Source: Cyanobacterium stanieri LEGE 03274
GTDB lineage: Bacteria; Cyanobacteriota; Cyanobacteriia; Cyanobacteriales; Cyanobacteriaceae
Assembly: GCF_015207825.1 (NCBI RefSeq)
Contig: NZ_JADEWC010000002.1
Span: forward strand, 62,001-126,000
DNA length: 64,000 bases
Reading direction: 5' to 3'
Made by a program: the position numbers and the translations under genes. Shown one piece after another: positions 1 through 64,000 of this stretch; within the stretch, counting starts at the first letter, position 1, and each line of letters begins with the position of its first letter. Below the pieces are notes generated by a model. It was not told the origin of the DNA. It ran no database searches and saw only the letters and a list, made by a program, of their open reading frames with translations.

Positions 1-2
1 TG

Positions 3-1244
3 ATTGATCTAGTCAAAGATTATGGCATAGAATATCTTTTTGCCGCCACCCTCCTCACAGGTATTCTCCAACTTATCTTTGGCATCCTCAAACTAGGAAA
101 ACAAATGAAATATGTTCCTAGGGCGGTGATGATGGGTTATATTAACGCCCTGGGGGTATTAATCTTTTTAGCACAACTACCCCAATTAACTAACGTACCC
201 TCGGCAGTATATGCTATTACCATCGGTTCATTGTTAATCATTTATATTTTACCCAGATTTACTCAGGTTGTACCCTCCCCGTTAGTTGCTTTATTGGTGG
301 CAACGGTGGTTACGGTGGTTTTAAACTTAGATGTAAACTTAGGAGTGCCGACGGTGGGAGATATGGGGGAATTACCCGCCACATTACCTTTTTTCCGTTT
401 ACCCGATGTACCCTTTAATTTAAAAACCTTACAAATTATCTTGCCTTTTTCCCTAACCATGGCATTGGTGGGTTTATTAGCTTCATTTTTAACCGCTGCC
501 TTAGTAGATGAATTAACTGATACCCCTAGCAACAAAAATCAGGAAGCCAAAGGGCAGGGTATCGCCAACATTATCACCTCTTTTTTCGGGGGTATGGCAG
601 GATGTGGCATGATTGGGCAATCGGTGATAAATGTGCAGTCGGGGGGTAGGGGGCGACTTTCTACTTTTTCGGCAGGAATGTTTTTGTTATTTGCCATTTT
701 GGTATTGCAACAGTGGGTGCAAAGGATGCCCATGGGGGCTTTGGTGGCGGTGATGATTATGGTATCGGTGGGTACTATTCGTTGGTCATCTTTTAAGAAT
801 ATTAAACGTACTCCTCCTAATGAAACCATTGTGATGTTGAGTACCATGATTGTTACGGTGGTTACCAGTAATTTTGCTTTGGGGGTAATTACGGGAATTA
901 TTTTAAGGACGATCTTTTTTTCCCGTCAAATTGCGGAATTGGTATTTGTGGAGAAGGTGTTGGATGAGGAAAATTCTTTGTGTACTTATAATGTATCGGG
1001 GCAAATTTTCTTTGTTTCCATTGAGGAGTTTTATAGCAAATTTGATTTTGATGATTTGGTGGATAGGGTAGTTATTAATTTAACCCATGCTCATTTATGG
1101 GATCAAGGGGCGATCGCGGCTTTGGACAAAGTGATGATCAAATTTCGTCGCAATGGCGCTGATGTGGAGTTAATCGGCTTAAATGAAGCCAGTGCCACTC
1201 TATTGGAAAATCTTGGTACTTTCAAAGAGGCAAAATTAACGTAA
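3..1244 (+). CDS. SulP family inorganic anion transporter, 5'-truncated by window edge
   Basis: The reading frame is open from the first bases of the window, so the gene begins upstream; the ATG at 105 is internal. What remains is the later part of a SulP membrane core (many hydrophobic segments, with the conserved stretch around SVINVQSGGRGRLS) followed by a C-terminal STAS domain (roughly 980-1240) containing the VVINLTHAHLWDQGA region. SulP proteins carry sulfate, bicarbonate or other anions across the inner membrane. The sequence does not closely resemble the BicA bicarbonate transporter as I know it, so the substrate is left open. It ends 403 bp before the convergent lexA gene, in a repeat-filled gap. 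Confidence 0.85.
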   Translation: MDLVKDYGIEYLFAATLLTGILQLIFGILKLGKQMKYVPRAVMMGYINALGVLIFLAQLPQLTNVPSAVYAITIGSLLIIYILPRFTQVVPSPLVALLVATVVTVVLNLDVNLGVPTVGDMGELPATLPFFRLPDVPFNLKTLQIILPFSLTMALVGLLASFLTAALVDELTDTPSNKNQEAKGQGIANIITSFFGGMAGCGMIGQSVINVQSGGRGRLSTFSAGMFLLFAILVLQQWVQRMPMGALVAVMIMVSVGTIRWSSFKNIKRTPPNETIVMLSTMIVTVVTSNFALGVITGIILRTIFFSRQIAELVFVEKVLDEENSLCTYNVSGQIFFVSIEEFYSKFDFDDLVDRVVINLTHAHLWDQGAIAALDKVMIKFRRNGADVELIGLNEASATLLENLGTFKEAKLT

Positions 1245-1245
1245 C

Positions 1246-1647
1246 GGGGAGTATGGGGGTGATAGAGTGATGAGGAGTTAGGATAATAATAGTTTGATTA
1301 TTTAACCTCGATTCGGGATAAAGGGTTATGAGTAGTACAAGTGTTGGGGGTGTAAGTTAGAGGTGTGATGTTGTCTAATCACAGTGTAATATCAAGTCCA
1401 CTTGACCATTTACAAATTAGTAATATCAATATCTTAGTTCAATTCATTGAACGAACGATTGTTAGCCGTGTAATTCATTACACGGTGGGGGGTACAAAGA
1501 TACAATCTATTGATAAGGAATTATGCGAACTTGACATAAAATATATTTTGACCACTAAAACCATAGATTATTACAAATATTACCACTATTCTCTATTACC
1601 CATTCCCTGCCGACCCTAGAAAATTTTATCCCGAACTTCAAGTTAAC
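1246..1647. repeat. Intergenic gap with R1 repeat copy A bounded by TTCGGGATAA inverted ends
   Basis: This 403-bp gap lies between two convergent genes. It contains an R1 element (about 1387-1537) with both hairpins: GTTCAATTCATTGAAC at 1437-1452 and CCGTGTAATTCATTACACGG at 1466-1485. Outside these lie the exact inverted pair TTCGGGATAA (1312-1321) and TTATCCCGAA (1626-1635). A degenerate second hairpin-like copy is visible near 1280-1306. I see no convincing gene; an 84-codon open frame here reads straight through the repeat. Confidence 0.75.
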
Positions 1648-2271
1648 TTAATATCCGAGGCGACACACAGCGAATAAAGTACCTTGAATTTCTACATTCT
1701 CGGGAGCTACTTTGATGGGATCATATTTAGGATTAGATGCTTTTAAAATTACTTCTTCAGGATTAAAGTAAATTCTTTTTAAAGTAGTGCCATAACCATC
1801 TACCCTAGCTGCGACAATTTCCCCTTCTTTGGCTTCTTTGCTAGATTTCATAATTACATAGTCTCCCTCGGTGATAAAATCTTCGATCATGCTATCCCCT
1901 ACTACCTTGAGGGCAAAACAATTGGGTTGATTAAACATGGAGGCAACGTCTAATTTTTCATGATCATCGGTAAAGGGTTCTACTAAGCCCCCTGCGGTGA
2001 TTGTACCTAAAATGGGTAAACCATTATAAGGTTTTAGGATTTTCATTGTCCTTGCTTGTCCTTCTATCCAGTCGATATAACCCTTGGCTTTGATTCTTTC
2101 TAAACGACTTTGGATGGGTGCGGGCGATCGCAAATTCATCGCTTTCATCATCTCTCGAATTGAAGGAGAATACTTATTAACATTAATATATTCCACTAAC
2201 CAATCATATAATTCTTTTTGGGCAGGGGTTAAATTTTCCATTTCTCTGATTTTATTTAGATTAGATGACAT
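1648..2271 (-). CDS. lexA: LexA repressor (SOS-type, self-cleaving residues intact)
   Basis: LexA is a DNA-binding repressor that, in SOS-type systems, cleaves itself when RecA filaments form. The N-terminal winged helix (residues 11-80, with SPSIREMMKAMNLRSPAPIQ) is followed by an S24 peptidase domain. The cleavage pair is Ala93-Gly94 (ITAGGLVEP), the nucleophile Ser127 (GDSMIED) and the general base Lys165 (TTLKRI). From memory, Synechocystis LexA has lost part of this set, so an intact set is notable. The ATG used gives 207 residues. An internal ATG at 2241 gives MENLTPAQKEL, which matches the usual cyanobacterial start better and leaves room for a leader downstream of the LexA box. Confidence 0.95.
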   Translation of the reverse strand: MSSNLNKIREMENLTPAQKELYDWLVEYINVNKYSPSIREMMKAMNLRSPAPIQSRLERIKAKGYIDWIEGQARTMKILKPYNGLPILGTITAGGLVEPFTDDHEKLDVASMFNQPNCFALKVVGDSMIEDFITEGDYVIMKSSKEAKEGEIVAARVDGYGTTLKRIYFNPEEVILKASNPKYDPIKVAPENVEIQGTLFAVCRLGY

Positions 2272-2291
2272 TCTTTATTTTAATGTATTTA

Positions 2292-2305
2292 AGAACACTC
2301 GTACT
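2292..2305 (-). promoter_or_regulatory. LexA box upstream of lexA
   Basis: Read on the minus strand the sequence is AGTACGAGTGTTCT. It matches every position of the cyanobacterial LexA box RGTACNNNDGTWCB described for Anabaena. It sits 20 bp upstream of the first possible lexA ATG and 50 bp upstream of the alternative one, as expected for autorepression. Confidence 0.75.
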
Positions 2306-2448
2306 AAAAACCATCAACCATTGATAATGCTTTCCTTCTCATCACCTCTACCCCTTATTATCTCCCTTCGCCCCCATCGTCCAATAAATCAATAATCGGC
2401 AATAATAGATAGATAGTAAATCAAAAAACCTATAAAAAATTTAGTGAA

Positions 2449-4440
2449 ATGGACGTAAAGCCTTTACTTTATATAGAAATTCCCCATCCTCATACCCAAG
2501 AAGCCCTCGACTGGTTACAAAATTCTTGGCAACCTAGTATTGGTGAAAAAACCATTACCCAAGATGGATTAAGGGTCAAACTAGGAGAAGATAGCGAATT
2601 ATCTATTTTCCTTTGGTCATTGCAACGGACAACTTATCTAAAAATATACCGTTGGGGGAAAAAACTATCAAGTAAAGAAAATAAGGTCAAAAAAGAATTA
2701 CAAACTGCCATTAATAAAAAGTTTCCCAATCAATATCCCCAATTACCTGACATTGATTTAAGTAATCAATCAATCTTTGATTCCCTCAAGCCCTATTATC
2801 CTGAAACCGTTAAATATTTCCAAAAAATGCCCCAAGGGGAATATGACTTAAATCGGGTTTATTGGTGGGAAAAAAAATGGCGAGAAAGTGTGGAAAATAA
2901 TGCCTATAGTGCCAACAATTATCAGGTTAAACCTGTTTTATTTAAAGATAATAGCAAAGGAAAAGCTGATTATGATCTCATCTATGTTGGGGGTGCTTTA
3001 GGGGCTATCCATGCGGCTTTAATGGCAAAATTGGGCTATAACGTTTTAGTGATTGAACGTCTAAAATTCGGTAGAATGAATCGAGAATGGAATATTTCTC
3101 GGGATGAATTTCAAGTTTTAATTGATTTAGGATTGTTTACGAAAAAAGAGTTTGAATATTGTATCGCTGCTGAATATGAGGACGGTTTTAGTAAGTTTTT
3201 TGATGCTAATAACCCCGAAAAATTAAAAGCTAGTGTTTTACATACTCCTACGGTGCTAAATATTGCCCTAGATACCAATAAATTATTAGAGGTATGTCAG
3301 AAAAAATTAATTAAATATGGGGCTGACATATGGGATGAGACGGAGTTTGAAAAAGCCACCGTCGGTAAAGACATTGTCACCGTAAAAGCTACTCACTTAG
3401 TCACGGAGGATGAAAGGGAAACCACAGGAAGGCTGTTAATAGATGCCATGGGTACTACTTCCCCCATTGCTTGGCAAATAGCAGGTAAAAGAACATTTGA
3501 TAGTGTTTGCCCCACGGTGGGTGCGATTTTGGAAGGTTTTGAGCCTGAAGTTTGGGATAAAACCTATGGGGATGTTTTATTTTCCCATGGAGATATTTCT
3601 AGGGGTAGGCAGTTAATTTGGGAGTTATTTCCTGCGGAGGGGGATGAGTTGACTATTTATCTATTTCATTATCACCAAGTGCATCCTGATAACCCTGGCT
3701 CTTTGCTGGAGATGTATGAGGATTTCTTTAATATTCTTCCTGAATATCGCCGTTGTGATATGGATAAATTGGTTTGGAAAAAGCCTACTTTTGGTTATAT
3801 ACCCGGACGTTTTACCGTGGGAGAAAATGATCGTCAAATTGCTACGGATAGGGTAATGGCGATCGGTGATGCTGCTTCTTTACAGTCTCCCCTTGTGTTT
3901 ACGGGTTTTGGTTCGTTGGTGCGTAATTTAGGACGTTTAACCAGTCTCCTTGATAAAGCATTAAAAAATGACCTTTTGGATGGGGAATCTTTAAACCGCA
4001 TAAAAGCCTATCAAAGTAATATTGCGGTAACGTGGCTATTTTCTAAGGGGATGATGGTGCCTACCCACAAAACTTTACCCCCTGAAAGGGTGAATGCCAT
4101 GTTAAATACTTTCTTCGGTTTATTGGCCGATGAACCTGATACTGCAGAGGTTTTTATTAAAGATCGCACGGATTGGTTTACTTTTAACAGATTAGCCCTC
4201 AAGGCGGCTCGTAAAAATCCTGCTCTATTGTTGTGGATATGGGAAATGGCTGGAACTCGAGATATATTCCGCTGGATGGGTTCTTATGTTAAGTTTAGCT
4301 TTGATGCTTTTAAAAATCTGCTTTTTAGCCGTTGGTTTAATCCTTGGTTGGAAAATCAAAGTAAGTGGTTAAAGGAAAGTAATCCTAAGTTATGGTTTAA
4401 GTTGCTTACTTTTGGTTCTCGTTTTGTTTCTCAGAAGTAA
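2449..4440 (+). CDS. cruA: CruA-type lycopene cyclase (FAD-dependent oxidoreductase fold)
   Basis: CruA closes the ends of lycopene to make monocyclic and bicyclic carotenes. The protein has 663 residues. A roughly 170-residue N-terminal extension precedes the dinucleotide-binding segment YDLIYVGGALGAIHAA (residues 175-190) and FGRMNREWNIS. These are followed by LLIDAMGTTSPIAWQ and, near residue 475, the second FAD-contact block MAIGDAASLQSPLVFTGFGS. The length and the GRMNREWNIS and MGTTSP blocks favour CruA over its shorter paralogue CruP. It stands alone, convergent with rpe. Assignment is by remembered family resemblance; CruP or another geranylgeranyl-reductase-like flavoprotein is the alternative. 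Confidence 0.78.
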   Translation: MDVKPLLYIEIPHPHTQEALDWLQNSWQPSIGEKTITQDGLRVKLGEDSELSIFLWSLQRTTYLKIYRWGKKLSSKENKVKKELQTAINKKFPNQYPQLPDIDLSNQSIFDSLKPYYPETVKYFQKMPQGEYDLNRVYWWEKKWRESVENNAYSANNYQVKPVLFKDNSKGKADYDLIYVGGALGAIHAALMAKLGYNVLVIERLKFGRMNREWNISRDEFQVLIDLGLFTKKEFEYCIAAEYEDGFSKFFDANNPEKLKASVLHTPTVLNIALDTNKLLEVCQKKLIKYGADIWDETEFEKATVGKDIVTVKATHLVTEDERETTGRLLIDAMGTTSPIAWQIAGKRTFDSVCPTVGAILEGFEPEVWDKTYGDVLFSHGDISRGRQLIWELFPAEGDELTIYLFHYHQVHPDNPGSLLEMYEDFFNILPEYRRCDMDKLVWKKPTFGYIPGRFTVGENDRQIATDRVMAIGDAASLQSPLVFTGFGSLVRNLGRLTSLLDKALKNDLLDGESLNRIKAYQSNIAVTWLFSKGMMVPTHKTLPPERVNAMLNTFFGLLADEPDTAEVFIKDRTDWFTFNRLALKAARKNPALLLWIWEMAGTRDIFRWMGSYVKFSFDAFKNLLFSRWFNPWLENQSKWLKESNPKLWFKLLTFGSRFVSQK

Positions 4441-4450
4441 GTAACTTTTA

Positions 4451-4980
4451 TTCGGGATAATAGGTGTGGTAAGGACTATGCTATGTCCTTACAGATTAGG
4501 GGTGACAGGTTAAAAATACCATCAGCCTTTGTTAGTTCCTTGATTAAACTAAATACAAGAAAATTAATAGACTTGTTGTGAATTAAATATCTGCGTATCT
4601 GAAACTCTTATCAAATAAGGAGGAAATTTGGCAAAAAACCTATTTCGCAACAACTCTAATTAATATCAAGTTCGGATAATTTGTTATAAATAGATTTTAT
4701 AGTTAATCAAAATTAGAATTAATCGCTATCGAATGTCATAATGCTTATTTTGCAAGGCTTTTAAATAAGTAAAATGTCTCAATCTTAATTGAAATGACTA
4801 TATCTTCCTAGCCCCACCGTGTAATGAATTACACGGCTAATGGTAGTTCGTTCAATAAATTGAACTTAAGATATTGCTAATTTGTAAGTGATTAAAACAC
4901 CTGTATGGACGTACCAATTAAAGTCCCTAACACCCTATACCTGACACCTTTTTTTACAAGACTGTAAATTTTATCCCGAA
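4451..4980. repeat. R1 repeat copy B with internal insertion, bounded by TTCGGGATAA ends
   Basis: The gap between convergent cruA and rpe is filled by repeat sequence. Exact ends TTCGGGATAA (4451-4460) and TTATCCCGAA (4971-4980) flank it. Inside are a gene-end hairpin (4469-4492) and an R1 element at about 4662-4893 in the opposite orientation to copy A. The R1 hairpins are CCGTGTAATGAATTACACGG at 4817-4836 and GTTCAATAAATTGAAC at 4850-4865. Compared with the copy near 48.7 kb, about 100 bp of unrelated sequence (roughly 4697-4800) separates the AATAGATT and TATCTTC parts. No gene is seen. Confidence 0.75.
4469..4492. terminator. Hairpin downstream of cruA
   Basis: A perfect 8-bp stem GTAAGGAC/GTCCTTAC encloses an 8-nt loop, 28 bp after the cruA stop. 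There is no U-run. The stem, together with the following text up to about 4580, resembles the hairpin-plus-tail after the fibrillin gene at 35279-35395. It may therefore be a dispersed gene-end repeat rather than a simple terminator. Confidence 0.45.
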
Positions 4981-4990
4981 CTCAGGTTCA

Positions 4991-5686
4991 TTAGGCAGTT
5001 ACTAGCTCTTTTTCAGGACGCTTACTATTACGGATACCTTCGATCGCCTCGGCGTAGTCAGGGGCTTTAAATACGGCAGATCCAGCAACGATCGCATTTG
5101 CACCTGCTTCTAAAACTTGCCAAGTGTTATTGGGTTTTAAACCACCATCAACCTCAATCCAAGGATCTAAACCTCTCTCATCACACATCTGACGGAGGGC
5201 TTTGATTTTGGGAACTACCCCTGGAATGAAACTTTGACCACCAAAACCAGGGTTAACACTCATAATAAGAACTAAATCACATACATCGATGACATATTCG
5301 ATTAATTCAAGGGGAGTGGAAGGGTTTAATACAACCCCAGATTTTTTACCCAATTCACGAATTTGACAAAGGGTACGATGTAAGTGGGGAGAGGCGTTAT
5401 GCTCGGCATGGACGGAAATAATATCAGCTCCTGCTTTGGCAAAGTCGGCCACATATTTTTCGGGTTCAACGATCATTAAATGAACGTCTAAGGGCTTTTT
5501 GGTGTGGGGGCGAATGGCATCAACGATTAAAGGCCCAATGGTGATATTGGGTACGAAACGACCATCCATTACGTCCACATGAATCCAATCTGCCCCTGCT
5601 TCGTCAACGGCTCTGATTTCTTCTCCTAACCGACTGAAATCGGCGGATAAAATGGAGGGGGAAATAACTATATCTTTTTTACTCAT
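4991..5686 (-). CDS. rpe: Ribulose-phosphate 3-epimerase
   Basis: The enzyme interconverts ribulose 5-phosphate and xylulose 5-phosphate in the Calvin cycle and the oxidative pentose phosphate pathway, in the cytosol. The 231-residue TIM barrel shows the [11 protein letters not shown] signature. Metal and catalytic ligands are His37, Asp39, His69 and Asp180 (IEVDGGLK), and the phosphate-binding loops are NPGFGGQ (145-151) and GSAVF. Length and motifs are normal for the family. A 10-bp repeat end stops 10 bp short of its stop codon on the other side. Confidence 0.97.
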
Positions 5687-5837
5687 AAGTAGTTTATTTT
5701 AAATATGTTTGCACTGGGTAAATTGTAACAAAAGATTGTCCTTTTCTTTATCGATGTTTTTATGTTATGGGAATGTTTTGATTTTTTCTAATACTTCAGT
5801 TAGATTTATTTAAGTTAAATTAACCATAAAATAAATT

Positions 5838-6122
5838 ATGAATATTACAACTAAATCTGTCATTCTTAATGGTGAAAATATTCGGATTCCTGCTTTTTTG
5901 GCGACTCCTACCGATGGGGGAATATATCCGGGGGTGGTGGTAGTACAGGAAATTTTTGGGGTAAATGAGCATATTCGGGATGTTACTTCGAGGATAGCAA
6001 AAGAAGGTTATGTGGCGATCAGGCGTAGCCTGCCACTTCGTGATCGCCGTTCATCCTATAACAAAAATGTAGCACAACAAGCATGGCAAGAAACCCTTAA
6101 GTTATTTGAATCTAAGTTGTAG
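5838..6122 (+). pseudogene. Dienelactone hydrolase remnant with internal deletion and repeat at the junction
   Basis: Residues 1-61 match the N-terminus of a dienelactone hydrolase-family esterase (GVVVVQEIFGVNEHIRDVTSRIAKEGYVAI). The last 22 residues (SYNKNVAQQAWQETLKLFESKL) match the C-terminal helix of the same family. The middle of the roughly 240-residue enzyme, which carries the catalytic Cys, Asp and His, is missing. In its place is a 35-bp palindromic sequence (6014-6048) read in frame as RRSLPLRDRR. The frame stays open for 94 codons, but no hydrolase activity is possible. Deletion around a repeat insertion is inferred. Confidence 0.75.
6014..6048. repeat. HIP1-like palindromic insert inside the hydrolase remnant
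   Basis: Outer inverted arms GGCGATCA (6014-6021) and TGATCGCC (6041-6048) enclose a small GGC-GTA-GCC stem. It looks like the short gcgatc-gtagcc type repeats known from other cyanobacterial genomes. It marks the exact place where the hydrolase homology breaks. Confidence 0.55.
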
Positions 6123-6219
6123 TACGTTGATAGTGTTTGTAACACAAAAAAAGATGAGAAGGAACTTAGGTTAGGATTTATGATTGATAAGGTAGTAGAA
6201 ACAAACCGAAAAAAAAAGA

Positions 6220-6795
6220 ATGGCTATATCACTACAAAAAGGACAAAGAGTATCCCTCGATAAAGTGGCCCCTGGATTAACCGCAGGATTTATTGGCCTA
6301 GGGTGGGATACGAACGTAACCGATACGGGGAAAGATTTTGACCTAGACGCCTCCGTATTTTTACTCAATGGTCAGGAAAAATTAATATCCGATCATCACT
6401 TTATCTTTTATAATAATCTAACCAGCCCAGATCCCCATCAATCAGTCAAACACATGGGGGATAACCTCACGGGAGAAGGAGAAGGAGATGACGAGGTAAT
6501 CATCGTTGATTTAAGGAAAGTCCCTGAAGATGTACAAAGAATCGTTGTCACCGTTACCATCCATGAAGCCGATAAAAGGGGTCAAAATTTTGGGCAAGTG
6601 CGTAATGCTTTTGTAAGATTGGTGGATGTGGCTACCAAGGAAGAAGTTTTACGTTACGACTTAGAGGAAGATTTTTCTGTGGAAACAGCTTTAATTATGA
6701 CGGAATTATATCGCAAGGATGGAGAATGGCGCATGAATGCCGTTGGTGCTGGTTATCAGGGAGGTTTACAAGCCCTACTTAATCGTTATTCATAA
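6220..6795 (+). CDS. terD: TerD family stress protein
   Basis: TerD-domain proteins bind calcium and are linked to tellurite and envelope or oxidative stress responses; their molecular role is unsettled. The 191-residue protein is a single TerD domain: MAISLQKGQRVSLDKVAPGL at the start, GLGWDTN, the acidic DFDLDASVF calcium-type loop (residues 40-48), HMGDNLTGEGEGDDE, and IHEADKRGQNFGQVRNAF. The family's usual length is about 190. It is a single gene here, without the rest of a ter cluster, so a specific tellurite role cannot be inferred. Confidence 0.9.
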   Translation: MAISLQKGQRVSLDKVAPGLTAGFIGLGWDTNVTDTGKDFDLDASVFLLNGQEKLISDHHFIFYNNLTSPDPHQSVKHMGDNLTGEGEGDDEVIIVDLRKVPEDVQRIVVTVTIHEADKRGQNFGQVRNAFVRLVDVATKEEVLRYDLEEDFSVETALIMTELYRKDGEWRMNAVGAGYQGGLQALLNRYS

Positions 6796-6911
6796 CCACT
6801 TGTTGAGGACAATTAACCATTATGCCCTAGTCGTTGATTGTCCATTCTTGTGTTTACTTGTTTACCCCATAAATTGTTTTTTGTTTTATGTTTGTAGTAC
6901 ACAGTATATGC

Positions 6912-6917
6912 TATAAT
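6912..6917 (+). promoter_or_regulatory. Likely -10 element of the nrdA promoter
   Basis: A consensus TATAAT lies 40 bp before the nrdA ATG. It overlaps the end of ACACAGTATATGCT (6899-6912), which loosely resembles half of an NrdR-box pair. No good -35 at 17 bp and no second NrdR box are visible. Confidence 0.4.
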
Positions 6918-6956
6918 AAGTTTCTTTAGAAGGAATCTTTTAGGTAAACGACACAA

Positions 6957-9251
6957 ATGTTATTCGATACTCAAGAACAGGCCATCGAAACGTCAATCAG
7001 TGACAGTAGTAAAACCAGTAATCATGTAGAAAACTCATCTAGTAGCATCAAGGTAGTTAAAAGAAGTGGCCGTTTAGCAGATTTAGATATTAGTAAAATC
7101 AGGAATGTAGTTAACTGGGCTTGTACGGATAAGGATGTAAATGCGATCGCCCTTGAAGCAGGATTAAAAACCCGTTTGCGTTATGGAATCAGCACCAGAG
7201 AAATCCAAGATAACTTGGTAAACTGCGCCTTGGAAATGTGTGATATTGATGAACCTGATTGGCGTTACGTTGCGGGACGTTTATCGATGTGGAGTCTATG
7301 GAAAGAGATTCTCGTTAGTCGTGGTTATAACTATGGAGACTATGCCAAAACCGTACAGTCTTTTGTGGAGGCAGGAAAATATGACGATCGCATTTTGGTA
7401 TATTCCCAAGCCGAATTAGAAACCGCCAACGGTTGGATTAACCCTGACTGGGATTTAGACTATGACTATGCAGGGGCAGTGTTACTTACCTCCCGTTATC
7501 TATTACCCAATGAATTACCCCAAGAAGCCTTTTTAACCTGTGCTTTATTACTTGCTAGTGAAGAAGCACCCGAAAACCGTTTACATTATGCTAAAAAGTT
7601 CTATGAGGCGATCGCATCTCGCCGTATTTCCCTTGCTACCCCCATTTTAGCTAACTTGAGAGTGCCTAACGGCTCATTAACTAGCTGTTTTATTATCAGC
7701 ATGGAAGACAACCTCGAAAGCATTTACCGAGAAATTACCAATACCGCCCGTATCTCCAAAAATGGTGGCGGTGTCGGGGTTAATGTATCCCGCATTAGGG
7801 CCACAGGTAGCGCCGTCATGGGCAAAAAAAATGCCTCTGGGGGGGTTATTCCTTGGATTAAACTCTTAAATGATACCGCCATCGCCGTCAACCAAGGAGG
7901 AAGAAGGGCAGGGGCAGTTACCGTTGGTTTGGATATTTGGCATTTGGACGTCCCCGAATTCCTTGAAATGCAGACAGAAAACGGAGATCAACGCCGTAAA
8001 GCCTATGATGTATTTCCCCAACTTGTTATCACCGATGAATTTATGCGTCGGGTAAAAAATAAGCAATCCTGGACATTGGTTGACCCCCTAGAAGTTAGGG
8101 AAAAATTGGGCTATGATTTACCCTTAATGTGGGGCGAGGAGTTTGAGAAAGCCTATCAAGACATTGAAGCTAACCTTGATACGGTGATCAAACTTTATAA
8201 ACAGGTAAATGCTAGGGAATTATTTAAGCATATCATGCGATCGCAGGTAGAAACAGGGATGCCCTACCTCTGGTTTAAAGATACCGTCAACAAAGCCAAC
8301 CCCAACAAACACGATGGCTATATCCCTCAAGGGAATCTGTGTCAAGAATCCTATAGCAATGTAACATCAGGACAATACGCCCACTGTTGTAACCTTGTCT
8401 CCCTCAACCTGGCTAACCTCGAACAAGAGGAGTTAGAGGAAGTTTGCACCCTCGCCGTCAGAATCCTTGATAATACCATTGATATTACTAACCCTCCCTT
8501 TGCCGATGCTAAAAACCATAACAACCGTTATCGCACCATTGGAGTTGGTGCTATGGGGTTAGCGGATTGGTTAGCAAAACGAGAGTTACGTTATAACAAC
8601 CTCCAAGAAATTAGTAATCTTTTTGAGGATATGGGTTTTTATTGCACCCAAGCATCTATGAAACTCGCCCAAGAAAGGGGCGCTTTTGATGCCTATGAAG
8701 GTAGCGATTGGAGCAAGGGTTTGTTGATTGGTTCAAGACCTGTAGAATGGTTTAAGGCTAATGCTTATCGCCCTGAGCGTTGGCAAACTTTAGCCGATGA
8801 TATTCAAAAATATGGCATTCGTAATTCTCACATAACGGCGATCGCCCCTAACACTTCATCAAGTTTAGTCCAAGGCTGTACCGCTAGTATTTTACCTGTT
8901 TATAGCCGTTTCTTTTATGATAAATGGGCAAAAGGTACAGTACCCATCGCCCCTCCTTACATCAGCGATAAAGTATGGTTTTATCAAGAAAATAAAAACC
9001 TAGATCAAACCATGGTGGTTAAAGCCACAGGGGTAATACAACAATGGATCGATACGGGTATTTCCATGGAGTTATTATTTAACCTCAATGAAGGGGTATA
9101 TTATCCCAACGAACCTGAAAGGGCATTAAAAGCCAAAGACATATTTGATACTTTAATTATGGCATGGGAGGAAGGTTGTAAAGCCGTCTATTATGTGCGT
9201 ATCGTCCAGAAAGACAATTTTAAGGATGAATGCACCGCCTGTGCCAACTAA
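6957..9251 (+). CDS. nrdA: Class I ribonucleoside-diphosphate reductase, large subunit
   Basis: It reduces ribonucleotides to deoxyribonucleotides using a radical passed from a small subunit. The 764 residues start with a disordered tail and an ATP-cone (about 31-120, VVKRSGRLADLDISKIR). The barrel has the redox pair Cys244 and Cys478, the thiyl-radical loop Asn460-Leu-Cys462-Gln-Glu464, the radical-transfer tyrosines Tyr745-Tyr746, and a C-terminal C759-x2-C762 thioredoxin-reacting tail. The residue spacing fits class Ia/Ib rather than the B12-dependent class. No nrdB lies nearby, so the small subunit must be elsewhere. An imperfect R1-type hairpin follows the stop codon. Confidence 0.95.
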   Translation: MLFDTQEQAIETSISDSSKTSNHVENSSSSIKVVKRSGRLADLDISKIRNVVNWACTDKDVNAIALEAGLKTRLRYGISTREIQDNLVNCALEMCDIDEPDWRYVAGRLSMWSLWKEILVSRGYNYGDYAKTVQSFVEAGKYDDRILVYSQAELETANGWINPDWDLDYDYAGAVLLTSRYLLPNELPQEAFLTCALLLASEEAPENRLHYAKKFYEAIASRRISLATPILANLRVPNGSLTSCFIISMEDNLESIYREITNTARISKNGGGVGVNVSRIRATGSAVMGKKNASGGVIPWIKLLNDTAIAVNQGGRRAGAVTVGLDIWHLDVPEFLEMQTENGDQRRKAYDVFPQLVITDEFMRRVKNKQSWTLVDPLEVREKLGYDLPLMWGEEFEKAYQDIEANLDTVIKLYKQVNARELFKHIMRSQVETGMPYLWFKDTVNKANPNKHDGYIPQGNLCQESYSNVTSGQYAHCCNLVSLNLANLEQEELEEVCTLAVRILDNTIDITNPPFADAKNHNNRYRTIGVGAMGLADWLAKRELRYNNLQEISNLFEDMGFYCTQASMKLAQERGAFDAYEGSDWSKGLLIGSRPVEWFKANAYRPERWQTLADDIQKYGIRNSHITAIAPNTSSSLVQGCTASILPVYSRFFYDKWAKGTVPIAPPYISDKVWFYQENKNLDQTMVVKATGVIQQWIDTGISMELLFNLNEGVYYPNEPERALKAKDIFDTLIMAWEEGCKAVYYVRIVQKDNFKDECTACAN

Positions 9252-9265
9252 ATAACCTCTGTTAG

Positions 9266-9285
9266 CCTTGTAATTTATTGCAAGG
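9266..9285 (+). terminator. R1-type hairpin after nrdA
   Basis: CCTTGTAATTTATTGCAAGG forms a 9-bp stem with one mismatch, 14 bp after the nrdA stop. It is one isolated half of the R1 repeat and still carries the preceding GTTAG. It probably works as, or has replaced, a transcription end signal; there is no U-run. Confidence 0.5.
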
Positions 9286-9297
9286 CGAGTCATAATT

Positions 9298-9402
9298 AAG
9301 GCATTGCACGGGTTATGGGATGAAATATAGTTAAATTACACTAAAAACCAACACTTCTAAATATTAGAACCGTTCCCTGTTCCCGGTTGCCTTCCTCTCA
9401 GA
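9298..9402 (-). repeat. R2 repeat, reverse copy
   Basis: The reverse complement of the R2 repeat at 11630-11766 aligns here: GGCATTGC, TTAAATTACACTAAAAACCA, ACTTCTAAATATTA and then a GTTCCCTGTTCCC string. It fills most of the gap between nrdA and the next gene. Confidence 0.55.
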
Positions 9403-9448
9403 TAGTGGTATAGTTTATGGGGTTTGTAATTTAGAAAAACATTAAATA

Positions 9449-9895
9449 ATGGAAGTATTGTTTAGGGAAGTAAATCCTTTTGATTTATGGATTTGGGTGG
9501 AATTTGAAACCGTGCCGAAGGAAATGGAAAAACAATATGTTGAGGAGTTGTTTAATTCTTGGTTTTTCCTTGGTAAGTTAGGGGGTTATAATGCCGAAAA
9601 TTTTCAGGTGCAGGAAGTGGGGGTTGATATTAGTTATATGAATTATGACCCCGATTATGCTGAAAATTCCATGATGTCTTTGATGCACAATATGGGGGAA
9701 TTTGAGTTTTTGGGTAGTTGGGGGAGATGTTGGTTAGATTTAGGGACTACGGATTTGGTAGCCCTTGATATTTTAATTAATTCTTTGGGGGAACTTTCTA
9801 AAGATTACGTTACCATTAACCAATTAATTATTGGGGGTGAAAATTCTGATTGGCCTGTGGAAACTAACCCCGATGATAAATTTATGGAAGAATAA
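9449..9895 (+). CDS. DUF3531 family protein
   Basis: The 148-residue soluble protein starts MEVLFREVNPFDLWIWVEFE and carries the blocks YVEELFNSWFFLGKLGGYNAEN, MHNMGEFEFLGSW and LIIGGENSDWPVE. I recognise these as DUF3531, a family conserved in cyanobacteria and plant plastids whose function I do not know. The length is normal. The next gene on the opposite strand ends 4 bp beyond its stop. Confidence 0.8.
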   Translation: MEVLFREVNPFDLWIWVEFETVPKEMEKQYVEELFNSWFFLGKLGGYNAENFQVQEVGVDISYMNYDPDYAENSMMSLMHNMGEFEFLGSWGRCWLDLGTTDLVALDILINSLGELSKDYVTINQLIIGGENSDWPVETNPDDKFMEE

Positions 9896-9898
9896 CTA

Positions 9899-10138
9899 TT
9901 AGGTATTAAACTTTTCTTTCCATTTTTTGATTAACCAACTCGAAAAAGCTCCTAAAAATAAAATGCCGATGGCTGGGTTAAAGAGCGGTTGCCATAATTT
10001 GTACCAGATTTCCCATCCTAGGGCTATACCCATGGATTTACCGATAAGGGCGATCGCAAACCAGCCAAAACCAATGATGACTAAGAAAACATCAGCAATT
10101 AAAAAACGGTCTAACCAAAGTAAAAACTTCTCTCGCAT
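9899..10138 (-). CDS. Small membrane protein of unknown function
   Basis: The product has 79 residues from the ATG at 10138; a TTG at 10153 would add five. Two hydrophobic segments (about residues 13-33 and 50-66) are joined by a short loop, with a basic C-terminus (KKWKEKF). The N-terminal MREKFLLWLDRFLIADVFLVI pattern looks like a small cyanobacterial inner-membrane protein, but I cannot name a family. It ends tail-to-tail with the DUF3531 gene. Confidence 0.6.
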   Translation of the reverse strand: MREKFLLWLDRFLIADVFLVIIGFGWFAIALIGKSMGIALGWEIWYKLWQPLFNPAIGILFLGAFSSWLIKKWKEKFNT

Positions 10139-10285
10139 TAATGCACAAACCAATAACTAAAGTTAACAAAAATCAATAGTATAGTTTTAAAAAACTTAAA
10201 TATTTAATCTTAAAAATAGAACTAAGTATAGGTCAAATTCAGTTATAATTAACCTGAGTCCATCATAAACGCAAAAGGGACACAA

Positions 10286-10323
10286 AGTATAGCAAAAAAT
10301 TTACTATACTCAGGTTTTTTGCT
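10286..10323. promoter_or_regulatory. Two mutually exclusive hairpins upstream of a conserved gene
   Basis: AGTATAG (10286-10292) can pair with CTATACT (10304-10310). Alternatively AGCAAAAAA (10291-10299) can pair with TTTTTTGCT (10315-10323). The two stems share bases 10291-10292, so both cannot form fully. They lie about 65-100 bp before the start at 10389. A leader switch or two chance AT-rich stems are both possible. Confidence 0.3.
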
Positions 10324-10388
10324 GTTTTCAAGAGTAAAAAAATTCGGATTATCGCAATAAAACTAAAAACCACCATATTGATGAAAGA

Positions 10389-11105
10389 ATGTCTAAAGTT
10401 ATTATAATAGTCAATGCCCAAGTAGAGCAGGGGAAAATAGTTCCTTCCGCGCCTATTGCCCAAAAAATGGCAACGGCATTGACCAAAGGAATAATGACAA
10501 GTTCCCCCAATACTGAAGTAAAAATTATGGGTGCGGCGGATTTGTGGTCGAAATCTGTTACTTTAGCTAATCCGAGTTCAGAATTAATTTACTGCCCCCT
10601 GACCATCAAATTACCAGAATGGTTCAATTTTAAGGCCTACAATGTTTATAAAGCCTGTTACGAAGTGGATAAAAGAAGAAAATGGGTTGAACAACATTTT
10701 AACTATCGTACCAGCACGGATCATCTTTGGTTGGGGGATTTATGGCTACCGATTATCTACACGGCTAAAGGCATCGTTTATGGTGAAGTGATTGGAGAAG
10801 GGGGGATTCCTAACTCCTATGAACAACCTTATGACTTGGGTGACAATTTACGTCAACCTTTATATCGTCTTGCCCATGATTTATTGGAGTCGGTGAAGGC
10901 TACCCCCGCAGTCTATTTAATGCAGTTTAGAATGGTTGATGAAAATATTATTTTCGATCGCCTCTGGCCTTTTCCTGCAACCCCTGCTATCGCATCTATT
11001 AATGTACAAAATCCCGATCTTTACACTTGCCATTGGCATTGTTTGAGAAATTATCCTTTTACTGATATAAGAATTCCTCCCTCGTCACAACTTATCCTTA
11101 ATTAA
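10389..11105 (+). CDS. Conserved-looking hypothetical protein
   Basis: I do not recognise the family. The 238-residue protein looks soluble, with a hydrophobic first strand (MSKVIIIVNAQVEQGK) and a central aromatic-rich region (KWVEQHFNYRTSTDHLWLGDLWLPIIYTAKGIVYGEVIGEGG). Its end (VYLMQFRMVDENIIFDRLWPFPATPAI) is typical of a folded alpha/beta protein. There is no signal peptide and no membrane segment. Codon use resembles its neighbours, which argues for a real gene. It stands alone between a leader with possible hairpins and the convergent DUF1823 gene. Confidence 0.7.
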   Translation: MSKVIIIVNAQVEQGKIVPSAPIAQKMATALTKGIMTSSPNTEVKIMGAADLWSKSVTLANPSSELIYCPLTIKLPEWFNFKAYNVYKACYEVDKRRKWVEQHFNYRTSTDHLWLGDLWLPIIYTAKGIVYGEVIGEGGIPNSYEQPYDLGDNLRQPLYRLAHDLLESVKATPAVYLMQFRMVDENIIFDRLWPFPATPAIASINVQNPDLYTCHWHCLRNYPFTDIRIPPSSQLILN

Positions 11106-11150
11106 CTTGGTGTGGCTCATTATATATATAATTTCTCATCAAAATAATAC

Positions 11151-11522
11151 TTATTGATTGTTGACATGGTGGGTTTTCATGTAACTTAATAACCAATTTG
11201 CCATGGTGGCGCGACGGGTTTCGAGGGGGCTAAATTCGCCAATTTTATAGCCTTTAAATCCTAAGTCTTCTTTGAGAAGTTGTTTATTGTCCTTTGGAAT
11301 GGAGCGAGTTAGTTTGACATTGGGGGGACGATGGGCGATAAAATCAGGGGGTTGGGGATATTCTGTGCGCCACGATTCTTCTACTTCTGAGTTATCCCAT
11401 GTGTGGATTTCTTGATTATATTTGTAGCCTAAGTAATGCCATATTAATTCGTTGCAGGTGCGATCGTCGATTTTTTTGTTTAAAATATCCCAGATGGTTT
11501 CTTTTGTTAATGGTGGTAGCAT
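11151..11522 (-). CDS. DUF1823 family protein
   Basis: The 123-residue protein carries the family blocks LIWHYLGYKYNQEIHTWDNS, WRTEYPQPPDFI, RPPNVKLTRSIPKDNKQLLKE and LGFKGYKIGEFSPLETRRATMANWLL. I recognise these as DUF1823, shared by cyanobacteria and plants with no assigned function. The protein looks soluble and full length. It converges with the unknown gene at 10389 across a 45-bp AT-rich gap. Confidence 0.82.
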   Translation of the reverse strand: MLPPLTKETIWDILNKKIDDRTCNELIWHYLGYKYNQEIHTWDNSEVEESWRTEYPQPPDFIAHRPPNVKLTRSIPKDNKQLLKEDLGFKGYKIGEFSPLETRRATMANWLLSYMKTHHVNNQ

Positions 11523-11580
11523 GTATAATTACTTTTTTCCCAAAAAAGTGGCGTTCTATAACTTAATTATCTCATTAATT

Positions 11581-11766
11581 AGGGAATAGGGAACCGGGAA
11601 CAATAATAATATTTTAATATCTAAATTTCGGCGTTGGTGAATTAAGGTATGATTTCTTGTTGAGGAAGGGAACAGGGAACGGGGAATAGGGAACAGTTAT
11701 AATATTTAGAAGTCTTAGTTTTTTGTGTAATTCAATAATGTTTCATGCTCAAAATCAGCAATGCCT
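11581..11766 (+). repeat. R2 repeat with GGGAAC-type strings
   Basis: This takes up most of the 426-bp gap before the methionine aminopeptidase gene. It contains GGCGTTGGTGAATTAAGGTA at 11630-11649, strings such as GGGAACAGGGAACGGGGAAT, and a right end CATGCTCAAAATCAGCAATG. The same left and right ends bound a second copy at 31265-31394, and a reverse copy lies at 9298-9402. The remaining gap (11767-11948) is AT-rich with no gene seen. Confidence 0.6.
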
Positions 11767-11948
11767 AAATTTATAGTGTCGTTCAATTATATTTCATACC
11801 GTGATTAAGCAACATCCATAGGAATAATTAAATACTAGCAAAACCATGGAAAAATAGAAAAAAATTGATAGCACCTTTAAAGATCAAATGTTTTGTAAAA
11901 TAGAAAGATAGTTAATTTTTATTTACAAAGTAGAAAGAGATAAAGTAA

Positions 11949-12719
11949 ATGGGTAATGAAAATATAGTGCTTTTATCCTCCCGAGAAATTGATAAAATGC
12001 GTCAGGCGGGAAAACTAGCGGCACAATTATTAGAACATTTAGGGAAAATGGTGAAACCGGGGGTTAGTACCCACGAAATTAACCAAGAAGCCGAAAAATG
12101 GACAAAAGCTAAGGGCGCTGTCAGCGCCCCTTTAGGCTACGGAAACCCCCCTTTTCCTGCGTCAATCTGTACCAGTGTTAATGAAGTAATTTGCCATGGT
12201 ATTCCTAGTAAAAATCAAATTCTTAAGGATGGGGATATTATCAATATAGATGTAACTCCAAAATTAGATGGCTACCATGGGGATACATCAAAAACATTTT
12301 TTGTGGGTAATCCTTCCCCCCGCACTAAAAAATTAGTAGAAGTTACTGAAGAATGTTTATATCGTGGTATCAATGCCGTCAAACCCAATGGGCGAATTGG
12401 TGACATTGGGGCGGCTATCCAAGAATATGCGGAAAGTTGTGGTTTCTCTGTGGTGCGTAATTTTGTGGGCCATGGTATCGGTAGGGTGTTTCATACTGCC
12501 CCCCAAGTGCCTCATTATGGCAAAAAAGGTACGGGGAAAAAGATTCGCCCTGGGATGGTATTCACCATCGAGCCGATGATTAATGAGGGTACATGGGAAT
12601 CAGATATATTAGATGATAATTGGACAGCGGTAACAAAGGATCGTAAGTTATCGGCACAGTTTGAACATACCATTGCGGTAACTAAAGAGGGGGTAGAAAT
12701 TTTAACGGTGGATAAATAA
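11949..12719 (+). CDS. map: Type I methionine aminopeptidase
   Basis: It removes the initiator methionine from nascent proteins. The 256-residue pita-bread fold has the five metal ligands Asp101, Asp112, His175, Glu208 and Glu239, and the substrate-positioning His83 (EVICHGIP). There is no zinc-finger N-terminal extension and no C-terminal fusion, so it is the plain bacterial form. It is monocistronic as far as the sequence shows. Cyanobacteria often carry several map paralogues, so this need not be the only copy. Confidence 0.96.
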   Translation: MGNENIVLLSSREIDKMRQAGKLAAQLLEHLGKMVKPGVSTHEINQEAEKWTKAKGAVSAPLGYGNPPFPASICTSVNEVICHGIPSKNQILKDGDIINIDVTPKLDGYHGDTSKTFFVGNPSPRTKKLVEVTEECLYRGINAVKPNGRIGDIGAAIQEYAESCGFSVVRNFVGHGIGRVFHTAPQVPHYGKKGTGKKIRPGMVFTIEPMINEGTWESDILDDNWTAVTKDRKLSAQFEHTIAVTKEGVEILTVDK

Positions 12720-12904
12720 AGGTGTTTTGTATAAAGTCTTTGGGTTTAAATTAGCTAAATCCCATTGACGAGCGCACCTTACACCCAATTATATGAACTG
12801 ATGTTACGCAAAAAAGATAATTAGTTCTTGGTTTGAGGTGTTAGGTATCGGGTATCAGGTTCAAAAATTTAGAATGACTCTACATTAATTAGGGGGCATT
12901 AACA

Positions 12905-14320
12905 TTAGAAGGGGTTTAAGATGTTTGCCACAACCCTATTACGTCCATTTTGTTTAGCGGTGTATAAGGCTTTATCGGCGTTTTTAACTAAGTCTTCGGG
13001 GGAATAGTGGGATGAGGGAATTACTGTGGAAATTCCAAGGCTAAGGGTAATAGATTGACTAATTTCGGATTTTTGGTGAAGGAGATTAGCTAATTCTACT
13101 TCTTTTTTGATGGTGTTAGCGACGACTAATGCTCCTTGGGAGGGGGTATTGGGTAAGATGATGGCAAATTCTTCTCCTCCGTATCGGGCTAAAAAATCCG
13201 ATGACCTTTTGACAATAGTATCCATAATACTAGCTACTTTTTTCAGGCATTTATCTCCTTCCTGATGACCGTAATAATCGTTGTAGGGTTTAAAGTAGTC
13301 TATGTCACACAGTATTAATGATAATGGTTTTTGGGTGCGATCGCACCGATGCCACTCATTTTTGAGCCGAAAATCAAAACTTTGTCGATTATAAACTTGA
13401 GTTAAACTATCAATGGTGGCTAGTCTATTTAATTTTAATTCAAGGTTTTTTCGCTCGGTAATATCTCGAATGGTAATGGAAAAACCATCCCCTAATTTAA
13501 CGGCAGTAATATGAAACCAACTTTTTTTCCTATTATGAACTAATCGAATATCTTTTTTAAGAATAATATTTTTCTCTACCACATCAATAAAATATTTTAA
13601 AATACCAATTTTTTTATCATCAATAAAATCCTTAAAAACTAACTTATCAATTAATTGATCAACTTTTAGATTAAATAAATTAGCCGTAATCTGATTAACT
13701 AAAACACACCGAAAATCTTTTATTTCCCCTGTTTTATCATTTCTGACCGCCTCAAGAGCCGCAATACCATCAAGGGAAGAATTAAGGATACTAAAAATAA
13801 ATGCCCTTGATTGAGATAGAATAAGTTCAGTTTCTTTTCTTTGTTTAATTTCGTCCTCTAATTTTTTTTGTTTAATTTCTAATAATCTTTTATCTTTTTC
13901 TAGTAATCTTTTTTGAGTCTGAATCGTTAATTGACTACTAATTCTGGCTAAAACTTCTTCTTCCTGAAAAGGTTTAGTAATGTAATCTACAGCCCCTATT
14001 TCAAAAGCCTTTATTTTATCAAAAACATCATTTAAAGCACTGATAAAAATAATCGGAATATTTTTGGTAAGCGGATTAGATTTCAACTTTTGACATACTT
14101 CGTAACCGTGCATAGTCGGCATTAAAATATCAAGTAAAATTAAATCAGGCGGATTTGAAATAGCCGCCATTATGGCAGTTTCTCCGTCTTGAGCTTTTTT
14201 TACCTTGTATTTTTTGCCCTTTAACATACTAGCTAATACCCTTAGATTAGCAGGTTGATCATCGACAATCAATATACTTCCAATTAAATCATTTTCCGTT
14301 GATAGTTCATCGAAAGTCAT
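12905..14320 (-). CDS. Response regulator with PAS-like and GGDEF (diguanylate cyclase) domains
   Basis: The 471-residue protein begins with a receiver domain (about 14-130): acidic pair Asp20-Asp21, phosphoacceptor Asp64 (LILLDILMP) and Lys116. A charged coiled coil (135-170) and a PAS-like sensor (about 172-292, ending ITIRDITERK) follow. The output domain is GGDEF (about 300-465) with the active motif GGEEF at 381-385 and an intact inhibitory site R372-x-x-D375, five residues before it. It should make cyclic di-GMP under control of receiver phosphorylation. It lies 29 bp downstream of the Amt-kinase fusion on the same strand, so it is the obvious partner. Confidence 0.93.
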   Translation of the reverse strand: MTFDELSTENDLIGSILIVDDQPANLRVLASMLKGKKYKVKKAQDGETAIMAAISNPPDLILLDILMPTMHGYEVCQKLKSNPLTKNIPIIFISALNDVFDKIKAFEIGAVDYITKPFQEEEVLARISSQLTIQTQKRLLEKDKRLLEIKQKKLEDEIKQRKETELILSQSRAFIFSILNSSLDGIAALEAVRNDKTGEIKDFRCVLVNQITANLFNLKVDQLIDKLVFKDFIDDKKIGILKYFIDVVEKNIILKKDIRLVHNRKKSWFHITAVKLGDGFSITIRDITERKNLELKLNRLATIDSLTQVYNRQSFDFRLKNEWHRCDRTQKPLSLILCDIDYFKPYNDYYGHQEGDKCLKKVASIMDTIVKRSSDFLARYGGEEFAIILPNTPSQGALVVANTIKKEVELANLLHQKSEISQSITLSLGISTVIPSSHYSPEDLVKNADKALYTAKQNGRNRVVANILNPF

Positions 14321-14349
14321 TTTTTTAAGGGTATCAATAGTAATTTATT

Positions 14350-17175
14350 TTAGTTTATTTTTTCAATCAATTTTCTGATTTGTGATAGTTGAAAATTATC
14401 CACAAGATAAACCAATTTTTGAGCAATAAAATTCAAATTTTGGGGAATTTCTGTGATTAATTCTAAAACTAAATCATCATCCAAGTCAACCACGGCTTGA
14501 TATAATTTACGTAACCAATTAGAAGGCATTTTTTGTAATTCTTCAACGGTTAAGGCTTCAGGAAACTTTGACAATAAAGAAGTTTTTTCTTCCTCATAAA
14601 TATATTCAATACCTAAATGTTTTGCCATAACATCAAAGATAACAGATTCCCGAAAAGGTTTTCTGACAAAATCGTCACATCCTGCAGACATTACAATGGC
14701 TTTTTCTTCTTCTAATACACTAGCGGTAAGGGCAATCACCGCCGTCGGATTCCTCCCCATTTTTTTTATATACTTAGTCGCCTCATAGCCATCCATCACA
14801 GGCATACGCATATCCATCCAAATCAGATGGGGTTTCCATTGTTGCCAAAGTGCGATCGCCTCTTTACCGTTAACAGCTTCTTTCAATTCAAACCCTAAAG
14901 GTTGTAGTAATTTTAGCAACAAAAGTCGGTTCATAGGGCGATCGTCAACCACCAAAATACGATAAGAAATTTGCTCTTTTTTTAAAGCAATAACCTTTTT
15001 GGTATGATAAGTTTCCGAGATTTCAACCTCATTAAAACTAATCAACTTAGCCAATATATCAAAACTAAAAATAGTCCCCTTACCCAACACACTTTGAAGA
15101 CTAATATCACCACCCATTAACTGAACAAACTTACGACTAATAGAAAGTCCTAACCCAGTTCCTTCCTGACTTTTTCTACCCACTTCCGTTTGAATAAAAG
15201 CATCAAAAACCTTATCTGTTTCCTCTTTAGCAATACCAATTCCAGAATCTTCAATAGAAAAAGTTAGCCTTAAATTAGGATAATATTTATAACTAATATC
15301 ATCATAATAAATCGACTGATTTACTTTATCAATATCTACAGACTTTACCCTAATTTCAACTCCCCCTTCCTCAGTAAATTTAATCCCATTATTAATAATA
15401 TTAATTAAAACCTGACGTAACTTAGTTTCATCCGTGCGAATATATCTAGGCACATCCCCACTAATATTAAAAACTAACCGTAAATTTTTGCCCTCCGCCT
15501 TTAAATGTAATAAATCATCAACCTCATCAAATAAATTATACAAATCAATATTTTTTAGATTGAGCATCATCTTTCCCGCCTCAATCTTCGATAAATCCAA
15601 CACATTATTAATCAGATTTAACAAATAATTACCACTACGATTAATAATACTAATATTCTCCAACTGCTCAGAATCCAACCTTTTAGAGCGCATCATAATT
15701 TGTGAAAACCCCAAAATAGCATTCATCGGGGTACGTAATTCATGACTCATATTAGCCAGAAAAATACTCTTAGTCTTATTAGCAACCTCCGCCTTTTCCT
15801 TCGCATGGGCTAACTCCAAATTATTAGCTTGTAACTGATGAGTAGATTTTTCCAAATTATCCATCAACTGATTATAACGAAACGCAATATGCCCCACCTC
15901 CGTAAAGGGCTCAACAGGCACTCTCAAACTAAGATCTTGAGTCTGGGTTTGTTGATCTATAATCCTCATAAGATCATAAACCTCAGTTTTTGCCTGATGC
16001 TCAGAAACATTCAAACCAGTAATCTCCTCCTCTAAGGATACCCGTAAAGGAAAAATACGATTAATACTTGAGAGAATCAGCCAACTAACCCCAAAAGCCC
16101 AAACAAAACATACCAGCGCCCCTAACAACTGCACCCAAAATTGATTAAAAGCCGATAACCCCGTATTCAACAACTCAGGCTTACCAAAAAAAGCAACCGC
16201 CACAACCCCCCAAACTCCTGCCCCCCCATGCACCGCCACCGCATCCACCGCATCATCGATGTGATAATATTCCAAACAACCCTTAATAATCACCATCAAA
16301 ATACCTCCTACCGCCCCAATAATCACAGCTTCAGAAGTAGAAACAATATGACAAGAAGCCGTAATGGCAACCAATCCTGCAATGGCACCATTCATCAAAG
16401 ACTCTACCTGAGGAATCTTTTCCCGATACCATGTAAAAATACAACTACTAATCATTCCAGCAACCCCCCCCATGAGAGTATTAACCAAAATGAGTGCTAC
16501 CTGATTATTAAAAACTAATATACTACCCCCATTAAAACCAAACCAAGCAATCCACAATAACATTACCCCCAACACCGAAAGAGGTAAATTAGCCCCATGG
16601 ATTTTATTCTTCTTACCATCTTGATTAAAACGCCCCGCCCGAGGCCCTATAATTAATAAAGTAGCTAATCCTACCCATGCCCCAATACCGTGGACGACAC
16701 TACAACCCGCAAAATCTACATAACCTAATCTCCCTAACCATCCTGTCATCCCATCAAAATCCAACCCATTCCATACCCAATGACCAAAAAAAGGATAAAT
16801 TAATCCTGAAACCAGAATGGCCACTATAATATAAGAATCAAATCTTAATCTTTCCGCTACAGCCCCAGAAACAATAGTAGTGGCAGTGCTACAAAACATA
16901 GCTTGGAAAAGGAAAAAAGCTCCCAATTCCATATCTGTATCTACATTTAAGAAAAAATTTTCTGTGCCCACTAAACCAAACAAGGAATCACCAAACATAA
17001 CGCCATAACCAAAACACCAAAAAAGGGCAACGGAAATTCCAAAGTCGGCGAGGTTTTTAACTGCTACGTTAATGTTATTTTTTGAGCGGGTTAATCCTGA
17101 TTCTAGGCACATAAATCCGGGTTGCATCAGGAATACTAAACCTGCACATATCAACAACCATTGTAAATCTGTCAT
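14350..17175 (-). CDS. Ammonium transporter / histidine kinase / receiver fusion (Amt-HK sensor)
   Basis: The 941-residue fusion starts with a complete Amt domain (1-385). By motif it keeps all the ammonium-path residues I can check: gate Phe94 and Phe214, Trp135, Asp154, twin His162 and His316, and Ser218. The Amt tail ([15 protein letters not shown]) runs into a HAMP-like segment (about 395-445). Then come HisKA with His478 ([10 protein letters not shown]), an HATPase domain (N-box near Asn595, [13 protein letters not shown]), a receiver (Asp744-Asp745, Asp788, Lys839), and a C-terminal helical tail (870-941) without an obvious phosphotransfer His. Known Amt-kinase fusions such as Kuenenia Amt5 sense ammonium. 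A GGDEF regulator follows 29 bp downstream. Confidence 0.95.
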
Positions 17176-17334
17176 GGGGAAGATTATTAAATCATAGGAA
17201 TAATAAAAATATTATAATTAAGTTAGTAGATATTAGGTTAATATCAAGTTTGCTCAATTATTTCCTAACCATTGATGGTAATTTATTAAATGGTGGATAA
17301 TTAATCAAGATTAGATTTTTTGATATATATATCA

Positions 17335-18087
17335 CTATATTTTTTTTGCTATGTAAACACCATAACTATAATAGTTTTTATATTTTTTATATAGTGCGAT
17401 TTCCTTTTTTTCTGCCTCAACTATAGCTTGTGCTTCCTGACTATGATGATTACGTTTAAGAAAATCTTCAAAACTATTTTCCATGGGCTGATAATAATTA
17501 TCTAACCAACAATTTTCGGGTAAAACAAAATAACTTATAGGGGAATAACCATTTTTTTCTAAAATATTCATTTTTGAAGAGACCGTATCGATTTCAGAAT
17601 ATTCTTGCTGCCAATATTGATTAATTTCTGATGGACGAGAATTAGTTATCCAAGTTATTTCGGAAACAACCAATAAACCGCCTATTTTTAAGTAAGGATA
17701 CCAATCTTTGATTCCTTTTCTAAAACCCATATTATAGATTGCACCTTCTGACCAAATAATATCATATTCTTCTATGGCAAAGGGTAAATTTTCCATGGCA
17801 CAACAAAGGGTAGTTATTTTTTCTGATAATCCTGATTGTTTTGCTTGATTTTCTAACACTTTCAAAAAGTCGGGAAGAAAATCTACTGCCGTAATGGTAG
17901 CTAATGGTAAAATATCAGCTAACAATAGGGATAAAACCCCTGTGCCACAACCTATATCAGCAATTTTCAATGGTTGAGATTTATCTACCATGGTTAGGTT
18001 TAAAGCCTTTTTTGACTCAATTTCTCCTCCAGGCCCTTGTCTGATTTGATTTTTATGTAGGTCTATTAATAGTTGATAATCTTCCAT
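17335..18087 (-). CDS. Class I SAM-dependent methyltransferase
   Basis: The 250-residue protein has a Rossmann methyltransferase core. Motif I is IADIGCGTGVLSLLLA (residues 42-57), the acidic residue after strand 2 is in AVDFLPDF, and motif III-like sequence GGLLVVSEITW follows. The C-terminal half (residues 150-250) is alpha-helical, with a short insert typical of small-molecule methyltransferases. The substrate cannot be read from sequence. It lies on the same strand as the kinase block but is separated from it on both sides, by 159 bp from the Amt-kinase and 85 bp from the Ser/Thr kinase. Confidence 0.85.
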   Translation of the reverse strand: MEDYQLLIDLHKNQIRQGPGGEIESKKALNLTMVDKSQPLKIADIGCGTGVLSLLLADILPLATITAVDFLPDFLKVLENQAKQSGLSEKITTLCCAMENLPFAIEEYDIIWSEGAIYNMGFRKGIKDWYPYLKIGGLLVVSEITWITNSRPSEINQYWQQEYSEIDTVSSKMNILEKNGYSPISYFVLPENCWLDNYYQPMENSFEDFLKRNHHSQEAQAIVEAEKKEIALYKKYKNYYSYGVYIAKKI

Positions 18088-18172
18088 TATTTTAATACAT
18101 TTTTTTTGATAATTTTAACTTTTTTGGTAGAGTCTTTATGCTCTAAATACTATCTTGATATTAGTTATTTTT

Positions 18173-19441
18173 TTAGTACATTTGAGTATATTGATCATTA
18201 ATAATAAAACTCTGTTTAACATTATTCGTAATAGTAGTAATTATAAATAAAATAAGTGAAGTGAGAGAAATTCCCATAAAAAAACTTAAAACTAAGCCTT
18301 TAATAAATTGTTTTTTAGAAATATAATTACCGTTGAATTCTGCTGATAAGATACTATATTCAGGATAAATATTGATAATTTTTGCAAGAATTTCTTCAGA
18401 GTTTTGGAATCTATCATTAGGATTTTTGGCTAGACATTTGAGGATAATATTATTCAGTATTAAAGGAATTTTTTCACAATCAATTTGTTGATTAGGTGGA
18501 ATAGGTAATTTAAGATTATGAACCCCTAACCAACCTTTAGTAACCAATAAATCATCATAGTCGGTAAACGGTTTATTTCCTGTGATAATTTCATAAAATA
18601 TTAGACCTAAATTATAAATATCACTTCTCGCATCTAACTCTGTTACTCCGTAAATATGTTCAGGGGAAATATAATAAGGACTTGCAAAATAATCATTCAT
18701 TTTAGTTAATCTTATAACACTCATACTATCGACTTTTCGGGCGATACCAAAATCAAGAATTTTGACAATATGTTTGTTATTAAGGGTAGGAATTAAAAAA
18801 ATATTATCGGGCTTTAAATCTCGATGAATAACCCCCTGATTGTGAGCAATTCTTAATCCTGCTAAAATTTGAGTAATTATACAAAGAGATTCTTGGAGGG
18901 ATATTTTTTGAGTTTTTATTAGGTAGTCACTTAGGGTTTCTCCTTGTAAATATTCCATCACAAAGAAGGGAATATCATAACTTTTGCCATGTTCTTTTAG
19001 TTGATAAATACCTTGGTCTAAAATATTAACAATGTTAGGATGATTTAAACTAGATAATAATTTAATTTCTCGTCTGAAACGGTCAATAATTTCTTGTTTA
19101 TTATCAGCTTCTAGGCATTCTTTATCTAAGAATTTTACTACCACAAAATCATCTTCAATGGTTTCTGATTCATTAACACAAAGGTATATATTACCCATAC
19201 CGCCTTTAGCAATGAATTTGACAATTAAATATTCTTCATTTTCGCCACATCTTTCACCGATAAAAGGATCCGTATTTTTTTTTCTTTTGTATGTATCGAT
19301 GGTAATATCATCAATCATGGTAGAATCTTCGGCAGGTTCTATTTTAGTAATGAATGATTGATTTTCTATTGTTGTTTTGATCTCAATTTTTGTTTTTTCA
19401 TCTGATTGAATATTTGTTTTTTGGTTATAATTTTCCGACAT
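18173..19441 (-). CDS. Membrane-anchored Ser/Thr protein kinase
   Basis: The 422-residue Hanks-type kinase has a roughly 60-residue Ser/Thr-rich acidic leader. The kinase domain has a glycine loop (AKGGMGNIY), Lys103, catalytic HRD at 206-208 (HRDLKPDN), DFG at 230-232 and the SPEHIYG activation end. A single hydrophobic helix near residues 385-407 anchors it, leaving a very short C-terminal tail. It follows the neighbouring kinase with only 3 bp between them, so the two are co-transcribed. Targets are unknown. Confidence 0.93.
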   Translation of the reverse strand: MSENYNQKTNIQSDEKTKIEIKTTIENQSFITKIEPAEDSTMIDDITIDTYKRKKNTDPFIGERCGENEEYLIVKFIAKGGMGNIYLCVNESETIEDDFVVVKFLDKECLEADNKQEIIDRFRREIKLLSSLNHPNIVNILDQGIYQLKEHGKSYDIPFFVMEYLQGETLSDYLIKTQKISLQESLCIITQILAGLRIAHNQGVIHRDLKPDNIFLIPTLNNKHIVKILDFGIARKVDSMSVIRLTKMNDYFASPYYISPEHIYGVTELDARSDIYNLGLIFYEIITGNKPFTDYDDLLVTKGWLGVHNLKLPIPPNQQIDCEKIPLILNNIILKCLAKNPNDRFQNSEEILAKIINIYPEYSILSAEFNGNYISKKQFIKGLVLSFFMGISLTSLILFIITTITNNVKQSFIINDQYTQMY

Positions 19442-19444
19442 TTT

Positions 19445-20296
19445 TTATTTGCGAAATTGAGTGAATAAATCGATAAGGGCGATCGCACTTTGAGGGCGTT
19501 TATTATAATCAAACTGAGTCAAAAAATTAATAATTTCCACCAAAGAAGGGGAAATACCAGCGGTTTCCAAGCCAACAAAACGATTTAAAACAGGATTAAA
19601 AAACTTCGTGGGAGACTTACGAGTCAAAAGATAAATTAAAGTAGTACCCACCGCATAAAAATCCGACTGTATAAAAGATAAACCTTTTTTCTGTTCAGGG
19701 GAACTAAAACCAGCCGTTGCGATGCGAGTGCCTGGTTTTAGGGTAACTTCCTTTACCGCCCCAAAATCAATTAAAACAATTTCTTCGGGATTATGACGTA
19801 AAATCAGATTACTAGGCTTAATATCTCGATGAATTACAGGTTTAGGTAGATTATGTAAATAATCAAGAATTTTCGCTAATTGAAGCATCCAACCCACCGC
19901 TTCCCTTTCACTATGGGGATTCAACATTTGTAAACTCTCCCCATAAATCATCTCCATAATCAGAGAATAATAATTTTTAGAAGCAAAAAAATCATAAAAT
20001 TGAGGAACACCATGATGACTAAGACTCTTTAAAACCCTAGCTTCTCGCTGAAAAAGTTCCCTTGCCTTTGCCATAGAAGATAAATCAGAATCAATCTCCT
20101 TTAACACACATAACTTTTCCATGGCATAGTTATAAACTAAATAGGTGGTACTCATGCCCCCCTCTGCCAAAACCCTTAAAACTTCGTAGCGATTACCACT
20201 TTCAGGATTTACAATAACTCCCTTTCCCTTGAGTAAATGACCATCAAGACGACAAAAATTAATACAAGGAGGATTTGGGCGACAACAATCAACCAT
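19445..20296 (-). CDS. Ser/Thr protein kinase with Cys-rich N-terminal motif
   Basis: The 283-residue cytosolic Hanks kinase begins with a small cysteine cluster (Cys4, Cys5, Cys11, Cys15; CCRPNPPCINFC), probably a zinc-ribbon remnant of the type found at the head of many cyanobacterial kinases. The kinase domain follows: EGGMSTTYLV glycine loop, Lys66, HRD at 156-158 (HRDIKPSN), DFG at 177-179 and TAGFSSPEQ. It stops soon after the kinase fold, with no membrane anchor. It is the first gene of a two-kinase operon and is divergent from chlB, whose start lies 158 bp away. Confidence 0.92.
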   Translation of the reverse strand: MVDCCRPNPPCINFCRLDGHLLKGKGVIVNPESGNRYEVLRVLAEGGMSTTYLVYNYAMEKLCVLKEIDSDLSSMAKARELFQREARVLKSLSHHGVPQFYDFFASKNYYSLIMEMIYGESLQMLNPHSEREAVGWMLQLAKILDYLHNLPKPVIHRDIKPSNLILRHNPEEIVLIDFGAVKEVTLKPGTRIATAGFSSPEQKKGLSFIQSDFYAVGTTLIYLLTRKSPTKFFNPVLNRFVGLETAGISPSLVEIINFLTQFDYNKRPQSAIALIDLFTQFRK

Positions 20297-20454
20297 CTTA
20301 AAAGGACTGTTTTAACTCGATTATAATCATATCTTACAATAAGCCTTCCCCCATATTTCGTTCCCGTGAATATTTGTAAATGAAAAGCGCACATAACGAT
20401 TATAGGTAGCACACTAGAAGAAGCGAATGGATACCCACACGGAGACAATTTTCT

Positions 20455-21981
20455 ATGAAACTAGCTTACTGGATGTATGCAGGACCAGCGCACATCGGCA
20501 CTCTACGAATTGCCAGTTCTTTTAAAAATGTTCATGCTATAATGCACGCACCCCTTGGAGACGATTACTTTAACGTCATGCGCTCCATGTTAGAAAGGGA
20601 AAGAAACTTTACCCCCGTTACCACCAGTGTAGTCGATCGCAACGTACTTGCTCGGGGTTCACAGGAAAAAGTAATTGATAATATTGTACGTAAAGACGGA
20701 GAAGAAAACCCCGACTTAATTGTTTTAACCCCTACTTGCACTTCCAGCATTTTACAAGAGGATTTAGAAAACTTTGTTAGTCGGGCGCAACTTAACTCCC
20801 AAGGGGATGTCATCCTAGCGGATGTTAACCACTACCGTTATAACGAATTACAAGCCGCCGATCGCACCTTAGCCCAAATCGTCAAATTTTACCTCGAAAA
20901 AGGAGCAAAAAAAGGCACTGTTAATCAAGAAAAAACGGCCAATCCTTCCGTAAACATTATTGGCATTTCCACCCTCGGTTTTCACCATAACCACGACTGT
21001 CGAGAATTAAAAAAACTCATGGCAGACTTAGGCATCGAAATCAATATGATAATCCCCGACAAAGCCAGTGTACAAGACTTACAAAACTTGCCCCGGGCAT
21101 GGTTTAACTTTATCCCCTACCGTGAATTAGGCTTGATGGCAGCCGAACATTTACAAAGGGAATACGGAATGCCCTATGTGGATATAACCCCCATGGGAGT
21201 AGTGGAAACAGCCCGTTGTATCCGTGAAATAGCCAAGGTGATAAACCAACAGGGAGGCAATGTAGATTATGAAGAATTTATCGAACATCAAACCATGGAA
21301 GTGTCGGAAGCCGCTTGGTTTTCGCGCTCTATCGATTGTCAAAATTTGACAGGAAAAAAAGCTGTGGTATTTGGAGATAATACCCACGCCGTGGCAATGA
21401 CTAAAATTTTGGTACGGGAAATGGGCATCAATGTGGTGTTAGCTGGTACTTATTGTAAGTATGATGAAGCATGGTTTAGAAAAGAACTTGAGCCATTTTG
21501 TGATAATATTTTAATCAGTGAAGATAATGGAGAGATTGCCAATGCGATCGCCAAATTAGAACCCTCTGCCATCTTCGGAACACAGATGGAACGCCATGTA
21601 GGTAAGCGTTTGGGCATTCCCTGCGGTGTCATTGCCGCCCCTATCCATATCCAAAACTTCCCCATCGGTTATAAACCCTTCTTGGGTTATGAAGGTACAA
21701 ATCAAATTACCGATTTAGTATATAATTCTTTTACCCTTGGTATGGAAGATCATCTTTTAGAAATATTTGGTGGTCATGATACTAAAGAAGTTATTACCAA
21801 AGGTATTTCCGCAGACTCCGATTTAAATTGGACAAAAGAAGCCCAAGCCGAATTAAATAAAGTACCAGGTTTTGTCCGTGGTAAGGTAAAACGTAATACC
21901 GAAAAGTTTGCTAGGGAAAGAAATTTTGACCAAATTACCCTCGAAGTCATGTACGCTGCTAAAGAATCTGTAGGCGCATAA
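20455..21981 (+). CDS. chlB: Light-independent protochlorophyllide reductase subunit B
   Basis: ChlB pairs with ChlN to form the nitrogenase-like catalytic core that reduces protochlorophyllide in the dark, fed by ChlL. The 508-residue protein starts [18 protein letters not shown] and has the conserved [12 protein letters not shown] (iron-sulfur Cys), [30 protein letters not shown] and [14 protein letters not shown] blocks. A C-terminal proto-chlorophyllide reductase tail ends [21 protein letters not shown]. chlL and chlN are not adjacent; chlB standing apart from chlLN is common in cyanobacteria. Confidence 0.98.
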
Positions 21982-22016
21982 ACTTTAATTCGTGATTATT
22001 AATTAATCTTGCGCCC

Positions 22017-22265
22017 CTAAGTGGGAATGGCTTCCCCCGGGCGTAGTTTTGCCCATTTATTTTTTTCCTCACTAAAACTATCACAACCAACCACATCCCA
22101 TTCCATTTCTATGTAATCTTCTTGGGGGCGGATATTAACATTGATGGAGGGATTGTTTGGCTCAAAACTAGGATTTTCCGTTAAATGGGGTTGCTCATGT
22201 TGAGTTTCTACGGCATGATAAGTATTGCAACGGTCAACATAGTAACAGTTTATACAGATACACAT
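22017..22265 (-). CDS. ycf34: Ycf34 family iron-sulfur-type protein
   Basis: The 82-residue protein begins MCICINCYYVDRCNTYHAVE with four closely spaced cysteines (Cys2, Cys4, Cys7, Cys13), followed by EQPHLTENPSFEP and an acidic middle. It matches Ycf34, encoded in red-algal plastids and cyanobacteria. Ycf34 has been reported to bind an iron-sulfur cluster and to matter for photosynthetic electron transport. It converges on chlB, 35 bp from its stop. Confidence 0.9.
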   Translation of the reverse strand: MCICINCYYVDRCNTYHAVETQHEQPHLTENPSFEPNNPSINVNIRPQEDYIEMEWDVVGCDSFSEEKNKWAKLRPGEAIPT

Positions 22266-22334
22266 AGGCTTTTTCTCCGACTGTCTCTATTTGCTAATGT
22301 AGCTTAATTTTGATAAGGTTGGTTTTTATTATTA

Positions 22335-23558
22335 ATGTTTATTGCTGATTTTTTAACACAGGTATTGCCCTTTGATTTAGGTTTATTGCCCCCCGATGCT
22401 TTTTTGGTGGGGGGGGTGGTGAGAGACACTTTGTTGCACAGGAGAAGGGATTATATTGATTTAGATTTTGTTTTGCCTAAAAATGCGGTTAAGACGGCTA
22501 AATTTATTGCCAATAAATATGGGGCTGGGTTTGTGGTTTTAGATGCCCAACGGGAGATTGCTAGGGTGGTTTTTCCTTCTATTACTGTAGATTTTGCTCG
22601 GCAGGAGGGAGATTCTTTAATTGATGATTTATATCGTCGTGATTTTTGTCTAAATGCGATCGCCCTTAACCTTTATACTAAAGAAATAGTAGATCCCTTA
22701 GAAGGTCAAAAAGACATAGAAAAGGGTATCATCAGAATGGTATCAGAAAAAAACCTCACCGATGACCCCCTCAGAATTTTAAGGGCTTATCGTCAAGCCT
22801 GCCAATTAGGATTTAAAATTGCCTCCGAAACCCGTCAGACTTTACAACAACTAGCCCCCCTTCTCCAACAAGTGGCCGCCGAAAGGGTAAAAACCGAATT
22901 AGATTATCTTTTACAATCTCACCATGGTTGTTATTGGTTACAACAAGCCTATGAGGATAATATACTATCCTATTGGTTAGAAAATATTAGCCCAGAAAGT
23001 ATTATTAATTTATCAAAAATAGATCAAACTTTAACTAATCTTCAGCAAAAATATTCTTTATTTAAACAACTATCCCCTGATTTTATAGCCCTAGCTAAAT
23101 TGTCTTGTTTAGTGATAGATAATTCTACACTAGCCCAAGAAGAATTAATCCATTTAAAATGTTCTAAAAATGAAATTAAAGCCATAACAACTATTATTAA
23201 ATATTTACCATGTCTATTAGACTTTAACTCAAAAACTACCCTGAGGGAACAATATTTTTTCTTTCTTAATGTGGGAAACATTTTCCCATTAATTGCCATC
23301 AGGGCAATATCTTGTAATCCTAATAATAAATTATTAATATATCAATTAATAGATAATTTTTTTGATCAAAATAATCCTATTGCCCATCCTAAATCATTAA
23401 TAACAGGACATGATTTAGTAAAGGAAATTAATTTAAAACCAAGTCCTTTAATCAAAGAATTATTAACCGAAATACAGGTTGCTTATATAGAAAATAAGAT
23501 TAGTGATAAACAAGAGGCTCTTAATTTTGCTCGACAATATTGTTTAAATAACCATTAA
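22335..23558 (+). CDS. cca: CCA tRNA nucleotidyltransferase / poly(A) polymerase family
   Basis: The class II nucleotidyltransferase adds nucleotides to tRNA 3' ends. The 407-residue protein has the head signature LVGGVVRDTLL (residues 25-35), the metal-binding pair in DYIDLDFVLP, RRDFCLNAIALNL and the tRNA-binding neck DPLRILRAYRQACQLGF. Its C-terminal half is all-helical and diverges, with no HD domain. From sequence alone it could add CCA, only CC, only A, or act as a poly(A) polymerase. It is divergent from ycf34 with 69 bp between starts. Confidence 0.88.
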   Translation: MFIADFLTQVLPFDLGLLPPDAFLVGGVVRDTLLHRRRDYIDLDFVLPKNAVKTAKFIANKYGAGFVVLDAQREIARVVFPSITVDFARQEGDSLIDDLYRRDFCLNAIALNLYTKEIVDPLEGQKDIEKGIIRMVSEKNLTDDPLRILRAYRQACQLGFKIASETRQTLQQLAPLLQQVAAERVKTELDYLLQSHHGCYWLQQAYEDNILSYWLENISPESIINLSKIDQTLTNLQQKYSLFKQLSPDFIALAKLSCLVIDNSTLAQEELIHLKCSKNEIKAITTIIKYLPCLLDFNSKTTLREQYFFFLNVGNIFPLIAIRAISCNPNNKLLIYQLIDNFFDQNNPIAHPKSLITGHDLVKEINLKPSPLIKELLTEIQVAYIENKISDKQEALNFARQYCLNNH

Positions 23559-23953
23559 TAAATTATTCATAAATAATTATAAAACTGTAATCTAATATTT
23601 GTTACGTGAATCAAAACTAAAACAATTTTAAAGAAAATAATAAGTAAAATATAAAAATTATTCATTTATTTGTCTAAATACTTTTGATTATTATGGTAAT
23701 TCATTCAGACAATAAAAAACAGGTCTTTAAGAGATTAATTAATAACATGAAACTCTCTTAAATAAAGATCTCAATGGAGAAATAAAAATATTATCTTCCT
23801 TGCTATTATGCTTCTGAAACAAGATAATAAAACTCTTATGAGCCAAAAATAATATATATACTATGAGCGTTAAAATAAAATTTTAATATTGATTTTGATA
23901 GAGAAAATCAAGGACAATATAACTAGATAAAAATTTATAAAAAAATAAAAGAT
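23559..23953. other. AT-rich intergenic region with one inverted repeat
   Basis: The 395-bp gap before the ABC permease gene is very AT-rich. The only structure I see is the inverted pair TTTAAGAGA (23726-23734) and TCTCTTAAA (23754-23762), with a 19-nt loop. No small gene or RNA gene is recognisable. Confidence 0.4.
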
Positions 23954-24763
23954 ATGGAAAAATTAACCAAGCTAAAAAAGCTACCCATTAAAACCATTTG
24001 GTATGATACCTTAACCATTTTTTGGGGTGAGTGGTTAGATTTACGGGCAAGAATGGCTCAAATTGCCTCCACGGGTTTAATTTCACCGTTAATATATGTG
24101 TTAGCCTTCGGTTTAGGGTTAGGTAATACTATTGATAGGGTTAGCACCCCTGCCGTGGGAGATAGTTATTTAGAATTTATTTTACCCGGGATGGTGGCGC
24201 TATCCTCCATGACGATTAGCTTTGGGGGTACTACTTTTTCCATATGTGGCGATCGCCTTTTTAGCAAAACCTTTGACGAACTGTTATTATTACCAGTACA
24301 TCCCCTTGCCCTGCACCTAGGAAAAGTATTAGCAGGAATTGTCAGAGGATTAATGACGGCATTTTCAGTAATTGTAGTGGCAATCCTGTTTACAGGGAAA
24401 GTATTTAGTTTTATCAATCCCCTATTTATAGTGATTTTAATCCTTAATTGTGCGGTTTTTGCTGGAATTGGGGTAATAATAGGTTTAAGAGTCAAATCCC
24501 TTGAATCTGTGGGGCTATACAACAACTTTTTGATTGTACCCATGTCTTTTTTAGGGGGAACTTTTTTCTCTCCTGATAGTTTACCGTTTTTTCTAAAAGT
24601 GATCGTTTATATTTTACCCCTTACCTATACTACCACTGCCCTACGGGCGGCCGCTTATCAACCTATTAATCTTTTTCCTTGGTATAGTATTCCTGTACTA
24701 CTATTAATGGCGATCGCCCTTTCCTTTGTAGGGGCTTATCAATTTTCTCATCAGCAGGAGTAG
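23954..24763 (+). CDS. ABC-2 type transporter permease
   Basis: The 269-residue inner-membrane protein has six predicted hydrophobic segments and an N-terminal cytosolic stretch with an amphipathic region. The ABC-2 hallmarks are FILPGMVALSSMTISFGG, RLFSKTFDELLLLPVHPLALHLGKVLAGIVRG and VPMSFLGGTFFSPDSLP. Such permeases export polysaccharides, drugs or lipids with an ATPase partner. No ATPase gene is adjacent, so substrate and partner are unknown. Confidence 0.9.
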   Translation: MEKLTKLKKLPIKTIWYDTLTIFWGEWLDLRARMAQIASTGLISPLIYVLAFGLGLGNTIDRVSTPAVGDSYLEFILPGMVALSSMTISFGGTTFSICGDRLFSKTFDELLLLPVHPLALHLGKVLAGIVRGLMTAFSVIVVAILFTGKVFSFINPLFIVILILNCAVFAGIGVIIGLRVKSLESVGLYNNFLIVPMSFLGGTFFSPDSLPFFLKVIVYILPLTYTTTALRAAAYQPINLFPWYSIPVLLLMAIALSFVGAYQFSHQQE

Positions 24764-24826
24764 GGTAAGCAATGGATTATTAACAATAAACTCTCAAACT
24801 ATTATCACCCCCACTCCCCATCACCT

Positions 24827-25471
24827 CTAAGGTGCTAAACGTTCAATAATCCACTGGTTATCTTTTAGAGTGTAGCACAGGCGATCGTGTAAACGGTTTG
24901 CCCTCCCTTGCCAAAATTCAATTTTTTGGGGAATAACCCGAAATCCTCCCCAATGGTTAGGGCGTGGCACGGTTTTTCCCTGATATTCCTCCTCGAGGTT
25001 TTTTAGGTTGTTATCTAATACCTCACGATTAGGGATTACCTGACTTTGGGGAGATGCCCAAGCACCTAATTTTGAGCCTTGGGGGCGCACATTAAAATAT
25101 TCATCGGATTCAGCAGGGGTAATTTTTTCTACCTCCCCTTCTACCCTTACTTGTCTTTCTAATTCTCCCCACCAAAACACAAGGGAAGCATAGGGATTAG
25201 CGGTTAAATCTTGCCCTTTTTGGCTGTCATAGTTAGTAAAAAAAACAAAACCACGCTCATCCAGATTTTTGAGTAAAACTATTCTGGCGCTGGGTTTACC
25301 ATCTTTATTGATGGTAGCAATAGTCATGGCGTTAGGCTCTTTTTGTTGAGCGTTGATGGCTTCTTCTAACCAGAGGTGAAATTGTTGGAAGGGATTAGGG
25401 AGGATGTCTTTTTCGAGTAATCCTCCTTTAAGGTAGTTTTCCCGTAGGGATGGTAAGTAGTCGATGCCCAT
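24827..25471 (-). CDS. pdxH: Pyridoxamine 5'-phosphate oxidase
   Basis: This FMN enzyme oxidises pyridoxine or pyridoxamine 5'-phosphate to pyridoxal 5'-phosphate. The 214 residues show FMN contacts in AMTIATINKDGKPSARIVLLK, GFVFFTNYDSQKGQDL, WWGELERQVRVEG and the C-terminal PLP-pocket block WGGFRVIPQKIEFWQGRANRLHDR. It follows the desaturase/dehydrogenase fusion gene by 6 bp on the same strand, so they probably share a transcript. No functional link between the two is evident. Confidence 0.97.
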   Translation of the reverse strand: MGIDYLPSLRENYLKGGLLEKDILPNPFQQFHLWLEEAINAQQKEPNAMTIATINKDGKPSARIVLLKNLDERGFVFFTNYDSQKGQDLTANPYASLVFWWGELERQVRVEGEVEKITPAESDEYFNVRPQGSKLGAWASPQSQVIPNREVLDNNLKNLEEEYQGKTVPRPNHWGGFRVIPQKIEFWQGRANRLHDRLCYTLKDNQWIIERLAP

Positions 25472-25477
25472 GGTTGA

Positions 25478-26704
25478 TTATTTGGTAAATAGTTTAAAGT
25501 AAACGGTTTGAGTAAATTCTTTGATGGGAAAGAAAATATAGGTGATGGGGTTGATGGTGACGATGATGTCTCGGAAGTCTCTTTGGGCAAGGCTAACGAT
25601 TTGTTTGGCTACCCAAGGCGCTGACATTACCCCGATGGGGTTAAGGTTACTTTTAAAAGGGCCTAAAATTAGTTTTCTGATGACGCAGGGGGCGTTGGTG
25701 CGTCTTAGGGTGACAATGTCGCCCATGGTGCGTTTACTTAATTCATAAAGGGGGCTAAAGGCTGGGTTTACTTCGGCTTCGGAGGTATTTACCCAGATTT
25801 CCTTGGTGGCTTTTTGGCGATTGGTTTGCACTGTTTCCAAGAATAATTCCATCATTTTAATACCTGAAAAGGTGTTAACTTGGTAGGAAGTGGCGATCGC
25901 CCCAGGACTTTTATCACCATGAACATTGATACCATGGTTAATAATGAGTATATCAATTTTCTCGAAAAGTTCTTTTAATTCTTCTTCTCTACCCACTGCC
26001 CAAGTAAGGGTATTAATGGGGATAGGCTGATTATCTACCATGATAGATAATTCTTGAGGTTTGGAAGTAAGGGCAGTTACCTTTGCCCCTTTTTGATGTA
26101 ACTGAGTCATCAAAGCCTCCCCCAGAGTGCCACTAGCACCCGTGACGGCAATTTTTTTTCCCTTAAGTGAAAGTGCAGTGCCCATAATTCTATCTACGAG
26201 GGTAAGTGTGCCACAAAAATAAGCATCTTGATCGTCGAAATGGTGTCGCCAATGGTAAGTACGATTTACGAATAGGTTACCTGGTAAACTTTGAAATTCT
26301 CCTTGACGGTGGGTAACATCGGTGATGGCATCAGCGTAAGGTATGCCCAAGCCCCGGGCGATCGCCCCTAAACTATAGGTTATAGTATAAACACACCCCG
26401 TCCATGCCAACCATTGATAATTTTCGGACACTATCCCATTAATGATAACTACTTGGGCAAAAATGACCCCAAAAATAAGCATAACAAGGGATTCTGGTAA
26501 ATCATTATACCAGTTAGCTTGACGATAGATTTCCTCGCTTTTTACCGACAAATCAGGTTTAAAAATACGATGATGCCAACCGTGGAGACGATACAAAGGT
26601 TGCCACACATGGGCAAGGAAATGATACAAATCCCTAACTATTTCCACCACTAAAATGGAAATAAGGGCGATCGCACCTGCTACAATTAAAGAATTATAAA
26701 ACAT
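25478..26704 (-). CDS. Sterol desaturase-like / short-chain dehydrogenase fusion protein
   Basis: The 408-residue protein joins two domains. The N-terminal half (1-175) is membrane-embedded with fatty acid hydroxylase-type histidines: His28 and His32 (HFLAH), His41/His44/His45 (HGWHH) and a third cluster near 151-155 (YHWRHHFDD). These would bind a di-iron site. The C-terminal half (from about 183) is a short-chain dehydrogenase: TGASGTLGEAL, the NHG loop, a Ser in NTSEAE and the YELSK catalytic motif. Cyanobacterial genomes carry this fusion under the name bifunctional sterol desaturase/short-chain dehydrogenase; the substrate is not established to my knowledge. Confidence 0.85.
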   Translation of the reverse strand: MFYNSLIVAGAIALISILVVEIVRDLYHFLAHVWQPLYRLHGWHHRIFKPDLSVKSEEIYRQANWYNDLPESLVMLIFGVIFAQVVIINGIVSENYQWLAWTGCVYTITYSLGAIARGLGIPYADAITDVTHRQGEFQSLPGNLFVNRTYHWRHHFDDQDAYFCGTLTLVDRIMGTALSLKGKKIAVTGASGTLGEALMTQLHQKGAKVTALTSKPQELSIMVDNQPIPINTLTWAVGREEELKELFEKIDILIINHGINVHGDKSPGAIATSYQVNTFSGIKMMELFLETVQTNRQKATKEIWVNTSEAEVNPAFSPLYELSKRTMGDIVTLRRTNAPCVIRKLILGPFKSNLNPIGVMSAPWVAKQIVSLAQRDFRDIIVTINPITYIFFPIKEFTQTVYFKLFTK

Positions 26705-26891
26705 TTACACCGACCATATTACAGATAATTTCAAAGTTATATTTTATTACATTTTCCCCTGTAGCATTCAGAAAACATCTAAGTAGCCACCATGATAAAT
26801 AAACTTGAAGTGGCAATTTTCCAGGGGGCAGTATAGGTTAGGAGGGCTTAACCTCAAGAATAGCTAAAATATAAAGATGTAAAGCCGTTTT

Positions 26892-27611
26892 TTGACGACG
26901 GAATATAGAAACAAAAAAATTTCCTTAATGATTCCCCAAATAGAAAAAATTAGGAACAATATACCTAATGATGTCCGCTTAATCGCAGTGAGCAAAACTA
27001 TGCCCTCAGAAACGATCAGGATGGCTTATGATGGGGGTATCCGTGACTTTGCAGAAAACAAACTACAAGAAGCCCTAGAAAAACAAGAACAATTAAAAGA
27101 CTTAGATGATATTTGTTGGCATTTTATTGGGCATCTACAAAGTAACAAAGCAAAAAAAGCCGTCGAATCTTTCCCCTGGATTCATTCCATTGATAGCTTA
27201 AAAATTGCCCAAAGGATTAACCGTTTAGCCCAAGAAGCCTTTTCTCAACAAACAATTAAAAACTTACCCCAAGTATGTTTACAGGTGAAAATATTACCCG
27301 ATGAATCTAAATACGGTTGGAATGTGGAACAATTATGGCAGGATGTGGAAGCTATTAAACAACTTGATTCGTTGCGATTACGAGGTTTAATGGCAATTTT
27401 ACCCCTAGGATTATCAAAGGATGAAACCCTACAGGCTTTTAAGGATGTCAAAAGTTTAGCTGATGAATTAAAACCCCATTTTGGCTCAGATTTTGATCAA
27501 TTATCCATGGGAATGTCGGGGGATTATCCCTTAGCCATTGAAGCCGGGGCCACCATGATTCGTTTGGGTACTATTCTTTTTGGTAAACGTTCCACCGTTG
27601 CGCTACGGTGA
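26892..27611 (+). CDS. pipY: YggS/PipY family PLP-binding protein
   Basis: This single-domain PLP barrel is involved in vitamin B6 and amino-acid homeostasis. The PLP lysine lies in RLIAVSKTM; FAENKLQEALEKQ, WHFIGHLQSNKAK and the phosphate-binding end LSMGMSGDYPLAIEAGATMIRLGTILFG are all present. The start given is a TTG. An ATG at 26928 gives MIPQIEKIRNNIP and is equally or more likely. In many cyanobacteria this gene follows pipX, the NtcA co-activator; only 187 bp separate it from the divergent gene upstream, too little for pipX. Confidence 0.9.
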   Translation: MTTEYRNKKISLMIPQIEKIRNNIPNDVRLIAVSKTMPSETIRMAYDGGIRDFAENKLQEALEKQEQLKDLDDICWHFIGHLQSNKAKKAVESFPWIHSIDSLKIAQRINRLAQEAFSQQTIKNLPQVCLQVKILPDESKYGWNVEQLWQDVEAIKQLDSLRLRGLMAILPLGLSKDETLQAFKDVKSLADELKPHFGSDFDQLSMGMSGDYPLAIEAGATMIRLGTILFGKRSTVALR

Positions 27612-27774
27612 TGGGGCGTGTGGGGGTATTTACTCTAAAAATTTTTTGTTGAAAGCAGGGAATAGGCAATGGGCAAAATAATTAATTATCCATTATCCAT
27701 TCTCAATTATTAACACCTGTAACCTAGATGTTAAAATACAGTAATTAACCTTAATCTTTCTTTACAAAGAATCG

Positions 27775-29073
27775 ATGATGATTGCTCAACAAGAATACGC
27801 TCAACGCCGTGAATTGTTAATGTCGAAAATGGGGAAAGGAGTTGCGGTTTTTCGTAGCGCCCCCATGGCGGTAATGCACAATGATGTGGAATATGTTTAT
27901 CGTCAAGATAGCGACTTTTTCTATTTGACGGGGTTTAATGAGCCTGAGGCGGTGGCAATTTTAGCCCCTAACCACGATGAGCATCGTTTTATTTTATTTG
28001 TACAACCGAAGGATTTAGCTAAGGAAATTTGGACGGGTTATCGTGCTGGGGTAGAAGGTGCGAAGGAAAATTATGGGGCGGATGCGGTTTTTTCCATTGA
28101 GCAATTGGATGAGAAGTTATCGCAATATTTGGTTACGGGCGATCGCATTTACTATCATTTAGGAAGGGATCAAGAATTTAACCAAAAAATCCTTAACCAT
28201 TGGCAAAAGTTGGTGGGGAGTTATCCCCGTAATGGTTATGGCCCGAGGGCGCTAGAAGATTCTAACTATATTTTGCACCCCTTGCGCATGGTTAAAAGTG
28301 CCACGGAAATTGAAATGTTACGCAAAGCCGCTTCTATCTCCGCCAAAGCCCATATCAAAGCCCAAGAATTTGCCACCCCAGGTCGTTATGAGTATGAAGT
28401 TCAAGGGGAAATTGAATATATTTTTAAATCCCTTGGTTGTGAAGGCCCTGCCTATCCTTCCATCGTTGCTTCGGGGGCTAATGCCTGTGTATTACACTAC
28501 ATTGAAAATAATCGCCGTATGGAGGAAGGAGATTTATTACTCATCGATGCAGGGGCCAGTTTTGGCTACTATAACGGTGATATTACCCGCACTTTTCCTG
28601 TTTCTGGAAATTTTACCCCCGAGCAAAAAGCCATCTATGATTTAGTCTTAGAAGCACAACTAAAGGCGATCGCACAGGTACAACCGGGAAACACCTACAA
28701 CCAATACCATGACACCGCCGTAGAAGTATTAGTAGAAGGCCTAAAAGAACTAAAACTGCTACAAGGAGACACCGAAGAAATCATCAAAGAGAAAAAATAT
28801 CAACCCTTCTATATGCACCGCACAGGGCATTGGTTAGGCTTAGATGTCCATGATGTAGGTAACTATAAACTAGATAAAGTCACCTGGCAAACCCTCCAAG
28901 CAGGAAACGTCCTCACCGTCGAACCAGGCATCTATATCTCCCCCTACATTACCCCCGCCGAAGGACAACCCGAAATTCCCGACCATTGGAAAGGTATTGG
29001 CGTAAGAATTGAAGATGATGTATTAGTTACCAAAACAGGCAACGAAATTTTAACCTCCGCCGTAAGCAAATAA
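27775..29073 (+). CDS. pepP: Xaa-Pro aminopeptidase (M24 family)
   Basis: It cleaves N-terminal residues preceding proline. The 432-residue protein has the creatinase N-domain (1-170, with FRSAPMAVMHNDVEYVYRQDSDFFYLTGFNEPEA) and a pita-bread catalytic domain. Metal ligands are in LLIDAGASFGYYNGDITRTFP (two Asp), HRTGHWLGLDVHD (His), TVEPGIY (Glu) and RIEDDVLVT (Glu). The length matches bacterial PepP. It is followed by the long repeat-bearing gap before glnA, including a CCCCC/GGGGG hairpin. Confidence 0.95.
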   Translation: MMIAQQEYAQRRELLMSKMGKGVAVFRSAPMAVMHNDVEYVYRQDSDFFYLTGFNEPEAVAILAPNHDEHRFILFVQPKDLAKEIWTGYRAGVEGAKENYGADAVFSIEQLDEKLSQYLVTGDRIYYHLGRDQEFNQKILNHWQKLVGSYPRNGYGPRALEDSNYILHPLRMVKSATEIEMLRKAASISAKAHIKAQEFATPGRYEYEVQGEIEYIFKSLGCEGPAYPSIVASGANACVLHYIENNRRMEEGDLLLIDAGASFGYYNGDITRTFPVSGNFTPEQKAIYDLVLEAQLKAIAQVQPGNTYNQYHDTAVEVLVEGLKELKLLQGDTEEIIKEKKYQPFYMHRTGHWLGLDVHDVGNYKLDKVTWQTLQAGNVLTVEPGIYISPYITPAEGQPEIPDHWKGIGVRIEDDVLVTKTGNEILTSAVSK

Positions 29074-29594
29074 TATCAAGGTCTGGGGATCATTGATTAA
29101 TTATAAAATATCGGTATTCTCCATTGCCCATTGCCCGGTTGATAAGCGTAGTCGAATCAGCCTATTCCCTGCCCCCATGAGAAAATTTTATTAATAACCC
29201 CCCCAGTGAATTGGGGGATTTAGGGGGCAAACCCACCGTTTAGATCATAATTTATCTTAAAATTAACACCATCAGCTCAATCAAAAAAAGTATAAACAAA
29301 TCCTTCTTAAGTAATATACCTATCGGTTAATTTAAAATAGAGATGATTAGCCTATCAATCTACAACTATAAACCTTGAAAAACTGTTCCCCGTTCCCTAT
29401 TCCCTGTTCCCCGCCCTAATTAATATATTATTACAACGGGATTTAGTATAAACAAATCATTGAAAAAAATAAAAAAATAAATTATAGTTTAGAATCCTTG
29501 AAAAATAATAGGTTTTAATCCCTGAAGTAAACGACTCTTAACATTAATCTTTATAACAATCAGGTTAATATTGGTTACTTTTTCTAATTACTTG
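29074..29594. repeat. Repeat-rich gap before the glnA promoter
   Basis: The 613-bp gap between the aminopeptidase gene and glnA holds a degenerate R1 end (about 29072-29105, AATATCAAG... ATCATTGATTAATTA) and a hairpin CCCCC (29200-29204)/GGGGG (29213-29217). It also holds a string of CTGTTCCCCGTTCCCTATTCC type near 29382-29411. The final 90 bp is the glnA promoter. No gene is seen. Confidence 0.5.
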
Positions 29595-29636
29595 GTATAA
29601 AAAGTTACAAAACAAAATCAAGAGAATACTTAGGAT
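29595..29636 (+). promoter_or_regulatory. NtcA-activated promoter of glnA
   Basis: GTATAAAAAGTTAC at 29595-29608 is a perfect NtcA site (GTA-N8-TAC). Exactly 22 bp further is TAGGAT (29631-29636), which fits the TAN3T -10 box. This is the class II NtcA promoter layout known from cyanobacterial nitrogen genes. A Shine-Dalgarno-like AGGAGA (29673-29678) precedes the ATG. Confidence 0.85.
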
Positions 29637-29686
29637 AATACCCTTGAGAAGGATTTTTCACAGAAAATTATTAGGAGAATTTATTA

Positions 29687-31108
29687 ATGGCTAAAACCCC
29701 CCAAGAAGTCTTACAAATGATCAAAGACAATGGGATCAAAATGATCGATCTCAAATTCATCGATCTACCCGGCACATGGCAACACTGCACATTTTATTAT
29801 GATCAAATAGACGAAACCGCCTTCACCGACGGTGTACCCTTTGACGGTTCCAGTATTCGTGGTTGGAAAGCCATTAATGACTCCGATATGGCCATGGTAC
29901 CCGATCCAAACACCGCATGGATCGATCCTTTTTACAAAGAACCTACCCTGAGCATGATTTGCCGTATCAAAGAACCTCGCACGGGGGAATGGTACTCCAG
30001 AGATCCTCGCAGTATTGCTTACAAAGCCTTGGATTACCTTGCTTCCACTGGTTTGGGTGATACCGCTTACTTTGGGCCTGAAGCAGAATTTTTCCTCTTT
30101 GACGACGTTAGATTTGACCAAACCGAAAATAAAGGTTACTACTATGTAGATAGCGTAGAAGGGCGCTGGAACTCTGGTAGGGAAGAAGAAGGGGGCAACT
30201 TAGGTTATAAACCAGGTTACAAACAGGGATATTTCCCCGTAGCACCTACCGACACCATGCAAGACATTCGTACCGAAATGTTATTAACCATGGCTGATTG
30301 TGGTGTACCCATCGAAAAACACCATCACGAAGTGGCCACTGGGGGACAAAATGAATTAGGTTTCAAATTTGGTACTTTAGTAGAAGCGGCTGACCATTTG
30401 ATGACCTATAAATATGTTATCAAGAACGTAGCCAAAAAATATGGTAAGAGTGCCACTTTCATGCCCAAACCTTTATTTAATGATAATGGTTCTGGGATGC
30501 ACACCCACCAATCTATCTGGAATGAGGGCAAACCCTTATTTGCAGGGGATCAATATGCAGGATTGAGCGAAATGGCTCTCTACTACATCGGTGGTATCCT
30601 CAAACACGCTCCCGCTTTACTTGCTTTTACTAACCCCACCACCAACTCTTATAAACGTCTTGTACCGGGTTTTGAAGCCCCTGTAAACTTGGCTTATTCC
30701 CAAGGAAACCGCTCTGCTTCTGTGCGTATTCCTTTATCAGGAGATAACCCCAAAGCCAAGCGTTTAGAATTCCGTTGTCCTGACGCTACCAGTAACCCTT
30801 ATCTTGCTTTTGCGGCGATGCTTTGTGCAGGGATTGATGGTATCAAGAATAAAATTCACCCTGGAGAGCCTTTGGATGTGGATATTTATGATTTATCCCC
30901 CGAGGAGTTGAGTAAAATTCCTTCCACTCCTGCATCTTTAGAAGGTGCGCTCGAAGCCTTGGAAAAAGATCATGCTTTCTTGATTGATAGTGGTGTATTC
31001 ACCATGGAATTTATCGAAAATTGGATCGAGTACAAATTAGATAATGAGGTTAACCCCTTACGTCTTCGTCCTCACCCCTATGAGTTCGCTTTATACTATG
31101 ATGTATAA
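29687..31108 (+). CDS. glnA: Glutamine synthetase type I
   Basis: It makes glutamine from glutamate, ammonium and ATP, the entry point of nitrogen in cyanobacteria. The 473-residue protein has the GlnA blocks [19 protein letters not shown], the ATP-site region [50 protein letters not shown] and NRSASVRIP. The late segment [11 protein letters not shown] covers the position adenylylated in enterobacteria. Cyanobacteria usually control this enzyme through small inactivating factors instead; no gif gene is in the window. Its promoter carries an NtcA site. Confidence 0.98.
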
Positions 31109-31177
31109 GCTATCTTGATCATAAAAATATTTTGTTGACGGGGTTTAACCCTCTTGTTCAATTTTGAAATTATGTTA

Positions 31178-31206
31178 GGGCGTAATGTTATGTTACGTCC
31201 TTTTTT
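31178..31206 (+). terminator. Rho-independent terminator of glnA
   Basis: GGGCGTAA (31178-31185) pairs with TTACGTCC (31193-31200), with one G-T wobble, over a 7-nt loop, and is followed directly by TTTTTT. It lies 70 bp after the glnA stop. The stem belongs to the same GGACGTA gene-end family as the hairpin at 35279-35298. Confidence 0.75.
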
Positions 31207-31264
31207 GACAGGTTACAGGTCGTAGTTTATTAATTATCCATTGTTTCATTGCAATACTAAAAAT

Positions 31265-31394
31265 GGCGTTGGTGAATTAAGGTATGATTTTTAGTTTAGT
31301 TTGGCAATAGGGAATGGGCAATAGTAATAATAGTTTTAATACTATACATTTACTGTAATTTCATAATGCTTCATACTCAAAATCAGCAATACCC
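31265..31394 (+). repeat. R2 repeat, second forward copy
   Basis: It shares GGCGTTGGTGAATTAAGGTA and the right end TCAAAATCAGCAAT with the copy at 11630-11766, with a GGCAATAGGGAATGGGCAAT string between. It fills much of the 333-bp gap between glnA and the convergent CNNM-type gene. Confidence 0.6.
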
Positions 31395-31441
31395 TAAAAA
31401 TTGTATCCTTAACTCAGCTTAAAATATACCTTATATAAAAT

Positions 31442-32485
31442 CTAACTATCCATTAACCCCTTAGAAACTAATAATCGCTCTCTTTTCTTCCGAGCGATTT
31501 CCTGTAAATTAATAGTTTTATCCGTTTCATCCACAATATCCCCTGTCAACACCTCCAACACATCCTCTAAGGAAACAACCCCCGCAACCCCTCCATATTC
31601 ATCAATTACCACCACTAAATGTTGTCTGATATTCTGGAATTTTTTGAGCAAATAATCAGCCCTCATGGTTTCAGGAACAAAATTTGCCGGGCGCGCTAAC
31701 TGGGCAATGGTTTGATCTTTTTTACCCTCAATAATTGCCGTCAAAAGCTCTTGTTTTAAAGCCGTACCGATGACATTATCAATGGTGTCATCAATGATTA
31801 AAATGCGGGTATGTTCTGAATTAATAATAAAATCTTGGCATTCTCCTAGTGTTAAATCTCCTTTAACGTAAGTCAATAAAATTCGAGGAGTCATTAAATC
31901 CGATGCCGATAAATCATTGAGATGAAAAACTCGATGTATCATTTCCGCTTCATCAGGTTCGATTACTCCTTCTGTTTTACCGATGCGGGTTAAAAATCTG
32001 ATTTCTGTTTCGTTGGTGGTGGGTAAAACCTGCCCTTTTGTTAAGGGTTGAGTAACTTTTTCTAATACCCAAACAATGGGGGTGAGAATGAAGGTAATGT
32101 ATTTGACAGGTATGGCTAAAGATAGGGATAATGGTTCAGCATATCTTTGTCCTAGGGTTTTAGGTAAGATTTCCCCAAAGATAATGATGAGGAAGGTTAA
32201 AAGTCCTGAAAATAAACCTAACCATTTATCGCCTAGTTCTTGGGTTACGGTGCCACCGATAATGATACTACCGACAATATTAAAAATATTGTTTAAGATT
32301 ACTATACTAGCGATAGGACGGTTAATTTTTTGTTTAATTTTTAATAGGGCTAGGGCAGGGGCTTTTTTTGATTGGGCCCATTGTTTTACCCTAATTTCGG
32401 ATACGGATAATAATACTGTTTCAGTAAGGGAACAAAATGCCGACCCTAGTAAGACTATGACAACAACGAGTAGGAGAGTCAGCAT
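31442..32485 (-). CDS. CNNM/CorC family membrane protein (DUF21 plus CBS pair)
   Basis: The 347-residue protein has an N-terminal DUF21 membrane domain (about 1-170; CSLTETVLLSVSEIRVKQWA, IVILNNIFNIVGSIIIGG, LIIIFGEILPKTLGQRYAEP). A CBS-domain pair follows (about 195-320, LMTPRILLTYV and VVIDEYGGVAGVVSLEDVLEVLTGDIVDE). Family members are tied to magnesium or cobalt transport or efflux and were once labelled hemolysins. The usual C-terminal CorC/HlyC domain is missing, so this is the short form. It starts 3 bp after ilvH and is probably co-transcribed with it. Confidence 0.9.
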   Translation of the reverse strand: MLTLLLVVVIVLLGSAFCSLTETVLLSVSEIRVKQWAQSKKAPALALLKIKQKINRPIASIVILNNIFNIVGSIIIGGTVTQELGDKWLGLFSGLLTFLIIIFGEILPKTLGQRYAEPLSLSLAIPVKYITFILTPIVWVLEKVTQPLTKGQVLPTTNETEIRFLTRIGKTEGVIEPDEAEMIHRVFHLNDLSASDLMTPRILLTYVKGDLTLGECQDFIINSEHTRILIIDDTIDNVIGTALKQELLTAIIEGKKDQTIAQLARPANFVPETMRADYLLKKFQNIRQHLVVVIDEYGGVAGVVSLEDVLEVLTGDIVDETDKTINLQEIARKKRERLLVSKGLMDS

Positions 32486-32488
32486 TGA

Positions 32489-33007
32489 TTAAACTTTTGT
32501 TTCTAATGATTTTAAATACTCTGTATTTACCCCTGATTCCCTTGTGAGAGCAATTTTCCCTGTGCGAGAAATTTCTTTGATGCCAAATTTACTTACCATG
32601 GAAATGATGGCTACCATTTTGCCCGGATCTCCTACTACTTCTAGGGTTAAGCTATCTTCTGCTATATCTACTACTCTGGCTCTAAATACTTGGGCAACTT
32701 GTAGTAGTTCACCTCTGTTGGCGCTGTTGGTGCTAACTTTGACTAACATTAATTCTCTTTCTACACAGGGAATTTTGGTTATGTCAGTAACTTTGATGAC
32801 GTTGATTAATTTGTGGAGTTGTTTGGTTAGTTGTTCGATGGTGTCGTCATCTCCCGGCACTACCATGATAATTCTTGATACTCCGACTTGTTCGGTGGGG
32901 CCTACTGCTAGACTTTCTATGTTAAAACCACGTCTGGCAAATAATCCTGCTATTCTGGTTAATACTCCTGCTTCATCTTCTACTAGGACAGAAATGGTAT
33001 GCTTCAT
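32489..33007 (-). CDS. ilvH: Acetolactate synthase small (regulatory) subunit
   Basis: The regulatory partner of acetolactate synthase mediates valine feedback on branched-chain amino-acid synthesis. The 172-residue protein has an N-terminal ACT domain ([39 protein letters not shown]) and a C-terminal domain with the REL-LVKV and [11 protein letters not shown] regions. Length and motifs are standard. The catalytic ilvB gene is not adjacent, which is normal for cyanobacteria. The CNNM-type gene follows after a 3-bp gap. Confidence 0.96.
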
Positions 33008-33135
33008 TATTGATGTTGATAATTCTTGACAATAAACGACACTTTTAGTTGTTTGACAGGTTGTTATTTTATATGTCCTGACATCCCTATTATTTTACCT
33101 TAAATGCTTTTTAAATGCTTTAAGGCGATGGGATT

Positions 33136-34479
33136 TTAGTTGGGGCATAGGGGCCCGGGGCAGATACATAATACGTCGGGGGGGCAGTCAACATTTTTTC
33201 TTTGATGGGCTTGATGCCATTCTTCTATTAGGTTTGTGGCTTCTGGGTAGTGTGAATTGTGGGGGGGAATTTGTTGGGCAGTGGCGATCGCCCCTTGATA
33301 ATCTTCTAGGTTGGCTTGTTGTTTGGCATACTCAAGACGACATTCGCCGATGTATTGCTCAAGAAGATGGGGCGCAATATTTTTTGCTCTGGGAGACTGG
33401 GTTAATTGAATACAATTTTTAAAGTTTTGATTGACTTTCGAGGTTTCTAATTGGGCGATGGTAGCTTCTACACGACGACTATCATAATAAAAAAAACCTC
33501 CCCCCAACATACCCACTAAGAAAAATAGTAAAAAAGCGATACTCCAAGGGCGAGGAGAAGTAATGGTTTTGAGTATGGGGGGATTTTGAGTGAGGGTAAG
33601 GGGTTGATGGTGGTAATGAACATCTACCACGTCTTTGGGTATGGGGTTGACTTCCGTATTTTTGAGGGTTTCTCGCCAACGGATATATTTTTCAAGATCT
33701 TGTAATACGATGTCTGCGGAGTGATAGCGCTTGGTATAGTCAGCGCGTACCATTTGGGTTAAAATATCCCCTAAATAGGAATGAATATCGGCATATGGTC
33801 GCCAGATAATTTCTCCGCTTTGTTCATCTTCTTTAAAACTAATGGGATTTTTCCCGGTAAGGGCTTGAATGGCGATAATTCCTAAGCTGTAGATGTCGCT
33901 GTTTTTACGAGGTTTTCCCCTTGCTTGTTCGCTGGGCATATAGCCGTGAGTGCCAATGGCAACGGTAGGATTAATAATGTGGCTTTGTTCGACATTAAAA
34001 TTTTTTACTGCCCCAAAGTCAATTAAAACTATTTCTTGACTATCTTGACGACGAATAAAATTATCGGGTTTTATGTCTCGATGGATTACTCCCCGACGGT
34101 GGATATAATCAAGGATTTGTAGCCCTTGTTCTAAAAAATTTAGTATTTTTGTTTCGCTCCAGGGGCGATCGCCCTTTAGTTCAAATTTAATCGTTTCCCC
34201 TCTAATATACTCCTGCACCAAAAAACAATCCTCACCATCATCATAAAAATCAATCAGACGGGGAATTTGAGGATGATCGAGCTTTTCTAAAATCTTCATT
34301 TCTTCAAAAAATAAACGCTTGACAACGTCCGCATTTTCAAGATCAGAATGAAGTTGTTTAACCACACACTCCCGATTACTTTCCTTATCCTTTGCTAAAT
34401 AAACTACCCCAAATCCACCCTCTCCCAATTTATTGAGAAGCTGATAACGGGAATTAAGAATAACCGCATTATTACTCAT
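33136..34479 (-). CDS. Membrane Ser/Thr protein kinase with extracytoplasmic Cys/Pro tail
   Basis: The 447-residue Hanks kinase has the glycine loop GEGGFGVVYLA, Lys41, HRD at 133-135 (HRDIKPDN), DFG near 156 and the TVAIGTHGYMPSEQ activation segment. One membrane helix near residues 305-327 separates it from a roughly 120-residue outer part. That part is helical and resembles a degenerate tetratricopeptide array, and it ends in a Cys/Pro-rich tail (CPPDVLCICPGPLCPN). Domain order is typical of cyanobacterial sensor kinases; ligand and targets are unknown. Confidence 0.92.
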   Translation of the reverse strand: MSNNAVILNSRYQLLNKLGEGGFGVVYLAKDKESNRECVVKQLHSDLENADVVKRLFFEEMKILEKLDHPQIPRLIDFYDDGEDCFLVQEYIRGETIKFELKGDRPWSETKILNFLEQGLQILDYIHRRGVIHRDIKPDNFIRRQDSQEIVLIDFGAVKNFNVEQSHIINPTVAIGTHGYMPSEQARGKPRKNSDIYSLGIIAIQALTGKNPISFKEDEQSGEIIWRPYADIHSYLGDILTQMVRADYTKRYHSADIVLQDLEKYIRWRETLKNTEVNPIPKDVVDVHYHHQPLTLTQNPPILKTITSPRPWSIAFLLFFLVGMLGGGFFYYDSRRVEATIAQLETSKVNQNFKNCIQLTQSPRAKNIAPHLLEQYIGECRLEYAKQQANLEDYQGAIATAQQIPPHNSHYPEATNLIEEWHQAHQRKNVDCPPDVLCICPGPLCPN

Positions 34480-34623
34480 TTTAAGACGCTCAAAAATCTT
34501 CCATTAGTTGTAGCATAGGAGGAAAAAGACTTAAACTATCAATATTATAGCCTTTCTAGTTATTGCTTATAGTACCCAAAATTTTTCTATCAATATCTAA
34601 TCTAATTTTTCCCATTAAATTAA

Positions 34624-35277
34624 ATGATCAATAGTCGTCTAAAACTCAAAGAAAAACTGCTTTCAACTATCAAAAATACCGCCATTAAAATCGATGTTAA
34701 CCCCGAGTATCCCATCACCGACACCATGATTAACCCTAGGGAAGCTCAAACCATCGATGAATTAACCAAAAATCTGGAAACTCTCAACCCCTTCCCCAAT
34801 CCCCTACAATTTGCCACCAATCTCCTCGACGGCATCTGGCAATTACAATACTCTAGCGCTAGGGAAATTCGTTCATTAAATAAACTTCCCTTAGGATTTA
34901 AACTCAGAAAAGTGTATCAAATCATCAATGTTCAAGAGGTATCTTTTTTTAATATTGCCTTTGTCGAACATAGTTCTAAAATGATTAATGGTTATGTGAA
35001 AGTTACCGCTAGTTTTACTCCCAAAATTGAATCAACGCAAATTTTACCGACGGACACTATTAATGTTAATTTTGAAAAAAGATATGTGTCCATCCAAAAA
35101 ATAGCAGGATTTAAAACACCCATGCTAGATCCTGTTAAAACATTTGATGCCCGTAACCCTCAGGGTAGAATCCCTAGTTTAACTATCAGCTACATTGATG
35201 AAAATTTAAGAATTGGTAGGGGTGGAGATGGGAGTTTATTTATTTTAACCTCAGTTCGGGATTTGTCAGCATGGTAG
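34624..35277 (+). CDS. PAP/fibrillin family protein
   Basis: The 217-residue soluble lipocalin-like protein shows the fibrillin blocks LDGIWQLQYSSAREIRSL, LGFKLRKVYQIINV and the C-terminal SYIDENLRIGRGGDGSLFIL. Plastoglobule fibrillins bind lipids and support thylakoid structure and stress tolerance in plastids; the cyanobacterial versions are thought to act similarly at thylakoids. Length matches the family. A strong hairpin starts 2 bp after the stop codon. Confidence 0.85.
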   Translation: MINSRLKLKEKLLSTIKNTAIKIDVNPEYPITDTMINPREAQTIDELTKNLETLNPFPNPLQFATNLLDGIWQLQYSSAREIRSLNKLPLGFKLRKVYQIINVQEVSFFNIAFVEHSSKMINGYVKVTASFTPKIESTQILPTDTINVNFEKRYVSIQKIAGFKTPMLDPVKTFDARNPQGRIPSLTISYIDENLRIGRGGDGSLFILTSVRDLSAW

Positions 35278-35278
35278 G

Positions 35279-35298
35279 GGACGTAACATGCTACGTCC
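35279..35298 (+). terminator. Gene-end hairpin after the fibrillin gene
   Basis: GGACGTA/TACGTCC forms a 7-bp stem with a 6-nt loop immediately after the stop codon. The following sequence (GGTTTAAAATACCACCAGCC and on to about 35395) resembles the tail after the cruA hairpin. This suggests a dispersed repeat used as a transcript end. Confidence 0.5.
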
Positions 35299-35438
35299 GT
35301 ACAGGTTGCAGGTTACAGGTTTAAAATACCACCAGCCTCTGTTAATTCCTTGATGGAACGAAATACCAGAAAATTAATTAACATACAGTGTTTGTAAATT
35401 TTTTAATCTAAAACTTTATTCCAAACCCAAGTGAGTAT

Positions 35439-35456
35439 AAGGGGTTTGACCCCCTT
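35439..35456. repeat. AAGGGG/CCCCTT hairpin repeat
   Basis: AAGGGG (35439-35444) pairs with CCCCTT (35451-35456) across TTTGAC. Nearly the same text (GGGGTTTAACCCTCTTG) lies after glnA at about 31140-31156. It may serve as a bidirectional end signal between convergent genes. Confidence 0.4.
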
Positions 35457-35523
35457 GTTATCAAAATAAAGACGAGGAAAAACTATCTAATTTCTCCCCT
35501 GTAATTGTAAACAAGTTTAAAAA

Positions 35524-36348
35524 TTAAGATTCTCTGGGGATAAACTCCTTCTCCTCCTCCTTATAAATCCATGGAATGCCGTCAGGATCTCGACTTTGAC
35601 TCCAAATCCCAAAATCATCATCTAACTTTCTCTTACCCACAGTGCTAGGGCTAACCTCTAATCGTTTAGCTAATTCCGTTTGATTTAAAACCATAGTAGA
35701 AGTTTTAATAACCTCTCCTAAATCAGATTTTATCTCCTCTGGGGGGGCTACTGAGGGAGGATTATCATTTTCCGACATATTGTCGTCATTGGTATCATGA
35801 ACAGATTCTTGAACGGTTGATGAATTATCTTGCACAACCGCAGTATCAACAACCCCTGTAGATGGGGCAGGAGTTTGAGTTACGTTGCTGCTATCCTTCT
35901 GGGAAGAATAAGCATCGGATGAAGGGATTAAATTGGTTTTTGGTGCAGATTCGGCTTCACTCTCATCAAGAATACTGCCCAAAGTATTCGCGCTTAGAAA
36001 ATAATAAACTACTCCTTGACCATCATAAAGTCTTTTTACCGCTCCATATTCTTCTTTTTTACGATCTAAATACCATTTAGATATACGAGCGCTCAAACCT
36101 GTTTTTGTAGATAAATCCAATATAGTTAAACATCCTTGGTTGACGTTTACTAATTGATTAAATAAAGGATCAATTTGTGCAGATAGTTGTTGCCATTGGT
36201 AGGTTTGCCATAGCTTCCACCCCAACGCAAGAGCAAAAGCTCCCACAATCAGGGGCCAGGCGACAAAAACCACCATGGTTACAAGAGCGAAAGGCAGTAA
36301 TACTAATAGTAAACCGTTAGCACCACTATCTATTACTTTTCCAGTCAT
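35524..36348 (-). CDS. Membrane-anchored protein with two HTH-like modules
   Basis: I do not recognise a named family. The 274-residue protein starts with two closely spaced hydrophobic segments (residues 12-44). A winged-helix-like block (about 68-120, CLTILDLSTKTGLSARISKWYLDRKKEEYG then a YYF strand) follows. After a Ser/Asp/Asn-rich linker (125-210) comes a second helix-turn-helix-like block (about 220-245, LNQTELAKRLEVSPSTVGKRK). This could be a membrane-bound DNA-binding protein, or the modules may mediate protein contacts. It is divergent from lysC. Confidence 0.7.
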   Translation of the reverse strand: MTGKVIDSGANGLLLVLLPFALVTMVVFVAWPLIVGAFALALGWKLWQTYQWQQLSAQIDPLFNQLVNVNQGCLTILDLSTKTGLSARISKWYLDRKKEEYGAVKRLYDGQGVVYYFLSANTLGSILDESEAESAPKTNLIPSSDAYSSQKDSSNVTQTPAPSTGVVDTAVVQDNSSTVQESVHDTNDDNMSENDNPPSVAPPEEIKSDLGEVIKTSTMVLNQTELAKRLEVSPSTVGKRKLDDDFGIWSQSRDPDGIPWIYKEEEKEFIPRES

Positions 36349-36530
36349 AGTGTTAAGTGGTTAATTTGATTGTGAACATTCTATTTTAGCTGATTTTGTG
36401 CGATCTCCTGAAATTGCAAAAAAAATTAACTTATGGTTTGAAGGTTCTGGGAAAATAGCATACAAAGAAGATCTAGGTTAATATTAATTAGTTATTGCTG
36501 TTGTGATGAAATCGAAATTTAGTTGAAGAT

Positions 36531-38342
36531 ATGGCGCTAATTGTCCAAAAATATGGTGGTAGTTCTGTAGGCTCTACGGAGAGAATCAAAGAAGTTAGTA
36601 AGCGGATTTGTGCAACCGTTAAAGAAGGTAATCAGGTTGTGGTAGTTGTTTCCGCCATGGGTAAGACGACAGATAGTTTGGTTAAGTTAGCGCAGGAAAT
36701 TTCGAGTAATCCTTGTCGTCGAGAAATGGATATGTTACTTTCTACGGGGGAACAGGTTTCCATCTCTTTACTTAGTATGGCGTTGCAGGAAATGGGACAA
36801 CCTGCCATTTCTTTGACGGGGGCGCAAGTGGGTATTGTCACGGAAGCTCATCATAGCAAGGCGAGAATTTTGGAAATTAAAACCGAAAGGGTTAATAAGC
36901 ATTTAGCGGAAGGAAAAGTAATTGTAGTGGCAGGTTTTCAGGGTATTAGTAACCTTCAGGAATTGGAGATTACCACCCTCGGTAGGGGGGGCTCTGATAC
37001 TTCAGCGGTGGCCTTGGCGGTGGCCATTGGGGCGGACTGTTGCGAAATTTATACGGATGTGCCTGGTATTTTGACCACTGACCCTAGAATTGTCCCTGAG
37101 GCTCAGTTATTATCGGAGATTACCAGTGATGAGATGCTGGAGTTGGCGAGTTTGGGGGCAAAGGTGTTACATCCTCGGGCGGTGGAAATTGCTCGTAATT
37201 TTGGGATGCCTTTGGTGGTTAAATCTAGTTGGACGGATGATCTTGGTACGAGGGTAATTTCTCCCCCTAATCAGGGACGTTCTTTGATTGGGTTGGAAAT
37301 CACTAAGGCGGTGGATGCGGTACAATTTGACTCGGATCAAGCTAAGATTGCTCTGTTGAGGGTTGCCGATCGCCCTGGGGTAGCTGCAAAACTATTCGGG
37401 GAAATTGCCCGTCAGGATGTGGATGTAGATTTAATTATTCAGTCTATCCATGAGGGTAATAGTAATGATATTGCTTTTACGGTGGTTAAGGGAATGTTAC
37501 CCCACGCGGAGGCGGTGGCAAATGCGATCGCCCCTATACTAGATGAAAACGGTACGACGGATATTTTAGTAGAACAGAAAATTGCTAAAATCGCCATCGC
37601 AGGGGCTGGAATGATTGGCCGCCCTGGTATTGCCGCACAGATGTTTAGGGCTTTGGCGGATGCGAGAGTTAATATTCAAATGATTTCTACCTCGGAGGTG
37701 AAGGTTAGTTGTATTGTTAATCAGGATGAGTGCGATCGGGCGATCGCTTCTTTGTGTAATACTTTCAACATCGATAGTTCTAATATTACCTACAGCGAGG
37801 AAAAAACAGAACAAAGTCACCTCGTGCCTGTGAGGGGGGTTGCCCTGGATAAAAATCAAGCTCAAATCGCCATCCTCTATGTGCCAGATATACCCGGTAT
37901 GGCGGCGAAAATTTTTACTACCCTTGCCGAAGAAAACATCAGTGTTGATATGATTATTCAATCCCAACGTTGTCGTTTAGTCGATGGTGTACCCATGCGC
38001 GATATTGCCTTTACTGTTGCCCAATCTGATGCCCATCAGGCAGCCGAAGCGATTAATCAATTACAAGATAGTCTTAAATTCCGCCAAGTGGCGATCGATG
38101 ATAACATTGCCAAAGTAAGTATTGTCGGTTCTGGCATGGTAGGACATCCTGGTATTGCCGCCCAATTTTTTGCCGCCCTTGCCCAAGAAAAAATTAACAT
38201 TTCCATGATTACCACCTCGGAAATTAAAATAAGTTGTGTGGTATCCCAAGAGCAAGGCATACAAGCCCTCAAAGCAGTCCATAAGGCCTTTAACCTTGGG
38301 GGGGAAGTAAAAGCCGATATTCCTGCGGTTAGCTGGAAATAG
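36531..38342 (+). CDS. lysC: Aspartate kinase with four ACT domains
   Basis: It phosphorylates aspartate, the first step toward lysine, threonine, methionine and isoleucine. The kinase domain (1-245) has [11 protein letters not shown], the [28 protein letters not shown] block and the [10 protein letters not shown] loop. Two ACT pairs follow (about 265-420 and 440-600); the second is a clear duplicate of the first, as in other cyanobacterial LysC proteins of about 600 residues. Feedback control by lysine and threonine through ACT pairs is expected. It is monocistronic here. Confidence 0.97.
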
Positions 38343-38409
38343 AGACGGGAAAACCATCGTCAATGAAGGTGTTAACAATGGAAAATTAATAAATTATGAC
38401 CTAATACAA

Positions 38410-38495
38410 AATTCGATTTTGAAAATATATCATTATTTGCCTTGCAATGAATTACAAGGCTAACAGTTTATCGTTCAATAAATTGAACTATTATC
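38410..38495 (-). repeat. R1 repeat copy D
   Basis: Both hairpins are present: CCTTGCAATGAATTACAAGG (38440-38459, one mismatch) and GTTCAATAAATTGAAC (38473-38488). The flank ATTATCAACCTTACTCCCCT matches the copies near 48.7 and 63.2 kb, but the long ATATCAAGTTCGG end is absent. It lies between lysC and the htrA-type promoter. Confidence 0.65.
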
Positions 38496-38556
38496 AACCT
38501 TACTCCCCTACTCCTCATCTCCCCACCACCCCTACTCCCCACCTTTTATCGCTAAA

Positions 38557-38611
38557 GTTCAACAAAAGTTCATCTCAGGTTCATAGGAAAGTCATAGACA
38601 CTGTTTATACT
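38557..38611 (+). promoter_or_regulatory. Four 11-bp direct repeats and -10 box upstream of the HtrA-type protease
   Basis: GTTCA motifs start at 38557, 38568 and 38579, and a variant AGTCA at 38590: a strict 11-bp period, one helical turn. Eleven bases later is TATACT (38606-38611). The layout is that of a PhoB/OmpR-family response-regulator array activating a promoter without a good -35. Which regulator binds is not known; SphR/PhoB-like is one option. Confidence 0.6.
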
Positions 38612-38740
38612 AAATTTAGTCAGCTTAAAAAGGTTTTCCTCTTTATCTCCTTCGCACTTTAAGCTGACTTCCCCCAAACCATATTTCTAAAAATCTATAA
38701 TTATTAGTAAAAGTAAATAATCAATGAAAGGTAATATATT

Positions 38741-39961
38741 ATGAGTAAAAAATCTTTATTATCTAAATTAAGCGCAGGTACATCCTTATTGGTAGTTGGT
38801 TTAGGAATTGGAATGGGGGTTAGTTCGTTAACAAATATTTCCCAAACATCTGCCTTTACCCTACCCTTTTCTTCTAGCGAAGAAAGTAATAACCTTCAAG
38901 AAAGTAATAATCCTTCCCCTGTTGCTAGGATTCCTGAAATGAATCGCAATGGCAATGTAAACTTTGTGGCGGAGGTGGTGCAAGAGGTAGGGCCGGCGGT
39001 GGTTAGAATTAATGCTTCTCGTACTGTTAGTACACAAGTTCCACCTATTTTTAATGATCCTTTTTTCCGTAGATTTTTTGGGGATCAAATTCCCAATATT
39101 CCTGAGGAGGAAACAAGGGAAGGCACTGGCTCTGGCTTTATTATCAGCGCCGATGGTAAAATTTTGACTAATGCCCATGTGGTGGAGGGGGCTTCTGAGG
39201 TTTCCGTTAGTCTTAAGGATGGACGGGTTTTAGAAGGGCAGGTTTTAGGTACTGATGCCCTGACGGATTTGGCTGTTATTGAGGTGGATGCGGATAATTT
39301 GCCCGTGGCAAGGTTAGGTAATTCTGATGATTTAATTATTGGGGAATGGGCGATCGCCATTGGTAACCCCCTTGGATTAGATAATACTGTTACTACGGGT
39401 ATTATAAGTGCTACGGGGCGATCGAGCGCCCAAATTGGTGTAGGAGATAAACGCCTTGACTTTATCCAAACCGATGCCGCCATCAACCCGGGTAACTCAG
39501 GTGGCCCCCTATTAAACGCCCAAGGGGAAGTAATTGCCATCAACACCGCTATTATTCGTAATGCTCAGGGTTTAGGCTTTGCCATTCCCATCAACCGAGC
39601 TGCCGAAATTGCCGAACAACTAATTACCGATGGTAGAGTCGAACATCCTTACATTGGAATTTCCATGGTTTCCATTACCCCTCAAAATCGCCAAAGAATC
39701 GAAAGCCAAGGCTTTAGACTATCAGGGGATGAACGTGGAGTTTTAGTAGTACAAGTTGCCCCCAATTCCCCCGGGGCTAGAGCTGGTTTACAACCAGGGG
39801 ATATTATTACAGGTATTGGCCCTGAGAGCGTCACTGATGCCGAAGCAGTACAAAAAGCCGTTGCTTCGAGTCGTGTGGGTAATGATTTAGAGCTCAGGTT
39901 AAAACGCAACACAGAAGAAGTTAGTCTTAATGTTACCCTCGGAGTATTACCCACCCGTTAA
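38741..39961 (+). CDS. HtrA/Deg family serine protease with PDZ domain
   Basis: This is an envelope quality-control protease of the cyanobacterial HtrA/HhoA/HhoB group; which of the three cannot be settled here. The 406 residues begin with an N-terminal signal or anchor segment (about 5-35), then a chymotrypsin-fold domain with the triad His146 (LTNAHVV), Asp176 (LTDLAVI) and Ser253 ([10 protein letters not shown]). One PDZ domain occupies about 305-400. It acts outside the cytoplasmic membrane or in the lumen. The promoter carries four 11-bp repeats, and a good terminator follows. Confidence 0.93.
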
Positions 39962-39989
39962 TCAAGTTTTCCATTGAATATTTAACTTA

Positions 39990-40022
39990 GCAATCATCTT
40001 TTTATTGGGGGTGATTGCTTTT
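39990..40022 (+). terminator. Rho-independent terminator of the HtrA-type gene
   Basis: GCAATCATC (39990-39998) pairs with GGTGATTGC (40010-40018), 9 bp including one G-T, over an 11-nt loop. It is followed by TTTT, 29 bp after the stop codon. Confidence 0.75.
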
Positions 40023-40033
40023 GTATTTTATAT

Positions 40034-40090
40034 TTAATATCAAGTCCGCTTGATCACTGACAAATTAGCAATATCAATATTTTAGTTCAC
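40034..40090 (+). repeat. Truncated R1 repeat copy F
   Basis: TAATATCAAGTCCGCTTGAT, followed by CACTGACAAATTAGCAATATCAATATTTTAGTTCA in the surrounding text, matches the left end of copy A (1387-1441). It breaks off at the first bases of the GTTCAAT hairpin. The fragment sits between two convergent genes. Confidence 0.6.
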
Positions 40091-40103
40091 GGATTTAGTA
40101 CTA

Positions 40104-41435
40104 TTAAGTATTAGATAAAATTGTAGCAATTTGCGATTGATAATTATCAAAGGTATATTGACTACTTAGTTTTTCTCCTTTGGCAATCAATTCTTCTCGC
40201 AGACTATTATTATTAACCATTTCTAAGATACCTTCAGCAATTTCGGGAATACTATTAGGATTGACATATAAGGCTGCATCTTGACAGGCTTCGGGGATAG
40301 CTGATATTTTCGAGGTTAACACAGGACATCCCATGGCCATGGCTTCAAGGGAGGGTAAGCCAAAACCTTCATATAAGGAAGGAAATACAAAACAATTAGC
40401 ATTGCGTAGTAATATTAGTTTTTCTAAGTCATTCACGTAGCCTATATGTCTGACGGAAGCATAATTTCTTTTGGTAATACGGACATTTTTTGTGTCGGGA
40501 TTAATGTCTATTTTTTCGATGAATGTTTCTTTTCCATAACCTAAAGAGCCTACTAAAATTAAAGGCATTTTTATTTTATCTTTTATGGCACTATAAGCAT
40601 CAATAAGAAGATCAATATTTTTTCTCATTTCCAATGCACCAACGTATAATATATAGTTCTGTTTTTCTAGTTTGTATTTGTTTAAAATACCTTCATTAAA
40701 AATCTGATTTTCAGCTACTTTTTTATCTTCTTCATCAATGGGAATGGGTTGATATATTACTTTAATTTTGTCTTCGTATTTTGATTGGGGAAATGTTTGT
40801 AATATTTCTTGTTTAGAAAATTCGGAAATAGTTAGAATTAAGTCGGAATATTCGAGCGCCCCTAAAACGTTTTTATAAAAAAGGGAGTTAAAACGAATGG
40901 CGGGGGGATGGTATAAGGTGACAAGGGGAATTAAATCATGGATGGTTTGAATTGTTAAACCGTTTTTATATTTGTTTTTTACTGGGGAAGGGGCGGCGGT
41001 AAAGAGTATATCCGCTTGTTTTGTTTCTAAATCGAAGGGTTTATTGGATAAGACGGCATGAAGATTGATGGTTTTATAAATGGAGGTTTGATTAATATAT
41101 CCATCTACGGCGGATAAGTAGTTTAATTTATTGTTGTTATAATAACTACTTGCTACTTGATTGACTTCTTTTGATTGTTTTTTACCAATAAATGTGGAAA
41201 GATAATCTAATATTATTTTACGTAAGGATGGTTCTATGGGATCATCTAATTTTCTTAAAATATTTAGTTGTTGTAAATTGTTTATTTGATTACTTTTTGC
41301 ACTGGTTAAAAGATAGTTAGTATAGCCTAATTTTTTGGTTGTTTTGATTACTGATTGGGCATAAAAACCAATGCCACGATAATATTTTTCTTCTAAATCT
41401 GAAGCACAAAAAACAACTTTTTTATGGTTGGTCAT
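40104..41435 (-). CDS. Family 4 glycosyltransferase
   Basis: The 443-residue GT-B enzyme has an N-terminal acceptor domain (MTNHKKVVFCASDLEEKYYRGIGFYAQS). A C-terminal nucleotide-sugar domain carries YILYVGALEMRKNIDLLIDAY, the EX7E motif EGFGLPSLE and the terminal SQYTFDNYQSQI helix, as in the mannosyl/glucosyl transferase group of GT4. The roughly 60-residue stretch near 85-140 is longer than usual. It probably takes part in exopolysaccharide or glycan assembly; no other polysaccharide genes flank it, so donor and acceptor are open. Confidence 0.88.
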   Translation of the reverse strand: MTNHKKVVFCASDLEEKYYRGIGFYAQSVIKTTKKLGYTNYLLTSAKSNQINNLQQLNILRKLDDPIEPSLRKIILDYLSTFIGKKQSKEVNQVASSYYNNNKLNYLSAVDGYINQTSIYKTINLHAVLSNKPFDLETKQADILFTAAPSPVKNKYKNGLTIQTIHDLIPLVTLYHPPAIRFNSLFYKNVLGALEYSDLILTISEFSKQEILQTFPQSKYEDKIKVIYQPIPIDEEDKKVAENQIFNEGILNKYKLEKQNYILYVGALEMRKNIDLLIDAYSAIKDKIKMPLILVGSLGYGKETFIEKIDINPDTKNVRITKRNYASVRHIGYVNDLEKLILLRNANCFVFPSLYEGFGLPSLEAMAMGCPVLTSKISAIPEACQDAALYVNPNSIPEIAEGILEMVNNNSLREELIAKGEKLSSQYTFDNYQSQIATILSNT

Positions 41436-41512
41436 TCTTTCTTGTTAATAATTCTTTCTATACTAGGGTAAACTAAAAGCTGTAAGGTGTTTTAATTTTA
41501 TTTCTACGGGTT

Positions 41513-42244
41513 ATGGTTGAACAAAATGGTATTTATCGCACCCTAGAATGTCGTCCTGATAATTATCACGGTTGGTATAATCAGGGGAATATGTTGCGAT
41601 CGCACAATAAATTACATGATGCACTATTCTGTTATGAAAAAGCACTAGAATATTATCCCCATGACTATTTCTCATGGTATTACCATGGCAAGGTATCAGA
41701 AGAATTAGGGCGATACACTCAAGCCGTCAACAGTTTTCATCAAGCCTGTAATATTGATAAAAATAACTATTGGGCTTGGTATAGTGCAGGTTATATCCTC
41801 CAAGAAAAAATAGGTAATCACCAAAAGGCCATTGATTTTTTACAAGTAGCGTTAGAAAATAATCCCTCAGATTATTGGGTTATCTATCGTTTAGGAAAAG
41901 CCTACTTTTATCAAAAAAAATACCTTCAAGCCCTAGATTTTTTTCAACAAGCCCTCAATATTCGACCGAATGATTATTGGTGTTATTATCGTTGTGGGCA
42001 ATGTCGCCAAAAATTAAATCAGTTAGATTTAGCAAAAAAAAATTATCAACAATCACTAAAAATAAAGCCCAAAGATTATTGGTCTATTGCTAGTTTAATT
42101 AGCGTGGCTTATTCTCAAGGATTATATCAAGATATAATTGCCCTAAGTGAAAACATTATTAATAATGACAACATTTGTAGTAGTATAGAGGAAAAAATAT
42201 ATTTAGCTCGTATTATTATAGGTGAAAAAAGTAGTGATAATTAA
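41513..42244 (+). CDS. Tetratricopeptide repeat protein
   Basis: The 243-residue protein consists almost wholly of about six 34-residue TPR units, each with the cyanobacterial pattern NDYWxWYxxGxxxxxLxxYxxAxxxFxxALxxxP. Trp and Tyr are unusually frequent at the first helix. There is no signal peptide, so it should be a cytosolic scaffold. It overlaps the following lipoprotein-like gene by 23 bp, which suggests translational coupling. Partner and pathway are unknown. Confidence 0.88.
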   Translation: MVEQNGIYRTLECRPDNYHGWYNQGNMLRSHNKLHDALFCYEKALEYYPHDYFSWYYHGKVSEELGRYTQAVNSFHQACNIDKNNYWAWYSAGYILQEKIGNHQKAIDFLQVALENNPSDYWVIYRLGKAYFYQKKYLQALDFFQQALNIRPNDYWCYYRCGQCRQKLNQLDLAKKNYQQSLKIKPKDYWSIASLISVAYSQGLYQDIIALSENIINNDNICSSIEEKIYLARIIIGEKSSDN

Positions 42245-42650
42245 TATTTGTAAGCATACATTAATGACACTTTTTTTATACTTATTTGTCATTAGTTGTG
42301 CTGATGCAAGGATTTCTAGTTGTCGTCAATTAGTTAAAATTATTTTGCCCCTTGAGGAAAAAATTAGTACCTTAAATGATAATGATTTAGAAATGATACT
42401 CGATACCGCTACAACTTTTGAATTAACGAGCAAGATAATTAATGAGCAAACTTTTGAGGATAACAACTTACAAAGATATAGTTTAAAGTTATCTCAAATA
42501 TATCAGGAGTATGGCGAAAATACTCGAAAATTTATCGATGCTTATCAAACTAAAAATCAAGACGAAGGTATATTTTATCAACAAAAAATAATTAATTTAT
42601 TCAGCCAACAAAATGAGGTTATAAATGAAATAAATGATTATTGTAAATAA
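42222..42650 (+). CDS. Putative lipoprotein of unknown function
   Basis: The 142-residue protein starts with GTG inside the end of the TPR gene. The GTG start supplies two lysines before a hydrophobic stretch that ends in a lipobox (Val-Ile-Ser-Cys, Cys26), giving a complete lipoprotein signal; the later ATG at 42264 would lose the basic residues. The mature part is helical and charged, without a family I recognise. Overlap with the TPR gene suggests the two are made together. Confidence 0.6.
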   Translation: MKKVVIINICKHTLMTLFLYLFVISCADARISSCRQLVKIILPLEEKISTLNDNDLEMILDTATTFELTSKIINEQTFEDNNLQRYSLKLSQIYQEYGENTRKFIDAYQTKNQDEGIFYQQKIINLFSQQNEVINEINDYCK

Positions 42651-42825
42651 TACTCAATCTATCAATAAAAATAAACTAAAAAATTTACTTTGATTAAGTA
42701 ATTTTTTATAACAAGATAATAAATTCCATAAGTCATATAGAAAACTTGATAGTTCATAATTAATGAATATTAATATTTTTTTTAAAAGCGCACCTTAATT
42801 AATCAATTTTTTTAAAATACTCTAT

Positions 42826-43872
42826 TTATTTAAAAATATCAATATACTTTTCATACTTACGGTAAATATCAACACCCATAATTTCTTTTTTATATTCTGG
42901 AGGAAGATTATATTCTTTAGCGGGATATTGGGAGCGATGATCTTCAATGGTATTATATAAAGTAACCCATTGTTGCATAACTTCTATGAGCCGGAAAAAC
43001 TGTTCTGAATTTTTTTCATGCTTTTTACTCAATCCTAAATATTGCAAAATTAAAGCATAATTTTCTAATGTTTCTTTACTTTTTGGTAAACCAATAATTC
43101 GAGTTACTTGGATGAAAATTTCTTGATTTTTTCTCACTAAATCTACAACCGCATTGGTTTTTCTTAAATCTTTAGATTGTAAGTAATTTACCATATCTGA
43201 TAATACCCTTAAAATACTTAAATCTTTAATATCTGTTCTCTTAAATAAATATAATAATCGTAATCCAATATCATTTTTTGTAGCCAGTTGCTTGACAGAT
43301 TCAGCATAATCATTAAGGGCAGTTTTTCCTTCTTCACTTTTAACCGTGGAATTAATTTCTGCTAGTTTTTGATCTAACTTATCTTTAAATGCTTCGGGGG
43401 AATATACTTTTTTTGAAGTAGCCTTTTTTTTAGCTATTAAAATGCCATTATCTTCCTCTTCTTCTTTTTCTAATTCAGAAAATTCCTCAGTCAATATTTG
43501 TAATACATAATTATAATATTCCTGTTGTTTTAAACTACGGTAGCGTAATTCTGTTTGTTCAATTTTTAAAAATATTGATTGAGCTGCGATCGCAACTCTT
43601 AACAATTCAGCACTATTTTCTAACCCCTCATACGCTCCATTATTTTGAGCAAAAGAAGCCCGAATATCTAAATAAAAAAGAAAATCTGATTGAGTAAAAG
43701 AATCACTATCTAAAGTTTTAGCGATGGAACTTAATATTTTTATCTCAGACAGTAATTGATTATGATTAACTATGGCACTTTCGGGAACATTTTCTTTATT
43801 GCTAGAGTCCGATAAACTATCATCGGTGCTAAATAAATCCTTTGTTAAAACGGCTTTAATTTTTTTAAACAT
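42826..43872 (-). CDS. Helical hypothetical protein
   Basis: I do not recognise this 348-residue protein. It has no signal peptide or membrane segment. It is predicted mostly alpha-helical, with an acidic run (SELEKEEEEDNG, about 131-142) followed by lysines, and a C-terminal region rich in Tyr (EYNLPPEYKKEIMGVDIYRKYEKYIDIF). The start MFKKIKAVLTKDLFSTDDS is typical of a cytosolic structural or scaffold protein. It is isolated by AT-rich gaps on both sides; the 293-bp gap after it (43873-44165) shows nothing. Confidence 0.7.
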   Translation of the reverse strand: MFKKIKAVLTKDLFSTDDSLSDSSNKENVPESAIVNHNQLLSEIKILSSIAKTLDSDSFTQSDFLFYLDIRASFAQNNGAYEGLENSAELLRVAIAAQSIFLKIEQTELRYRSLKQQEYYNYVLQILTEEFSELEKEEEEDNGILIAKKKATSKKVYSPEAFKDKLDQKLAEINSTVKSEEGKTALNDYAESVKQLATKNDIGLRLLYLFKRTDIKDLSILRVLSDMVNYLQSKDLRKTNAVVDLVRKNQEIFIQVTRIIGLPKSKETLENYALILQYLGLSKKHEKNSEQFFRLIEVMQQWVTLYNTIEDHRSQYPAKEYNLPPEYKKEIMGVDIYRKYEKYIDIFK

Positions 43873-44165
43873 TGTCTTAAAACCTATAAAATATTATCTT
43901 CTATTTACTTAGATTAACAAAAAAAATAAAATAAATTGTTTATCGTTAACATTATTTAACTTATCTTATGATCTATTATTTTTATTTGAAATACGATAAA
44001 ATATAGACTTATTTAGTTAAGATAAACTTTAATAATTTAAAAAAATACTTAAGTAATTTTTCTACTTTAATCCTAAAAAGTGGATCAAAATAATGAAATA
44101 TAGCATAATTTTTAAAATTATTAGCCCTAGAATTATTTAACCATTGATTAAATTATATATCAAAA

Positions 44166-45029
44166 ATGATTGGCATAAAATCTAACCAGAAAAACCTAAA
44201 AATATTGACCCTAAATAACATCATGCTAATGGGCGGTATTATTATCACTTTATGTTTTTTAATCCTTGCTGTAAGTGCTTCTTTTTTGCAAAATATAAAT
44301 ATAATTAAAGATCCCTTAGAATCTCTTATTAATCCAATTTATGCCCCTCCTAGTAGTGAATATTGGTGGGGAACTACAGGACAAGGTTATGATGTATTTT
44401 CAAGAACCATTTTTGGCACTCAAGCAGCTTTTAAAGTAGTAATTTTAGCCACAGGATTAAGTTTAATTATTGGTGTTCCATTGGGTTTAATTAGTGGTTA
44501 TTTTGGCGGTAAATTAGATAAATTTTTATTATTTTTAATGGATACAATTTACACTTTACCAGGCTTATTATTATCTGTTACCCTCGCTTTTGTGGTGGGC
44601 AGAGGGATTTTCAATGCAGCCATTGCCCTGTCTATTTCCTACATTCCCCAATATTATCGGGTAGTGCGTAACCATACCACCAGCGTAAAAACAGAGTTAT
44701 TTATCGAGGCGGCTTATGCCATGGGGGCAACACCCCAAAGGATTTTGACAAGACACCTATTCTTTAATGTTGTCCAAAGTGTACCTGTTTTATTCACCCT
44801 CAATGCGGCGGATGCAATTTTGATTTTAGGGGGCTTGGGTTTTTTGGGCTTGGGATTACCTGAAAATGTGCCAGAATGGGGTTATGACCTTAGATTGGCT
44901 TTGGATGGTTTATCTACAGGAATTTGGTGGACTGCTTTATTTCCGGGGTTAGCAATGACTGTCATGGTAACGGGTTTATCTTTACTGGGAGAGGGTTTAA
45001 CGGAATTTTTTACGCCTCGTATGCGCTAA
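44166..45029 (+). CDS. Oligopeptide/dipeptide-type ABC transporter permease
   Basis: The 287-residue inner-membrane permease is of the DppC/OppC type. An N-terminal helix and OppC-N region precede a five-helix core with the EAA loop EAAYAMGATPQRILTRHLFFN (about 178-198) and the FLGLGLPENVPEWG periplasmic signature. Partners (ATPases, second permease, binding protein) are not in the window, so the gene is orphaned here, as is common for this transporter in cyanobacteria. A transglutaminase-like gene begins 27 bp downstream on the same strand. Confidence 0.92.
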   Translation: MIGIKSNQKNLKILTLNNIMLMGGIIITLCFLILAVSASFLQNINIIKDPLESLINPIYAPPSSEYWWGTTGQGYDVFSRTIFGTQAAFKVVILATGLSLIIGVPLGLISGYFGGKLDKFLLFLMDTIYTLPGLLLSVTLAFVVGRGIFNAAIALSISYIPQYYRVVRNHTTSVKTELFIEAAYAMGATPQRILTRHLFFNVVQSVPVLFTLNAADAILILGGLGFLGLGLPENVPEWGYDLRLALDGLSTGIWWTALFPGLAMTVMVTGLSLLGEGLTEFFTPRMR

Positions 45030-45056
45030 ATAAATTGTTAAGTTATTGAGGTTTTC

Positions 45057-46526
45057 ATGAGAAATAAACATAATTATAATCGTCGTTCACGGAAAAGAAA
45101 ACAAAAAAGAGGCAAGAAGAAAAGTCGTTTTTTTCCTTTATTGATTTTGGTTGGTTTTCTTGTTTTTAATCATTATGCCAATCCTCAGTGGCGATCGCCT
45201 TTAGAAGATAAATTAACCTATGAAAATATAATTAGTTTTATTAATAGTTTTAATTTTAGGATAACTTCTCTAAAATCTTTAACCCAAGAATTTATTACTG
45301 AATTTAATGAACCAATTGTTATTGGTGATATTAACACCCTTGATAAAACTAAATTTTCTGACATAGATAATAAAGCATTAGCAATTCAATATTCTGGAAA
45401 TTCCGCCTCAGAATTAGCCAATATGTTGAGTCAATATGCTACCACTGATGTAGAAAAAGCAAGGATAATTTATAGTTGGATTACCCATAACATTGCCTAT
45501 GATGTGGTAGCCCTTAATACTTTTATGAATTATAATATCTATCCTGATGTAACCGTTAAAAGTGTTTTAGATAATCGTCAAACTATCTGCTCAGGTTATG
45601 CTAATTTATATCAACAATTAGCCCAAAATATGGGTTTAAAATCAGTAATTGTTATTGGCTATGCCAAAGGTGTTGATTATGCCGTAGGTAATGACAATAA
45701 CGTTAATCATGCTTGGAATGGGGTGCAAATTGATGGTAAATGGTATATTTTAGATCCTACCTGGGGCGCTGGTATTATTAATAATGATCGTTTTGAGAAG
45801 GGATTTAATGATTTTTATTTTGCAACTGCTCCTCAAAATTTTATTTATACCCATTTCCCTGAAAACAATAAATGGCAATTATTAAACACCCCTTATACCA
45901 GGAATAATTTTGATAATTTACCCACTGTCTCTCATCATTTTTTTAGTAATAACTTTGAATTAGTTACCCACAAAAATAAAAATATTATTGCCGATAATGT
46001 AGTTAATATTACCCTAAAAGCCCCTCAAAATATAGTGGCGATCACCTCCTTACAATCCAACGATCAAGAAATAGAAGGACAACACACTTTTATTCAAAGA
46101 CAAGGAGAATTAATTAATATAAAAGCATCATTTCCCGAAAGAAAAAATTATCAATTAAAAATATTTGGTAGCACCCCTAATCAAGAAAATAATTATCCCT
46201 TTATTTTGGGATATGATATTAATGTAAATCGTCAAACAAATCAAGAATTTCCCTTTACCTTTAGTCATTTTTCTGAACATAATGGCTACCTAGAATCTCC
46301 TGTCCAAAAACAATTAAATCCCCAACAGAATAATTATTTTAAACTAAGAATTGACAACGCTATTGATGTCAAAGTATTTGATAAATCTTCCAATAATTGG
46401 ACAACCTTAACTCGTTACGGCAATCTATTCACAGGCAATGTAGAGGTTTCTCGGGGTGAAGTCATTGTTTATGCTCGTTTTCCGGGCGATCGCAACTTTT
46501 GGGGTTTATTACGCTACAACCATTAA
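45057..46526 (+). CDS. Membrane-anchored transglutaminase-like protein
   Basis: The 489-residue protein has a very basic N-terminus (RRSRKRKQKRGKKKSR) and one membrane helix (about 25-38). An extracytoplasmic transglutaminase/protease-like domain then carries the triad Cys178 (QTICSGYANLYQQL), His218 (NHAWNGVQIDGKWY) and Asp233 (ILDPTWGAG), as in the KatA/CYK3-like bacterial group. The C-terminal 230 residues look like beta-sandwich domains. It could cleave or cross-link cell-wall or surface peptides. It begins 27 bp after the permease. Confidence 0.85.
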   Translation: MRNKHNYNRRSRKRKQKRGKKKSRFFPLLILVGFLVFNHYANPQWRSPLEDKLTYENIISFINSFNFRITSLKSLTQEFITEFNEPIVIGDINTLDKTKFSDIDNKALAIQYSGNSASELANMLSQYATTDVEKARIIYSWITHNIAYDVVALNTFMNYNIYPDVTVKSVLDNRQTICSGYANLYQQLAQNMGLKSVIVIGYAKGVDYAVGNDNNVNHAWNGVQIDGKWYILDPTWGAGIINNDRFEKGFNDFYFATAPQNFIYTHFPENNKWQLLNTPYTRNNFDNLPTVSHHFFSNNFELVTHKNKNIIADNVVNITLKAPQNIVAITSLQSNDQEIEGQHTFIQRQGELINIKASFPERKNYQLKIFGSTPNQENNYPFILGYDINVNRQTNQEFPFTFSHFSEHNGYLESPVQKQLNPQQNNYFKLRIDNAIDVKVFDKSSNNWTTLTRYGNLFTGNVEVSRGEVIVYARFPGDRNFWGLLRYNH

Positions 46527-46630
46527 TATTGAATTTTTATCCCTCGCCATAATAAGAAAATTTAAAAATCCATTAAATTCCTCAATTAGTTGCAACTAGA
46601 TTGCAATTAGGTTACTCTATTCATAAAACT

Positions 46631-46649
46631 AATGATAGTAATTATCAAT
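46631..46649 (+). promoter_or_regulatory. Fur-like box upstream of flavodoxin
   Basis: AATGATAGTAATTATCAAT contains the dyad TGATA-N5-TATCA (46633-46647) and resembles the iron-box consensus GATAATGATAATCATTATC. It lies 41 bp before the flavodoxin ATG, where Fur repression of iron-stress genes would act. Confidence 0.65.
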
Positions 46650-46689
46650 AGTTTGTAACTGTAATTAAAAATAGAAGTAATCACAAATT

Positions 46690-47202
46690 ATGGCAAAAAT
46701 AGGCTTATTTTACGGCACTCAAACAGGAAACACCGAAACCCTTGCAGAATCAATCCAAGAAGCCCTTGGAGGAGATGGAGTGGTTGACTTATACGATGTT
46801 GCTGACGTAGAAGTAGATGAACTGAGCAATTACGAATGCTTGATTATTGGTTGCCCTACCTGGAACGTAGGCGAACTCCAAAGCGACTGGGAAGGATTAT
46901 ACGAAGATCTTGACGATGTTGACTTTCAAGGCAAAAAAGTAGCCTATTTCGGAGCAGGAGATCAAATCGGCTACGCCGACAACTTCCAAGATGCCATGGG
47001 CATTTTAGAGGAAAAAATTAGCCAACAAGGGGGGCAAACCATAGGTTATTGGTCTGTAGAAGGCTACGAATTTAACGAATCAAAAGCCCTTAGAGATGGC
47101 AAGTTTGTGGGATTAGCCATTGACGAAGACAATCAATCTGACTTAACCGAATCTAGGATTCAATCTTGGAGCGCTCAAATTAAACAAGAATTTGGTCTCT
47201 AA
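46690..47202 (+). CDS. isiB: Flavodoxin
   Basis: This small FMN electron carrier replaces ferredoxin when iron is short. The 170 residues are a long-chain flavodoxin: the FMN phosphate loop YGTQTGNTETLAE (residues 9-21), the flavin loop IGCPTWNVGELQSDWEGLYEDL, and the second flavin loop FGAGDQIGYADNFQDAMG. Length matches cyanobacterial IsiB. It has a Fur-like site in its promoter and lies upstream of isiA. A strong hairpin separates the two genes. Confidence 0.95.
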   Translation: MAKIGLFYGTQTGNTETLAESIQEALGGDGVVDLYDVADVEVDELSNYECLIIGCPTWNVGELQSDWEGLYEDLDDVDFQGKKVAYFGAGDQIGYADNFQDAMGILEEKISQQGGQTIGYWSVEGYEFNESKALRDGKFVGLAIDEDNQSDLTESRIQSWSAQIKQEFGL

Positions 47203-47215
47203 TTCATAGCCCATA

Positions 47216-47236
47216 AGGCAGAACATGGTTCTGCCT
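47216..47236 (+). terminator. Strong hairpin between flavodoxin and isiA
   Basis: AGGCAGAAC/GTTCTGCCT is a perfect 9-bp stem with a 3-nt ATG loop, 13 bp after the flavodoxin stop. No U-run follows. It may be a terminator, an attenuator that allows partial read-through to isiA, or a stability element. Confidence 0.6.
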
Positions 47237-47354
47237 AAACTTATTAACAAAACTTTACAGGATTTTTATTGCATATATTTAGCAACTAAGTTAATTTATT
47301 AATACGCTTATTGAATAAAAATATTAATAAGTATTGTTTAACAACTGATTATCT

Positions 47355-48383
47355 ATGCAAACTTACGACAACCCCAACGTAAAATATGATTGGTGGGCAG
47401 GAAATGCCCGATTTGCCGATCTCAGCGGTTCATTTATTGCCGCCCATGTAGGACAAGCCGCCCTTACAGCCTTCTGGGCGGGGGCTTTTACCCTCTTTGA
47501 AATCTCCCGATTTGACACCAGTTTGCCCATGGGTGAACAGGGTTTAATCCTCTTACCCCACCTAGCCACCCTTGGTTGGGGAGTAGGAGAAGGAGGAGCA
47601 GTGGTTGACACCTATCCTTACTTCGTGATTGGTTCAATTCACCTGATTTCCTCCGCTTTTTTAGGTGCAGGAGCATTATTTCACACCTTAAAAGCCCCTG
47701 ATGATCTCAAGAAAGCCGAAGGACAAGCGAAAAAATTTCATTTTGACTGGAACGATCCTGCTAAACTGGGTCTTATCCTCGGACATCATCTCTTGTTCCT
47801 TGGTTTTGGAGCTTTACTCCTAGCAGGAAAAGCCATGTATTGGGGCGGATTGTACGACTCTACCACCCAAACAGTCAGGTTAGTAACTAACCCCACCCTT
47901 GATGTGATGACCATCTATAGCTATCAAACCCACTTCGCTAGTATTTCTAGCTTAGAAGATCTTGTGGGAGGTCATATCTATGTGGGTATTATGTTAATTG
48001 GTGGAGGAGTGTGGCATATCCTTGTACCTCCTCTCAAATGGGCAAGAAAAGTATTAATCTTTTCTGGGGAAGCAATCCTTTCCTACTCCTTAGGAGGAAT
48101 TGCCCTCGCTGGGTTTGTAGCGGCCTACTTCTGTGCAGTTAATACCCTTGCCTATCCTGTAGAGTTTTATGGCCCAGTATTGGAGGTTAAATTGGGCATC
48201 GTACCTTACTTCGCTGATACCGTTAACTTGCCCTACGGTGAAAATACATCCCGTGCATGGTTGGCCAATGCTCATTTCTTCCTTGCCTTTTTCTTCTTAC
48301 AAGGACATTTATGGCACGCTATCAGAGCCTTAGGGTTTGATTTTCGCCGAGTTGAAAAAGCCTTTGAGTCTCTGGAAGCCTAA
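47355..48383 (+). CDS. isiA: Iron-stress chlorophyll-binding protein IsiA (CP43')
   Basis: IsiA forms chlorophyll antenna rings around photosystem I under iron shortage and quenches excess energy. The 342-residue six-helix protein resembles CP43 but lacks its large lumenal loop, which fits IsiA. Paired histidines for chlorophyll occur in the helices ([58 protein letters not shown]). The usual order is isiA before isiB; here flavodoxin comes first, 152 bp upstream. No clear Fur box of its own is visible. Confidence 0.93.
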
Positions 48384-48600
48384 AAAAAGAATGGTGAGAT
48401 GGGAGGCTACTACATTAGACAAATACTTAACCTTCTCTCACCACCACTGCGTTACGGACAAAATTGGGAAATTGTCCATAGCTTATTAATGATTCTCTTT
48501 TTATCGTAGCAGAAGAAAGTTGTAATTGTTTTGGTTACTCTTTCTTCTTTTTTTGCTCAAAATTATTTAATCTCAATTCAGAATAATTAGTTATGATAGC

Positions 48601-48760
48601 AAGTTCGATTTAGAAAAAATATTATCACTCTCTGGGCAATGAATTATATCAAGTTCGGATAATTTGTTCTCAATAGATTGTATCTTCGCCGCCTCACTGT
48701 GTAATGAATTACATGGCTAATGGTGGTTGGTTGAATAAATTGAACTATTATCAACCTCAC
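48601..48760 (-). repeat. R1 repeat copy E, composite
   Basis: Within the 453-bp gap after isiA, the end ATATCAAGTTCGGATAATTT starts at 48646. It is followed by hairpin CTGTGTAATGAATTACATGG (48697-48716, with two G-T pairs) and GTTGAATAAATTGAAC (48730-48745). The stretch just before (48602-48645) resembles the flank of copy D and ends in a partial hairpin, so two copies appear joined. Low-complexity CTCCTCATCTCC text follows. An inverted pair GGACAA/TTGTCC lies at 48456-48477. Confidence 0.65.
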
Positions 48761-48836
48761 TCCCATACTCCTCATCTCCTCCACTCCCCATCACATCCAT
48801 TCCTCATTCCCCATACTCCTCATCTCCTCAAGTTAA

Positions 48837-49580
48837 TTAAGTTTTTTCAAAGACTATATAATGTTGTTGGGGTAAAAATTCTTCGGTGGTTACCCATGAT
48901 AAACCCACCGCTTCCATTTCTTTTTTTACCTGAGTAACGCTCATTTTATGGACTCCTTTAATGAATATGAAAGGATTTTCTTTACGGTATTCGACTAATA
49001 TGACTCTACCTTGAGGGCGTAGGGCGGTGACGATTTCTTCCATCATTTCTCGAGGGTGAGTAAATTCGTGATAAGCATCTACCATTAGGGCAAGGTTGAT
49101 GGATTCTTTTTCGAGGTTGGGTGATGTTTTTGTGCCTAATACTGGTATTACGGGTAGTTGAGGATTTTCTTCACTTAAAAACTTGATAATATCTAACATT
49201 TCGGGTTGTATATCTACGGCGAAAACTTTGCCTTGGGGTACTTTTTGGGCAAGACGAAAGCTGAAATATCCTGAACCTGCACCTATGTCGGCGATGGTAT
49301 CGGTGGGTTTGAGGTTGAGGGCGGAAATAACGGCGCTCGGTTTTTCTTGATTTTCTCTGTTGGGGCGCTCTAACCATAGAAATTCTCTATGCCCCATTAC
49401 TTTGGCGATTTCTCTACCCAGGTAATATTTACCGATGCCGTCTTTGTTATGGAGGGCTTGATATTGATAAAATTGGCTGTTTTTTGCTTCGGTGGGTTGG
49501 TAGGTAAGGGAGGAGGTGAATAATAGGGAGGTGACTATCAGAATTGTGAGGGCAAGGATAATGTTTTTGATGGATGACAT
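48837..49580 (-). CDS. Methyltransferase-fold protein with N-terminal signal peptide
   Basis: The 247-residue protein begins with a clear signal or anchor sequence (KNIILALTILIVTSLLFTSSLTY, residues 5-27). A class I methyltransferase fold follows: motif I TIADIGAGSGYFSFRLA (94-110), an acidic residue in FAVDIQPEML, and the ALRPQGRVILVEYRK block. The export signal is odd, because S-adenosylmethionine is cytosolic. It may be anchored with the domain inside, or it may not be an active methyltransferase. It ends 8 bp before its operon-free neighbour repeats. Confidence 0.85.
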   Translation of the reverse strand: MSSIKNIILALTILIVTSLLFTSSLTYQPTEAKNSQFYQYQALHNKDGIGKYYLGREIAKVMGHREFLWLERPNRENQEKPSAVISALNLKPTDTIADIGAGSGYFSFRLAQKVPQGKVFAVDIQPEMLDIIKFLSEENPQLPVIPVLGTKTSPNLEKESINLALMVDAYHEFTHPREMMEEIVTALRPQGRVILVEYRKENPFIFIKGVHKMSVTQVKKEMEAVGLSWVTTEEFLPQQHYIVFEKT

Positions 49581-49645
49581 TGTTTTAATTTTGGGGCGAA
49601 ATTTTTGCTATTATCTCAGAGGTTGGGAGTAATGGTGGATGTTTT

Positions 49646-49957
49646 ATGATGCCAAAAGTTGAGAATTTGTTTGATAATCTTCCTTTTTTGGTGGATGGAG
49701 AGGAGTTTTCTGAGTTGTTACGGTGTAAGAATGTTGTTATAGAAAGGATTGTAAGTAGCGATCGCCCTTACCATAAGACTTATAATCAAGATCACCATGA
49801 ATGGATAATTTTGCTTGAAGGGGAAACGCAATTAAGGGTGCGCAATGACATGGTTAATCTTAAGGCGGGAGACTACTTTTTTATTCCCGCTCAAACGCCG
49901 CACCGAGTTTTAAAAACATCCCCCAATTGTATTTGGTTGGCAATACATATTTATTAA
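49646..49957 (+). CDS. Small cupin-domain protein
   Basis: The 103-residue protein is a single cupin barrel. Motif 1 carries metal-type His residues in HHEWIILLEGETQLRV (about 50-65) and motif 2 is GDYFFIPAQTPHRV (about 80-93). Such stand-alone cupins bind a metal and may be sensors, isomerases or dioxygenases; the function cannot be read from sequence. The start is the first of two adjacent ATG codons. It is divergent from the methyltransferase-like gene with 65 bp between starts. Confidence 0.85.
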   Translation: MMPKVENLFDNLPFLVDGEEFSELLRCKNVVIERIVSSDRPYHKTYNQDHHEWIILLEGETQLRVRNDMVNLKAGDYFFIPAQTPHRVLKTSPNCIWLAIHIY

Positions 49958-49979
49958 AAATCTTAGGAATAGGAGTCTA

Positions 49980-51065
49980 TTAAGCAAATCCTTTGCCCCT
50001 TTTTTGTATTACCTGTTGCCAGATAATAACCTTCCCGTTGCGACTTCCTGCCACCAATTTTGTACCATCAGGATGCCATGCGATCGCACTGAAGCCATCA
50101 TCTTCAATGATAAATCGTTGTTCTGCTTTTCCGTGTTCATTCCAAAAAAATAACATCCCTTGATCATCAGCCGAAACAAAGGAAAAATTACAAGGGCTAA
50201 ACTGTAAAGCCTCAACAATACCTTCATGGGCTTGTAATGGCAACGAAAACCAACCATCATTGTCGTCCTCAGCCTTTTTCCAGAGAATCACACCATTAAA
50301 ACAAGAAATGGCCAACAAGGGAGCAGTATCAGCCGGAGGAGTTGACCAACTGAGATTGCGAATTTTGCCCCCAAAACCTGATAAATGCCAAGTTTCTAGG
50401 TTTTCCCAACACCATATCCAGACACTATTATCAAAACAATCCCCCGCCAGATAATTACCATCCCTCGACCAAGCAACCCTACTACAAGCCCCATCCATCT
50501 CCGCAATAAAAGGATCATCATCCCAATCAGAAGTCGTCCAAATATGGATTCCCCCCTTTCCTGCCATGGCTAAATATTCCCCCGTAGGATGCCATTGTAA
50601 ATCTAACACAGAAGAATCAGGAAAAGGTATCGTGGTTAAGATTTGTTGCTCCTCGGCATCCCATACCTGAACATAATTACCAAAACTAAAGGCTAAAATA
50701 GGTTGGGAAGGATGCCACTGAACATTTTCGATCCATTGTTTCGGTTTAGGAAACTCAAACATCTTCATTAAATCAATGTCGGGCTTAATCTGCCATACCC
50801 TTAATCTGCCATCGATAGTGCCAACGGCCAGTAAGTCTCCTTGGGGGGAAAAAGATACACAACTGACAGGATGTTCGTTGGTTTGGGAAGCATCTAAAAG
50901 AGTTTCTACCATGTCGTTATTAGCCCTTCTTATTTTTACCTCCCCACGGGCAGAGGCGATCGCCAAGTCCCCACTCATAGACCAATCCATGGCCATAATA
51001 TATTCATCAAGGGAAGTTTCCCATTGTTTTTGATACTTTGTTTTACTTGTTTTTTTGCTACTCAT
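49980..51065 (-). CDS. WD40 repeat protein
   Basis: The 361-residue protein forms one beta-propeller of about seven WD40 blades. Blade ends are visible as VKIRRAN, LRVWQIK, VQVWDAEE, IHIWTTS, VWIWCWE, VILWKKA, LFFWNEHG and VIIWQQV. There is no signal peptide and no fused domain, so it should be a cytosolic scaffold. It converges with the cupin gene and is divergent from the sugar nucleotidyltransferase. Its partner is unknown. Confidence 0.9.
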   Translation of the reverse strand: MSSKKTSKTKYQKQWETSLDEYIMAMDWSMSGDLAIASARGEVKIRRANNDMVETLLDASQTNEHPVSCVSFSPQGDLLAVGTIDGRLRVWQIKPDIDLMKMFEFPKPKQWIENVQWHPSQPILAFSFGNYVQVWDAEEQQILTTIPFPDSSVLDLQWHPTGEYLAMAGKGGIHIWTTSDWDDDPFIAEMDGACSRVAWSRDGNYLAGDCFDNSVWIWCWENLETWHLSGFGGKIRNLSWSTPPADTAPLLAISCFNGVILWKKAEDDNDGWFSLPLQAHEGIVEALQFSPCNFSFVSADDQGMLFFWNEHGKAEQRFIIEDDGFSAIAWHPDGTKLVAGSRNGKVIIWQQVIQKRGKGFA

Positions 51066-51229
51066 AAAAAATTGTCAAAATTATAGATAAAAATATTATC
51101 ACCATTAACATTACCCACTAAACAAAGAATAATATTCAAAATCAGCCATGGCAAATAACCCATTGTGAGTTAATAAATGTTAGGCTAAAAATTGACCATA
51201 TCACTTTCAAAAAAAAGAACGGAGAATTT

Positions 51230-53746
51230 ATGCGAGCGGTTTTAATGGCGGGAGGCTCAGGCACTCGATTGCGTCCTTTAACCTGTGATTTACCAAAACC
51301 CATGGTACCAGTGTTAAACCGCCCCATTGCCGAGCATATTTTAAATTTACTCAAGCGTAACAGCATTACCGAAGTAATTGCCACCCTCCATTATCTCCCC
51401 GACGTAATGCGAGACTATTTCCAAGATGGTAGTGAATTTGGGGTACAGATGACCTATGCCGTAGAAGAAGAACAACCCCTAGGGACGGCAGGATGTGTTA
51501 AAAATTTAGAAGAATTATTACAGGATACATTTTTAGTCATTAGTGGAGACAGTATCACTGACTTTGATCTTCAAAAGGCGATCGCCTTTCACCGTGAAAA
51601 ACAATCCAAAGCCACCCTCGTCCTCACCCGTGTACCAAACCCTATCGAATTTGGAGTAGTCATCACCGACAAAGAAGGTAAAATCCAAAGATTTCTCGAA
51701 AAACCCTCCAGTAGTGAAATATTCTCCGACACCGTTAACACCGGCACCTATATCCTCGAACCCGAAGTCCTCAAATATCTCCCCAAAAACGAAGAATCAG
51801 ACTTCTCCCAAGACTTATTTCCCCTCCTCCTCGAAATCGGTGCGCCCATGTACGGATATGTAGCCGATGGTTATTGGTGCGATGTGGGCCACCTCGAAGC
51901 CTATCGGGAATCCCAGTACGATGCGATCGACAAAAAAGTATTAGTAGATTTTGCCTACCGTGAAATAGAATACGGCATCTGGATGGGAGAAAATACATAT
52001 ATAGATCCCACCGCCATCATCGAAGCCCCCGTCCTCATCGGTAACAACTGCCGTATCGGCGCCCGTACCAAAATAGAAGGAAGCACCGTCATCGGCGATA
52101 ACGTCACCATAGGCAACGACGTAGAATTAAACCGCCCCATCATCGGTAACGGCGTCACCATCGGTGATGAATGTTCCCTCTCCGCCTGTGTAGTAGCACG
52201 GGGTACAAGAATGGATAGACGAGTACAAATATCCGAAGGAGTCGTAGTCGGTGCATTATGCAACATCGGTGAAGAATCCCAAATCAATATCGGAGTTAGA
52301 ATTTGGCCCCAAAAAAGAATCGAATCAGGAGCAACCCTCAATATCAACCTAATTTGGGGTAATATAGCCCATCGTAACCTCTTTAGCCAACGGGGCGTAA
52401 CCGGCCTTGCCAACATCGACATCACCCCAGAATTTGCCGTTAAACTAGGGGCTGCCTACGGCTCAATCCTTAAACATGGCTCATCGGTAGTGGTATCAAG
52501 GGATCAACGAAGCGTATCAAGGATGGTAAGTCGTTCTCTGATTGCAGGATTAATGTCCGTGGGTATTGACATTCAAAACCTTGAATCCACCGCCATTCCC
52601 ATCTCCCGTACCATGACACCCAAATTAGGAGTCCAAGGGGGAGTCCATGTGCGCCTACACCCCGAGCGCCACGAAGATATGTTAATTGAATTTTTCGATG
52701 AAAAAGGTATTAATATTCCCAAACCCAAAGAAAAAAAAATCGAAGGAGCTTATTTCAAAGAAGACTTAAGAAGGGTACACAGTATCGACATTGGTGATAT
52801 GTCTTACCCCTCCCAAATTATTGAAACCTATCGCAAAACCTTTGAGACACAACTAGATGTAGAAGCCATCCATAACAGTAACGCCAAAATTGTTATCGAT
52901 TATGTATATTCAGTTTCAGGGGCAATATTACCCCAAATATTAGGAAAATTTGGCTGCGATGCCGTCGTATTAAATGCTAGTTTGCGACAAAGGGCTATTT
53001 CCACCGAAGAAAGGGAAGTTTTATTAATACAATTAGGTCATGTGGTAGAAGCCCTCAAAGCTAATTTTGGGGTACAGGTTTCCGCCAACGGAGAATTATT
53101 TATCTTAGTAGATGAATCAGGGTTACAAATTCGGGGAGAAGAATTAACCGCCCTAATGGTTAATACTATTCTCACAGCCAACCCCAGAGGTACTGTGGTA
53201 GTACCTGTTAATACATCCAGTGCAGTGGAACAAATTGCCCGTCGCCATGATGGCAGGGTAATTCGCACCAAAGCTAATCCCACCGCTTTAATGGAGGCTA
53301 CCCAAAATAATCCCAATGTAGTGTTAGGGGGTAGCGGAGACATGGGATTTATTTTTCCCCATCTTCACCCCGGTTTTGATGCCATGTTTTCCATTGCCAA
53401 ACTCATTGAAATGTTGACGGTGCAAGAGCGCTCTTTAACTCAGGTAAGAACAGAATTACCTAAAGTATGTCATAAATCCCAGTCTTTGCGTTGTCCTCTC
53501 AAGACTAAAGGTGCGCTGATGCGTTACTTGGTAGAAACCGAATCCCCTGAAAAGTTAGAATTAATTGACGGGGTGAAAATTATTGAGCCTCATTCTGATA
53601 ATTGGGTTTTGATTCTACCTGATGCGGGGGAGTCTTTGGTTCATATTTATACCAATAGTGATAGCAAAGAATGGGCTGATAAGTATGCCCAGATTTATCG
53701 CTCGAAGATTCAAAAGTTTATTATTACTCAGCAGGTGAATGATTAA
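51230..53746 (+). CDS. Sugar-1-phosphate nucleotidyltransferase fused to a degenerate phosphomannomutase-like region
   Basis: The 838-residue protein has an N-terminal nucleotidyltransferase (1-235; AVLMAGGSGTRLRPLT and PKPMVPVLNRP), annotated in cyanobacteria as mannose-1-phosphate guanylyltransferase. A left-handed hexapeptide helix (about 255-375) and a phosphomannomutase/phosphoglucomutase-type region (about 390-820) follow. That region lacks the TASHNP phosphoserine loop (the place reads GGVHVRLHPERHED) and the DGDADR metal loop, so it is probably not a mutase. It would supply a nucleotide sugar for glycan synthesis. GGAG upstream supports the ATG. Confidence 0.88.
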   Translation: MRAVLMAGGSGTRLRPLTCDLPKPMVPVLNRPIAEHILNLLKRNSITEVIATLHYLPDVMRDYFQDGSEFGVQMTYAVEEEQPLGTAGCVKNLEELLQDTFLVISGDSITDFDLQKAIAFHREKQSKATLVLTRVPNPIEFGVVITDKEGKIQRFLEKPSSSEIFSDTVNTGTYILEPEVLKYLPKNEESDFSQDLFPLLLEIGAPMYGYVADGYWCDVGHLEAYRESQYDAIDKKVLVDFAYREIEYGIWMGENTYIDPTAIIEAPVLIGNNCRIGARTKIEGSTVIGDNVTIGNDVELNRPIIGNGVTIGDECSLSACVVARGTRMDRRVQISEGVVVGALCNIGEESQINIGVRIWPQKRIESGATLNINLIWGNIAHRNLFSQRGVTGLANIDITPEFAVKLGAAYGSILKHGSSVVVSRDQRSVSRMVSRSLIAGLMSVGIDIQNLESTAIPISRTMTPKLGVQGGVHVRLHPERHEDMLIEFFDEKGINIPKPKEKKIEGAYFKEDLRRVHSIDIGDMSYPSQIIETYRKTFETQLDVEAIHNSNAKIVIDYVYSVSGAILPQILGKFGCDAVVLNASLRQRAISTEEREVLLIQLGHVVEALKANFGVQVSANGELFILVDESGLQIRGEELTALMVNTILTANPRGTVVVPVNTSSAVEQIARRHDGRVIRTKANPTALMEATQNNPNVVLGGSGDMGFIFPHLHPGFDAMFSIAKLIEMLTVQERSLTQVRTELPKVCHKSQSLRCPLKTKGALMRYLVETESPEKLELIDGVKIIEPHSDNWVLILPDAGESLVHIYTNSDSKEWADKYAQIYRSKIQKFIITQQVND

Positions 53747-53770
53747 TTTGGAACAACAGCAAATTGCTTA

Positions 53771-54244
53771 CTAATAGAGAAAAATAGCTCCTGTAGGTTG
53801 TAAATTAAAAGTACGATTTCCCTTACTAATTTCCTCTATGACGCTCACTGTCAAATTAATAACATTATCCTCTGTCACTTCCACCGAATATTTAAGACTC
53901 ATACGAGAAGCATTAGGATTATTCATATCAGGATATATCACCAAATAAATAGAATTTTCTGGATTTAAACTTCTAATAGTAGCAGTGTCATCAGGCCTTA
54001 AAACCGTAGGAGTAAGAGTTTCATCCGTAAAAGAATAATCAAGAAAAACCCCCGTTTTATTAATAATATTTAAACTAATGGGCTTTTCCATATTTACCCT
54101 TGCCACAGGTTGCCAGAAACCGGGTTGATAAGTTTCGGCAGGGGGATTATTGTTAGTTTCTGTTTGAGCGTTTATCCTTAAAGATGATAAAGCTAAATTG
54201 GTTGTAGTAAACAGTAAAGACGAAAAAATTAAGGATTTCCACAT
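53771..54244 (-). CDS. Secreted hypothetical protein
   Basis: From the ATG at 54244 the product has 157 residues with a good signal peptide (MWKSLIFSSLLFTTTNLALS, cut near RINAQ). Longer starts at 54280 (ATG) and 54283 (TTG) would put 12-13 residues before it. The mature part is a small beta-rich domain (ISLNIINKTGVFLDYSFTDETLTPTVLRPDDTATI). I recognise no family. It resembles short secreted proteins common in cyanobacteria and converges on the nucleotidyltransferase gene. Confidence 0.65.
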   Translation of the reverse strand: MWKSLIFSSLLFTTTNLALSSLRINAQTETNNNPPAETYQPGFWQPVARVNMEKPISLNIINKTGVFLDYSFTDETLTPTVLRPDDTATIRSLNPENSIYLVIYPDMNNPNASRMSLKYSVEVTEDNVINLTVSVIEEISKGNRTFNLQPTGAIFLY

Positions 54245-54448
54245 AAATTGATAATTTCCAAAGAATATTCTTTTACCCATCAATTTTAGATCAAATTTTT
54301 CATCAATACGGATTAATATAGCGATAAAATCACTCCCCTTGCAATCAATTACCTTTGTAAAGATCTAAACAATTGACAATTAACAATGGACAATTGACAA
54401 TTAATAAACTGTTACCTGTAACCTGCAACCAGAAGCCTGAAACCTTAC

Positions 54449-54489
54449 TCTAATTGATTTGTAAGTGATCATTCGGACTTGATACAATT
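54449..54489 (-). repeat. R1 terminal fragment
   Basis: CTCTAATTGATTTGTAAGTG followed by ATCATTCGGACTTGATAC is the reverse complement of the left end of R1 copies A and F. It lies just beyond the 3' end of the next minus-strand gene. Upstream, 54369-54435 is filled by short CAATTGACAATT and GTTACCTGTAACCTGCAACC strings. Confidence 0.5.
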
Positions 54490-55021
54490 AGTTAAAACGA
54501 CAATCCCTTAACCATAACCTCACAGCCTCACCAACTACCCCTGAAGTAGTATCAACCACAGGGGAAACTAATCCATTATCCCCAACCTCACCAAATCTTG
54601 TTAACAACATCACCATATCCCAACCTCTATTTGTAGGGGTTAATAACAACCAATGATAATTATTTGTTTCTTCTAGCCTTGTATCACTCAAATACTGTCT
54701 TTCACGGGTAGTAAAAAAAATTTGTTCAATGTGAGATGAATTATTAGCCCCGTAACTTCTCTGCGACAAAGGTAGTTTTTCCATTTCCCATTGCCCTGCT
54801 GTAATGATATATATGGGCATAATTGGGGAGTTTGCCGCCCCCCGACGGGATTTTTGAATTACTCTATTGCCATAATCACTAATGTCATTTACTAATTTAT
54901 CTGCTAATTCTGTTATTTCTTGATTACATTGGTTGTTTGATTTTTTTGTATTTTCTCCATAGCTTTTTTGGCTAAAAAGGGTAGTTATTATTAATATTAA
55001 ACTAAAAATTATTTTATTCAT
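54488..55021 (-). CDS. Secreted hypothetical protein
   Basis: The 177-residue protein has a signal peptide (MNKIIFSLILIITTLFSQKSYG). The mature part contains LADKLVNDISDYGNRVIQKSRRG and ends VRLWLRDCRFN, with a cysteine pair (Cys33, Cys174) that could form a disulfide. I recognise no named family. The neighbouring minus-strand gene is also a small secreted unknown, but 200 bp of repeat text separates them. Confidence 0.7.
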   Translation of the reverse strand: MNKIIFSLILIITTLFSQKSYGENTKKSNNQCNQEITELADKLVNDISDYGNRVIQKSRRGAANSPIMPIYIITAGQWEMEKLPLSQRSYGANNSSHIEQIFFTTRERQYLSDTRLEETNNYHWLLLTPTNRGWDMVMLLTRFGEVGDNGLVSPVVDTTSGVVGEAVRLWLRDCRFN

Positions 55022-55350
55022 AGGGGTTAGTAAAAGTGTGCTTTTTCAAATAAATTATAATAATATTATGCCAAATAAAATATTTACTATAAACTTGTTT
55101 ATTAAGTCAATTAGAATGTATGATGACTAATCATTAAATAACTATCTAGTGAATGTTTATCTAGTATATTTATTAAAATAAAATTCAGTTTTATTAAACA
55201 TATTTTGTTCAAATCCATTAGCTTACCTGCTTTTTTATAAATTAGTATAAATCAACAAAATAAAATCTAAATCTTTTGTCAATTAATAATTAATTTTTCC
55301 TAACACAATTCGGATGAAACCTACTGACTGTTATAATAAGGTGGTGTATA
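55022..55350. other. AT-rich gap with likely helicase promoter
   Basis: No gene or repeat is recognised in these 329 bp. TATAAT at 55332-55337 is a plausible -10 for the downstream helicase gene. If so, transcription would start close to the TTG at 55351, favouring the later ATG at 55372. AAGGTGG (55338-55344) could instead serve as a ribosome site for the TTG. Confidence 0.35.
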
Positions 55351-57696
55351 TTGCAAATATCTAATTTCTTGATGATTCCTAACTCTGACTTTCTCCAACA
55401 GCTTAATTCTGCTCAACGTACAGCTGTAGAACACTTTAATGGCCCTCTGTTAGTAGTTGCAGGGGCAGGTTCAGGAAAAACGAGAGCTTTAACTTATCGT
55501 ATCGCAAATTTAATCAAAACCCATCAAGTTTCCCCAGAAAATATCCTCGCTGTTACCTTTACCAATAAGGCAGCCAAAGAAATGAAGGAGAGGATTGAGG
55601 TAATTTTTGCCCAAGAAATGGCATATAGGAAGCATCAACAAAAGTTAGAATCTTTACCAGAATTAGAACAAAAAAATATTAGATCTAGGGTTTATCGTGG
55701 CACGATCAAACCCCTTTGGGTGGGTACATTTCACAGTCTTTGTGCGAGAATTTTACGCTTTGATATTAATAAATATCAGGATGAGAAAGGTAGAAAGTGG
55801 GAAAGGAATTTTACCATTCTTGATGAGTCTGATGTGCAGAGTTTGATTAAAAATATTGTTACGAAAAAGCTCAATTTGGATGATAAAAAGTTTGATCCAA
55901 AAAAAATGCGTTATGGTATTAGTAATGCTAAAAATTTGGGTTTTTCTCCTTCTCAATATGCCGTTGAAAGACCTGATTATCGGGGGCGAGTTTTGGCGGA
56001 AATTTACGAAGAATATCAAAATGAGTTAGCAAAAAATAATGCCCTTGATTTCGATGATTTATTGTTAATTCCTGTGCGTATTTTTCAGCAAAATGAATCA
56101 ATTTTAGGTTATTGGCATCAACAATTTAGACATATTTTGGTGGATGAATATCAAGATACTAATCAAATTCAGTATCAATTAATTCAACTTTTAGCTACTA
56201 ATAATGAACCGAATAAAACGGATTGGAATTGGCAAAATAGATCTATTTTTGTGGTAGGTGATGCGGATCAATCTATTTACTCTTTTCGCATGGCAGATTT
56301 TACAATTTTGCTAAATTTTCAGCAAGATTTTGGGGATGGTTTAGCTGATGATGATACTCGCACCATGGTTAAGTTGGAGGAAAATTATCGCTCTCGGGAA
56401 AATATTTTACAAGCGGCTAATTATTTGATTGAAAATAATAGTCAGAGGATTGATAAGGTGTTACGGGCAACCCGTGGGGAGGGGGAAGCTATCTATTGTT
56501 ATCGGGGAAATAATGAGAGGGAGGAGGCTTCTTTTGTGGTGCGAAAAATTGAAAGTATGGTCAAACAAAATCCTAGTTTGGATTGGGGTAAGTTTGCTAT
56601 TTTATATCGTATTAATTCTCAATCGAGGGCGTTTGAGGATGAGTTAATTAGGCGTAATATTCCTTATAATATTGTGGGGGGTTTTAAGTTTTATGAAAGA
56701 AGAGAAATTAAGGATGCTTTGGCATATTTAAAGTTGATTGTTAATCCTGCGGATACGGTGAGTTTATTGAGGGTTATTAATACTCCGAAAAGGGGCATCG
56801 GTAAGACTACTACGGAAAATTTAATTACGGCTTCTCAGGAGTTAAATGTGCCTCTTTGGGAAATAATTAGCGATCAAACTTCGGTAAATGCGATCGCAGG
56901 TAGGGCTTCTAAAAGAATTACTCAGTTTGCTAATTTAATTAGCGATTGTCAAGAAAGGGTGAAGGATACCCCTGCGGTGCAGATTTTGGAGCAGGTGTTA
57001 GAGATTTCGGGTTATTTGGATGATTTGAAGCAACAAGGCACAGATGAGGCGGAAAATAGACAGGAAAACCTTAATGAGTTATTGAATGCCATGATGCAAT
57101 TTCAGGAGGATAACGAGGATAGCAGTTTAGAAGGTTTTTTGAGTAGTGCTTCTTTGGCTTCTGATTTAGATAATTTGGATGAGGGAGATTCGGCGGTTTC
57201 TCTGATGACGTTGCATTCAGCTAAGGGTTTGGAATTTCCTGTGGTGTTTTTGGTGGGTTTTGAGCAGGGTTTGTTACCCCATAATCGTAGTTTAAATGAT
57301 CCTTTGGATTTGGAGGAAGAAAGACGTTTATGTTATGTGGGTATTACAAGGGCAAAAGAACAGTTGTTCCTTACCCATGCCCGGGAGCGTTATTCTTGGG
57401 GTAGTGTGGATTATTGTGCGCCTTCGCAGTTTTTAGGGGAGTTGCCACAGGATTTGATTTCTACTAATTTAACTCCTAGTTATGCGGTGGGTAATATCAT
57501 TACTGAGGAGAAGGAGGAAAAACCAAAGTCTTCTCAAAACTGGCAGGAGGGCGATCGCCTGTATCACCCCACATTTGGCACGGGTGTTGTCACCCATATT
57601 TTAGGATTGGGCAAAAAACATACTATCGTGGTTAACTTTGAAGTGGGAAGAAAGATAATTAATCCTAGCCATACTAAGGTATCTAAGTTAACTTAA
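55351..57696 (+). CDS. pcrA: UvrD/PcrA-type DNA helicase
   Basis: This superfamily 1A helicase unwinds DNA 3'-5' in repair and replication restart. The 781 residues (774 from the ATG at 55372, which gives the usual MIPNSDFLQQLNSAQRTAVEH start) carry the Walker A AGAGSGKT (38-45), LAVTFTNKAAKEMKER, WVGTFHSLCARIL, the DEYQDTN Walker B, VGDADQSIYSFR, VSLMTLHSAKGLEFPVVFLVG and YVGITRAKEQL. The C-terminal tail has the Tudor-like YHPTFGTGVV block typical of PcrA/UvrD. Both TTG and ATG starts are possible. Confidence 0.94.
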   Translation: MQISNFLMIPNSDFLQQLNSAQRTAVEHFNGPLLVVAGAGSGKTRALTYRIANLIKTHQVSPENILAVTFTNKAAKEMKERIEVIFAQEMAYRKHQQKLESLPELEQKNIRSRVYRGTIKPLWVGTFHSLCARILRFDINKYQDEKGRKWERNFTILDESDVQSLIKNIVTKKLNLDDKKFDPKKMRYGISNAKNLGFSPSQYAVERPDYRGRVLAEIYEEYQNELAKNNALDFDDLLLIPVRIFQQNESILGYWHQQFRHILVDEYQDTNQIQYQLIQLLATNNEPNKTDWNWQNRSIFVVGDADQSIYSFRMADFTILLNFQQDFGDGLADDDTRTMVKLEENYRSRENILQAANYLIENNSQRIDKVLRATRGEGEAIYCYRGNNEREEASFVVRKIESMVKQNPSLDWGKFAILYRINSQSRAFEDELIRRNIPYNIVGGFKFYERREIKDALAYLKLIVNPADTVSLLRVINTPKRGIGKTTTENLITASQELNVPLWEIISDQTSVNAIAGRASKRITQFANLISDCQERVKDTPAVQILEQVLEISGYLDDLKQQGTDEAENRQENLNELLNAMMQFQEDNEDSSLEGFLSSASLASDLDNLDEGDSAVSLMTLHSAKGLEFPVVFLVGFEQGLLPHNRSLNDPLDLEEERRLCYVGITRAKEQLFLTHARERYSWGSVDYCAPSQFLGELPQDLISTNLTPSYAVGNIITEEKEEKPKSSQNWQEGDRLYHPTFGTGVVTHILGLGKKHTIVVNFEVGRKIINPSHTKVSKLT

Positions 57697-57727
57697 GTGG
57701 GGGATAACATGGCTCAACGGCAGTGAA

Positions 57728-60700
57728 TTATAAAACTGCATTACGATCTAAGACAAGTAAGTTTCTCAATTGATCGCTATCCAAATCCGTTAACCAGTCT
57801 TCACCGCTATTGATGGTTTGTTCTGCCAATTGTTTCTTACTCTCAAGAATATCGTTAATTTTTTCCTCCAATGTACCACTACAGATAAATTTGTGAACCT
57901 GTACATTTTGGGTTTGCCCGATACGAAAAGCCCTATCGGTGGCTTGATTTTCTACCGCAGGATTCCACCATCTATCGAAGTGGAAAACGTGATTAGCTTT
58001 GGTGAGGTTTAAGCCTGTTCCCCCCGCTTTGAGGGATAGAATGAAGATAGGAGGGCCTTGGGGGTCATTTTGGAAACGATCTACCATTTCCTGACGTTTT
58101 TCCATTTTGGTACTACCTGATAAAAACATCACATCTACCCCTAATTTTTTCTCAAGGTAGGGTTGCAGTAGATTTCCCCATTCAGTAAATTGGGTAAAGA
58201 TTAAAGTGCGATCGCCTTCAGCCACAATTTCTTCGAGCATCTCTTCTAACCGTAACAATTTCCCAGAACGTGGTTCAAAATCAAGGCGATTTTCTTTCAA
58301 GAAATGGGCAGGATGGTTACACACCTGTTTTAACTTCATCAACAAAGTTAACACCAAACCATGGCGCTGGATGCCCTTACTATCATTAATTTTCTCTAGG
58401 GAATCATCCACCAGACTTTGATATAAGTGCGCCTGTTCGGGGGATAAACCACAATAAACATTCATCTCCTGCTTTTCGGGTAAATCTTGAATAATATTTT
58501 TATCCGTTTTCAAACGCCTTAGGATAAACGGCTGAACCAAAGAACGTAAAGTTTTCAAAGAATCTTGATCGCCATACTTCTCGATGGGTAAAGTAAAACG
58601 CCGTTGGAAAAACTGCTGAGTGCCTAAATAACCAGGGTTCAAAAACTCCAAAATTGACCATAATTCCGATAAACGATTTTCCACAGGAGTACCCGTTAAA
58701 GCGATACGAAAATCACCATCTAACTGTCGGATAGCTTGAGTTTGCTTCGCTTGGGGATTCTTAATATTTTGAGCCTCATCCAAAATCACCCCTTGCCAAT
58801 CAACCCCCTTGAGGGCATCTAAATCACGAAATACGAGGGCATAACTGGTGATCATCACATCCTGCTTACTCGCTTCCTTGGCGAAGGTTTTACCCTTTTT
58901 CCGTTGTTCTCCGTGGTGAATTAATGCCTTGAGACTAGGGGCAAATTTCTGGATTTCCCGCGCCCAGTTATTCATCACCGAAGTAGGACAAATAATAATG
59001 CAAGGCTTAGTTAATAGTTTATCCTGCTTCAGACGTAGCAAAAAGGCGATCAATTGAATGGTTTTACCCAAACCCATATCATCGGCTAAACAAGCCCCTA
59101 AGTTCCATTTTTCGAGGAAATATAACCAACTAAAACCGGCTTTTTGATATTCCCGTAAATCCCCTTTAAAGGTTTTGGGAGTGGGTAGAATTTTGATTTT
59201 TTGATAGTCATGGACACTGTTAATTAATTCCGAGAGCGCCCCACTACTTTCAAAGGATACGACAGGTAATTTGGCGATGGTTTCTCCGTTTCCTCCGCTC
59301 AACCGCAGGGCATCTTCTACGGTTAAGTTAATGTTACTATTGGCTTGGTCTAAAATATCTTGGGCGGCTTTCACATCGGCAGGTTGCAAAGCTAACCATT
59401 GTCCATCTACTTCCACGATGGGGGATTTTTGGGCTAAGAGGTTTTGAAATTCTTTGTTAGTTAATACTTTATCCCCCACGGCAACTTTGAGATTATAATT
59501 CAATAGGCTATTGAGGTTTAACCGCTCTCCTTTTTTCAGGTTTACCTTAGCTTCTATTTTTACCCCCAAGCGTTTTTCTCCTGCACCTTCGGCGAGTCCA
59601 TCGGGTAAGATAACCCCCAAACCGTTATCCTGTAATTGCCAGACGGAACTACGGATGAATTGATAGGCATCGATGGCATTTAATTGGCAACTATTGGGCA
59701 TGGACTCCTCCAAACTCGTGGCAATATGGGGATATATCTTCGCCGCCAAACCTAAACCTTTTAAGAGGATTTCTTGGGGATTTTCTATGGTGCGATCGTC
59801 AATTTCCAATTCGGGGTGGGAATGTTGCCAAATTTGCTCGGAAGGTACAAGAAAATCGGGATTATCAATGGCTTGTAAATAATAATCCAATTTCCAATTA
59901 TCATAGTTATTTTCTGAACCTGCGGGGGGAGTTAATTTAAAACAGATACGATATTGTTTTTTGGAAAGTTGAAAATCAGAGGTGATTAAATTGTCTTGAA
60001 TGGGTAATGTCCAATGATCAAAGGCCATCTTTAACCGTTTACTTTCTGTAGATGGCAAATCACAATAATTTATATCAGTTTTTACAAGGGAATTTACCCA
60101 TGGTTCAACGGTTAAATCCGTACCAGATAGATTAGGTTCTTCTAATAATTCTCTAATTTGTAAATCAACAATGTTGGTTAAAAAGTCTAAAATTAATTCT
60201 TGAGGATCAATGGTGGGTGATTCTTCTGATTCTACATAACACCTACACAAAGAGGGCATAGTTTGTACAAATTTGGTCAGCCTAACTTGGTCAATATTAC
60301 TATCTAATAAAGGTTGCCAAAAACTCTTGTTATGGTCATCAATGGTAGGTAGAAATTTTTGACGACAAATTAAGTCTAAACTCCAACGATATACATGACT
60401 CCAAAATCTCAAATCTGAGCCGATATAGTCTTCATTGTTGAGGGGAATTTTTCTTAAAAAGTTGATGGTTTCAATGAAGTTAAGTTTGATTCCTTCTACT
60501 TTCCAAGGATATAAAATAACGGTACTTAATTTGTTTTCAATCGCCACAAATTGTTCATATAGAAGCGGTACAACTGTTTTTGATCTGGGTTTTTTTTGAA
60601 CGGGGAATAAAACTAATTCTTTATTTTTTATCTTGTCTAATTTTAAAGATTTATGATCTTTTGAATCAATGATTAATTGATATTTTTCAAGGGTAGAGAT

Positions 60701-60856
60701 AAGATTGTCTAAGGAATCACTTTGGAAAGGATAATTATAAATATCTCTGGTTTGTAAATCGTATTTTTCTGTGCCTAATTGTTTCCATTCTTCACTCCAA
60801 ATAAAAAAATATTTGAAATGATTTTTGACAATAAAACTACCACGCAAAATTGACAT
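57728..60856 (-). CDS. SNF2-family ATPase/helicase
   Basis: The 1042-residue protein has a roughly 550-residue N-terminal region with a bacterial SNF2-N/DUF3670-like domain. The SNF2 motor follows: Walker A DDMGLGKTIQ (near residue 590), DEAQNIKN (near 692), ALTGTPVENRLSELWSI, LIFTQFTEWG, SLKAGGTGLNL, HFDRWWNPAVENQATDRAFRIGQ. Such proteins move along double-stranded DNA and remodel bound proteins; the bacterial physiological role is poorly known. It converges with the UvrD-type gene, with 31 bp between stops. Confidence 0.93.
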   Translation of the reverse strand: MSILRGSFIVKNHFKYFFIWSEEWKQLGTEKYDLQTRDIYNYPFQSDSLDNLISTLEKYQLIIDSKDHKSLKLDKIKNKELVLFPVQKKPRSKTVVPLLYEQFVAIENKLSTVILYPWKVEGIKLNFIETINFLRKIPLNNEDYIGSDLRFWSHVYRWSLDLICRQKFLPTIDDHNKSFWQPLLDSNIDQVRLTKFVQTMPSLCRCYVESEESPTIDPQELILDFLTNIVDLQIRELLEEPNLSGTDLTVEPWVNSLVKTDINYCDLPSTESKRLKMAFDHWTLPIQDNLITSDFQLSKKQYRICFKLTPPAGSENNYDNWKLDYYLQAIDNPDFLVPSEQIWQHSHPELEIDDRTIENPQEILLKGLGLAAKIYPHIATSLEESMPNSCQLNAIDAYQFIRSSVWQLQDNGLGVILPDGLAEGAGEKRLGVKIEAKVNLKKGERLNLNSLLNYNLKVAVGDKVLTNKEFQNLLAQKSPIVEVDGQWLALQPADVKAAQDILDQANSNINLTVEDALRLSGGNGETIAKLPVVSFESSGALSELINSVHDYQKIKILPTPKTFKGDLREYQKAGFSWLYFLEKWNLGACLADDMGLGKTIQLIAFLLRLKQDKLLTKPCIIICPTSVMNNWAREIQKFAPSLKALIHHGEQRKKGKTFAKEASKQDVMITSYALVFRDLDALKGVDWQGVILDEAQNIKNPQAKQTQAIRQLDGDFRIALTGTPVENRLSELWSILEFLNPGYLGTQQFFQRRFTLPIEKYGDQDSLKTLRSLVQPFILRRLKTDKNIIQDLPEKQEMNVYCGLSPEQAHLYQSLVDDSLEKINDSKGIQRHGLVLTLLMKLKQVCNHPAHFLKENRLDFEPRSGKLLRLEEMLEEIVAEGDRTLIFTQFTEWGNLLQPYLEKKLGVDVMFLSGSTKMEKRQEMVDRFQNDPQGPPIFILSLKAGGTGLNLTKANHVFHFDRWWNPAVENQATDRAFRIGQTQNVQVHKFICSGTLEEKINDILESKKQLAEQTINSGEDWLTDLDSDQLRNLLVLDRNAVL

Positions 60857-61350
60857 ATTATTTCAGTTTTTTTAAAAAATATATATTAACCAAGAATACC
60901 TTTTCAAGATGAGATAGCGAGGCATAATCTGGGTTATTTAAGTCGCAAAAAATAAGATTTTAGCTAGATTTTTAGTTATGATGGATATAGTTATTTTTTA
61001 TAGGTAGAAGTATAATTATAAAATAAAACTATACTATGTCATGGTGGGATATTAATAGTTAACTTCCCTGATCTTATGCCTTATGATGTATTAATATCAG
61101 GCTCGGTGAATACTTACACTGTATGATTTAATACGTTTGGTAAGATGTTTTGCCATGAAATTTCATCTTACCATCATTGAGGATCATTGATCACTCCTGT
61201 TTTATGGACTTATTTTTAGTTACGATAGAAAACCATTGGTAGTTATAAAAAAAAGGGTGATGGCATCATAAAAATTGATACTTCTAACCTTTTTGATGGT
61301 AATTTTCCGAAATAATAACCAGTGTTACTGAGTAAATTTTATTCTAAATC
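60857..61350. other. Intergenic region with a strong hairpin
   Basis: The 494-bp gap separates two divergent genes. It contains a perfect 10-bp stem TGGTAAGATG (61138-61147)/CATCTTACCA (61164-61173) over a 16-nt loop, with a further TTT/AAA inner pairing possible. No small gene is visible. A small RNA, an attenuator in the exporter leader or a repeat are all possible. Confidence 0.4.
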
Positions 61351-63135
61351 ATGACCTCAAAATCATCTAATAGCCCTCTTTCAAGACTTTTAGAATATTC
61401 TCCTAAATACCGTGGTTTAATTTATCGGGCGGTGAGTTGTTCGGTATTAAACAAGTTGTTTGATTTGGCGCCCCCTGTGTTAATTGGTGCGGCGGTGGAT
61501 GTGGTGGTTCAAAGGGATGAAAGTGCGATCGCCCGATTCGGTTTTGAGAGCGTCTTTTCTCAGTTGTTGGTATTAACGGTGTTATCGGTAATCATTTGGA
61601 CGTTAGAATCTTTGTTTGAATATGCCTACGAGCGTTTATGGCGCAATTTAGCCCAAAATATCCAACATGATTTGAGGCTGGATGCTTATAGTCATATCCA
61701 AAGTTTGGAATTAGAATATTTTGAAAATAAAAGCACTGGTCGTTTATTATCGGTATTGAATGATGATATTAACCAGTTAGAAAGATTTTTGGATGTGGGC
61801 GCCAATGAAATTTTACAGGTGCTTACTACCGTAATTATCATCGGTTTAGCCTTTTTTATTCTTACTCCTACCACCGCTTGGATGGCCGTTGTACCCATTC
61901 CCGTGATCATTTGGGGGGCGATCGCCTTTCAGAAGTTTCTCGAGCCTCTATACGGTGATGTAAGGGAAAAAGTAAGCCTTTTAAATGGTCGTTTGAGCAA
62001 TAATCTGAGCGGTATTACCACCATCAAAAGTTTTACCACCGAAACCTATGAAATTGAGAGGATAAAAGCCGACAGTGAAGCCTATCGTCGCAGTAATCAA
62101 AGGGCGATCGCCTATAGTGCCGCTTTTGTACCCCTAATTCGTTTTGTAATCTTGGTTGGCTTTACCAGCATCCTTTTATTTGGAGGCTTACAGGTAGAAG
62201 AAGGTACACTGGCCGTGGGTACTTATAGTGTACTGGTATTTATGACCCAACGGCTATTATGGCCCCTTACCCGTCTTGGGCAAACCCTCGATTTATATCA
62301 AAGGGCAATGGCTTCCACCACTAGGGTAATGGCATTGTTAGACACTCCTATTCAGATTCACTCTGGGGATACTCCTTTATCCCTTACGGATACCCAAGGG
62401 GATATTTACTTAAAGGATGTTACCTTTTCCTATTTTGAAAGAGAACCTGTGTTAAAAAACCTTAATCTTCATATTGAGGCAGGAAAAACCACCGCCATTG
62501 TTGGCTCAACAGGTTCGGGAAAAAGTACCATTATTAAGCTACTCCTCCGACTCTATGAAATTAATTCGGGGATAATTACCCTCGATGGCACTAATATCCA
62601 AGATATTGTCCTTTACGACTTGCGCAAAGCCATGGGCTTAGTAAGTCAAGAGGTGTTTTTATTCCATGGTAGCGTTAGGGAAAATATTGCCTACGGTAGC
62701 CCCAACGCCACAGAAGATGATGTTATTTCTGCCGCCAAAATAGCCGAAGCCCACCAGTTTATTATGGAATTACCCCAAGGATACGATACCGTAGTGGGTG
62801 AAAGGGGACAAAAATTATCAGGAGGACAAAGACAAAGATTATCTATTGCTCGGGCAATTTTGAAAAATCCCCCTATTCTTATCCTTGATGAGGCAACCTC
62901 CGCCGTTGACAATGAAACAGAAGCTGCGATCGCCCGTTCCCTACAATATATTACCAAAGATCGTACCACCATCATGATCGCCCATCGTCTTTCCACTATT
63001 CGCCATGCCGACTGTATTTACGTTATGGAAAAAGGAAAAATTATCGAACAGGGTAAACATGAAGAATTAATCGCCCATAATGGTATTTATCAAAGTCTAT
63101 GGCAAGTGCAAACAGGGGAAACAGTAAATTGTTAA
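61351..63135 (+). CDS. ABC exporter (fused membrane and ATPase domains)
   Basis: The 594-residue half-transporter of the MsbA/multidrug type works as a dimer in the inner membrane. Six membrane helices (about 20-310) are followed by an ATPase with Walker A GSTGSGKST, the Q-loop VSQEVFLF, the signature LSGGQRQRLSIARAI, Walker B ILILDEATSAVD and the switch His in IAHRLST. Substrates of this group include lipids, glycolipids and drugs; nothing here narrows it. An R1 repeat and low-complexity text follow the stop. Confidence 0.94.
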   Translation: MTSKSSNSPLSRLLEYSPKYRGLIYRAVSCSVLNKLFDLAPPVLIGAAVDVVVQRDESAIARFGFESVFSQLLVLTVLSVIIWTLESLFEYAYERLWRNLAQNIQHDLRLDAYSHIQSLELEYFENKSTGRLLSVLNDDINQLERFLDVGANEILQVLTTVIIIGLAFFILTPTTAWMAVVPIPVIIWGAIAFQKFLEPLYGDVREKVSLLNGRLSNNLSGITTIKSFTTETYEIERIKADSEAYRRSNQRAIAYSAAFVPLIRFVILVGFTSILLFGGLQVEEGTLAVGTYSVLVFMTQRLLWPLTRLGQTLDLYQRAMASTTRVMALLDTPIQIHSGDTPLSLTDTQGDIYLKDVTFSYFEREPVLKNLNLHIEAGKTTAIVGSTGSGKSTIIKLLLRLYEINSGIITLDGTNIQDIVLYDLRKAMGLVSQEVFLFHGSVRENIAYGSPNATEDDVISAAKIAEAHQFIMELPQGYDTVVGERGQKLSGGQRQRLSIARAILKNPPILILDEATSAVDNETEAAIARSLQYITKDRTTIMIAHRLSTIRHADCIYVMEKGKIIEQGKHEELIAHNGIYQSLWQVQTGETVNC

Positions 63136-63199
63136 GGTGCGCTGTCACAAATTAGGGTAAGGTTGCAGGTATTAAGGAGATGAGGGGTATGGGGGATAA

Positions 63200-63326
63200 G
63201 GAGATAGGGAGTAACGGTGATGATAGTTCAATTTATTGAACGAACTACCATTAGCCTTGTAATTCATTACACGGTGGAGCTGTGAAGGTACAATCTATTT
63301 ATGAATTATCCAAACTTGATATAATT
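63200..63326 (+). repeat. R1 repeat copy G, adjoining mreD
   Basis: The flank GGGAGTAACGGTGATGATA leads into GTTCAATTTATTGAAC (63226-63241) and CCTTGTAATTCATTACACGG (63255-63274), then ACAATCTATTTATGAATTAT and the end AAACTTGATAT. The element stops about 15 bp before the first possible mreD start codon, so it supplies that gene's leader or promoter region. Confidence 0.7.
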
Positions 63327-63339
63327 CACTACAAGGGGA

Positions 63340-63933
63340 GTGATGATATATTTTCTGGTATTCTTAACCATATTTAACAATATTTTACCCATCCCTAAAA
63401 ATCTAATGATCCTCAAAACTAGAATCATTCAACCAATCCTGGTGATTCTCATCTCCATTACTATTTCTTGTCTATTACTAATGTGGCGTATTCCAGGCAT
63501 GGAATTAGTGGGAGTTACCCCCAATTGGCTACTAATTTGGTTGGTAGTGTGGAGCGTCAAAAGAAATCTATGGCAAAGTATGGTAGCCGCTGTTTCCCTG
63601 GGTTTGATTTGGGATAGTATCAGTGGAGATTTTCCCACCCATGTTTTAGGATTAGCAGTGATAGCCCTTTTGACGAGTAATGTTTATCAGGGGGAATATA
63701 TCAAAGAAGACGTTATCTCTATTGTGGTAATTGTCTTTGGTATGGTTATTATCAGTGATACTGTTACCGCCCTACAATATAGTTTACAAACGAATCTTCC
63801 TTTGAGGGATATTTGGTTAAAATACCAACAGCATTCCCTTGCTTCGGCAATTATTAGTAGTTTATGGACACCCTTACTTTATTATCCTTTCAATCATTTT
63901 ATTAATCCCTCTAAAAAATCTCGTCGTCCCTGA
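63340..63933 (+). CDS. mreD: Rod shape-determining protein MreD
   Basis: MreD is an inner-membrane partner of MreB and MreC in side-wall peptidoglycan synthesis. The protein has about five or six membrane helices and the cyanobacterial MreD pattern WRIPGMELVGVTPNWLLIWLVVWSVKRN and GLIWDSISGDFPTHVLGLAVIALL. The first start is GTG at 63340, with ATG at 63343 behind an AAGGGGAG ribosome-site-like run. The ATG at 63406 gives MILKTRIIQP, closer to the family's usual beginning. mreB and mreC are not in this window, although mreD usually follows them. Confidence 0.88.
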   Translation: MMIYFLVFLTIFNNILPIPKNLMILKTRIIQPILVILISITISCLLLMWRIPGMELVGVTPNWLLIWLVVWSVKRNLWQSMVAAVSLGLIWDSISGDFPTHVLGLAVIALLTSNVYQGEYIKEDVISIVVIVFGMVIISDTVTALQYSLQTNLPLRDIWLKYQQHSLASAIISSLWTPLLYYPFNHFINPSKKSRRP

Positions 63934-63943
63934 AACCTCACTC

Positions 63944-63980
63944 TAATTTATAACTGATCAAGGGTAATTGATATTATCGA
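63944..63980 (-). repeat. R1 terminal fragment after mreD
   Basis: CTCTAATTTATAACTGATCA followed by AGGGTAATTGATATTA is the reverse complement of the R1 left end, with several substitutions. It starts 11 bp after the mreD stop, so this gene has R1 sequence on both sides. Confidence 0.5.
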
Positions 63981-64000
63981 AAAATTGATAAGGTTTGTTT

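Follow-up and report, generated by a model that had tools for sequence, protein, structure and literature searches.

In enterobacteria, the Sigma-E system with the sRNAs MicA and RybB and the protease DegP responds to envelope stress in two directions: the DegP/HtrA protease is raised, while the sRNAs lower outer-membrane protein synthesis. In Streptococcus a single two-component regulator, CiaRH, is described as controlling both HtrA and the csRNAs (PMC4507080). The htrA gene of Synechocystis has been reported to be induced by heat, salt, osmotic and other stresses (PMC6789579) and by copper (PMC4182526), and the function of cyanobacterial Deg proteases has been described as not known (PMC4877387). 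Among cyanobacterial sRNAs, Yfr1 of Nostoc is reported to have porins, TonB transporters and further envelope genes as its targets (PMC6974561). Yfr10-like sRNAs present the Yfr1 motif in a loop atop a stem, SyR5 being the Synechocystis case; according to the same source, Yfr10 of Prochlorococcus base-pairs with Yfr2 and also targets primary metabolism, and what regulates yfr10 is unknown (PMC6778093). An sRNA with read-through into a gene has been termed an actuaton, and the main text of that report does not mention htrA (PMC5386190). Searches of open PMC papers gave, at the level of titles and abstracts, no link between an sRNA and htrA in cyanobacteria, and slr1204 together with sRNA had no match in the open PMC literature. 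The family of putative sRNAs with Yfr1-like loops ahead of htrA that we describe here is so far unnamed.

The window, i.e. the whole stretch of 64,000 nucleotides that was analysed, contains on its forward strand an array of four (G/T)TCA half-sites with 11-bp pitch (38557–38594). The units are GTTCA at 38557–38561, 38568–38572 and 38579–38583 and AGTCA at 38590–38594. The −10 box TATACT (38606–38611, forward strand) lies 11 nt past the last unit and is conserved as TTTATA-T in the family alignment; judged from distance alone, transcription would start at about 38618. Downstream on the same strand is htrA (38741–39961), encoding a Deg/HtrA serine protease with trypsin and PDZ domains. All of this agrees with a sequence-only reading of the stretch, which had named four repeats at exact 11-bp steps, the −10 box and an HtrA-type protease. 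The pattern KTCA-N7-KTCA-N7-KTCA-N7-KTCA has a single match in the window, with 0 mismatches. When up to one mismatch is allowed, 0.02 matches are expected in the window and 2 of 100 shuffles had one; a chance origin of the array is rejected.

The same reading had called for the array to be looked for in front of orthologous htrA genes and elsewhere in the genome. We compared the regions upstream of the best HtrA match in each of 15 family genomes and found the array in 13, with the CA of all four units invariant at 11-bp steps; elements across the order carry it as well. The absence of conservation that the reading had set as its own refutation is thus not what the relatives show. Elsewhere in the genomes it does not recur: the strict pattern (≤1 mismatch) occurs once per genome in 12 of the 15, always at this promoter (reversed control: 0–2 per genome), and is absent from G003, where the units have diverged, and from G005 and G006. 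In the latter two, which belong to genus g2 of the same family, array and RNA are both missing before the closest htrA (L016 and L017), and L017 contains no element on either strand. Across 67 elements, which were picked with the RNA model rather than the array, include the window's own and, being related to each other, are not independent cases, the best four-unit TCA score averages 11.09 of 12 at 11-bp pitch and reaches at least 11 in 50. At pitches of 7–10 and 12–15 the means are 6.2–7.9 and no element reaches 11. The last unit ends 23 nt upstream of the RNA-model start in 48 of the 67. Locus L193, whose contig begins 42 nt upstream, is left out of these array statistics.

Direct half-sites at about 11-bp pitch are a trait of binding sites of the OmpR/PhoB family, and the array has this geometry close to the −10/−35 region. 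A response regulator of this family may bind the four units. The SphR Pho box of cyanobacteria, a CTTAACCT-like unit, is not matched by the units found here, which are mostly GTCA, TTCA or GACA. The HLR1 motif of RpaB has TTACA-type repeats at 10-bp pitch, and the array is indeed spaced differently, since pitch 10 scores 6.2 of 12 when measured with TCA units rather than with the HLR1 sequence. The CopR site of Synechocystis, given as TTCAT-N4-5-TTCAT (PMC4182526), shares the directly repeated TTCAT half-site with the array but differs from it in spacing, which is N6 here (11-bp pitch), and in the units, which are mostly GTCA here. Thus, the proposal of an OmpR/PhoB-type array driving htrA is well supported in its geometry by conservation, but it was incomplete, as a conserved structured RNA directly behind the promoter had been overlooked.

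More specifically, folding, alignment and covariance models reveal a stem-loop of about 51 nt (38618–38668, forward strand; arms 38619–38629 and 38658–38668). It begins 7 nt past the −10 box, at about +1, and was omitted from the earlier coordinates although it is part of the same unit as the array. The 63-nt stretch containing it folds at −16 kcal/mol (z-score −5.5), and its loop GGTTTTCCTCTTTnnCTCCTTCGC is nearly invariant across the family. With a covariance model of the stem-loop (R1), 13 of 15 family genomes each show a single strong match (E 1e-15 or better), and other genomes of the order have weaker ones; the best R1 E-values in G005 and G006 are 0.08 and 0.4. Being an inverted repeat, the element is, as expected, matched by R1 on its other strand too. 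Second R1 matches in G032 and G179 have no array. Rfam returned nothing at curated score for the stem-loop; sau-13, sraA and sR39 stayed below their curated scores and were taken as chance. In an alignment of 27 sequences that was fitted to the structure, 97% of the stem cells are paired as compared to 19–50% in slid versions, and 30 cells are changed on both sides as compared to a shuffled mean of 9.4. Counts of pairs showing at least one double change (4 vs shuffled 3.5) and of pair types (9 vs shuffled 8.1) are not unusual in these 27 sequences. When only the 13 family sequences are used, 3 of 500 shuffles attain the covariation score. A conserved regulator array with a conserved structured RNA behind it is firmly established by computation.

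The outer stem GTCAG/CTGAC (38619–38623, 38664–38668) is invariant in the 27 sequences. There the half-site sequence TGTCA recurs at +1, not in phase with the array; given this recurrence and the lack of variation, the outer stem may have a role at the DNA level too. In 58 of 67 elements the stem is followed by a T-rich tail, a slight undercount due to misread tails of L182 and L197, in which the stem ends have changed. The tail is missing in four of the five genomes of the own genus, and a discrete sRNA is therefore less certain there.

A second model (R2) gave 71 matches in 70 of 388 genomes of the order (E up to 0.01), mostly before htrA. The own genome has three HtrA-type genes and one strong R2 copy, at the htrA described here. 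In the class sample outside the order there were just two doubtful matches (L257, L258), both set aside as they have no array. Among 79 named htrA loci, an R2 element is located upstream of htrA at E <0.01 in 12, namely SU3, two Crocosphaera, a Xenococcaceae MAG, six Microcystis, Hydrococcus and Synechocystis salina. Loci named Nostoc within this set had no R2 match at E <0.01, and the match in Anabaena L076 is behind htrA, not upstream. Five R2-positive genomes of one genus we take to be Synechocystis. Gene context was examined for 70 of the 71 matches. htrA is downstream on the same strand in 57 loci, and in 3 of these a gene that we take from its sequence to be sppA is divergent upstream. 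Ten loci, all of genus g23, have the divergent sppA and no htrA; in the next 1.3–1.5 kb their largest ORF is antisense in six and on the same strand, with varying size, in four. The remaining three have neither gene (L193, at a contig start, L208 and L220). L208 and L220, with neither array nor htrA, were judged false, and the second G292 match (L158) was likewise set aside as false. As array and RNA are kept without htrA in ten loci, the protease is probably not the sole output, which argues for an RNA acting in trans. The stem-loop RNA is probably an sRNA, since it is kept beside sppA without htrA in one genus. At L195, L198 and L217, sppA and htrA diverge from a shared region that holds array and RNA, and one array may serve both protease genes there.

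The RNA is similar to Yfr1 in being short and in having a CU-rich anti-Shine-Dalgarno motif. Eight of 68 RNAs hold CUCCUCACAC, which agrees with the Yfr1 motif as given in PMC2190773 at 10 of its 11 nt; the other forms are CUCCUUCA (21), CUCCUCAC (12), CUCCUUCGC (10), CUCCUCA (10), CUCCUUACAC (2) and a further one (5). The loop of the own RNA holds the variant CUCCUUCGCAC. The exact Yfr1 motif is not in this RNA; of its three copies in the own genome, one has flanks that look Yfr1-like by eye. In two of nine genomes searched (G023, G303) one exact copy is inside the element. Porin and TonB targets, known for Yfr1 (PMC6974561), are predicted for the RNA described here. The architecture is different: Yfr1 has two stem-loops with ACUCCUCACAC unpaired between them, whereas here a single stem carries the motif in an internal loop. 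Unlike Yfr1, the RNA is linked to htrA/sppA, and the own genome has a separate Yfr1-like locus (L242, by eye). In many OprB porin leaders (L259–L279, L319–L348) the start codon is directly preceded by GTGTGAGGA, which is complementary to the Yfr1 motif; control of these porins by Yfr1 itself is therefore probable. The loop-on-stem architecture of Yfr10-like sRNAs is found here as well, with CUCCUCACAC in the eight RNAs and a variant in the own one. Yfr10-like RNAs, however, are said to lack conserved synteny and structure, while here promoter array, stem and neighbour are conserved, and SyR5 is described as linked to sll0737, not to htrA (PMC5386190).

The loop stretch ATCTCCTTCGCAC (38645–38657, forward strand) is complementary to start sites of outer-membrane genes, as seen by pairing prediction. 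With the own loop, the start site of the own TonB receptor pairs at −34.2 kcal/mol, which none of 1000 shuffled loops reached, and that of the own porin L304 at −20.7 kcal/mol, which none of 1000 equalled; for the TonB receptor of G007, tested with the own genome's loop, 1 of 1000 shuffled loops did as well. For seven of 21 OprB porins from four family genomes, pairing with this loop is stronger than for any of 46 window ORFs; one of the five own porins belongs to these seven, and the other four are weak (−1.7 to −6.5). The seed site GTGYGAAGGAG is in modest excess in 15 genomes (28 occurrences vs 14 for the reversed control). Nine of these sites are the RNA itself. Five of the 19 non-self sites are at outer-membrane gene starts, i.e. 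a porin in G000, G001 (assigned by sequence likeness only) and G004 and a TonB receptor in G000 and G007; the others comprise a sugar transferase and a transposase fragment as well as sites within or close to other frames. Of eleven loop-only R1 matches considered as candidate antisense targets, just two, both TonB-receptor sites, are clearly at start codons. For porins of two other families, pairing with the genome's own RNA was stronger than with an RNA from the other clade in 13 of 30 cases, a chance-level result that lends no support; loci were available for these 30 out of the 53 porin matches listed. Action in trans on outer-membrane mRNAs is predicted as the likeliest function of the RNA, with one test negative. 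Ahead of the TonB-receptor target L316 (G000:C1:157500–160700) there is a same-strand gene with an end that looks AraC-like by eye.

Could the stem-loop act in cis only, as a stabiliser, attenuator or protein-binding leader of an htrA mRNA made from the array promoter? The same-strand htrA in 57 of 70 loci and the absence of the T-rich tail in four of five own-genus genomes would fit such a role. We nevertheless consider it unlikely, because the ten loci of one genus keep array and RNA with neither htrA nor any uniform downstream gene, and because the loop sequence is conserved, not just the stem. These ten loci also speak against an ordinary regulator-controlled htrA promoter with a functionless stem-loop, to which the sequence-only reading amounts. 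Conservation of array and promoter agrees with that explanation, but the covariation in the stem and the invariant loop do not, and we regard it as highly improbable.

If the RNA does act in trans, its main targets might lie outside the outer-membrane genes, e.g. metabolic mRNAs or Yfr2-type RNAs that it titrates as an sRNA of the Yfr1/Yfr10 kind. The pairing of Yfr10 with Yfr2 and its primary-metabolism targets in Prochlorococcus (PMC6778093) set a precedent. Against it, outer-membrane genes stand out among start-site matches of the family loop (5 of 19 non-self sites, with one seed only), and we give this possibility a small chance.

We somewhat favour a model in which a regulator of the OmpR/PhoB type turns on an sRNA that silences outer-membrane mRNAs and, through transcriptional read-through, also HtrA. 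The regulator would bind the four-unit array and activate the promoter, whose first product would be a hairpin RNA of about 51–60 nt. The accumulating RNA would expose the CU-rich, Yfr1-like anti-Shine-Dalgarno sequence in its loop, pair with start sites of outer-membrane mRNAs (porin and TonB receptor in the own genome) and thereby lower their translation. Transcription past the hairpin would yield the htrA mRNA. The RNA tail-to-ATG gap is 19–47 nt in 6 of 7 inspected loci outside the family (104 nt in L156), which leaves little room for a second promoter and fits read-through into htrA. In this respect the unit may resemble an actuaton, with which it shares a terminator-like end just ahead of a gene (PMC5386190). 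Actuatons are defined by a discrete abundant sRNA and a downstream gene without its own start site, but the own genus has a TATAAT in the gap. This possible second htrA −10 box (38696–38701, forward strand), recognised by sequence only, is present in the RNA-htrA gap of the own-genus loci L003–L006; a second promoter may help htrA expression in this genus.

In this way a single envelope-stress signal would increase the protease and at the same time reduce the input of newly made outer-membrane proteins. The enterobacterial Sigma-E system is alike in coupling more protease to less outer-membrane protein synthesis through sRNA under envelope stress, but it differs in using an alternative sigma factor and separate sRNA genes. 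CiaRH also differs, having separate csRNA genes and other targets such as comC (PMC4507080); the likeness is drawn without a claim of homology. Going further, this sRNA family, with its Yfr1-like loops, a two-component regulator as its driver and a place ahead of htrA (in some genomes with sppA diverging on the other side), could be the centre of a cyanobacterial response to outer-membrane stress in which making the protease is tied to the silencing of porins and TonB receptors. We advance this wider reading tentatively, as one that may about equally well fail. Under the favoured model, the unit would be a stress switch that makes a clean-up protease while silencing new outer-membrane proteins. 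The unit supplies a concrete promoter, an RNA and a predicted target list, and it can be tested close to standard laboratory strains because it is present in Synechocystis salina and in the five genomes presumed to be Synechocystis.

Upstream of the unit, a pyrimidine-rich tract with CTACTCCCC-like repeats is located between lysC and the array (38496–38543 of the window).
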